From Phycicoccus sp. CSK15P-2 (GTDB taxonomy: Bacteria; Actinomycetota; Actinomycetes; Actinomycetales; Dermatophilaceae), in contig NZ_JAFDVE010000015.1 of NCBI RefSeq assembly GCF_016888005.1, positions 1 through 32,790 on the forward strand: a stretch of DNA of 32,790 bases, read 5' to 3'. The notes under the pieces are model-generated. The model was given only the letters and a program-made list of their open reading frames with translations, was not told where the DNA came from and did not search any database. A program made the translations under genes and the position numbers. Positions 1-32,790 of this stretch are shown here, piece by piece (position 1 is the stretch's first letter; each line of letters starts with the position of its first letter).

Positions 1-1198
1 TCGTGTAGCCGGGCCCGGAGTCCAACCGGAACGCGGCCGGGTCGCCGGTCACCGGGTAGCGCATCACCTGGCGCAGCTTCGGCACGACGACCGGGTGGCT
101 GTCCGGGCAGGCGCCGCCGACCGGGTACGCCATGTGGCTCTTGTGGTCGCTGGAGTCGAGGTCGCGGCCGTTCCAGCACTGCGGGAAGTCCAGGTACGAC
201 TCCAGCATCGACCCGGCCGGGCACTCGACGAAGTCGTGCGACGGGTCGACCTCGCCGGCATGCAGGCACGACCAGCGCGAGATGGTGTTGTCCTCCGGCC
301 CGGTGGCCTTCGCGTTGCCGGCCACGATGCGCAGGCCGAACGGCAGTGGCTGCGTCTGCGCGATGAGGTCGTCACGGACCCCTTCGCCGAGGTAGTAGAA
401 GGTGCCGGTGACCGGCTCCACGGGGGTGTCGCCGTCGTAGAAGGTGGGGATCCAGTACGCCGACTTGTCCACCGCCGGGTCGCAGTTGCTGTCGGCCTCG
501 AGCAGCTCCTCCGCCGTGGAGAACGCGTCGGTGCTCTCGTTGCCGAAGAAGCTGTGCATGTGCGAGACGCCGGGCTGGTTCGGGAAGACGATCGGGTCGT
601 CCTTCAGCCGATGGCTCGGCGGGCAGTCGGCCAGGAACTCGGCCACTCGTACGGCACCCGGGGGGATCGTCGGCGGGTTCGTCGGCGATGTGGGCGGGGT
701 CGTCGGCGTGGTCGAGCCCGTGCTTCCGTACACCTCGAACTCGTGCAGCGAGACACCCCACTGGGTGGCTCGCTCGGTGGCCAGCACCCGCACGTACCGC
801 CCGCTGCCGGTGACCTCGATGGTCTGACGTCCGCCGGTGCCGGCTGCGGTGCGGTGCACGGTGGTCCACGAGGTGCCGTCGGTGGAGGTCTGCACGGCGA
901 AGCTGCTGGCGTACGCGGTCTCCCAGTCGAGCACGACGGAGGAGACGGTGGCGGTGGCACCGAGGTCGACCTGCAGCCATTGCGGGTCGCTGAACTCGCT
1001 GGACCAGCGGGTGCCGGTGTTGCCGTCGACCGCGTTGGACGCCGGGAAGGCGGACGACTCGGTGGACGAGGCGGTGACCGGCCGGTCCCGGGAGAGCAGA
1101 CCGTCCGCGGCGCCGGCGACGGAGGGGGCGACCACGAGATAGCCGAAGAGAAGGGCGGCCACGGCGGCCACGAGGGTGAGACGACGACGCGAAGCCAT
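1..1198 (-). CDS. Secreted discoidin (F5/8 type C) + DUF1996 protein, 3' end outside the window
   Basis: Reading from ATG at 1198, the frame stays open to the window edge (399 codons), so the C-terminus is missing. Residues 1-30 form a signal peptide (three Arg, hydrophobic core, cleavage after AGA). Residues ~34-158 look like a discoidin/F5-8 type C carbohydrate-binding domain (ASNAVDGNTGTRWSSE, WLQVDLG, RYVRVLATE). Residues ~159-180 are a Thr/Pro linker. From ~184 the sequence matches DUF1996 (CPPSHRLKDDPIVFPNQPG, then SHMHSFFGN at 212-220). The family is extracellular and its biochemical role is not settled; the attached discoidin domain suggests binding of polysaccharide. A GAAGGAG lies upstream of the start, and a promoter and LacI-type operator lie further up. 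Divergent from the next gene. Confidence 0.88.
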   Translation of the reverse strand, partial: MASRRRLTLVAAVAALLFGYLVVAPSVAGAADGLLSRDRPVTASSTESSAFPASNAVDGNTGTRWSSEFSDPQWLQVDLGATATVSSVVLDWETAYASSFAVQTSTDGTSWTTVHRTAAGTGGRQTIEVTGSGRYVRVLATERATQWGVSLHEFEVYGSTGSTTPTTPPTSPTNPPTIPPGAVRVAEFLADCPPSHRLKDDPIVFPNQPGVSHMHSFFGNESTDAFSTAEELLEADSNCDPAVDKSAYWIPTFYDGDTPVEPVTGTFYYLGEGVRDDLIAQTQPLPFGLRIVAGNAKATGPEDNTISRWSCLHAGEVDPSHDFVECPAGSMLESYLDFPQCWNGRDLDSSDHKSHMAYPVGGACPDSHPVVVPKLRQVMRYPVTGDPAAFRLDSGPGYT

Positions 1199-1249
1199 CG
1201 GTGAACCAGCTCCTTCGCGAGGATGTGACAGCGGGCTCCTGCGGCCACA

Positions 1250-1278
1250 ACTCTCACCGTGCTGTTCGGGGGTGTCAA
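1250..1278 (-). promoter_or_regulatory. Putative promoter of the discoidin/DUF1996 gene
   Basis: On the minus strand a perfect TTGACA (1278-1273) is followed after 17 bases by GAGAGT (1255-1250), which keeps the A2 and T6 of a -10 box. It sits about 50 bases upstream of the start at 1198. Called by pattern and position only. Confidence 0.4.
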
Positions 1279-1295
1279 CGCCTGGGTCGGGGCCC

Positions 1296-1310
1296 GGGAA
1301 AGCGCTCTCC
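1296..1310. promoter_or_regulatory. Putative LacI-family (CebR-like) operator
   Basis: GGGAAAGCGCTCTCC is a near-perfect palindrome around AGCGCT, the core seen in LacI-family sites that control sugar-utilisation genes in actinobacteria. It lies just upstream of the TTGACA of the discoidin/DUF1996 promoter, and that gene carries a carbohydrate-binding type domain. No LacI regulator gene is in this window. Confidence 0.4.
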
Positions 1311-1405
1311 TGCCGGCGGGCGCGCCGGTGAGTCGTCGTCGACCGCCGTCTTCGCAGGTAGGGGGCGGGTGGCCGGCCGGTGGAGGCCGGGATCCGGGAC
1401 CTGGG

Positions 1406-1429
1406 GAATTTCTCAGGTTGTGGAAATTC
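1406..1429. repeat. AT-rich inverted repeat in the divergent intergenic region
   Basis: GAATTTC (1406-1412) and GAAATTC (1423-1429) are a perfect 7-base inverted repeat around a 10-base spacer, standing out in very GC-rich surroundings. It lies in the 365-base gap (1199-1563) between two divergent genes, about 135 bases upstream of the plus-strand gene. It could be an operator; no regulator is known. I see no gene in this gap. Confidence 0.35.
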
Positions 1430-1563
1430 GTGGTTCGCTGTCGGCCGGCCCGGCGGCGGCCGTCACCGCGAACCGGCCTCCGGGCCACGAGACGTCGAGG
1501 TGCACGGTCCGGCCGGATCCCCACCCCCGGACGGGTCCCACTGGCCGCGAACCACATGGTTCG

Positions 1564-3420
1564 ATGGGTGGCATGGCACGCAGGGGTAAGAGTGGGCGCA
1601 AGCACCGGACGCCCAACCGGTCGGCGACCCGGGGCCGTGCGGACCGGCCGGTGCACGGTGTCGAGCCGCCGGACGAGCAGGGCACCGAGCTCATCGCCTC
1701 CCTGCGCGCCGCCTTGCGCTCCGAGGACCCCACGGCGCTGACCAGCCTCGTGTCCTCCTTGCTCTCCGTCACCGACGCCTGGTCGGTCCTCGCCGACGAC
1801 CCCAGCGACCCCGACGATGTCACCGTCCCGCTCGACGCCCTCGTCGACTCCTTCGTCGGCACCACGTATGCCGAGACGACAGCGGCCCTGCACGTCGTCG
1901 CCGCGCTCGTCCCCGACGAGCTGGTCGCCGCGCGCATCCGCCATGTCCTGAGCGGCCGGCGCCACCCCGTCCCGGAGTCGGTCAGAGGTGTCCGGGACCT
2001 CACGGTCGAGCACGCGGCGCGACTCGGGGACGAGCTGGGCGACGGCGACAACGTCATCCTCGGGCTCGCCTGGCCCGGTATCGGCGGGGTCACGACCGTC
2101 ACCTACGTGGACGAGGCGTTCGGTACCCGGGTCAAGGACGTCTTCCTCGTGCCGGAGCCGTTCGCGGAGATCTGCGCGCGGTACCGCGAGCTGCTCGCCG
2201 AGAACGGCCGCCGACCCGACGAGCTCACCGAGATCCCGCTCGCCGACGCCCGGGCCAGCATCGAGACCGCCATCGCCCTCGCGGATGCCGACGACGCGCC
2301 GGAGGTCCCCGACGACTGGTCCGACCCCGACGGCGACCCCGTGGGCTGGCCCGGTGCACGCCCGTTCGTCGAGATGCTGCTGCGCCGGATGCCGTCGGGT
2401 GGCGCGTCCACGCTGACCTCCGACGCCTGGCCCGAGGTGTCGACCGAGGAGGCCGTCGCGGGGTTCCTCGCCTCACCGCACGCTCCGCACCTGGACGACG
2501 ACCACGTGCTGGCGCAGGCGGCCGCCGTCCTCGCCGCCGACGCCGCGGAGGGCGCCGGCCATCCGCTGCGCTGGTCGCCGGTGCAGGTCGAGCTCGCGCT
2601 GAGCCAACGGCTGCCGTGGACCGGCTCGGCGACCGACGAGGCGCTCGAGGTCGTCGGCGCGGTCATCCGCCCGTTCATCCGGTATGCCCACGAGCTGCTC
2701 GGTGTCCCGGTCGAGGCCACCGACGAGACGCTGACCGCCGTCGACGAGTGGATGCCGTCCTTCGACATGCTGCTGCACGCCGCGGCCGCCAGCCGGTGGC
2801 GCGAGGTCGGTGCGCTCGTCGACGCCTTCGAGCACGGCGACCCCGTCCCGCTCATGCTGCACACGCTCGCCGAGCAGGTGGGTGGTCAGGAGGTGCTCGA
2901 CGCGCTGACGGCCGACCCGCTGCCGGACGAGCCGCTCGTCCTGAACGGCGTGCCGGCCGACGTCCAGGACGCCGTCGTCCAGATCGCGGAGCTCGCCGAC
3001 GGATGGCTCGACACGTCCCCCCGGGTGGCGCACCTCGGGGCCGTCCGCAGGGAGTGGCGCACCGCGGCCCGCCGCCTGCTCGCCGATGCGGCGCGCACCG
3101 ACCCGGCATGGTTGCGACACCGCGCGTCCGCGTCCGCGCGGGCCTGTGGGCTGCTGTGGGCCACCGGCGTCGCGAACCGGCTCGTCGGCCCGTCCGGCGC
3201 GGTGCTGGTGCGGGACCTCGGGGCGGACTTCGACGTCTCGGGCTCACCGTCGGCCAAGGCGGAGACTCTCCTGCGTGCGTGGGCGGGCGGTCGGTGGGGC
3301 GTCGACCCGACCGACCTCGGCGATGCCGGACTGCTCATCGGCTACCGCCGTGCGGAGATCATCGCCCTGCGTGACACGTACCGAACCGGGCCACGCCAGC
3401 AGGGTGCCTCCACGGACTGA
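1564..3420 (+). CDS. Conserved hypothetical protein, 618 aa
   Basis: The open frame extends back to 1201, but protein-like composition begins at the ATG at 1564. A second in-frame ATG at 1573 (MARRGKSGRKHR) is equally possible, and neither has a strong ribosome site. The product starts with a basic stretch (ARRGKSGRKHRTPNR), then is acidic and Ala/Leu/Val/Asp-rich without signal peptide or membrane segments, so it is probably cytoplasmic. An Asp/Glu-rich region and several Leu-rich helical segments are visible. I do not recognise a catalytic motif or a Pfam family. It runs towards vapC, and the two genes share a hairpin between their ends. Function unknown. Confidence 0.75.
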   Translation: MGGMARRGKSGRKHRTPNRSATRGRADRPVHGVEPPDEQGTELIASLRAALRSEDPTALTSLVSSLLSVTDAWSVLADDPSDPDDVTVPLDALVDSFVGTTYAETTAALHVVAALVPDELVAARIRHVLSGRRHPVPESVRGVRDLTVEHAARLGDELGDGDNVILGLAWPGIGGVTTVTYVDEAFGTRVKDVFLVPEPFAEICARYRELLAENGRRPDELTEIPLADARASIETAIALADADDAPEVPDDWSDPDGDPVGWPGARPFVEMLLRRMPSGGASTLTSDAWPEVSTEEAVAGFLASPHAPHLDDDHVLAQAAAVLAADAAEGAGHPLRWSPVQVELALSQRLPWTGSATDEALEVVGAVIRPFIRYAHELLGVPVEATDETLTAVDEWMPSFDMLLHAAAASRWREVGALVDAFEHGDPVPLMLHTLAEQVGGQEVLDALTADPLPDEPLVLNGVPADVQDAVVQIAELADGWLDTSPRVAHLGAVRREWRTAARRLLADAARTDPAWLRHRASASARACGLLWATGVANRLVGPSGAVLVRDLGADFDVSGSPSAKAETLLRAWAGGRWGVDPTDLGDAGLLIGYRRAEIIALRDTYRTGPRQQGASTD

Positions 3421-3447
3421 CCGCCGTCGGGATCCCTCCGTGGAGGC
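3406..3447. terminator. Bidirectional hairpin between convergent genes
   Basis: GCCTCCACGGA (3406-3416) and TCCGTGGAGGC (3437-3447) form a perfect 11-bp stem with a 20-base loop. The left arm overlaps the last codons of the plus-strand gene, and the right arm ends two bases from the vapC stop. There is no T-run, as is common in GC-rich actinobacteria. Confidence 0.5.
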
Positions 3448-3448
3448 G

Positions 3449-3847
3449 TCAGATGGTGACAGCCGGCCGGAGATCCGTGTGGACGAAGTCCTCACCCTTG
3501 AACAACAACGGCTCACCGCTGCGGCTGGCCAAGGCGTAGGCGAAGCAGTCTCCGAAGTTCAGGCCGGCGGGATGACCGCTGCCTCGCCCGAAGTCGCGAT
3601 AGGCAGCACGGGCCACGGTGACATGGTCTGGAGCGACGGGTTCGACGGTGATGCCGAGGCCCATCATGAGGTCGTCGACCCTGCGCGAGGCGACCGGTGA
3701 GCCGAGGCGGTCGACGACGATGCAGAGCTCCAGGAACGACCCCGCCGACATCCGCGGGTCGGGGTCCGCGAGAAGTGACTCGACGAACGCGTCGCGCTCG
3801 GGCTCGTCGGTGATGATCGCGACGAGGGCCGAGGTGTCGACGATCAC
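3449..3847 (-). CDS. vapC: VapC-type PIN-domain toxin
   Basis: This is a 132-residue PIN domain, the usual VapC length, predicted to be a Mg-dependent ribonuclease toxin. The start MIVDTSALVAII carries the first acidic residue (D4). E40 lies in SFLELCIVV, D100 in LNFGDCFAYALA, and D120 in LFKGEDF. All four metal-binding positions are present, so it looks functional. Its ATG overlaps the stop of the antitoxin gene by four bases (ATGA), implying coupled translation. Which RNA it cuts cannot be read from the sequence. Confidence 0.93.
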   Translation of the reverse strand: MIVDTSALVAIITDEPERDAFVESLLADPDPRMSAGSFLELCIVVDRLGSPVASRRVDDLMMGLGITVEPVAPDHVTVARAAYRDFGRGSGHPAGLNFGDCFAYALASRSGEPLLFKGEDFVHTDLRPAVTI

Positions 3848-4101
3848 GCGGGCAGCCCGGCGTCGTCGTACAGGTCGTCGATGCGCAGGGCTTCGCGATT
3901 CGCGTCGGTCAACCGTTGGTCGAGGTCCGCGAGGAGTGCCGTCACACGCCGTCGGCGTTCGTCATGGGCTGCCGGAGCGTCGAGCGTCGTCAGGTACTGC
4001 TCGAGCGCGGCCTCGATGGCACCGGTCTGGGACAGGCCGCTGCGCTCGGACGCCATCCGGGCGAGCTCGTGCACCCTCGGCTTCTTGATGTTCAGACTCA
4101 T
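3844..4101 (-). CDS. vapB: VapB-type antitoxin (Rv0623-like/PSK family)
   Basis: The 85-residue protein starts MSLNIKKPRVHELARMASERSGLSQTGAIEAAL. This is the N-terminal DNA-binding and dimerisation segment typical of VapB antitoxins of the Rv0623-like family. It has an acidic C-terminal tail (ALRIDDLYDDAG) of the kind that occupies the VapC active site. It is the first gene of the pair and overlaps vapC by four bases. Nested inverted repeats directly upstream are the likely site of autorepression. Confidence 0.9.
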   Translation of the reverse strand: MSLNIKKPRVHELARMASERSGLSQTGAIEAALEQYLTTLDAPAAHDERRRRVTALLADLDQRLTDANREALRIDDLYDDAGLPA

Positions 4102-4107
4102 CCACCG

Positions 4108-4144
4108 ATGGTACCTCGCAACGGTGTACTTCTACCATTGCGAG
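4108..4144. promoter_or_regulatory. Nested inverted repeats upstream of vapB (probable operator)
   Basis: Two interleaved palindromes are visible: ATGGTA (4108-4113) with TACCAT (4133-4138), and CTCGCAA (4115-4121) with TTGCGAG (4138-4144). They end six bases from the vapB start. Palindromes at this place are the usual binding site of the VapBC complex. Confidence 0.6.
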
Positions 4145-4146
4145 AC

Positions 4147-5058
4147 TCAGCGCGTGTAGAGCCTGGACCTCGCCTCGCGCACCGTGAGCGCCGTCGGAGT
4201 GCCTTCGCGGGTGACGTCCCCGGGGATGTCGATCCACGTTCCCGACCTTCCCAGGCGGTACTGGCCGGTGTAGGTGATGTCGACCCGGACGTCGTACTCC
4301 CCAGGGCGGGCGTAGGTAGCGGTGACGTCGCCGCTCGGGTAGGGGCCGCCGAGGGACGTCGTCGGCCCGATCGTCTGCTCGCCCAGGTGGTAGGTGACGG
4401 ACTTCAGCCGGGGGCGCACCTGCACCAGCCGCCCGAGCATCCGCGCCGGGTCCACCTCGTCGACCTCACCGGGGCCGTGCCCAGCCTCCGGGAACTGCAC
4501 CTCGAAGAACGTCGGGAGGTTGACGAGGGTGACGTCGCCCTCGGGCTGGATGTTGACCGTCGGCACCGTGAACTCGGTGTCGTGGAACGCCTCACGGATC
4601 ATCTCCATCGTCAGCGCTGCCACCCCCGGGACCAGCTGGGGGAAGCAGGTGTCCCCCTTCCACTCCCACTCACCGTCGACGGGGTCGCCGTCCTCGTCGA
4701 CGACCTCTCGCACCCAGACGGCAATGACCGGACCGAGCCCCTGCGCCGGGTCACCCGACTGGCAGTACAAGGACTCCTCGTGGCAAGAGACATCGAAGTT
4801 CGCCTCGCCTGGTGCGTGGTGGCCACAGACCGACGCCGACCCGAACTCGTAGTACGGCGGTTCAGAGGCGCCCTTGAGTGGGAAGTCGACCGCCAGTGTC
4901 TTGAGGTCGCGGGGCATCAAGGCGGAAAGGCGTGCGCCTTTCGCGCTCTTGTTGGCAATGATGCCGCCAGGCTTCCTCTCCGCCGTAGCCATCGCGGGCG
5001 CACACGCGACTACGGCAAGCGCCCCGGCGATCACAAGGCCCAACCAACGGGCTATCAC
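4147..5058 (-). CDS. Secreted hypothetical protein with C-terminal Ig/PKD-like region
   Basis: I place the start at GTG 5058, which overlaps the stop of the upstream lipoprotein gene by four bases (GTGA). An in-frame GTG at 5088 would add ten residues. The product (303 aa) begins with an export signal (IARWLGLVIAGALAVVACA). A single Cys occurs there, but the context (VVACAPAMATA) is a weak lipobox. The mature part has several Cys (VCGHH, VSCHE, LYCQS, DTCFP), Trp-rich VREVVDEDGDPVDGEWEW, and a C-terminal stretch (ATYARPGEYDVRVDITYTG) resembling a PKD/Ig strand pattern. It probably acts at the cell surface with the lipoprotein encoded just upstream. No enzyme motif recognised. Confidence 0.8.
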   Translation of the reverse strand: MIARWLGLVIAGALAVVACAPAMATAERKPGGIIANKSAKGARLSALMPRDLKTLAVDFPLKGASEPPYYEFGSASVCGHHAPGEANFDVSCHEESLYCQSGDPAQGLGPVIAVWVREVVDEDGDPVDGEWEWKGDTCFPQLVPGVAALTMEMIREAFHDTEFTVPTVNIQPEGDVTLVNLPTFFEVQFPEAGHGPGEVDEVDPARMLGRLVQVRPRLKSVTYHLGEQTIGPTTSLGGPYPSGDVTATYARPGEYDVRVDITYTGQYRLGRSGTWIDIPGDVTREGTPTALTVREARSRLYTR

Positions 5059-5639
5059 GTCAGGCTTTCGAGGTCGAGGAATCTCCACCCCGAGTCAGTC
5101 CATTTGACTCCGACCTTCACGCGTTCGGTGGCACCCTGAATCCGGTCCACCTCGGCACCTGAGTCGTCGACGATGGTCACCGCCTTCTGAGTCACCTCGA
5201 TCTCGAAATGAACCTGCCCCGAGGGGGCCGGAACCTGCTTCGCCGACCCCGACTCGACAGAGTCCTTCGCGAAGTGATGCCCCGCCTTTGCCAGCTCCCG
5301 TGCATCCGCTTCGGTCCTCGTGCAAAAGCCGCAGTCGTCATCGCTCAGCGGCGGCAGCAGCCCCGTCGCCGGGGTCGTCCACGCCTCGTTGACGAGGTCG
5401 AGATAGAAGCGGACGAACGCCTCGGCGCCTTCGGGGGTGTTCTCCTGCGCCGCCTCGGGAACCACGGGCCCGGAGGGCCTCGGGCTAGGGCTGCTCACCG
5501 ACGGGGAGGGCGAAGGCGACGCACTGCTCGCCGCCGGCGACGGCCCCGGGTCGTCCTCGGTCGTACACCCCGTCAACGTCAATATCACGGCGGCCGCCAC
5601 CACGGCCGCCAGTCGGCTCCACGACATCCCTGTCCCCAT
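5055..5639 (-). CDS. DUF6318 family lipoprotein
   Basis: A signal peptide leads to a clear lipobox (AAVILTLTGC), so the protein is anchored to the outer face of the membrane. A Ser/Pro linker follows (PSPAASSASPSPSPSVSS), then a folded domain beginning GPVVPEAAQENTPEGAEAF with FVRFYLDLVNEAW and the paired cysteines of DDDCGFCTR. This pattern fits DUF6318, an NTF2-like family common in actinobacteria with unknown function. Start is ATG 5639; ATG 5627 (MSWSRLAAV, with GGGGA upstream) is a good alternative, giving 191-195 residues. The next gene starts inside its stop codon, so the two form a coupled operon. Confidence 0.85.
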   Translation of the reverse strand: MGTGMSWSRLAAVVAAAVILTLTGCTTEDDPGPSPAASSASPSPSPSVSSPSPRPSGPVVPEAAQENTPEGAEAFVRFYLDLVNEAWTTPATGLLPPLSDDDCGFCTRTEADARELAKAGHHFAKDSVESGSAKQVPAPSGQVHFEIEVTQKAVTIVDDSGAEVDRIQGATERVKVGVKWTDSGWRFLDLESLT

Positions 5640-5760
5640 CCAGCACCCGCGGACCGCCCTGCACGACCCGCGTGCGAGAACCGTACCCACTCCCGCCCCT
5701 GCGACGAAGCGACCCCTGTGGACAACCCGCCCCGTACCCACGACGAGACGGGTCGGCGTG

Positions 5761-5776
5761 CTCGCCCGCGGGCGAG
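5761..5776. terminator. Short GC palindrome downstream of the aldo/keto reductase
   Basis: CTCGCCCGCGGGCGAG is a perfect 16-base palindrome 17 bases beyond the stop of the minus-strand reductase gene. It could form a small terminator stem. There is no T-run, so the call is weak. Confidence 0.3.
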
Positions 5777-5792
5777 GACGCCGAGCATTCGG

Positions 5793-6803
5793 TCAGGCCG
5801 GGCGGGTCTTCGGGGCGTTCTCCAGGGTCTTGCCGGGGTCGCGCTCCACGACGTCGCCGAGCGCGTCGTCGATGGCCTGCATGGCGGACGGCTCCAGGCG
5901 CACCCCGGCGGCCTTCACGTTGTCCTCCACCTGCTCCGGGCGGGACGCCCCCACCAGCGCGGCGGCGACGTTGTCGTTCTGCAGCACCCACGCGACGGCG
6001 AGCTGGGCCATCGTCAGGCCCGCCTCGTCGGCGACCGGCTTCAGCTTCTGGACGCGCTCGAGGACGTCGTCGCGCATCCACCGTCGGATCATGTCGGCGC
6101 CGCCCTTGTCGTCGGTGGCGCGGGAGCCCTCGGGCGGGGTCTGGCCGGGCGCGTACTTGCCGGTGAGGACGCCCTGCGCGATGGGGCTCCAGACGATCTG
6201 GCTGACGCCCAGCTGCTCGCACGCGGGGACGACCTCGTCCTCGATGACACGCCAGAGCATCGAGTACTGCGGCTGGCTCGAGATGAGCTGGATCCCGAGG
6301 TCCTGCGCCATCGCGTGGCCGGCGCGGATCTGGTCGGCGGTCCACTCACTGACGCCGATGTACAGGGCCTTGCCCGCCCGGACGACGTCGGCGAAGGCCT
6401 GCATCGTCTCCTCGAGCGGGGTCTCGGTGTCGTACCGGTGCGCCTGGTAGAGGTCGACGTAGTCGGTCTGCAGACGCTCGAGCGAGCCGTCGATCGACTC
6501 CATGATGTGCTTGCGGGACAGGCCGACGTCGTTCTTGCCGGCCGGCCCGGTGGGCCAGTAGACCTTGGTGAAGATCTCGAGGTCCTGGCGCCGCTCGCCC
6601 TTGAGCGCCTCGCCGAGGACGGTCTCGGCCTCGGTGTTGGCGTACGCGTCGGCGGTGTCGAAGGTGCTGATGCCGTGGTCGAGGGCGGCCCGCACGCACG
6701 CTGTGGCGGCGTCGTTCTCGACCTGTGAGCCGTGGGTCAGCCAGTTGCCGTACGTGATCTCCGAGATCTTCAGTCCGCTGTTGCCGAGATACCTGAACTC
6801 CAT
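5793..6803 (-). CDS. Aldo/keto reductase (Kv-beta-like)
   Basis: This is a 336-residue (beta/alpha)8 NAD(P)H-dependent aldo/keto reductase. The start MEFRYLGNSGLKISEITYGNW is typical, and the longer frame upstream is non-coding. The catalytic tetrad is visible: D49 and Y54 in STFDTADAYANTEAE, K80 in FTKVYWP, and H122 in LYQAHRYD. The cofactor-binding C-terminal part contains GVLTGKYAPGQ and PGASRPEQVEDN-type residues (VGASRPEQVEDN). The resemblance is to the family that includes potassium-channel beta subunits and YghZ. Its substrate is probably a small aldehyde or ketone but cannot be deduced. Monocistronic; divergent from the YibE/F gene. Confidence 0.95.
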   Translation of the reverse strand: MEFRYLGNSGLKISEITYGNWLTHGSQVENDAATACVRAALDHGISTFDTADAYANTEAETVLGEALKGERRQDLEIFTKVYWPTGPAGKNDVGLSRKHIMESIDGSLERLQTDYVDLYQAHRYDTETPLEETMQAFADVVRAGKALYIGVSEWTADQIRAGHAMAQDLGIQLISSQPQYSMLWRVIEDEVVPACEQLGVSQIVWSPIAQGVLTGKYAPGQTPPEGSRATDDKGGADMIRRWMRDDVLERVQKLKPVADEAGLTMAQLAVAWVLQNDNVAAALVGASRPEQVEDNVKAAGVRLEPSAMQAIDDALGDVVERDPGKTLENAPKTRPA

Positions 6804-6951
6804 GCTCGCCACGCTATGCCCGCGGGTCGCGTCGGCGGGTCGTGGAGTGCAGGCGGATGCCGAGCGCCGCGCGGGGTGGCCGCGGCGCAGCGGCCGATCG
6901 ATGCCGTGCCAGGCTGTGCCCCACACGGACATCACGGAAGGGGTGGGACGC

Positions 6952-8112
6952 GTGGGCGCCCACGGACATGCCGGGCACGCGACGCTGCCGATGACCAGGG
7001 TCGCGTGGGCCGTCCTCGCTCCCCTGGCGGTGCTCACGGTCGTCGGGCTGGTCGTGCTGTGGCCGTCCTCCGCTCCGGTTCCCGAGCGACCGTCGGCAGC
7101 CCAGGAGTTCGACGGCGTCGTCCTCGCGCTCGAGCCGCAGGAGTGCCCCGAGGACGCACCCGAGGCATCCGGCGGATGTGGGACGGTCACGGTGCGGGTC
7201 GACGCCCCGGACGGCGAGCGCGAGGTCGAGGCGCCGCTCTCGACGGCTCCGGGGGCGCCCGAGCTGGAGGTCGGGGACGAGGTCGTCGTCGCCGCTGCCG
7301 AGACCCCCGAGGGCTACCTCTACGGCGTCGTCGACCACCAGCGCGGCCCGCAGCTGTGGGCCCTGCTCGCCGCGCTCGGCCTCGCGCTCGTCGCCTTCGG
7401 GCGGTGGCGGGGGCTCACGGCGCTCGTCGGGCTCGGGATCACGTTCGTCGTGCTGCTCGCCTTCATCGTGCCCGCCGTCATCGCGGGCGAGGCCCCGGTC
7501 CTCGTCGCCCTCGTCGGCGCGTCCGCCGTCACGCTCTCGGTGCTCTACCTCACGCACGGCGTCTCGCTGTCGACGACCGTCGCGGTCATGGGGACGATGG
7601 CGAGCCTGGGCCTGACGGCCGCACTGTCCGAGGTGGCCGTCGGTGCGCTGCACCTCACCGGCGTGACCGACGACATCTCCACCGCCGTCACGTCCACGTA
7701 CGGCATCGACCCCCGTGGGCTGCTCGTCGCGAGCATCATCATCGGCTCGGTCGGGGTGCTCGACGACGTCACCGTCACCCAGGCCGCGACCGTCACCGAG
7801 CTCGGCCGGGCGAACCCGTCGTACCGCTTCGCGGAGCTGTACGGCGCGGCCGCGCGGGTGGGCCGCTCGCACATCGCGTCGGTGGTCAACACGATCGTCC
7901 TGGCCTACGCGGGGTCCTCGCTGCCGCTGCTCGTGCTCGTCGTCGCGGACAACGGGTCGCTCGCCGGTGCGGCGACGACGCAGCTCATCGCCCAGGAGGT
8001 GGTGCGCAGCGCGGTCGCCACGATCGGGCTCATCGCCGCCGTACCGCTGACGACGGCGCTCGCCTCCCTGGCCACGCGCACCGCGGAGCCGGAAGCGGCC
8101 CGGCCGGCCTGA
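6952..8112 (+). CDS. YibE/F family membrane protein
   Basis: The start is placed at GTG 6952, preceded by GGAAGGGG ten bases away; ATG 6991 would drop a short His-rich leader (GAHGHAGH). The protein (386 aa) has an N-terminal membrane segment (AVLAPLAVLTVVGLVVLW), an extracytoplasmic beta-rich domain to about residue 130, and then a block of hydrophobic helices. It carries the family signature region with a conserved GVLDDVTVTQAATVTEL and the segment ELYGAAARVGRSHIASVVNT. These match the YibE/F family, whose members are predicted permease-like proteins of unknown substrate. Convergent with the next gene. Confidence 0.9.
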   Translation: MGAHGHAGHATLPMTRVAWAVLAPLAVLTVVGLVVLWPSSAPVPERPSAAQEFDGVVLALEPQECPEDAPEASGGCGTVTVRVDAPDGEREVEAPLSTAPGAPELEVGDEVVVAAAETPEGYLYGVVDHQRGPQLWALLAALGLALVAFGRWRGLTALVGLGITFVVLLAFIVPAVIAGEAPVLVALVGASAVTLSVLYLTHGVSLSTTVAVMGTMASLGLTAALSEVAVGALHLTGVTDDISTAVTSTYGIDPRGLLVASIIIGSVGVLDDVTVTQAATVTELGRANPSYRFAELYGAAARVGRSHIASVVNTIVLAYAGSSLPLLVLVVADNGSLAGAATTQLIAQEVVRSAVATIGLIAAVPLTTALASLATRTAEPEAARPA

Positions 8113-8147
8113 GTGCCGGATGTCTGCCAGGCGCCCCGAATGCGGGC

Positions 8148-8762
8148 CTACGGGTCCTTCGGCCCCGGGGTCGGGGATGTCGCGCCCTCGACCCCGAGGT
8201 CGCGGCGGACCTCGAGGGTCAGGGCCGTGACCGTGTTGTTGAACGTCTTCAGCGCGGGCCAGTCCTCGGGCGGCCTGAGGCTGGTGCGCAGGGCCTCGTT
8301 GGCCTCCTCCAGGAGGACGGCGTGCGCGTGCAGCGCCTCCCTGCCGGCCTTCCGCAACGGCGGCTCGGCGAACAGCGAGATCCACGTGTAGAGCGAGAAG
8401 ATCTGGGTGTGCCGGTCGGATGCCGCGACGAGGCGGTCGAGGGCGCGCTCCCACTCCCCCTTGCGCACGCTCATCAGCTCGGGGCCGGTCGTCTGCAGGT
8501 GCTCCACCAGCTGGGCGCACTTGGCGACCTTCTCGGCGCGCCACACACCCTCCGTCTCGCGCTTGTCGCGCAGCCGCTCACGCTCGAGCTCGGCGGCCCG
8601 CATCTCCTCCCGTTCGGCGCGGTCGTCGTCGCGCTCGGCGCGCGCCGCCCGGCCGCGTGCCCACATGAAGAGGAAGGCGAGGACGGCGACGGCGACCGTC
8701 CAGGCCCCCGGTGGCACGTCCTGGAGGATCTCGACAACCCCTGCGATGTCGATGTCGGTCAT
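8148..8762 (-). CDS. Membrane-anchored hypothetical protein with coiled-coil stretch
   Basis: Start ATG 8762 (MTDIDIAGVVEIL); GTG 8768 would add two residues. Residues ~20-36 (GAWTVAVAVLAFLFMWA) form one membrane helix. It is followed by about 45 highly charged residues (RAERDDDRAEREEMRAAELERERLRDK) that should form a coiled coil in the cytoplasm. The rest is an all-helical soluble domain (TQIFSLYTWISLFAEPPLRKAG) of unknown function. It is 204 residues long. No family recognised with confidence. Confidence 0.75.
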   Translation of the reverse strand: MTDIDIAGVVEILQDVPPGAWTVAVAVLAFLFMWARGRAARAERDDDRAEREEMRAAELERERLRDKRETEGVWRAEKVAKCAQLVEHLQTTGPELMSVRKGEWERALDRLVAASDRHTQIFSLYTWISLFAEPPLRKAGREALHAHAVLLEEANEALRTSLRPPEDWPALKTFNNTVTALTLEVRRDLGVEGATSPTPGPKDP

Positions 8763-8878
8763 GGACACCGACGCTAGTCACGCGGGCGAGGTCGCAACAG
8801 GAGGGCTGCACCACCCTGCACCCGCCGCCCGTGGAGGAGCCGAGAGGCGGGCCGCTCGACCCCCACGGCGGCGCGGGG

Positions 8879-9163
8879 TCAGCTGAGGATGCCGTGCCGC
8901 GCGTTCCAGGCCTGCGCGCCGGAGTATGCGTCGACCATCGACCAGATCCACAGCACGGGTGCCGTGAGGAGCCCGATGAAAAGGAACACCAGGGTGATGC
9001 TCACGAGGTAGGCGACGAGGAAGAGGACGCCCTTGCCCGCCTGGCCGTTGACGAACTGGCCGAGGCCGGGAAGAAGACCCACGCGCGGCTTACCCGGGCC
9101 GGCGTTCCTCGTCGTTCGGCTGGCCGCGGATCGGTCCTGGAGCGGGCCGGGCGGGCGTCTCAT
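8879..9163 (-). CDS. Small membrane protein, TM2-like
   Basis: A 94-residue protein. The basic N-terminal third (RRPPGPLQDRSAASRTTRNAGPGK) is followed by GLLPGLGQFVNGQAGKGVL and two hydrophobic helices separated by a short turn (FLVAYLVSITLVFLFIG, LLTAPVLWIWSMVDAYSG). The motif GLGQF-NGQ-GKG, two helices, and W-MVDAY are characteristic of TM2-like small membrane proteins. The start could be ATG 9163 or a downstream GTG just before GLLPG. The 5' end lies inside the putative operator shared with the divergent antitoxin gene. Confidence 0.75.
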   Translation of the reverse strand: MRRPPGPLQDRSAASRTTRNAGPGKPRVGLLPGLGQFVNGQAGKGVLFLVAYLVSITLVFLFIGLLTAPVLWIWSMVDAYSGAQAWNARHGILS

Positions 9164-9197
9164 GTACTTTCAATGTGAGTACCAAGGACGTACATTG
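9162..9197. promoter_or_regulatory. Palindromic promoter/operator of the DUF1778-type gene
   Basis: ATGTAC (9162-9167) pairs with GTACAT (9190-9195), and CAATGT (9171-9176) pairs with ACATTG (9192-9197). The decamers CAATGTGAGT and CATTGTGAGT also repeat directly (9171, 9193). TACATT (9191-9196) with TTTCAA 17 bases upstream is a plausible promoter, so a repressor here would block transcription. Ribbon-helix-helix antitoxins normally bind such sites upstream of their own gene. Confidence 0.5.
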
Positions 9198-9226
9198 TGA
9201 GTTCGGTCCTGCCGAAGGAGTTCCGC

Positions 9227-9541
9227 ATGTCCACCAAGACAGAGCGTCTGAACCTGCGCTGTTCGAAGGTCACCGCCATGACCCTGAGAGAAGCGGCGGG
9301 GCTGCAGGACCAAGACCTCACCTCGTTCGTCCTGGGCGCGGCCCTGGACCGCGCCCGAACCGTCCTCGTCGAAGATCGCGCCCTTCGCCTCACGCCCCAA
9401 GAAATGCTCCAGCTCGAGAAGGTCCTCGACGAGGACGCAACCGTCGTGCCACAGCTCGCGGCACTGATCCGTGGCGTTCGCACCGCGGCATGCAGCCACG
9501 CCCCCAGCGCGAACGCGACCGCGTCGCCCCGCGTGCGGTGA
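9227..9541 (+). CDS. DUF1778/TacA-like ribbon-helix-helix antitoxin without a toxin
   Basis: ATG 9227 is fixed by GAAGGAG six bases upstream. The 104-residue product begins with MSTKTERLNLRCS, a ribbon-helix-helix beta strand with alternating polar residues. The helical segment KVTAMTLREAAGLQDQDLTSFVLGAALDRA follows, then a toxin-neutralising type middle segment (LRLTPQEMLQLEKVLDED). This order matches DUF1778 (TacA) antitoxins, which normally precede a GNAT acetyltransferase toxin. No GNAT follows: the next bases hold only a PIN fragment on the other strand. The C-terminal ~25 residues (AACSHAPSANATASPRVR) do not look like the family and may be read-through into foreign sequence. Confidence 0.75.
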   Translation: MSTKTERLNLRCSKVTAMTLREAAGLQDQDLTSFVLGAALDRARTVLVEDRALRLTPQEMLQLEKVLDEDATVVPQLAALIRGVRTAACSHAPSANATASPRVR

Positions 9542-9544
9542 TGG

Positions 9545-9658
9545 TCAGAAGGGCTGAACGTCGATGCTGACGAGCCCACGCTCAGCCAGTTCGGCCCAGT
9601 AGGGGTCGCGGGTGATTACCGGGTGGCCGAGGCGCTGAGCCACCGCGAGGATCAGGGC
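9545..9658 (-). pseudogene. C-terminal remnant of a PIN-domain (VapC-like) toxin
   Basis: On the minus strand, the last 37 codons before a TGA read ALILAVAQRLGHPVITRD then PYWAELAERGL-SIDVQPF. This is the classic end of a PIN domain: an Ala-rich helix, G-PVITRD with the last catalytic Asp, and a final strand. The residue just before ALILAV, where PIN domains have the third catalytic Asp, is Pro instead. At that very point the opposite strand begins to read as a NERD protein. The gene was therefore cut at this junction and has no N-terminal half. Confidence 0.65.
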
Positions 9659-10179
9659 TGGAAGGTGGGCGCCGAAGGCGAGGTCCAGGTAGCAGAGGTA
9701 CTCCGGCAGGCCACGGCTTCGCCCTGCACGACCGCCGGGTACCGGGAAAGCACTCGAACATCGACCACCTGTTCGTCGGGGCGGCGGGCGTCTTCGTCAT
9801 CGACGCCAAGCACTACAAGAACGCCGAGGTGTCGGTGGAGCGCAGCGGCGGGCTGTTCGCCCCGACCGTCGAGACGCTGAAGGTGAAGGGCCGCACACGA
9901 AACGCGCTGGTCACGGCGATGCAGGGGCAGCGCGACGTCGTGGCACACACCTTGGCCGGAACCGCCGCCGACGGCGCCCCTGTGAAGCCCGTCCTCTGTT
10001 TCGTCGGTGCCGTCCTCCCGATGCGCGAGAAGAACCGGCGCGTCGGCGACGTCCGGCTCTGTGGGCTGAAGGGACTTGCCCGGCTCGTCAGCGAGGAGGG
10101 CCCGTGGGATGAGGGGCGCCGCCTGGACATCGCGCGGGCACTGGCCGACCGCCTGCCCTCGATGACGCAGGGCTCGTAG
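9656..10179 (+). pseudogene. NERD-domain nuclease-like gene, start lost and frameshifted
   Basis: Two frames together read as one NERD (nuclease-related) domain. The first, from ~9656, gives GWKVGAEGEVQVAEVLRQ. The second, from ~9713, gives GFALHDRRVPGKHSNIDHLF, then VGAAGVFVIDAKHYK and onward to the stop at 10177-10179. The core D and D-K of NERD (NIDH, VIDAKHY) are intact. The frames join if one base is missing between about 9704 and 9715. Upstream of GW the sequence belongs to the antisense PIN remnant, so the native start is gone. An internal ATG at 9829 could give a 116-residue fragment lacking the nuclease core. Confidence 0.65.
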
Positions 10180-10206
10180 CCGCGGGCCCAGCGTGCGCGT
10201 CCGCGC

Positions 10207-11133
10207 CTACCTGGGCCACGAGGCCGTCCGGAACGTCTCGTAGGAGATCTCTAACAGATGTCGGTCAGGCCGCTCCTTGCGAGCGCTCGGGACCACCATG
10301 AGCCGCTGCCCATGCCGACCCTGGAGGCCGTGCCGCAGCATCGGGCCGTCGACCTCCTCGAGCAGGTCGGCGCGGATCTCCACCACGAGATCTGGCCGGA
10401 CTCCGAGGATGTGCGTGTCGAACGCCGCGTGGTGGATCTTGCAGAGCGCGAGGCCGTTGCGGATGGCGGCGACGCCGGCCTCGTCCCGGTCCGGGACGAT
10501 GTGGGCGGCGTCCAGCAGCTGGCTGTGGCCGAGCGCGCAGACGGCGCAGCGGGTCTCGTAGGCCCGCATGACCGTCGCTCGGAAGATGGGCTGGTGCAGC
10601 CGCCGGCGCGTCTCGACCGTGATGTACCGCTTGAGCGTCTCCTCGAGCGCGCCCTGCGGGGTGACCGCGCCGTTCGTCACGGCGTCGACGACGAACTGGT
10701 GCTGCCCTGGCTCCTCCCCCACGATGTAGACGGGGTAGGTCGGCAGCCAGATGGCCGGGCCCACCCCGAAGAACCAGATGAGCGGTAGTTTCCGCTGCAT
10801 CGCCGAGCGCAGCGCACGGTTCTCGGGATGCGTCGGGTCGGTGCCGCGGTACTTGTACCGGATGAGCCCGTCTGGCCCGACGGCGTCCTCGTACGGGCGC
10901 TCAGCGCCTTCGGCGCGGTAGACGGTGCGGAACGACAGCGCCGCGTCGAGGACGGCCGGCTTGCGGATGCCGCGCTGCATGTCCATCAAGGGCATCGGCT
11001 CCCCGTGGAAGCGGAACTCCTTGATCTCCTCCGTGGTCAGCGGGTCCGCGCCGTCGTTGGTGCGCCGCGCAAGCCACTCCATAGCCGCCGTACGCAGCTC
11101 GGCGTCGTCGTCCGGTCCCCATGCCCTGGTCAT
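10207..11133 (-). CDS. HNH endonuclease, putative restriction enzyme
   Basis: The 308-residue protein ends in an HNH nuclease domain: C196-x2-C199 (CAVC), LDAAHIVPD with H211, N227 in RNGLALC, C231, and H234/H235-D239 (KIHHAAFD). This zinc-bound beta-beta-alpha-metal fold cuts DNA. The N-terminal ~190 residues (YRAEGAERPYEDAVGPDGLIRYKY region, IWFFGVGPAIWLPTYPVYIVG) resemble the target-recognition part of COG3440-type predicted restriction endonucleases. No methyltransferase is adjacent, so it may attack modified or foreign DNA. It lies 12 bases downstream of the DUF6308 gene on the same strand and is almost certainly cotranscribed with it. Confidence 0.88.
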   Translation of the reverse strand: MTRAWGPDDDAELRTAAMEWLARRTNDGADPLTTEEIKEFRFHGEPMPLMDMQRGIRKPAVLDAALSFRTVYRAEGAERPYEDAVGPDGLIRYKYRGTDPTHPENRALRSAMQRKLPLIWFFGVGPAIWLPTYPVYIVGEEPGQHQFVVDAVTNGAVTPQGALEETLKRYITVETRRRLHQPIFRATVMRAYETRCAVCALGHSQLLDAAHIVPDRDEAGVAAIRNGLALCKIHHAAFDTHILGVRPDLVVEIRADLLEEVDGPMLRHGLQGRHGQRLMVVPSARKERPDRHLLEISYETFRTASWPR

Positions 11134-11145
11134 CCGAACGGCCGG

Positions 11146-11877
11146 CTACGACGTCCGGCTGACCCGCTGCGCGTGCATCCACAGCACGACGTCGAGATGG
11201 CGCAGCCGCAGGTTCGGATGGCCGATGTTGACTCCGTCGCGGGTGGACGCTTCGTCGACCACATCGTCCAGACGCTTGCGAACGTCGGCGTCCTGGATGA
11301 TGCACCGGAAGACCTGCCAGTCGACCTCGTAGTTCTGCGTGGTGCCGGAGAGTCCGAGCAGGTTGCAGACGACGGAGTCGCGGACGGGGAACAGGTCGGG
11401 CCGCTTTCGCGCACAGAGCTTGGCCGCCGTCACCCAGCGGTTGGACGGGTGGGACTCGTGCGGCGCGAGCGCTCGCTTCGCCGCCTCGTGGAGGTTGGCC
11501 ATGGCCAGGAGCGTCTCCTCTGTGGCCATCGCGAGGTCTGCGTCGAGGGGTAGCACCTCCTCGGTCAGGAGATGCCGGATCTCCCGGTTCGTCGCCGTCA
11601 TCTCCAGGAGCTGCCGGACGGGCCGGGGCTCCGCCTGGACGGACAGGAGGGTCAGCGCGAGGAGGTCGCCGCTCGTCACTGCATAGGGATCGACCGGGCC
11701 CACATCGAGGAAGGTCGCGCCCGCGTAGTTCGAGTCACGGTCGTAGTAACGGGCGACGTCATCGACGACGGCGGGGTCACGCAACGCCTTCGTCGTCCTC
11801 TGAAGGGCGCGCGACACCAGCTCCTCTGATGCAATCTCCCACCCGACAGGGACTCCGGCGAACGGCTCGTTGGACAT
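11146..11877 (-). CDS. DUF6308 family protein
   Basis: A 243-residue protein with AGGAG five bases before ATG 11877. Features matching DUF6308 as I know it are YYDRDSNYAGATF, SGDLLALTLLSVQ, WVTAAKLCARKRPDLFPVRD, and the C-terminal LRLRHLDVVLWMHAQ. The WVTAAKL-ARKRP segment resembles a helix-hairpin-helix-like DNA-binding pattern, but that is inference. The function of the family is unknown. The tight spacing to the HNH endonuclease gene suggests that it is a specificity, accessory or regulatory partner of that nuclease. Confidence 0.8.
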   Translation of the reverse strand: MSNEPFAGVPVGWEIASEELVSRALQRTTKALRDPAVVDDVARYYDRDSNYAGATFLDVGPVDPYAVTSGDLLALTLLSVQAEPRPVRQLLEMTATNREIRHLLTEEVLPLDADLAMATEETLLAMANLHEAAKRALAPHESHPSNRWVTAAKLCARKRPDLFPVRDSVVCNLLGLSGTTQNYEVDWQVFRCIIQDADVRKRLDDVVDEASTRDGVNIGHPNLRLRHLDVVLWMHAQRVSRTS

Positions 11878-11951
11878 CGCTGCTCCTGTCGCCGACCGTG
11901 GCTACCAACAGCATGCCCGGTGGACGCGACAACCGCCTCCGCTCGGCTCCG

Positions 11952-12104
11952 TCACACCGAGACCGGGGCCACACGACCAGTGCGCAGCCGGTCATCTACA
12001 CGTGAGTCATCTGGCGCCTGCTTGACGAATCGGTGCCAGACGTCACGTTCGGGGTCAGTGTCGAACTGCGGATGCTCGGGGATCGCGAGGGCAGTCACGC
12101 GCAC
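11952..12104 (-). CDS. Possible small protein of 50 aa
   Basis: In the 275-base gap between the DUF6308 and GmrSD-like genes, one minus-strand frame from GTG 12104 (or GTG 12098) reads VRVTALAIPEHPQFDTDPER then DVWHRFVKQAPDDSRVDDRL and a TGA at 11952-11954. The mix of acidic, basic and hydrophobic residues is protein-like, and base use resembles the GmrSD-like gene. No family is recognised and the ribosome site is weak. It might be a remnant. An imperfect inverted repeat (12010-12018 with 12032-12040) lies inside it. Confidence 0.3.
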   Translation of the reverse strand: MRVTALAIPEHPQFDTDPERDVWHRFVKQAPDDSRVDDRLRTGRVAPVSV

Positions 12105-12152
12105 CGCCTGCCACCCTTGCTCTCAGACGACTCCCCACCTCCCATGGAGGCT

Positions 12153-14582
12153 TCAGGCATCCTCAAAGAGGAGAGTGAGCAACTCTTCACTGTCGACTCG
12201 CTGATCCGGGTCGGCGACGCCGTCGACCAGCCTCACGCCTTCCTCCCGCAACAGATCCGCTGGAACGCGGGTGTCGTCCGGCTGGCTCCAGTAGAAGCTC
12301 GATGCAACTCGACCTTCGGAGGTCAGCACCCTCCAGGGGTACGCGCACTGTCGGCAGTTCGTGATGTGCCCGCCCAGTGGTTGGGGCGCGGTGCCGATGG
12401 CTTCGGCGAGCTCGCCGTACGTGGTCCACCGTCCCTCCGGGAGGAGCTCGAGAAGCTCGTGGAGCTGAGACCAGTCGAAACCCGCTGGCCGCTCGGCGCG
12501 CTCCCCTCGGTAGACGGAACGAAGGTCGGCCAGCGAGCGGTCGTCTGGGAGCCGCCAGAATCGCCAGCCGTTCGTCGCCTTTCCACCCTTAACGTGTTGG
12601 CCGGCACTCGAGGGACTCGAGAACGTCCGCCCGTCAAGGGACAGCTGCCCGTCCGACGTGACAGTCGCTTCCACAGAATCCCATTGGCCGGGCCTCGGCT
12701 GCAGCACCGTCCCTGGCTCGATCAGGTTTGCGGCGACCAGGTGCTTCAGCTCGACCCAGGTGTTGTCCCTCACCTGAGGGTCTCTGATGGATCCGACGTG
12801 TCCGCTCGGCACCGGCCAGACCTCGAGTAGGCGCTCAGTCAGCCACGACGTGCGCTCATCAATGGCGGGCTCATCCCACTGCTCCTGCTTGTCAAAGCGC
12901 CTGTTGAGCAGGAGGGCATCGTGCTCGGCCAGCTTCTCCCGCTTGCCGTCCGAGCCTGCCCATGGGCCATTCGACACCGAGCTGTTGAGGCTGGTCGTCA
13001 GGAGCGTGAGGTTCCCCAGGCGATGAACGTGCTCGCCCCGCGCTAGCTCTGCCTCCAACCCTTCAACCGGCCAGCTGGTCTGCCACTTCTGCGGTAGCAC
13101 GTGTTCGATCGGATACCCAACACGCGCCACCTGTTGGTAGCCATGTGTCCCACGCAGATGGTCTTCCACCGCTTCCAGGTACATCCGCAGCCGACCGCGG
13201 GTGTAGCGGCTGTATGCCTGCTCGGTCTGCAGATGCTGCCGGACCTCTTCGTCACCGGGCCAGTACGTCGAGGATGCGTTGAGCTGGGTGAGGTGGGACC
13301 GTACGCGGTCCACGAGCTCACCGGGCGGAGTCTGACGGTGCCGCTTGATCATGTCGGCCACGATTCGCCCGAGATCGGCCGACGTCAGTCGGACGATCTG
13401 CCGCCGCACCATCCAGGACTCGAGCATCGCTAGGACCTCGTCAGCGACGTCCGTCGGCAGTTCGAGCTCGGGGTCGTAGAGCCAGATCATGGCCGGCTTC
13501 AGCAGCTCGACGCCTCCGCTGAGCATCCGGTAGATCGCCATCTGTGCTCGTGTCAGCGTGCGTGACGAGTCCGCCGCAGTCTCGGTCCAGCTCCGGTAGA
13601 GGTCCGCTTGCGTTTTGATATGCCTGAGGAGGGCGAGCATCTCCTGCTGGGCCTCGTAGTCCACGTAGCTCTTGAACCGGACGAAGGTCTGTCGGGGGCT
13701 AACCTCCTCACCGAGCCGGCTGCCGAGCCACTGGCTGAGAAACAGGGAGCTGCGGCTCATCGTGTAGCGGCCGACACTGACATCCTGCTCCCAGAACTTG
13801 GTCTCGAAAGGCCAGTCTTCGGCGTAGGCCAGACGAGTGTCAGCGCCCTCACTTTCCAGACGCTGGAACACGAAGTTCTTGATGAGATCAGCAGCAGTGA
13901 GTGGAGTCCCGCGAGCGTTCAACGTCTCGAAGATCTCCTGCGAGTTCTCTGTTGCCTGGAGGTCGATGACCACCAGCTGCAGCCCTTGGCTGACCGACTC
14001 TGTCAGCGCCGCAGCTCGTGTTTCGATGTCGTCGCTCGACCCGAGCCACTGGTCGACCTGTTCGGTGAAGAAGTGGTGGGCTCGCGTGATCCGCGAGCCA
14101 GCATGTCGCAGGCTCTTGTGGCTGAGCGGCGGTTCAGCGTCCATGACCTCGCGGAACGCCTCCCCGTCCTGGTTGGTATGCGTCAGCTTGAGGGTGGCTC
14201 CTCCAACGGCTCCATATGCCCGGTTGTGCGTCAGGTCGTCGAACTGCTGGGCCAAGGCATCGAGCCCCCGCTCCTCGAACACCGATGCCGCCGCATCGAC
14301 GAGGAGCTGAAGCGTGGTCAACCTCTGCTGGCCGTCGATGACGTTCTTGCGCGGTACGGTTCCGTGCTGCCCCTCGACGGCCTGGAGCACCACTGCCCCC
14401 AGGAAGTGGGTCGGGGTCGAGTAGGGACTGGCAATGCGCAGCTCTGCGAGCCTTGAGATGTCCTGCCACAGGGGCAGCCACTGCTCGGCCTCGTCCCACA
14501 CGTAGGGACGCTGGAACAGGGGGACCATCAGGTGCTGCGGAAGGTAGAACACCGCCTGTGGCGTCAGCACGTCCGTCTTCAT
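12153..14582 (-). CDS. GmrSD-type restriction enzyme (DUF262 + DUF1524) fused to RAMA and alkyltransferase-like domains
   Basis: The start is fixed by GGGAGG before ATG 14582. Four modules are seen in 809 residues. (1) DUF262/GmrS, ~1-300, with FQRPYVW (23-29), VIDGQQRLTTLQ (81-92) and FETLNARGTPLT (218-229), the ParB-like nucleotide-hydrolysing part. (2) DUF1524/GmrD, ~430-590, an HNH nuclease with IEHVLPQKW (H494) and HRLGNLTLLT (520-529). (3) ~605-678, a RAMA-like fold (HLVAANLIEPGTVL, TFSSPSSAGQHV, NGWRFWRLP). (4) ~702-788, an MGMT/ATL-like fold (LPEGRWTTYGELAEAIG, YPWRVLTSEG, ADLLREEGVRLVDG). In module 4 the alkyl-acceptor Cys of PCHR is replaced by Trp (P749-W750-R), as in alkyltransferase-like proteins that bind lesions without repairing them. 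GmrSD enzymes cut glucosylated hydroxymethylcytosine DNA; the two extra modules probably read base modification. Confidence 0.92.
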   Translation of the reverse strand: MKTDVLTPQAVFYLPQHLMVPLFQRPYVWDEAEQWLPLWQDISRLAELRIASPYSTPTHFLGAVVLQAVEGQHGTVPRKNVIDGQQRLTTLQLLVDAAASVFEERGLDALAQQFDDLTHNRAYGAVGGATLKLTHTNQDGEAFREVMDAEPPLSHKSLRHAGSRITRAHHFFTEQVDQWLGSSDDIETRAAALTESVSQGLQLVVIDLQATENSQEIFETLNARGTPLTAADLIKNFVFQRLESEGADTRLAYAEDWPFETKFWEQDVSVGRYTMSRSSLFLSQWLGSRLGEEVSPRQTFVRFKSYVDYEAQQEMLALLRHIKTQADLYRSWTETAADSSRTLTRAQMAIYRMLSGGVELLKPAMIWLYDPELELPTDVADEVLAMLESWMVRRQIVRLTSADLGRIVADMIKRHRQTPPGELVDRVRSHLTQLNASSTYWPGDEEVRQHLQTEQAYSRYTRGRLRMYLEAVEDHLRGTHGYQQVARVGYPIEHVLPQKWQTSWPVEGLEAELARGEHVHRLGNLTLLTTSLNSSVSNGPWAGSDGKREKLAEHDALLLNRRFDKQEQWDEPAIDERTSWLTERLLEVWPVPSGHVGSIRDPQVRDNTWVELKHLVAANLIEPGTVLQPRPGQWDSVEATVTSDGQLSLDGRTFSSPSSAGQHVKGGKATNGWRFWRLPDDRSLADLRSVYRGERAERPAGFDWSQLHELLELLPEGRWTTYGELAEAIGTAPQPLGGHITNCRQCAYPWRVLTSEGRVASSFYWSQPDDTRVPADLLREEGVRLVDGVADPDQRVDSEELLTLLFEDA

Positions 14583-14671
14583 CGCGCCTCCCTCTCACTA
14601 CTGCGACGATCAGGACGATCGGAGTTGTGGTTCGTCGCAACTGTCATTTCACAGTGCTCTACGGGCAGTGG

Positions 14672-15418
14672 CTACTCTGTCGATGTCGCACTCGGATGGT
14701 CGCGGTAGTAGTTGGCGGCCTTCGTCCCGACGCGCCGGGTGGTGACGTCGGCCACGGCTGCATTGACAGGCACGTTGACAAGAGGAAGCGAGCGCACCAG
14801 GGCGGCTCGGGTGAAGTTCACACCGACCAGCCGGAACATGCCCTTCACAGCCTCCAGCGCCGGCCCCCTCAGGTAGCGCTCCAAAAGTCGCTTGCCAACC
14901 CGCTGACCGGCCTTCTGGCCCGCACCGATCGCGCTCTTCGACGTGGTCGCCTCCAGACTGTGAAGCGACATGATCTCGTACGCCCGATCGGACGTGGCGG
15001 AGAGGTCGAACCCATAGGCCGCAGCAATCGTCAAGGTCTGCCGAATCTGGATGCGACTGAGCAGCGCCAGGTCGGCAACGATCGTCACCGCCGCTCCAGT
15101 GATAGCACCCGCGGGGCCTGCCGCCGCTGCGCCCCCGAACTCGGCGAGTGCTGTCGCCATTCCGGCGCCAGCGCCCTCACTGCGCGCGAGCCGCACATGT
15201 GAGTGCTGGATCTTCTTGACGTACTCCTCTGTGGAGAAGTCGGGTTTCCGGCGGTCTGCTTCGACCTGTCGAGCGATCCCCGCCCCATCGCGCTCCAGGA
15301 CCCAGCCGACCATCTTCCGCGGCGCATCCGCTCCCGCAGCGACGAGGTCCTTGGCGAGCGGGAGAGGGTTGACCTTCTCCAGAGCACTCGGCACCCCGCG
15401 CCCTCCTGTGTCAGGCAT
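14672..15418 (-). CDS. EcsC-like family protein
   Basis: ATG 15418 is preceded by an excellent AAGGGGAGGAA, so the upstream extension of the frame is rejected. The 248-residue protein reads SALEKVNPLPLAKDLVAAG at the start. It has a central Gly/Ala-rich helix able to insert in a membrane (AEFGGAAAAGPAGAITGAAV, IVADLALLSRIQIRQTLTIAAAYGFD), then the pattern ATTSKSAIGAGQKAGQRVGKRLLERYLRG and a second Gly/Val segment. The ADLALL-RIQ-A-AYG arrangement fits the EcsC family, which is of unknown molecular function. It lies between two nuclease genes and diverges from the DUF3883 gene, so a defence role, perhaps at the membrane, is possible but inferred. Confidence 0.65.
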   Translation of the reverse strand: MPDTGGRGVPSALEKVNPLPLAKDLVAAGADAPRKMVGWVLERDGAGIARQVEADRRKPDFSTEEYVKKIQHSHVRLARSEGAGAGMATALAEFGGAAAAGPAGAITGAAVTIVADLALLSRIQIRQTLTIAAAYGFDLSATSDRAYEIMSLHSLEATTSKSAIGAGQKAGQRVGKRLLERYLRGPALEAVKGMFRLVGVNFTRAALVRSLPLVNVPVNAAVADVTTRRVGTKAANYYRDHPSATSTE

Positions 15419-15483
15419 TTCCTCCCCTTGCCTCGTGGTCTTTGACACAGCGCATGATGCCTGGCTGGCACTTCGGGCGCAGA

Positions 15484-15497
15484 GGTTCGGCTGAACC
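15484..15497. promoter_or_regulatory. Palindrome between divergent EcsC-like and DUF3883 genes
   Basis: GGTTCGGCTGAACC is an inverted repeat with five-base arms and one mismatched pair near the centre. It sits in the 116-base gap between the two divergent starts, where one regulator could control both. No other operator or clear promoter is visible in this gap. Confidence 0.35.
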
Positions 15498-15534
15498 GAG
15501 TGCCGAAGAGGAACTCCCCGCGTACGGTCACTGC

Positions 15535-16383
15535 ATGCCGACTGGCAGCGCCTGGGATGAAAGCGAGGTCGAGCGGACGCTCGACGCATACCTCGCAATG
15601 CTGCGCCTCGAACTCATCGGCGAGCCGTTCTCGAAGGTGGACTTCTACCGCCCGCTGAGCGGCGACATCGGACGCAGCGAGAGCGCCGTGCAGTACAAGT
15701 TCAACAATGTCTCAGCCGTGCTGGCGGAGATGGGTTCGGTGTTCGTCGACGGCTACAAGCCGCTTGTGAACGTCCAAGGCCTCCTCCGCGACAAGGTGGC
15801 AGACCGCTTCGCCCAAGAGCCTGAGCTTAGGCAGCTGATGATCCGGCTGGCCGAGAAGCCGCCTGACCGCGGAGATCACACTCTCGGGGATCCGGAACCC
15901 GTACCCCTCGATCTCGTTCCACCCTCACGACAGGCGCAGAGAGAGCGAACGGCAGTCACGGTCGACTTCAACGCCTTGGAGTCTGCGAACCGCAGTCGCG
16001 GTCTCGCAGGCGAACTCCTGGTCGTCGAGCGCGAGCGTCGAGTTCTCGGACTGCTCGGTCGTCGCGACCTCGCCGAACGCGTCCGGCACACTTCAGTCGA
16101 GGATGGCGACGGCATGGGCTACGACGTGCGGTCGTTCACCTCGGATGGGCGAGAGCGGTTCCTCGAGGTGAAGACCACCGTGCGATCGGCGCTGCAGCCG
16201 TTCTACGTCAGCGCCAACGAGGTCGAGTTCTCTACCGAGGTCCCAGATCAGTTCTCGCTCGTGCGTGTCTTTCATCTCGATCGTCGGCCTGGTTTCTACG
16301 AGATGCCCGGCTCGCTGCGCACGACGGCGGAGCTTCGTCCCGACAGCTACGTCGCGTGGCCGCGACCGAGAGCAGCCGGCTGA
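15535..16383 (+). CDS. DUF3883 (NO VEIN C-terminal, Mrr-like nuclease fold) protein
   Basis: Start at ATG 15535 (MPTGSAWDESEVERTLDAYL); the frame is open further upstream, but the composition there is poor. The N-terminal ~100 residues (LDAYLAMLRLELIGEPFSKV, RSESAVQYKFNNVSAVLAEM, VDGYKPLVNVQ) form a domain often found on restriction-like proteins. From ~165 the DUF3883 domain follows: RGLAGELLVVERERRVL, then GMGYDVRSF and RFLEVKTT, with the Asp and E-x-K of a PD-(D/E)xK nuclease core, then PFYVSANEVEFS and FSLVRVFHL. The 282-residue protein is probably a DNA-binding or DNA-cutting enzyme. It ends 47 bases before hsdM on the same strand and may share its operon. Confidence 0.85.
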   Translation: MPTGSAWDESEVERTLDAYLAMLRLELIGEPFSKVDFYRPLSGDIGRSESAVQYKFNNVSAVLAEMGSVFVDGYKPLVNVQGLLRDKVADRFAQEPELRQLMIRLAEKPPDRGDHTLGDPEPVPLDLVPPSRQAQRERTAVTVDFNALESANRSRGLAGELLVVERERRVLGLLGRRDLAERVRHTSVEDGDGMGYDVRSFTSDGRERFLEVKTTVRSALQPFYVSANEVEFSTEVPDQFSLVRVFHLDRRPGFYEMPGSLRTTAELRPDSYVAWPRPRAAG

Positions 16384-16430
16384 CCAAGAGCTAGCGTTGA
16401 ACCAGCATTCAGATCGCACGAGAGGCAGCG

Positions 16431-18374
16431 ATGACCCCGCCGGGTTTTGAAGACAAGGTCGCGTTCGTCTGGAGGGTCGCGGACAAGCTGCGGGGGACGT
16501 TCAAGCAGCACGAGTACGGCTCGGTGATGCTGCCGCTGCTCGTGCTGCGCCGGATGGACGCCGTCCTGGCCCCGACCCGCCAGCAGGTCCGCGACACCGC
16601 CGCGAAGTACGACGTGATCAACGAGGGCGTCGACGCGCTGCTCAAGCGCGCCTCGGGCCACACGTTCTACAACACCTCGCGTCACACCTTCTCGACGATG
16701 CTCGGCGACGACAAGAACGTCGCGGCCAACCTGCGCGACTTCGTCAACAACCTCTCCCCCACCGCACGCACCATCATCGAGGCCTACGAGTTCGAGAACC
16801 GCCTCGAGCGGATGGACCGTGCCGGGATCCTCTACGCCGTCCTGGCCGACTTCGCCGACCTCGACCTGCGCCCGTCCGTCGTGTCCAACGAGGCGATGGG
16901 CTATGTCTTCGAGGAGCTGCTCCGGAAGTTCTCCGAGATGAGTAACGAGACCGCCGGTGAGCACTACACCCCGCGCGAGGTCATCCAGCTCATCGTCGAC
17001 CTCCTCGTCGCCGGCCGCGCCGCCCGCGAGCTGACCGAGAACCCCGCCCCGGTCCGCACCGTCTACGACCCGGCCGCCGGCACCGGCGGGATGCTCATGA
17101 CCGCGATGACCCGCATCAAGGACCTCAACCCGAGGGCGAACGTCGCCGTCTACGGGCAGGAGCTCAACCCCGAGACCTGGGCCATCGCCCAGTCCGACCT
17201 GATGATGCAGGGCATCGACCCCAAGCGGATGCACAACGACAACACCCTCACCCGCGACGCCTTCCCCACCGAGAAGTTCGACCTCATCCTCGCCAACCCC
17301 CCGTACGGCGTGGACTGGAAGGGCTACGCCGCCCCGATCAAGGACGAGCACACCGCCCTCGGCCACGGCGGCCGGTTCGGCGCCGGGCTGCCGCGCGTCT
17401 CTGATGGGTCGTTCCTGTTCCTGCAGCACATGCTCAGCCACATGAAGCTGACCGGCTCCCGGGTCGGCATTGTCCTGTCCGGCTCGCCGCTGTTCTCCGG
17501 GCAGGCCGGGTCCGGGGAGTCCGAGATCCGCCGCTGGATCCTGGAGAACGACTGGCTCGAGGGCATTGTCGCCCTGCCGGACCAGATGTTCTACAACACC
17601 GGCATCTCCACCTACGTGTGGATCCTGACCAACGACAAAGCCCCCGGGGACGCCGGGCTGGTCCGGCTCGTCGACGCCCGCGCCATGGGCACCAAGATGC
17701 GCAAGTCTCTCGGCGACAAGCGCAAGGAGCTCACGGAGCCCGCGATCGAGGAGATCGTGAACCTGTTCCTCGGCGCGTCCGGGGAGTTCGCCGACGACGC
17801 TCGCGTCAAGGTCCTGCCTCGGGAGGCGTTCGGGTTCCAGCGGATCACCGTCGAGCGACCGATGCGCCGCCGTTGGGAGGTCACCCCCGAGGCCGTCGCC
17901 GCCGAGCCGTTCGACGCCTACTCCCACCTCGTCGGGCAGCGGTTCGACACCGAGAAAGCCCTGCTCGCCGAGGTGAGCGCACTGACCCCGGCGCAGCGGA
18001 GGAAGTTCGCGAAGACCTGCTCCGTCGCCGACCCCGACGCCCCCGTCATCACCGGACGCGGCGGGAAGCCCGAGCCCGACCCGGACCTGCGCGACGCCGA
18101 GAACGTGCCCCTGCCCGCCGGCTGGTTCGACCTCGACGGCGACGCCCGCACCAAGGCGCTGACCGAGGCGGCGGAGGCCCACCTCGAGACCGAGATCCGC
18201 CCCTACGTCCCCGATGCCTGGATCGACCACACCAAAACCAAGGTCGGCGTCGAGATCCCCTTCACCCGACAGTTCTACGTCTACCAGCCGCCCCGCCCCG
18301 TCGAGGAGATCGCCACCGAGATCAAGGACCTCGAAACCCAGATCCAGACCTGGATGAAGGACCTCGGCCTGTGA
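16431..18374 (+). CDS. hsdM: Type I restriction-modification methyltransferase subunit HsdM
   Basis: A 647-residue N6-adenine DNA methyltransferase. AGAGG precedes ATG 16431. The N-terminal helical domain (FEDKVAFVWRVADKLRGTF, SVMLPLLVLRRMDAVLAP) is followed by the catalytic domain. This has SNETAGEHYTPREVIQLIVD, the AdoMet motif DPAAGTGG (213-220), and the NPPY motif (289-292) that flips and methylates adenine. It also holds NDNTL and the FLQHML segment. With HsdS it forms the M2S1 methylase, and with HsdR the restriction complex. The stop overlaps the GTG of hsdS (GTGA), indicating translational coupling. Everything needed for activity appears intact. Confidence 0.97.
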   Translation: MTPPGFEDKVAFVWRVADKLRGTFKQHEYGSVMLPLLVLRRMDAVLAPTRQQVRDTAAKYDVINEGVDALLKRASGHTFYNTSRHTFSTMLGDDKNVAANLRDFVNNLSPTARTIIEAYEFENRLERMDRAGILYAVLADFADLDLRPSVVSNEAMGYVFEELLRKFSEMSNETAGEHYTPREVIQLIVDLLVAGRAARELTENPAPVRTVYDPAAGTGGMLMTAMTRIKDLNPRANVAVYGQELNPETWAIAQSDLMMQGIDPKRMHNDNTLTRDAFPTEKFDLILANPPYGVDWKGYAAPIKDEHTALGHGGRFGAGLPRVSDGSFLFLQHMLSHMKLTGSRVGIVLSGSPLFSGQAGSGESEIRRWILENDWLEGIVALPDQMFYNTGISTYVWILTNDKAPGDAGLVRLVDARAMGTKMRKSLGDKRKELTEPAIEEIVNLFLGASGEFADDARVKVLPREAFGFQRITVERPMRRRWEVTPEAVAAEPFDAYSHLVGQRFDTEKALLAEVSALTPAQRRKFAKTCSVADPDAPVITGRGGKPEPDPDLRDAENVPLPAGWFDLDGDARTKALTEAAEAHLETEIRPYVPDAWIDHTKTKVGVEIPFTRQFYVYQPPRPVEEIATEIKDLETQIQTWMKDLGL

Positions 18375-19597
18375 GCACAGTCCCACTTCGGCGTCTGATT
18401 GAGAGCGTCCAGAACGGAGCATGGGGAGCCGAAGCGGATGAAGACGCGGTGAACGTACTCTGTGTGCGCGCAGCCGACTTCGACTTCGACCGGCTCGAAG
18501 TCGATCTTTCACGAGCCCCGGTGCGAAGCATCGACCAGCGCACGATGTCACGTCTCGAGTTGAGACCCGGCGACATCGTGCTCGAGAAGTCGGGCGGCGG
18601 CGACGTGGCTCCGGTCGGACGGGCTGTGGCGTTCTCGCATGACCAGCCGGCCATAACGTCGAACTTCGCCGCCCGGGTCCGACCGACGCAAAGAGTTACT
18701 CCCCGGTTCTTGGTGTACGTACTGCGCTCGCTCTACGCGTCCGGAGCGACGCTCAAATGCATCAAGCAGACGACCGGCATCCAGAACCTCGATACCGAGG
18801 CTTGGCTGCAGCTGCCAGTGGTCACACATGAGATGGAGGTGCAGCGGCGGATCGCGGACTTCCTCGACGACCAGGTCGCCCGCATCGACCAGATCATCAC
18901 CGCCCGCCGTAGGCAGGAGCAGCACACTTCAGAACTTGGCCAGTCGCGACTGGCCTCCTTGTTTCGCCGCGTCACGCGGAAGGGGCGGCTCAAGGACCTT
19001 CTGCTGTCTCCACCGTGTTACGGCGTCCTGAAGCCTGAGTACGTCGAAGAAGGCATCCCGATCATCCGGATCACGGATCTACCCGCGTCAGGCGCCATCC
19101 AACGTGACGCCCTGCCGCGAATACCAACGAGTCAGAGCCTAGAATTCCGGCGAACGATCTTGGAGGCCGGTGACGTACTTCTAGGCGTCGTCGGAACTCT
19201 CGGTCGGCCGTCGGTGGTGCAGGGAAACCTCGCTGGCGCGAACGTCTCGCGCGCGATCGCGCGTTTGCGCCCACAAGCCGAAGTGCCAGGCGCCTACATT
19301 CAGGCCGTGCTTCGCTTGCCCGAGTTCGCCCGATTTACAGACGAGGTCACGCAGGGAACGGCCCAGACCGTACTGAACATGGCCGACCTAAAGAACTATC
19401 CGATCCCCGTCGCAGAGACCCCCGAGATGAGGAGCCTGCTGGGTGAGGTTTCGCAGCTCGACCTCGACCACGCAAGCCATCTGCACCGTGTACGTCGATC
19501 CGTCACCCTTCTCACCGAGTATAAGCAGTCGTTGATCACGGCTGCGGTGACTGGTGAACTCGATGTGACGACCGCGGGGAGCGGCATTCCGGGATGA
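18371..19597 (+). CDS. hsdS: Type I restriction-modification specificity subunit HsdS
   Basis: GTG 18371 overlaps the hsdM stop by four bases. The 408-residue protein has the normal two-half design. The first target-recognition domain is at ~1-150 (VPLRRLIESVQNGAWG, LELRPGDIVLEKSGGG). A first conserved helix follows at ~155-190 (MEVQRRIADFLDDQVARIDQ). The second target-recognition domain is at ~200-350 (GIPIIRITDLPASGAI, FRRTILEAGDVLLGVVGTLG, NVSRAIARLRP). The final conserved helix is at ~365-400 (LLTEYKQSLITAAVTGELDV). The two domains set a bipartite recognition site, which cannot be deduced here. Base composition is visibly lower in GC than hsdM and hsdR, as expected for exchangeable recognition domains. 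Confidence 0.95.
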   Translation: MSTVPLRRLIESVQNGAWGAEADEDAVNVLCVRAADFDFDRLEVDLSRAPVRSIDQRTMSRLELRPGDIVLEKSGGGDVAPVGRAVAFSHDQPAITSNFAARVRPTQRVTPRFLVYVLRSLYASGATLKCIKQTTGIQNLDTEAWLQLPVVTHEMEVQRRIADFLDDQVARIDQIITARRRQEQHTSELGQSRLASLFRRVTRKGRLKDLLLSPPCYGVLKPEYVEEGIPIIRITDLPASGAIQRDALPRIPTSQSLEFRRTILEAGDVLLGVVGTLGRPSVVQGNLAGANVSRAIARLRPQAEVPGAYIQAVLRLPEFARFTDEVTQGTAQTVLNMADLKNYPIPVAETPEMRSLLGEVSQLDLDHASHLHRVRRSVTLLTEYKQSLITAAVTGELDVTTAGSGIPG

Positions 19598-19604
19598 GGG
19601 GCTA

Positions 19605-22600
19605 ATGAGCATCACGCACGAGTCAGCATTCGAGGCGGGTATCGAGTCGGATCTGCTGTCGGACGGCTGGGCCAAGGTCGATCCTTCGGGTTACGACCGG
19701 GCGGCCGGGCTGTTTCCGGACGAGGTCGTCGCGTTCGTACAAGCTTCGCAGCCGAAGGCGTGGGAGCAGCTGGTCACCCGGCATGGCGGGGAGCAGTCGG
19801 CGCGAATCCGGTTCCTGAAGACGGTTGCGGACGCTATCGACCATCGGGGCACGGTGAGCGTGCTGCGTGCCCCGGTCAAGGACACCGGTGTCTCGGTGCG
19901 GCTGTGCTTCTTCAAGCCGGCGAGCGGGCTGAACGAGGAGCAGTCGCGCCGGTACGGGGCGAACCGGCTGGGGGTGGTGCGTCAGCTGCACCACTCGGAA
20001 TCGAACACCATGGCGTCGGTGGACCTGGCGCTCGTCGTCAACGGCATCCCGGTGGCGACGGCGGAGCTGAAGAACCCGCTGACCGGGCAGGGCATCGAGC
20101 AGGCGATGACGCAGTACCGCACCGACCGCAACCGGCACGACCTGATCTTCCGCGCCCGGACCCTGGTGCACTTCGCGGTCGACCCGCACCGGGTGGCGAT
20201 GACGACGAGGCTCGCGGGGCAGGACACCCGCTTCCTGCCGTTCGACCAGGGCAGCGCCGGACCAGGTCACCCGGGGACGGCCGGCAACCCGGGCGTGAGC
20301 GGCGGCTACCAGACGGCCTACCTGTGGCGGCAGGTGTGGCAGCGGGACGCGTGGCTGGACCTGCTCGGGTCATTCGTCCACGCCGAGGACGGCGGCCGGA
20401 TCCTGTTCCCGCGCTACCACCAGTGGCACGCGGTGCGCTCGATCATCGACGCGACGGTGCGGGACGGGGCCGGGGTGGACCGGCTGGTGCAGCACTCGGC
20501 CGGGTCGGGGAAGTCGAACACGATCGCGTGGACCGCGCACGCCCTCTCCCGGCTGCACGGAAGCGATGACGTGCCGATCTTCGACAAGGTCGTCGTCCTC
20601 ACCGACCGGACGGTGCTGGACCGGCAGCTGCAGCAGACCGTCGCCGGGCTGGACCACACGCCGGGGACGATCGTGCGGATCGACCAGAAGTCCCAGCAGC
20701 TCAAGGAGGCCCTGGAGGGCAACGCGGCGCGGGTCATCATCACCACGCTGCAGAAGTTCCCCGTCGTCGCCAAGCTCGCCGCGGAGGCCGAGGCCGCCGG
20801 TGAGGCGACCGGGGTGGTCGGACGGCGGTTCGCGGTCATCGTCGACGAGGCGCACTCGTCGACGACGGGGGACTCGGTGACGAAGCTGAAGACCGTCCTC
20901 TCGGGTGAGGACGCCCTCGAGGCCGCTGAGGCCGAGCAGGCCGAGGCGGAGGAGGGCCAGGCGCCGGACGAGGCGCTGCTGGCCAGCGCTGCCGCGCGGG
21001 GGAAGCGGAAGAACCTGTCGTTCTTCGCGTTCACCGCGACCCCGAAGCCACGGACGCTGGAGACGTTCGGGCAGGCCGACGGCGAGGGGCACAAGCGGCC
21101 GTTCCACACGTACTCGATGCGCCAGGCCATCGCCGAGGGGTTCATCCTCGACGTGCTCGCCGGGTACACGACGTACTCGGTCTACTACAAGCTCGCCAAC
21201 GCCCACCCGCGCAACGACCCGGAGTTCGAGTCGAGCAAGGGGCGGGCGGCGCTGGCTCGGTTCGCGTCCCTACACCCGTACCAGCTGGAGGCCAAGGCCG
21301 AGGTCATCATCGAGCACTTCCGGGCCAAGACCGCGAAGAAGATCGACGGGCAGGCCAAGGCGATGGTCGTCACCCGCTCGCGGCTGCACGCGGTCCGGAT
21401 GAAGCAGGCCCTAGACGCCTATATCGCACGGAAGGGGTACGGGGACGGCGAGAGCCCGCTTCGGACGCTCGTGGCGTTCTCCGGTCCGCTGAACGACCCG
21501 GACGACCCGGGCGCGACGCCGTGGACAGAGGCGAACCTTAACGGGTTCTCCGAGGGGCAGCTGCCGAAGCGGTTCCGGGAGGACGGCTACCAGCTGCTCG
21601 TCGTCGCCGAGAAGTACCAGACCGGGTTCGACGAGCCGCTGCTGCACACGATGTACGTCGACAAGAAGCTCGCCGGGGTCGCCGCGGTCCAGGCCCTCTC
21701 CCGGCTCAACCGGACCCGGCCGGGCAAGGAGGACACCTTCGTCCTCGACTTCGCCAACACCACCGAGGAGATCAAGGCCGCGTTCGAGCCGTTCTACGAG
21801 GAGTCCTTCGCCGCCCCCACCGAACCGAACGTGCTCTACACGATGGAGCACGACCTCATGGCCGCCGGTGTGCTCTCGCGGGAGGAGATGGACGCCGCTG
21901 TCACAGCGCTCTTACGCGGGGACGCCACTGAGCAGTCGGTGATCTACGCCAACCTCGGCCCGGCCGTCGGGCGATTCGTGTCGCTGGACGAGGACGGGCA
22001 GGAGTCCTTCCGCGGCACGTTGCAGTCCTTCGTCCGCGCGTACGCGTTCGTCGCGCAGGTGATGCCCTTCACCGACACCGACCTGGAGCGGATGTTCCTG
22101 TACGGGCGGCTGCTGCTCTCCGACCTCCCGGCCCGCGACAACGACCCGATGCCGCAGCTCAGCAAGTCCGTGCATCTCACCCACCTCAAGCTCTCCGTCA
22201 CCGCCCACGAGGAGGCCATCGAGCTGGTCGGCTCCGACCAGGCCGGCACCGCACTGCCGGGTGAGGGCAAGGGCGCGGTCACGGAGCCCGTGCTCGACAA
22301 GCTCTCTGCCCTCATCGAGGCCATGAACGAGAAGTACGGCGCCGACCTCACCGACGCCGACAAGGTCTGGGTCGACCAGCAGTGGGCCGTCGTCAAGGAT
22401 GACGCCGAGATGGAGGCCGTCGCCGTCAACAACGACCGCAGCCAGTACGAGATGGTCCTCGAACAGAAAGTCAAGGACCTCCTCCTGGACCGCCACGAGA
22501 AGAACGGAGTCCTCTTCGACATGTTCTTCGCCAACCCCGACTTCCAGACCATGCTCCTCAACTACCTCGGCGGCACCTACGACGAGTTCCGCCGCGATGC

Positions 22601-22619
22601 CCGAGCACAGAAGTCGTAG
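19605..22619 (+). CDS. hsdR: Type I restriction enzyme HsdR (nuclease and translocase subunit)
   Basis: 1004 residues; GATGAGGGG lies just before ATG 19605, seven bases after the hsdS stop. The N-terminal PD-(D/E)xK nuclease is seen at D140 (ASVDLALVVNG) with E154-L-K156 (TAELKNPLTGQG). The superfamily 2 translocase follows: Walker A HSAGSGKSNT (297-306), VLTDRTVLDRQL, DEAH box (IVDEAHSS, 414-417), FFAFTATPKP, and motif VI region ALSRLNRTRPGK. The helical C-terminal domain binds the methylase. The subunit pumps unmodified DNA and cuts at a distance. All motifs are intact, so the system should be active with the adjacent hsdM and hsdS. Confidence 0.97.
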   Translation: MSITHESAFEAGIESDLLSDGWAKVDPSGYDRAAGLFPDEVVAFVQASQPKAWEQLVTRHGGEQSARIRFLKTVADAIDHRGTVSVLRAPVKDTGVSVRLCFFKPASGLNEEQSRRYGANRLGVVRQLHHSESNTMASVDLALVVNGIPVATAELKNPLTGQGIEQAMTQYRTDRNRHDLIFRARTLVHFAVDPHRVAMTTRLAGQDTRFLPFDQGSAGPGHPGTAGNPGVSGGYQTAYLWRQVWQRDAWLDLLGSFVHAEDGGRILFPRYHQWHAVRSIIDATVRDGAGVDRLVQHSAGSGKSNTIAWTAHALSRLHGSDDVPIFDKVVVLTDRTVLDRQLQQTVAGLDHTPGTIVRIDQKSQQLKEALEGNAARVIITTLQKFPVVAKLAAEAEAAGEATGVVGRRFAVIVDEAHSSTTGDSVTKLKTVLSGEDALEAAEAEQAEAEEGQAPDEALLASAAARGKRKNLSFFAFTATPKPRTLETFGQADGEGHKRPFHTYSMRQAIAEGFILDVLAGYTTYSVYYKLANAHPRNDPEFESSKGRAALARFASLHPYQLEAKAEVIIEHFRAKTAKKIDGQAKAMVVTRSRLHAVRMKQALDAYIARKGYGDGESPLRTLVAFSGPLNDPDDPGATPWTEANLNGFSEGQLPKRFREDGYQLLVVAEKYQTGFDEPLLHTMYVDKKLAGVAAVQALSRLNRTRPGKEDTFVLDFANTTEEIKAAFEPFYEESFAAPTEPNVLYTMEHDLMAAGVLSREEMDAAVTALLRGDATEQSVIYANLGPAVGRFVSLDEDGQESFRGTLQSFVRAYAFVAQVMPFTDTDLERMFLYGRLLLSDLPARDNDPMPQLSKSVHLTHLKLSVTAHEEAIELVGSDQAGTALPGEGKGAVTEPVLDKLSALIEAMNEKYGADLTDADKVWVDQQWAVVKDDAEMEAVAVNNDRSQYEMVLEQKVKDLLLDRHEKNGVLFDMFFANPDFQTMLLNYLGGTYDEFRRDARAQKS

Positions 22620-22730
22620 GCTAGCGCCAGGCGTGCTACGAGCAACCTCGGCACTTATCGTGACAGCGGGCTAGCCTGGATTCGTGGACACGAGTGACGG
22701 TGATCATGGCAACGACGTCAGGAGTGGAGC

Positions 22731-23981
22731 GTGAATCAAAAGGAAGAGTCGGCGATCGACTTTATCCAGTCGTTCACTGCGTTCGCGCCAGCGACTGACG
22801 CCACCAGAAGGCGTGCACTCCAGACGTCCTTGATTAGTCTAGACGCGAATGTTCTTCTAAATTTCTACCGCTATAGTCCTTCTACGCGTCACGCTCTCGC
22901 CGAAGTTCTCTCCGTGTTGAGTGATCGTCTTTTTGTGAGCCATCAAGCAGCAGTAGAATTTTGGCGTAACCGCGTGAGTGTCATCGACGATAGGGACTCC
23001 GCACAGACGCAGCTTGTCGAGCAAGTTGACAAGATGAGTCGCTCGCTTGAGGCGGCCATCGCGGTATGGAAAAAGCGGACTGCGGCGACCGACGAGACGG
23101 TCGCTGAACTGATTCAAGCGGTCCACTTATCTCGGGACCGCGTCGCGTCACTTCTGGAGGCGGAGGCGGGTGAGGACGAATCCATCGGCTATGCAATAGA
23201 ACGAGACCCGGTTGTTGAGCAACTTCGTCACATCCTAAACCGTGGTGTCATGGGCGGGCAGCCAGATTCCAAGAGGCACGAGGAGATGATCGAAGAGGGA
23301 TTACGCCGCGTCGCAAACGAGGAACCGCCTGGCTACCTGGACGCGGACAAGTCGACACACGAGGAGGGCGCTGCAGGCGACTACATGGTCTGGAGACAGA
23401 CGCTCGACGAAGCTAAACATCGTGGCCTTCCAGTCGTTATCGTGACGGGCGATGAAAAGGACGACTGGTGGTGGCGGCATCGCGGCACTGTCCTTGGACC
23501 CAGACGCGAGTTGATGCATGAATGTCGGCTAGAAACTGGACAGCCGCCGGTATTTCTACGCCCCACGGACCTCGTGCGGCTCGCCGATGCGCTGAACGTC
23601 TCTGTTGACCCGGCCGCGGCAGCGGATATCGAGCGCGCGTCAGAGCCAGTACGCGAAGCCGCATGGACAAAGGAAGCAGCGCACGAACTTCTAGCGCGTC
23701 TTGATGCTGAGACGGATCCACGCGCTGAGGTGATTCGGTTTGCGGCGGTGAATGGCGGATATATTAAGCGGTCTGAGGTATTTCTCCTGTGCGGTTATGA
23801 CGAAGACCGGATGCTCAGGGGTTTCACGCGCCCTGTTCGGCGCATTACTCGTAGCTTAATAGACGATGGCCTCCTGCCCGCTGAACCGGTGGACGTCCTA
23901 ATCCCCGACTACGGGACGGGCGTCGTCGCCCGCGGCTTTTTTGTCCCCGACGAGGTCGTCGGATTGATACAGACTGCATAG
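22731..23981 (+). CDS. PIN-like (PIN_8 type) domain protein, low GC
   Basis: GTG 22731 has GGAG six bases upstream. The 416-residue protein has a PIN-like nuclease domain. It starts at ~residue 36 with SLISLDANVLLNFYRY (first Asp), then LFVSHQAAVEFWRNRV (conserved Glu and E-x-x-R-N-R), a charged helical insert of ~100 residues, and AAGDYMVWRQTLDEA with LPVVIVTGDEKDDWWW (last Asp cluster). This arrangement fits PIN_8 predicted nucleases, typical of defence islands. The C-terminal ~120 residues are not recognised. GC content is well below the neighbours, with A/T at many third positions, so the gene arrived from elsewhere. It lies 111 bases after hsdR and before a strong terminator. Confidence 0.85.
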   Translation: MNQKEESAIDFIQSFTAFAPATDATRRRALQTSLISLDANVLLNFYRYSPSTRHALAEVLSVLSDRLFVSHQAAVEFWRNRVSVIDDRDSAQTQLVEQVDKMSRSLEAAIAVWKKRTAATDETVAELIQAVHLSRDRVASLLEAEAGEDESIGYAIERDPVVEQLRHILNRGVMGGQPDSKRHEEMIEEGLRRVANEEPPGYLDADKSTHEEGAAGDYMVWRQTLDEAKHRGLPVVIVTGDEKDDWWWRHRGTVLGPRRELMHECRLETGQPPVFLRPTDLVRLADALNVSVDPAAAADIERASEPVREAAWTKEAAHELLARLDAETDPRAEVIRFAAVNGGYIKRSEVFLLCGYDEDRMLRGFTRPVRRITRSLIDDGLLPAEPVDVLIPDYGTGVVARGFFVPDEVVGLIQTA

Positions 23982-23995
23982 CCGGTGCGACAAGC

Positions 23996-24031
23996 GAGGG
24001 CCCGGGCGGATTGCTCCGTCCGGGCCCTCTT
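23996..24031. terminator. Strong bidirectional hairpin terminator at the island's right edge
   Basis: GAGGGCCCGGGCGGA (23996-24010), loop TTGC, TCCGTCCGGGCCCTC (24015-24029): a 15-bp stem with one G-T pair, followed by TT. It ends the plus-strand PIN-like gene and, read the other way, the nrdR-nrdJ unit with its small downstream gene. Confidence 0.85.
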
Positions 24032-24065
24032 CAGGCGGGATGATGCTGGCGTCAAGCGGCGCACC

Positions 24066-24206
24066 CTACTTCGAGCGCCGCCTCGGCGTCTGCGCCAGCG
24101 CGCTGCCAGCGGCCGTCTTGCTGGCCTTGCTGGTGCGCCCGTCGCGCAACACCTTGCTCGCGGACTTGGCAGCCTTGCTGCTGGTCTGCTTGGTGTTCTT
24201 CGCCAT
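24066..24206 (-). CDS. Small basic protein, 46 aa, downstream of nrdJ
   Basis: ATG 24206 is preceded by a full-strength GGAGGTGA. The product reads MAKNTKQTSSKAAKSASKVL, then RDGRTSKASKTAAGSALAQT and PRRRSK. It is Lys/Ser/Ala/Thr-rich, very basic and without hydrophobic segments. The repeated SK-A units (SSKAAKSASK, TSKASKTAAGSALAQ) match a widespread family of tiny proteins of unknown function. It starts 30 bases after the nrdJ stop on the same strand and is followed by the terminator at 23996-24031, so it is probably the last gene of the nrdR-nrdJ transcript. Its length makes it easy to miss in automated annotation. Confidence 0.75.
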   Translation of the reverse strand: MAKNTKQTSSKAAKSASKVLRDGRTSKASKTAAGSALAQTPRRRSK

Positions 24207-24236
24207 CTCAATCACCTCCCCGCGCTGTGCTACATG

Positions 24237-27194
24237 TCAGCTGCAGCCGCTGGTGCTGCCGCAGCCTTCGCAGACGTAGCAGGAGCCGGCGGGGCGCATC
24301 TTCGTCCCGCAGGTCATGCACATCGGGGCGTCGGCGGCCTTGGAGTCGCCGAACGCGGCCAGGAGGTCGGCCGAGGAGTGGATCTCCGCAGACACCTCGC
24401 GGGCCGACGCGGCGCCCGAGCCGGACGCCGTCGTCGCCGCGGACTGCGCGTCCGCCGAGGCCGACTCCGCAGCAGCCGGAGCCGGGGCGGCAGCCTCGTC
24501 GGCGGCCTTCTTCGACGACGCACCGATCCCGGCCGACAGGCCCTCGATCTCGCCCTCGAGCTCCTCGTCGGACTCCTCCGCCACCGGCGCGGCGTACGAG
24601 CCGGTCTCGAGCTGGCGCGCCCGCTCCTCCGCGGTGTGGATGCCCATGAACGAGCGGGTGTCGAAGTCCATGTAGTCCAGCGCCAGCCGGCGGAACACGT
24701 AGTCCATGAGCGACTGCGCCATCCGCACGTCCGGGTCGTCGGTCATGCCGGCCGGCTCGAAGCGCATGTTCGTGAACTTCTCGACGAACGTCTCGAGCGG
24801 CACGCCGTACTGCAGCGCGACCGACGTGACGATCGAGAAGGCGTCCATGACACCCGCGAGCGTCGAGCCCTGCTTGCCGAACTTGAGGAACACCTCGCCG
24901 AGCCGGCCGTCGTCGTAGGTGCCGGCGGTGAGGTAGCCCTCGGCGCCACCGACGGTGAACGACGTCGTCTGCGACGTGCGCCGCTTCGGCAGCCGCTCAC
25001 GCGTCGGCCGGTAGACGACCTTCTCGACGATCTCGGCCTCTGCGGCCTTGACCGCATCGGCAGCCTTGTCCTTGGCCGTGGAGCCGCCGTCGGACAGCGG
25101 CTGGCCGACCTTGCAGTTGTCGCGGTAGACGGCCAGCGCCTTCAGGCCGAGCTTCCAGCCCTGGACGTAGACCTCCTCGATCTCCTCGACCGTCGCCGTC
25201 TCGGGCAGGTTGACCGTCTTGGAGATCGCACCGGAGAGGAACGGCTGGGTCGCCGCCATCATCCGCACGTGGCCCATCGGGGAGATGGCCCGCGCACCCA
25301 TCGCGGTGTCGAACACCTCGTAGTGCTCGGGCTTCAGGCCCGGCGCGTCGACGACGTGGCCCTTGTCCGCGATGTACTCGACGATCGCCTCGACCGTCTC
25401 CTCGGTGTAGCCGAGCTTGCGCAGCGCTCGCGGGATGGTGAGGTTGACGATCTGCATCGACCCGCCGCCGACGAGCTTCTTGAACTTGACCAGCGAGAAG
25501 TCCGGCTCGATGCCGGTGGTGTCGCAGTCCATCATGAAGCCGATGGTGCCGGTGGGGGCGAGCACCGACGCCTGGGCGTTGCGGTAGCCGTTCTTCTCCC
25601 CCGTCTTCACGACGTCGTCCCACGCCTTGGTGGCGACCCGGTGGATGTCCTTGTCCATCGTGTGCATCGTGCGGATGGCGTCGTTGGCCGCGGCGTGCTT
25701 GCGCATGACCCGCTGGTGCGCGTCGGCGTTGCGGGCGTACCCGGCGTACGGGCCCACGACCCCGGCGAGCTCGGCGGAGCGCTTGTAGGCGGCACCGGTG
25801 AGCAGCGAGGTGATGGACGCGGCGAGCGCCCGCCCGCCGTCGGAGTCGTACCCGTGGCCGGTGGCCATGAGCAGCGCGCCGAGGTTGGCGTAGCCGATGC
25901 CGAGCTGGCGGTAGTCGACCGTCGTGGCCCCGATCGCCTCGGTCGGGAAGTCGGCGAAGCAGATGGAGATGTCCATCGCCGTGATGACGAGCTCGGCGAC
26001 CTTCTGGAAGGTGACGGCGTCGAAGGTGTCGTCGTCACGCAGGAACTTCAGCAGGTTGAGCGAGGCGAGGTTGCACGAGGAGTTGTCGAGCGACATGTAC
26101 TCCGAGCACGGGTTGGACGCGGTGATCCGGCCGGTCTCGGGGTTGGTGTGCCAGTCGTTGATCGTGTCGTCGTACTGGATGCCCGGGTCGGCGCACTCCC
26201 ACGCGGCCTTGGCGATCTTGCCCATGAGCTCGCGGGCGTCGACGGACTCGATGACCGAGTGGTCCTTGCGCGAGGTGAGCCCGAACTCGGTGCCCTCCTC
26301 GACCGCGCGCATGAACTCGTCGGTGACGCGCACCGAGTTGTTCGCGTTCTGGTACTGGACCGAGGTGATGTCGGCCCCGCCGAGGTCCATGTCGAAGCCG
26401 GCGTCGCGCAGCGCGCGGATCTTGTCCTCCTCGCGCGCCTTGGTCTCGACGAACTCGACGATGTCGGGGTGGTCGACGTCGAGGACGACCATCTTCGCAG
26501 CGCGGCGGGTGGCGCCACCGGACTTGATGGTGCCCGCGGAGGCGTCCGCACCACGCATGAAGGACACCGGCCCGGAGGCGGTGCCGCCGGAGGACAGGAG
26601 CTCCTTGGACGAGCGGATGCGCGAGAGGTTGAGCCCCGCGCCCGAGCCGCCCTTGAAGATGAAGCCCTCCTCCTTGTACCAGTTGAGGATGGAGTCCATC
26701 GAGTCGTCGACCGAGAGGATGAAGCACGCGCTGACCTGCTGCGGGCTCTTGGTGCCGACGTTGAACCAGACCGGCGAGTTGAAGCTGAACACCTGGTGCA
26801 GCAGGGCGTACGTCAGCTCGTGCTCGAAGATCTCGGCGTCCTCGGGCGACGCGAAGTAGCCGTGGTCCTTGCCGGCCTTGACGTAGGTGAGGACGACGCG
26901 GTCGACGAGCTGCTTGAGGCCGCTCTCACGCTCCGGGGTGCCCACGGCGCCGCGGAAGTACTTCGTCGTGACGATGGTGGAGGCGTTGACGCTCCAGAAG
27001 TCGGGGAACTCGACGCCGCGCTGCTCGAAGATCGTCTCGCCGGTCTTCCAGTTCTGCTGGACGACGTCGCGGTTCTCCCAGGTCACCTCGTCGTACGGGT
27101 GCACGCCCGGGGTGGTGTAGATGCGCTCGATCCTCACCCCCTTGGCCTTGGCGGACTTGCGGGCACCTGCACGTGCTCCGGCGGTCTCGGTCAT
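24237..27194 (-). CDS. nrdJ: Vitamin B12-dependent (class II) ribonucleoside-diphosphate reductase
   Basis: Makes deoxyribonucleotides with an adenosylcobalamin-generated thiyl radical. ATG 27194 (MTETAGARAGARKSAKAKG) has GAGGGA upstream; the longer frame runs back into nrdR and is rejected. In 985 residues the ten-stranded barrel shows C157 (SACFILSVDDSMDSI), the active-site triad N361-C363-E365 (NPCSEYMSLD), NSSCNLASLNLLKFL, and CDTTGIEPDFSLVKFKKLVG. The C-terminal region has an Ala-rich linker and ends in a Cys-rich tail (CMTCGTKMRPAGSCYVCEGC), the usual redox or zinc tail of long actinobacterial NrdJ. It lies 53 bases downstream of nrdR and is surely cotranscribed with it. Confidence 0.97.
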   Translation of the reverse strand: MTETAGARAGARKSAKAKGVRIERIYTTPGVHPYDEVTWENRDVVQQNWKTGETIFEQRGVEFPDFWSVNASTIVTTKYFRGAVGTPERESGLKQLVDRVVLTYVKAGKDHGYFASPEDAEIFEHELTYALLHQVFSFNSPVWFNVGTKSPQQVSACFILSVDDSMDSILNWYKEEGFIFKGGSGAGLNLSRIRSSKELLSSGGTASGPVSFMRGADASAGTIKSGGATRRAAKMVVLDVDHPDIVEFVETKAREEDKIRALRDAGFDMDLGGADITSVQYQNANNSVRVTDEFMRAVEEGTEFGLTSRKDHSVIESVDARELMGKIAKAAWECADPGIQYDDTINDWHTNPETGRITASNPCSEYMSLDNSSCNLASLNLLKFLRDDDTFDAVTFQKVAELVITAMDISICFADFPTEAIGATTVDYRQLGIGYANLGALLMATGHGYDSDGGRALAASITSLLTGAAYKRSAELAGVVGPYAGYARNADAHQRVMRKHAAANDAIRTMHTMDKDIHRVATKAWDDVVKTGEKNGYRNAQASVLAPTGTIGFMMDCDTTGIEPDFSLVKFKKLVGGGSMQIVNLTIPRALRKLGYTEETVEAIVEYIADKGHVVDAPGLKPEHYEVFDTAMGARAISPMGHVRMMAATQPFLSGAISKTVNLPETATVEEIEEVYVQGWKLGLKALAVYRDNCKVGQPLSDGGSTAKDKAADAVKAAEAEIVEKVVYRPTRERLPKRRTSQTTSFTVGGAEGYLTAGTYDDGRLGEVFLKFGKQGSTLAGVMDAFSIVTSVALQYGVPLETFVEKFTNMRFEPAGMTDDPDVRMAQSLMDYVFRRLALDYMDFDTRSFMGIHTAEERARQLETGSYAAPVAEESDEELEGEIEGLSAGIGASSKKAADEAAAPAPAAAESASADAQSAATTASGSGAASAREVSAEIHSSADLLAAFGDSKAADAPMCMTCGTKMRPAGSCYVCEGCGSTSGCS

Positions 27195-27247
27195 GCCTGT
27201 TCCCTCTCTTCTGCCCCGGGTGGGGCGGTGGTGACCTACTGGTGTTT

Positions 27248-27745
27248 CTACTGCTGGGGTCCGACAGGCCCGGTGACCTGCGGTTCCTCGCCCGTGGCGG
27301 CGCCCTCGGCGCGCAGGAGCGTGATGGCCGACTCGAAGTCCTCGAGGGAGTCGAAGGCCTGGTAGACGCTCGCGAAGCGCAGGTACGCGACCTCGTCGAG
27401 CGTCCGCAGCGGCTCGAGGACGGCGAGGCCGACCTCGTGGGCGTCGATCTCGGCACTCCCCTGGGAGCGGATCGACTCCTCGACGCGCTGGGCGAGCAGG
27501 GCGAGGTCGTCCTCGGTGACCGGCCGGCCCTGGCAGGCCTTGCGGACGCCGACGAGCACTTTGGCCCGGCTGAACGGCTCGGTGGCGCCGGAACGCTTGA
27601 CGACGCTCAGGCTCGCGGTCTCGACGGTGGTGAACCGGCGGCCGCACTCCGGGCACTGGCGACGGCGCCGGATGGAGGCCCCGTCGTCGGTCGTGCGGGA
27701 GTCCATGACCCGGGAGTCGGTGTGCCGGCAGAACGGGCAGTGCAT
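27248..27745 (-). CDS. nrdR: Transcriptional repressor NrdR
   Basis: A 165-residue regulator of ribonucleotide reductase genes. ATG 27745 begins [17 protein letters not shown]. The zinc ribbon uses C3, C6, C31 and C34 ([12 protein letters not shown]). Residues ~46-136 are the ATP cone ([55 protein letters not shown]) that senses ATP/dATP. The C-terminal ~25 residues are a variable tail. It is the first gene of the nrdR-nrdJ unit, and a pair of NrdR-box-like sites lies 77-124 bases upstream, so it should repress itself and nrdJ when dATP is high. Confidence 0.97.
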
Positions 27746-27798
27746 GGCTCGCGACCTCTCTCCTGTGGACGGTGCGGTGGACTCTCGTGTGAACAACC

Positions 27799-27807
27799 TG
27801 TGGACAA
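27799..27807 (-). promoter_or_regulatory. DnaA-box match upstream of nrdR
   Basis: TGTGGACAA is a perfect reverse match to TTGTCCACA, the DnaA box form common in GC-rich actinobacteria. Near-matches TGTGGACGG (27764-27772) and TGTGGACGA (27830-27838) lie on either side in the same orientation, 35 and 31 bases away. A link between DnaA and ribonucleotide reductase transcription is established in E. coli (nrdAB); here it is inference. Confidence 0.4.
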
Positions 27808-27821
27808 CCGCTGTTTCCTGT

Positions 27822-27869
27822 TCACAAGATGTGGACGAACTACAACGGTGTAACCACTAGATGTAGTGG
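27822..27869. promoter_or_regulatory. Pair of NrdR-box-like sites
   Basis: CCACTAGATGTAGTGG (27854-27869) is a near-perfect palindrome of the NrdR-box type. TCACAAGATGTGGACG (27822-27837) agrees with it at 11 of 16 positions. Exactly 16 bases separate them, so the centres are 32 bases, three helix turns, apart. NrdR boxes are known to occur as pairs with a 15-16 base gap. The sites lie in the 421-base region (27746-28166) upstream of nrdR, which holds no gene that I can support. Confidence 0.7.
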
Positions 27870-27871
27870 CC

Positions 27872-27919
27872 ATCTTGCCTCGCGTGTGACCTGGAACGCA
27901 AGAAGGCGAGGCGCAAGAT
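27872..27919. repeat. Long imperfect inverted repeat beside the NrdR boxes
   Basis: ATCTTGCCTCGC (27872-27883) pairs with GCGAG (27906-27910) plus GCAAGAT (27913-27919), with a two-base bulge (GC, 27911-27912) and a 22-base loop. It starts three bases from the NrdR box. It could be an operator for the divergent membrane-protein gene, a leader structure, or a terminator. Nothing more can be decided. Confidence 0.4.
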
Positions 27920-28166
27920 CGTCCGTTCGGCTGTTTTCGCAGGTCAGAGGGGGTGCGGAGGGGGTCGGATGAGGCCTGCGACGGCGTGTCGCAACACCAT
28001 CTGTGGGGCCGATGTGACGGATGAGGCACCACATCTGGGCCCCAGGCGTGGAGGGAAGGCCGGACATCGTCTGTTGACACCGGATGCCGCCGACGGCCTG
28101 CGCGGCACACCACCGGTGTGTCACCGTGTCGCGGCGGCCGGCCGGGCCGCGGCGAGAGGACAGGAC

Positions 28167-28937
28167 ATGACGACCGACGGCGGAGCGGCACGCATCGGGC
28201 ACCCCGAGGGCCCCGGGCGCAGCTCTGCCCGGAGCACCGGGAGCACGTCGTCCGAGGCACCTGCCCGGGTCGAGGACGCCACGGCCGGGCAGCGCCCGGT
28301 GCACGTCGCCCGCGGACCGGTCGTGAACGTCGTCGTCCTCCTCGCCGGGACGGTCGCCGTCGGTAGCTGGGCCCTGCACGAGCCGGACACGGGGTGGCCC
28401 GTCGTCGTCGCCGTCGCCCTCGCCGCCGCGACCGGAGTCGCGTGGTGGCGGGCCCGACGGCCCCTGATGGTCTTCGGGGTGCAGGGCGTCTGGGTCCGCA
28501 GCGGCACCAGCCGACCGGACCGCGTGCATGCGTGGTCCGACGTCAGCGCCGTGCTCCGCGGCCCGTCCACGACCACCGACGACACGTCCACCGAGTCGTC
28601 CGGACCCGGCGGCCGCGCCTCGCTCGGCCGTCTCCTCACGGTCCAGCTGCGCGAGCCGCCGACCCCCGGCCCGCCCGACATCCTCGACACCCATCTGGGC
28701 TACGTCGAGCAGGCCCTCCCCGGGTCCGCCAGGGCTCTCCGCGACGCCTGGGCCCAGGCGAGCAGGCTCGACGGACGGCTCGTGCGGATCACCGCCGTGT
28801 TCCCGCTCGGACGCCTGCGCCGGCGGGTGCAGTCAGTCGCACCGCACGTCCACGTCGGGCGGGTCCCGTCCCTCGCCTCGGGCCTGGGCACGGCGGTGGT
28901 CGGGGAGGTCTGGCGCGCCTTCCGGTCACCGCGCTGA
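28167..28937 (+). CDS. Hypothetical membrane protein, 256 aa
   Basis: ATG 28167 has AGAGGACAGGAC just upstream; the frame is open further back but lacks a good start. A ~45-residue disordered N-terminus (GGAARIGHPEGPGRSSARST) leads into two adjacent membrane helices (VVNVVVLLAGTVAVGSWAL and WPVVVAVALAAATGVAWW). A cytoplasmic C-terminal domain follows (MVFGVQGVWVRSGTS, HLGYVEQALPGSARALRDAW). The helix pair followed by a strand-rich domain resembles small PH-like membrane proteins, but I cannot assign a family. Divergent from nrdR and convergent with the sigma factor gene. Confidence 0.75.
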   Translation: MTTDGGAARIGHPEGPGRSSARSTGSTSSEAPARVEDATAGQRPVHVARGPVVNVVVLLAGTVAVGSWALHEPDTGWPVVVAVALAAATGVAWWRARRPLMVFGVQGVWVRSGTSRPDRVHAWSDVSAVLRGPSTTTDDTSTESSGPGGRASLGRLLTVQLREPPTPGPPDILDTHLGYVEQALPGSARALRDAWAQASRLDGRLVRITAVFPLGRLRRRVQSVAPHVHVGRVPSLASGLGTAVVGEVWRAFRSPR

Positions 28938-28977
28938 GCCACGCGCCCGGCCCGTCCCCGGCGCAGAGGCCCGCCGT

Positions 28978-29928
28978 TCACCGTGCGAGCGGGACGGGGT
29001 GCTCCAGGCGGGTCAGCTTCTCCGGGTTGCGGACGACGTACAGCGCGCTCGCCACCCCGTCCGTGACGTCGAGGGTGATGACCGAGTCGTCGACGCCGTC
29101 CACCCGGACCAGCACGCCGGGGGCGCCGCCGACCCACATCCGGCGGTACTCGACCAGCACGTCGTCCGGGGTCACCCCCGCGATGAAGCGCAGCACCTTC
29201 TCCCGGCCCACGATCGGCCGCAGCGCCGCCTTCCGCAGCCCCCCGCCGTCCGTGACGAGCACGACGTCGGGCGCCAGGACGTCGACGAGCGCGGCGAGGT
29301 CGCCGGTCGCCGCCGCCGCGTGGAAGCGGGCGACGACGGCCTCGTGCTCGGCGCGGCCCACGTCCCGCCGCGGCCGGCGCGCCGCCACGTGCTCGCGCGC
29401 CCGGTGCGCCACCTGACGGACCGCCGCGGGCGTGCGCCCCACGGTCTCGGCGATCTCGTCGTGCGGGACGTCGAACACCTCGCGGAGGACGAACACGGCG
29501 CGCTCCAGGGGCGTGAGCGTCCGGAGGACGAGGAGCATCGCCGTCGAGACGCTGTCGGCGAGCGCGACGTCCTCCGCGACGTCCGGCACGGTCACGAGCG
29601 GCTCCGGCAGCCACGGCCCGACGTACGACTCCCGGCGGCGGGCCAGGGTGCGCAGCCGGTTGAGCGCCAGCCGTGCCACGACGCGCACGAGGTAGGCGCG
29701 CTCGTCCCGCACCTCGGCGGGGTCGACCCGCGACCAGCGCAGCCAGGCCTCCTGCACGACGTCCTCGGCGTCCGCCGCGACGTCGAGCAGCTCGTAGGCG
29801 ACGGTGAACAGCAGCGGCCGCAGGGCGTCGAAGGCCCGGGGGTCGGGCCCGTTCGCGGCGGACGGGCCCGGGTCGCGCCCGTCCGGCCCGGGCTCGTCCG
29901 GGTCCGAGCGCTCGCGCCCAGCCGTCAC
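28978..29928 (-). CDS. sigJ: ECF41-type sigma factor (SigJ-like)
   Basis: GTG 29928 overlaps the stop of the upstream gene by four bases. After a ~30-residue Asp/Gly/Pro-rich lead, region sigma-2 reads FDALRPLLFTVAYELLDVAA-DAEDVVQEAWLRW (32-65). Region sigma-4 reads LTPLERAVFVLREVFDVPHD-EIAETVGRTPAAVRQVAHRARE (138-179). A SnoaL/NTF2-like C-terminal domain follows (~195-316) with the two ECF41 hallmarks DGGG (227-230) and NPEKL (301-305). Linker WLPEPL (106-111) is also typical. In ECF41 the C-terminal domain controls sigma activity in place of a separate anti-sigma factor. Linkage to a carboxymuconolactone decarboxylase gene is characteristic of the group. 316 residues; looks complete. Confidence 0.93.
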   Translation of the reverse strand: MTAGRERSDPDEPGPDGRDPGPSAANGPDPRAFDALRPLLFTVAYELLDVAADAEDVVQEAWLRWSRVDPAEVRDERAYLVRVVARLALNRLRTLARRRESYVGPWLPEPLVTVPDVAEDVALADSVSTAMLLVLRTLTPLERAVFVLREVFDVPHDEIAETVGRTPAAVRQVAHRAREHVAARRPRRDVGRAEHEAVVARFHAAAATGDLAALVDVLAPDVVLVTDGGGLRKAALRPIVGREKVLRFIAGVTPDDVLVEYRRMWVGGAPGVLVRVDGVDDSVITLDVTDGVASALYVVRNPEKLTRLEHPVPLAR

Positions 29929-30500
29929 GTCGTCGAGGGTACGGCGAGCGGCAGGTCGCACGCAGCCGAGAACCCCTGCGACTCCAGCCCGGCGGCACAG
30001 TTGAACCGGGCACGCATGTTCTCCAGCGCCACGAGCTGGGTCAGCTCGACGACGGCCGGCACGCCGAGCGCGTCCTGCAGCCGGTGGCTCAGCGCGTCCT
30101 CGACGGTGGGCGGGGTGTCGCTCATCGCCTCGGCGTAGGCGAGGACGTCCCGCTCGAGCGGGCTGTAGACGTCCGACTCCCGCCAGCGCGGGATCTCGCT
30201 GACCTTCCGTTCGTCGAGGCCCTCGGTGTGCGCGATGAAGTAGCCGAAGTCCAGGCACCACGAGCAGCCGACGTACGCCGCCGTGGCCGCGACGGCGTAG
30301 GTCTGCAGGTGCGGGTCGAGCTCCTTCCAGCGCTGGACCTTCCGCTCGAGGGAGAGGACGGAGCGCAGCATCCGCGGATGGTGGGCCACGACGTAGATGC
30401 CGTCCGGGACCTGCCCCCAGAGGCGCCGGGAGACGACCTCGACGAGACGGACGGTGGGCCCGCGGCCGGCGCTGCGTGGGATGCGGAAGGTGCTGGGCAC
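29925..30500 (-). CDS. Carboxymuconolactone decarboxylase/AhpD-like family protein
   Basis: GTG 30500 is preceded by AGGAGA, so longer versions of this frame are rejected. The 191-residue protein has the AhpD-like alpha-helical fold with C79-x2-C82 (YVGCSWCLDFGYFIA) and nearby His, the redox or peroxidatic site of this family. Other matching parts are HPRMLRSVLSLERKVQRW, SPLERDVLAYAEAMSDTPP and VVELTQLVALENMRARFN. It is the usual partner and target of ECF41 sigma factors, and here the sigma gene starts within its stop codon. It may handle peroxide or an organic oxidant. A matching ECF41 promoter lies upstream. Confidence 0.9.
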   Translation of the reverse strand: MPSTFRIPRSAGRGPTVRLVEVVSRRLWGQVPDGIYVVAHHPRMLRSVLSLERKVQRWKELDPHLQTYAVAATAAYVGCSWCLDFGYFIAHTEGLDERKVSEIPRWRESDVYSPLERDVLAYAEAMSDTPPTVEDALSHRLQDALGVPAVVELTQLVALENMRARFNCAAGLESQGFSAACDLPLAVPSTT

Positions 30501-30550
30501 GATGTCTCCTGGGGTGCGTCGGGCGCCGCGGTACGGCCTCGTACCCTTCA

Positions 30551-30577
30551 GACACCGGCCACGGCCGCGGTGTGACA
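30551..30577 (-). promoter_or_regulatory. ECF41-type promoter of the CMD-sigJ operon
   Basis: On the minus strand TGTCACA (30577-30571) is followed by 16 bases and TGTC (30554-30551), about 50 bases upstream of GTG 30500. The published ECF41 pattern, as I recall it, is TGTCACA, 16 bases, CGTC; only one base differs. This implies that the sigma factor switches on its own operon. Confidence 0.7.
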
Positions 30578-30636
30578 TCCCGACACGAGGTCCCCGCGCG
30601 ACGGGCCGGTGTCGGAGGGCGGTGGTTGGCTGGGCC

Positions 30637-31215
30637 ATGGCCTTCGAGACGCACCCGGTGACGCCCGACCGCTTCGACGACTTCGCCGACGTCATCAACC
30701 CCAACCGGCGCGAGACCCACTGCTGGTGCCTCGCACACCGCTTGCGCGAGGGTGACATCGCCGAGCTCGGCGAGGGCAGCCGTGAGCAGGCCGCCAGGCG
30801 CCTCTGCGAGCGCGAGCACCCGCCGGGCGTCGTCGCGTACGACGACGGCGTGGCCGTCGGCTGGTGCAGCATCGGCCCACGCGGCGAGAACCCACGGCTC
30901 GTGCACAGCACGAAGATCCGCCCGGTCGACGACGTCCCGGTGTGGAGCATCATCTGCGTGGTCGTACGCAGCGGTCACCGCAAGCGGGGCGTCACGACCC
31001 CGCTCATCGAGGGGGCCGTCGCCTACGCCGCCGCGCACGGCGCCCCGACGGTCGAGGCCTACCCGGTCGATCCCAAGGACGGCCGGATGGACCTCACGAT
31101 GGCCTTCGTCGGCACCCGGCGGATGTTCGAGAAGGCCGGCTTCGAGGTCGTCGGCGAGACCGACGCGGTCGCCTCGAAGATGCCGCGGCTGGTCATGCGC
31201 CGGTCGCTCACGTGA
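30637..31215 (+). CDS. GNAT family N-acetyltransferase
   Basis: ATG 30637 gives 192 residues (MAFETHPVTPDRFDDFADVI). The N-terminal part holds HCWCLAHRLREGD, common in a GNAT subgroup with a Cys-rich start. The acetyl-CoA-binding core is WSIICVVVRSGHRKRGVTTP, with R/GHRKRG in place of the canonical Q/R-x-x-G-x-G/A loop, followed by LIEGAVAYAAAHG and VEAYPVDP. The substrate is unknown. The gene is divergent from the ECF41 operon and convergent with the next gene, ending 16 bases from its stop. The ribosome site is poor, and another start cannot be excluded. Confidence 0.88.
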   Translation: MAFETHPVTPDRFDDFADVINPNRRETHCWCLAHRLREGDIAELGEGSREQAARRLCEREHPPGVVAYDDGVAVGWCSIGPRGENPRLVHSTKIRPVDDVPVWSIICVVVRSGHRKRGVTTPLIEGAVAYAAAHGAPTVEAYPVDPKDGRMDLTMAFVGTRRMFEKAGFEVVGETDAVASKMPRLVMRRSLT

Positions 31216-31231
31216 GCGACCGGCGGCGGGA

Positions 31232-31888
31232 TCAGAGCTCGGGGCCGGACGCGCGCAGCTTGTCGACCTCGGACATCGCCTCGCGCAGGTCTCCCAGCCA
31301 GGAGTCCGCGTGGTCGCCGACCAACCGGACACACCACGCGAGGGCGTCACTGCGCGAGCGGGCCACGCCGGCGTCCACCAGGGTGTCGAGGACGCTGCGC
31401 TCGGGCTGCCGCAGCCGGGTCATCACCGGCACCGCGAGATGGGTGAACATCGTGCGGGTCTCGCCCACCCGGGCACCCCACGAGACGGTGCGCCCGTAGC
31501 GCGACTGCGCCTCGTCGGCAACGGCCATCCGCTGCTCCCGGGTGTCCGCCCGGAAGCGTGCGATGCGCCCGTCCGCCTCGGCCTGGTCCGTCGTGGGCTC
31601 GACCCCGGACAGTGCACCGACGACGGTGATCTCCTCGCGGTCCACGACGACGTCGACGTCGTCGAACCAGCCCTCGGGCAGGCGTCCGGCGAACCACGCG
31701 GCCGCGTCGTCGGCCGACGGCAGGTCACCCTGCTGCCAGCCACCCGGGCGGCCCGGGCCACGCCCACGTCCGCGGCCTCCGCCGGGGCCCGAGCGCCCAC
31801 CGCGGGGTCCGCGCGGACCGGGACCGAAGCGTCGGCCGCGCGACGGACCGTCGACCGGACGGGGGAAGGTGTCGTTGTGCTCTCTCAT
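31232..31888 (-). CDS. Gly/Arg-rich conserved protein with RHH-like C-terminus
   Basis: AAGGAG six bases before ATG 31888 fixes the start. In 218 residues the first ~55 are a disordered RG-rich tail (RGRRFGPGPRGPRGG, GGGRGRGRGPGRPGG) of a type that binds nucleic acid. A middle domain follows (DDAAAWFAGRLPEGWFDDVD, VVVDREEITVVGALSG, RFRADTREQRMAVADEAQ). The C-terminal block reads FTHLAVPVMTRLRQPERSVL-DTLVDAGVARSRSDALAWCVRLVG. The part LVDAGVARSRSDALAW looks like a ribbon-helix-helix or similar DNA-binding helix pair. I recognise this as a conserved actinobacterial family without assigned function. An unusually AT-rich palindromic stretch upstream suggests autoregulation. Confidence 0.8.
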   Translation of the reverse strand: MREHNDTFPRPVDGPSRGRRFGPGPRGPRGGRSGPGGGRGRGRGPGRPGGWQQGDLPSADDAAAWFAGRLPEGWFDDVDVVVDREEITVVGALSGVEPTTDQAEADGRIARFRADTREQRMAVADEAQSRYGRTVSWGARVGETRTMFTHLAVPVMTRLRQPERSVLDTLVDAGVARSRSDALAWCVRLVGDHADSWLGDLREAMSEVDKLRASGPEL

Positions 31889-31900
31889 GTCATGCTCCTT

Positions 31901-31927
31901 GCAGTCATTACTTGATTACATCATTGC
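31901..31927 (-). promoter_or_regulatory. AT-rich promoter/operator upstream of the Gly/Arg-rich gene
   Basis: This block is sharply AT-richer than its surroundings. On the plus strand it contains CATTACTTGATTACATCATT, with ATTAC repeated at 31907 and 31916, the small palindrome TGATTACATCA (31913-31923), and flanking TGCA-like ends. It lies 13 bases upstream of ATG 31888, so the promoter must be here. Which -10 is used is unclear. Confidence 0.45.
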
Positions 31928-32202
31928 ACAACACGTGGAGGTCACCCGATGTTCCCGGTGCGGCCGGAGCGACGGCGAGGGCAGGGGCTGGGGCGGGCTC
32001 GGCGGGGACGTCCGCCGGCATCACCCGTGAGGTGCGTCCGCACGGTGGGCCGGAAGGGAGCGGTCGCCGCGGAGCGCGTCACGCAGGCGTGAGGGGGGCG
32101 AGATGAGGCGCCCGCACCGGACGGAATGTCTCCTGGCTCCGGCACGGGCGCGACACCGCAGGCCGCACGCCGACGCCGGACGAGAGGAGGCGACGGGTGC
32201 GA

Positions 32203-32242
32203 CGTACGGCCCGGGGGCCCTCTGTTGCCCCCGGGGCGTACG
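32203..32242. repeat. Strong GC hairpin
   Basis: CGTACGGCCCGGGGGC (32203-32218) pairs with GCCCCCGGGGCGTACG (32227-32242) at 15 of 16 positions around loop CCTCTGTT. There is no T-run. It could be a terminator of a lost gene or part of a structured RNA. Confidence 0.5.
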
Positions 32243-32507
32243 CCTACTCGCCCGGGCTCAGGCTCTGATGCACGAGCGCTGCCGTGTAGGCGCCGTGCCA
32301 CCCGCCCGAGGCGGCGCTTCCGCGTGCACCGCACCCACACGACCACATCCACCGGCCCGAGCCGCCACAGTGGACGACCGGGTGATGACTGACGCGGTAG
32401 GAGCTCCGCCGACGAGAGCGCATGGGACGATCATCGGCGCCGCACACCGCCCACCGGGCAGCCGCGGCGGAGTCGCCGTCCGACCAGCGTCGCCTTGCGT
32501 CGTGTCG

Positions 32508-32591
32508 GTCGACCCACCCCTCGGCCATTCGGCCGACGGGCTGTCCACAGATACCCCCCGGGGCGTCAGTTCTCGACCGTCGACCCACCCC
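32508..32591. repeat. 13-base direct repeat, two copies
   Basis: GTCGACCCACCCC occurs at 32508-32520 and at 32579-32591, 71 bases apart, with related flanks (cggtcg and gaccgtcg). Possible regulator sites or a duplication scar. Confidence 0.45.
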
Positions 32592-32678
32592 GCATGGCGT
32601 CTTCGGGCGACGGGCGGCGGACCTCACAGCAGGCCCGGGCGGCCGCCTATGGGGGACGTCTGGAGCCCCAGAGAGAGC

Positions 32679-32722
32679 ACGGAGGGCGTCGTCGCTCCTG
32701 CACGAGCGACGACGCCCTCCGT
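32679..32722. terminator. 19-bp perfect hairpin, probable terminator
   Basis: ACGGAGGGCGTCGTCGCTC (32679-32697), loop CTGCAC, GAGCGACGACGCCCTCCGT (32704-32722): a perfect 19-bp stem, the strongest in the window. There is no T-tail. It probably ends a gene lying beyond the right edge of the window, reading leftward. Confidence 0.65.
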
Positions 32723-32790
32723 CGTCTCGAGCCGGGTCGAGGGACTCGGACGATCTGGGCGCCCGCGACCGAGGACGGCCGCGGACCGGC

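Follow-up and report, generated by a model that had tools for sequence, protein, structure and literature searches.

The gene analysed here, which lies in a window of 32,790 nucleotides (the whole stretch of DNA that was analysed), encodes a GmrSD-type nuclease in which the DUF262 and DUF1524 halves are followed, on the same chain, by a RAMA domain and a last domain of the MGMT/ATL fold; in this last domain, both the Cys that would accept an alkyl group and the Arg finger have been lost, and relatives of the domain recur on effectors of other kinds. In the reading that we favor, at a probability of roughly 0.55, the protein is a stand-alone, single-chain type IV (modification-dependent) enzyme that belongs to the GmrSD superfamily and carries, at its C-terminus, an exchangeable arm for recognition; it probably attacks phage DNA.

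Table 1. Features of the gene and of its product, with their positions in the window
Feature	Residues	Positions	Strand	Basis
Whole gene, GmrSD-RAMA-ATL-fold protein	809 aa	12153..14582	minus	single uninterrupted ORF, ATG start; full-length homologues
GmrS / DUF262 (NTPase-type, ParB/Srx-like)	18-239	13866..14531	minus	Pfam GmrSD_N 2e-34; Foldseek
DGQQR motif	83-87	14322..14336	minus	invariant, 27/27 rows of alignment A1
GmrD / DUF1524 HNH nuclease	441-583	12834..13262	minus	Pfam GmrSD_C 2e-23
EHVLP (EHxxP) nuclease motif	493-497	13092..13106	minus	E493, H494 and P497 invariant in A1
RAMA domain	605-695	12498..12770	minus	Pfam 8.8e-20; Foldseek CcrM/MPND; profile A7
MGMT/ATL-fold Cys-less domain	703-799	12186..12476	minus	PF01035 27.9 bits; Foldseek 2kif, 3gva
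Counterpart of MGMT/ATL base-flipping Tyr	Y722	12417..12419	minus	family Y36 I1; Tyr in 20/20 comparison rows
Arg-finger column	Q734	12381..12383	minus	family Q24 V10 H1 M1 R1 (n=37); Arg in 20/20 comparison rows
End of recognition helix, C-x-x-C	C743, C746	12345..12356	minus	both Cys in 17/37 family rows
Columns of Cys, His, Arg of PCHR	P749-W750-R751	12330..12338	minus	37 family rows
Former active-site loop, F-x-W	F763, W765	12288..12296	minus	F 35/37, W 36/37 family rows

The plus-strand frame over positions 12153-14582 contains stops. Pfam orders the domains of the product, from the N- to the C-terminus, as GmrSD_N, GmrSD_C, RAMA and DNA_binding_1 (PF01035), and the DUF262 and DUF1524 domains, supported in fold by Foldseek, place the protein in the GmrSD family. 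Both signature motifs of that family were found, namely the (I/V)DGQQR motif (as given in the available text of PMC10952713) at residues 82-87, with D83-R87 invariant, and the EHxxP His-Me finger motif (as given in the available text of PMC12707154). Invariance refers here to alignment A1, whose 27 rows include the window protein and were taken from the tblastn loci without L036, L044, L049 and L053. The best PADLOC models over the GmrSD part were Orf5 (4e-88) and HEC-06 (3e-64). The RAMA assignment is supported by sequence profile and fold alike; profile A7 matched CcrM, an adenine methylase and the closest solved sequence, at 3.3e-7, and N671, W673, F675 and W676 are invariant in A1. In the whole-protein scan, PF01035 matched residues 708-783 at 7.4e-5 with 23.0 bits, below the cut-off of 27 bits, which was exceeded when the 102-aa fragment was scanned alone; the same model also matched every one of the 31 sequences in alignment A5, with E-values no higher than 0.01. 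The original prediction of a GmrSD-type nuclease carrying RAMA and MGMT/ATL-like domains on one chain is thus borne out.

Two AlphaFold2 models were built, one of the full-length protein (mean pLDDT 81.4, pTM 0.56) and one of residues 596-809 (mean pLDDT 86.8, pTM 0.52); since the pTM values are modest, the placement of the domains relative to each other is not given by these models. When the whole model was compared with the PDB by Foldseek, DndI, SspE and BrxU ranked at the top. With the model of residues 596-809, E-values of 0.001 or lower were obtained only for CcrM and MPND, i.e., for the RAMA part, where CcrM 6pbd and MPND 7ydw were matched with a probability of 1.00 and the TMt of MPND reached up to 0.72. 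Next after the RAMA matches came VpATL 2kif on the ATL-fold part (E 0.0024, probability 1.00, TMt 0.59), followed by many MGMT chains and then by Atl1 3gva of S. pombe (E 0.047, probability 0.99, TMt 0.57), these E-values being modest. The MGMT fold that had been anticipated for residues 702-788 is accordingly present in the model. Judged by sequence and predicted fold, the last domain is a relative of the ATL fold, not a Trp-type ATL.

The residues of this domain were compared in two alignments, the first setting 32 domain rows against six MGMT or ATL rows, and the repeat setting 37 family rows against 20 MGMT or Trp-type ATL rows. L004, L006 and L054 (copies of other rows) and the interrupted L078 were left out of both, and L080 and L081 (copies), the partial L086, and L088 were also left out of the 37-row alignment; the family-row counts are to be read with L055 duplicating L026 letter for letter in this domain. 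It had been proposed that the acceptor Cys is replaced by Trp in the triplet P749-W750-R. The numbering is correct and the Cys is indeed missing, none of the 37 family rows having it in that column, but the Trp does not take its place. Counted without gaps from the conserved Arg, the Cys column of PCHR is occupied by P749 and its His column by W750. Among the 37 family rows, 29 have Ala in the Cys column, six have Pro, and one each have Arg and Ser, so that Ala and Pro account for 35 and neither Cys nor Trp occurs; the His column holds His (21), Trp (10), Tyr (5) or Gln (1), and the Arg column Arg (36) or Gly (1). In the HMMER profile alignment of the family (A5) to Atl1, the family Ala lies on the Atl1 Trp, the His on the His, and the Gln on the finger Arg. 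Two residue alignments and one profile alignment therefore speak against W750 being the counterpart of the Trp of ATLs, and this assignment was rejected.

The Arg finger is gone in 36 of the 37 family rows, and the counterpart of the base-flipping Tyr is kept in all but one (Table 1). The exception is in both cases L089, a GmrSD-ATL protein that departs from the family pattern, as it keeps the Arg finger and lacks both the Tyr and the F-x-W. Among four small Cys-less proteins (L085, L087, L090 and L105), three keep the Arg finger. According to the available text of PMC10779285, most ATLs have Trp for Cys and the Arg finger is conserved in them; the family shares with them the fold, the absence of the Cys and the Tyr, but has neither the Trp in the Cys column nor, L089 apart, the Arg finger. 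The rows that carry the C743/C746 pair are five of PD-(D/E)XK proteins and 12 of GmrSD proteins with RAMA, of which one is a duplicate. In the columns of F763 and W765, the short PCHR-bearing MGMTs (n=14) have F13 Y1 and F14, respectively; by this comparison only the Trp of the F-x-W is peculiar to the family, and the loop may derive from that of the short PCHR-bearing MGMTs, the Trp being new.

Matches to the domain were sought well beyond the window. With the six-row profile A3, at least 25 of 394 genomes of the class, the window included, gave a match at E 1e-8 or better; the best 12-13 candidates were scored in most genomes, so that the tallies of the genome profile searches are lower bounds. 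Among the matches listed, the 24 A3 loci outside the window comprise 16 GmrSD fusions (three with RAMA and 13 without it by the local RAMA profile), five proteins with a PD-(D/E)XK-type N-terminus, L071 with a winged-helix-like start, the short L076 and the interrupted L078. The domain is carried by a nuclease-bearing ORF in 21 of these 24 loci and by a long effector ORF in 22. L055, which belongs to the 24, has the same domain sequence as L026 of the tblastn loci. By eye, L071 appeared to contain a HEPN domain, although Pfam matched only PF01035 there. The PD-(D/E)XK assignment draws on matches below cut-off, to NucS_C (weak, for L058, L060 and L062) and to NCBIfam NucS (L059 and L060); PADLOC PDC-S11 matched L059 and L060 at 1e-47 and 1e-50, and L061 was placed with this set because it resembles L059 (80% over the middle region). 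The middle of these proteins can be equated with RAMA only tentatively, as it reached an hhalign probability of 72 but gave no match to the local RAMA profile at 1e-3. In L012 and L020 the domain is joined to an AAA_5 ATPase (McrB-type AAA+), L012 matching NCBIfam McrB at 5e-45, although its 154 bits fall short of the cut-off of 637. An extra C-terminal stretch in L007 was compared with the middle of the McrB-type proteins and rejected as its equivalent (hhalign probability 1.7).

Profile A5 matched at least 26 of 396 genomes of the phylum, 14 of which had only PCHR-bearing MGMTs among the matches listed, and added L082 and L083 (GmrSD-RAMA-ATL), L079 and L089 (GmrSD-ATL), and short proteins. 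The full GmrSD-RAMA-ATL make-up was found in at least 11 distinct loci, i.e., the window, L007, L024, L025, L026, L027, L046, L056, L057, L082 and L083. The tblastn search with the window protein returned 30 loci, of which five have the ATL-fold domain and 24 do not, as judged from ORFs of 100 aa or more, L053 being a distant partial match. Relatives with and without the arm are 49-79% identical to the window protein, and one of those without it, L036, has DUF4268 in its place. Domain queries gave no tblastn match in the ATL-less loci at E 0.05. A stretch behind the stop of L052 agrees with the ATL-fold domain in 19 of the 95 final alignment columns and contains stops; its local score was 50, the highest among 200 base shuffles being 49, a bare hint that a decayed copy may lie there. 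No relative of the domain was found in phages by a single tblastn query at E 0.01, or in viral contigs by a single scan. With the L067 domain as query, tblastn of 72,556 plasmid records retrieved one record, a Streptomyces plasmid. On a Streptomyces plasmid, a GmrSD-ATL gene and a gene of a type I-E CRISPR system are about 6 kb apart.

Trees of the domain, built on about 110 columns, and of the GmrSD core were compared. In the domain tree of 37 rows, four of the five PD-(D/E)XK copies cluster (86/90) with the nine GmrSD copies that have RAMA, the domain of the window protein included, and 13 RAMA-less GmrSD copies fall outside this group, L075 and L077 among them coming next. In the 60-row tree, a branch with 96/93 support has the family and the four small Cys-less proteins on one side and sixteen MGMTs with four Trp-type ATLs on the other; on its side of this branch the family is not recovered as one clade, and of the five PD-(D/E)XK copies only L060 joins the RAMA-bearing GmrSD copies (89/85), the positions of the others being unresolved. 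The core tree, which included 11 of the 13 RAMA-less GmrSD-ATL loci, set these eleven cores (95/95) apart from the RAMA-bearing lineage. The two kinds of tree together thus place the arm on cores that are far apart as well as on effectors of different kinds; exchange of the arm between them is likely on these phylogenies, though not firmly resolved. Occurrence on several effector types fits a role in recognition, and the presence of ATL-fold relatives on unrelated defence-type proteins suggests an exchangeable sensor for altered DNA.

The gene stands in a defence-type stretch, with EcsC upstream, followed by type I HsdM, HsdS and HsdR and a PIN_8 protein, and with HNH_2 and DUF6308 proteins downstream. 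The flanks (up to 8 kb) of the 29 loci L024-L052 were searched with the HNH_2, DUF6308 and EcsC proteins as candidate constant partners; at 1e-6, tblastn gave no match for the first two and a single one for EcsC, in the Phycicoccus relative L024, which also has type I genes in common with the window. All three were rejected as constant partners, and no other constant partner gene was seen in these flanks, where the commonest neighbor family was a type I N6-methylase (8 of 29 loci).

Several known systems are similar in part. GmrSD, Eco94GmrSD and BrxU (available text of PMC4619093 and PMC10952713) likewise have DUF262 and DUF1524 on one chain with DGQQR and EHxxP; the window protein, known here from its sequence, differs in adding RAMA and the Cys-less ATL-fold domain together. 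Atl1 and VpATL have the fold, the Tyr and the absence of an acceptor Cys in common with the family domain, which departs from them in its Ala or Pro instead of Trp, the missing Arg finger, the F-x-W loop and its attachment to long effector ORFs. The RAMA domains of CcrM and MPND are alike in profile and fold, and RAMA is here attached to GmrSD. SspE and DndI, the phosphorothioation-sensing DUF262 proteins among the best matches of the whole model, sense backbone sulfur according to the sources available, and no RAMA or ATL-fold arm was seen among the matches of the solved chains. Within the present set, the PADLOC PDC-S11-like L058-L062 and the McrB-type L012 and L020 share the Cys-less domain, with a PD-(D/E)XK-type nuclease and an AAA+ motor, respectively, in place of GmrSD.

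In the mechanism that we propose, the DUF262 half would bind and hydrolyse NTP as a switch, the DUF1524 HNH half would cut DNA, and RAMA would grip the DNA backbone. The ATL-fold domain, with its fold and base-flipping Tyr kept, would bind DNA and take up or inspect a modified base, which may be flipped into a remodelled pocket lined by P749, W750, F763 and W765; engagement of the modified site would then license NTP-driven activation of the nuclease. The conserved core motifs, the RAMA and ATL folds, the lack of a constant partner gene and the modularity of the domain argue for this scheme. A more specific version, which we consider doubtful, holds that the Cys-less, Arg-finger-less MGMT branch has turned into a dedicated, swappable reader of modified bases for type IV-like restriction by GmrSD, PD-(D/E)XK and McrB-type proteins in Actinomycetota, and that its remodelled aromatic loop takes a hypermodified actinophage purine such as a 7-deazaguanine derivative, the ligand being a guess from phage chemistry.

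Against a reader of this kind stand the modest pTM and Foldseek E-values, the short domain trees, the atypical L089 and the loss in 36 of 37 rows of the Arg finger used for base flipping. Moreover, GmrSD and BrxU act on modified DNA as plain DUF262-DUF1524 enzymes in the descriptions available, so that the core alone may recognise the substrate. One could regard the ATL-fold and RAMA domains as non-specific DNA clamps, with the choice of substrate residing wholly in the GmrS/GmrD core, presumably as in BrxU. The loss of the Cys throughout the family, and of the Arg finger in all rows but one, would suit such clamps, as would the fact that close relatives manage without the ATL-fold domain; so would the account in the available text of PMC9963953, in which RAMA touches only the backbone in CcrM and MPND, and in which one group saw 6mA make no difference to DNA binding by MPND, contrary to an earlier report cited there. 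Yet the pocket region has not decayed (Y722 36, R751 36, F763 35 and W765 36 of 37), and the domain is joined to effectors of unlike chemistry; we consider the clamp account unlikely, if still credible. That RAMA reads modified bases at all is contested in the literature. The view that RAMA is the real reader, of 6mA or another mark, with the ATL-fold domain as an accessory, overlaps with our preferred explanation, and draws on the match of all 24 ATL-less relatives to residue 688 or beyond (tblastn), on Pfam RAMA in two of them (L028 and L036), on the four invariant residues and on the closeness to CcrM. It is made improbable by the 13 GmrSD-ATL loci of the A3 search in which the local profile found no RAMA, by the indifference of MPND to 6mA, and by the type I N6-methylases near 8 of 29 relatives, since a simple reader of 6mA might then put its host at risk.

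A reading along the lines of the original prediction is that of a genuine ATL sensor for O6-alkyl or bulky guanine lesions, linked to a nuclease. Among the profile and Foldseek matches, those to Atl1 and VpATL are indeed the best for this domain, and the Cys is absent; nevertheless, W750 lies outside the Cys column, the Arg finger is missing in 36 of 37 rows, the Trp-type ATLs fall across the 96/93 branch, and recognition of O6-alkylguanine gets no support from these data. In addition, cutting its own alkylated chromosome should harm the host; its genome has, besides two genes of MGMT type with PCHR, an ATL with WWRV that stands alone (L003). We consider such a sensor very improbable. What may survive of the earlier proposal is the broader idea of recognition without repair, in that the absence of the acceptor Cys makes repair by alkyl transfer unlikely and the occurrence of the domain on several effectors fits such a role; a Trp in place of the Cys, as in ATLs, is not supported. 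The explanation that we retain is the GmrSD enzyme with an exchangeable recognition arm.

The fusion itself is not new, since it was reported in 2015, in the available text of PMC4619093, that GmrSD homologues can carry PF01035, DUF4357 or DUF4268, the first of these in several homologues, mainly of Streptomyces. In the open-licence literature, as far as its text was available and with most subscription papers outside this scope, no description was found of RAMA and the ATL fold in combination, or of the Cys-less domain on PDC-S11 or McrB proteins; the main text of the McrBC census PMC11090510 does not contain MGMT, methylguanine or alkyl. A BrxU paper of 2025 (available text of PMC12409352) describes the recognition of modified DNA by GmrSD-family enzymes as unclear. 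As related enzymes exist with and without the ATL-fold arm, this question can be tested by deletion or swap of the arm. The finding gains interest from the same reader-like domain being present on unrelated effectors: if the proposed role is true, a repair fold serving as a portable reader would add a module to the wH, YTH, ASCH, HARE-HTH and RAMA domains named as recognition modules in the literature available.

The genes around the GmrSD-RAMA-ATL gene of the window were compared with the flanks (up to 8 kb) of 29 relative loci (L024-L052) by tblastn at a cut-off of 1e-6. The EcsC-family neighbour was present only in the Phycicoccus relative (L024), where the same HsdM/HsdS/HsdR set also adjoins the GmrSD-RAMA-ATL copy, and neither the HNH_2 nor the DUF6308 protein found a match in any of these flanks. 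It is to be noted that G+C is low around the PIN_8 gene, at about 0.60-0.61 compared with 0.69 for the entire window.

Genes of the window and related proteins at other loci (positions are those of the window or of the respective locus)
Feature	Locus	Position	Strand	Remark
HNH_2 protein	window	10207-11133	-	downstream of GmrSD-RAMA-ATL gene
DUF6308 protein	window	11146-11877	-	downstream of GmrSD-RAMA-ATL gene
EcsC-family protein	window	14672-15598	-	89 bases upstream of GmrSD-RAMA-ATL gene, same strand
HsdM, HsdS, HsdR (type I restriction-modification)	window	16431-22619	+	beside GmrSD-RAMA-ATL gene
PIN_8 domain protein	window	22731-23981	+	PIN_8 match 1.5e-60; after HsdR
GmrSD-RAMA-ATL relative	L007	988-4140	-	C-terminus extended by about 170 residues
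GmrSD-RAMA-DUF4268 protein	L036	1429-3963	+	DUF4268 at the position of the ATL-fold arm
L071 protein	L071	229-2205	-	winged-helix-like start, ATL-fold domain, RRNNIAH stretch

In the L036 protein, DUF4268 occupies the position held by the ATL-fold arm in the window protein; DUF4268 is also the annotation on several plasmid proteins that resemble the PDC-S11-type nuclease of L059, itself the bearer of an ATL-fold domain. Behind this domain, eleven GmrSD-ATL proteins (L063-L069, L072, L074, L075, L077) carry C-terminal tails of 155-172 amino acids, and Pfam gave no match for the three tails scanned (L063, L066, L077), nor any family at E 0.01 for the L007 extension. The tail of the L071 protein weakly resembles those of the GmrSD-ATL proteins (hhalign probability 31), and the RRNNIAH-containing stretch of this protein was judged by eye to be HEPN-like. 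L071 may possibly represent a further effector type.
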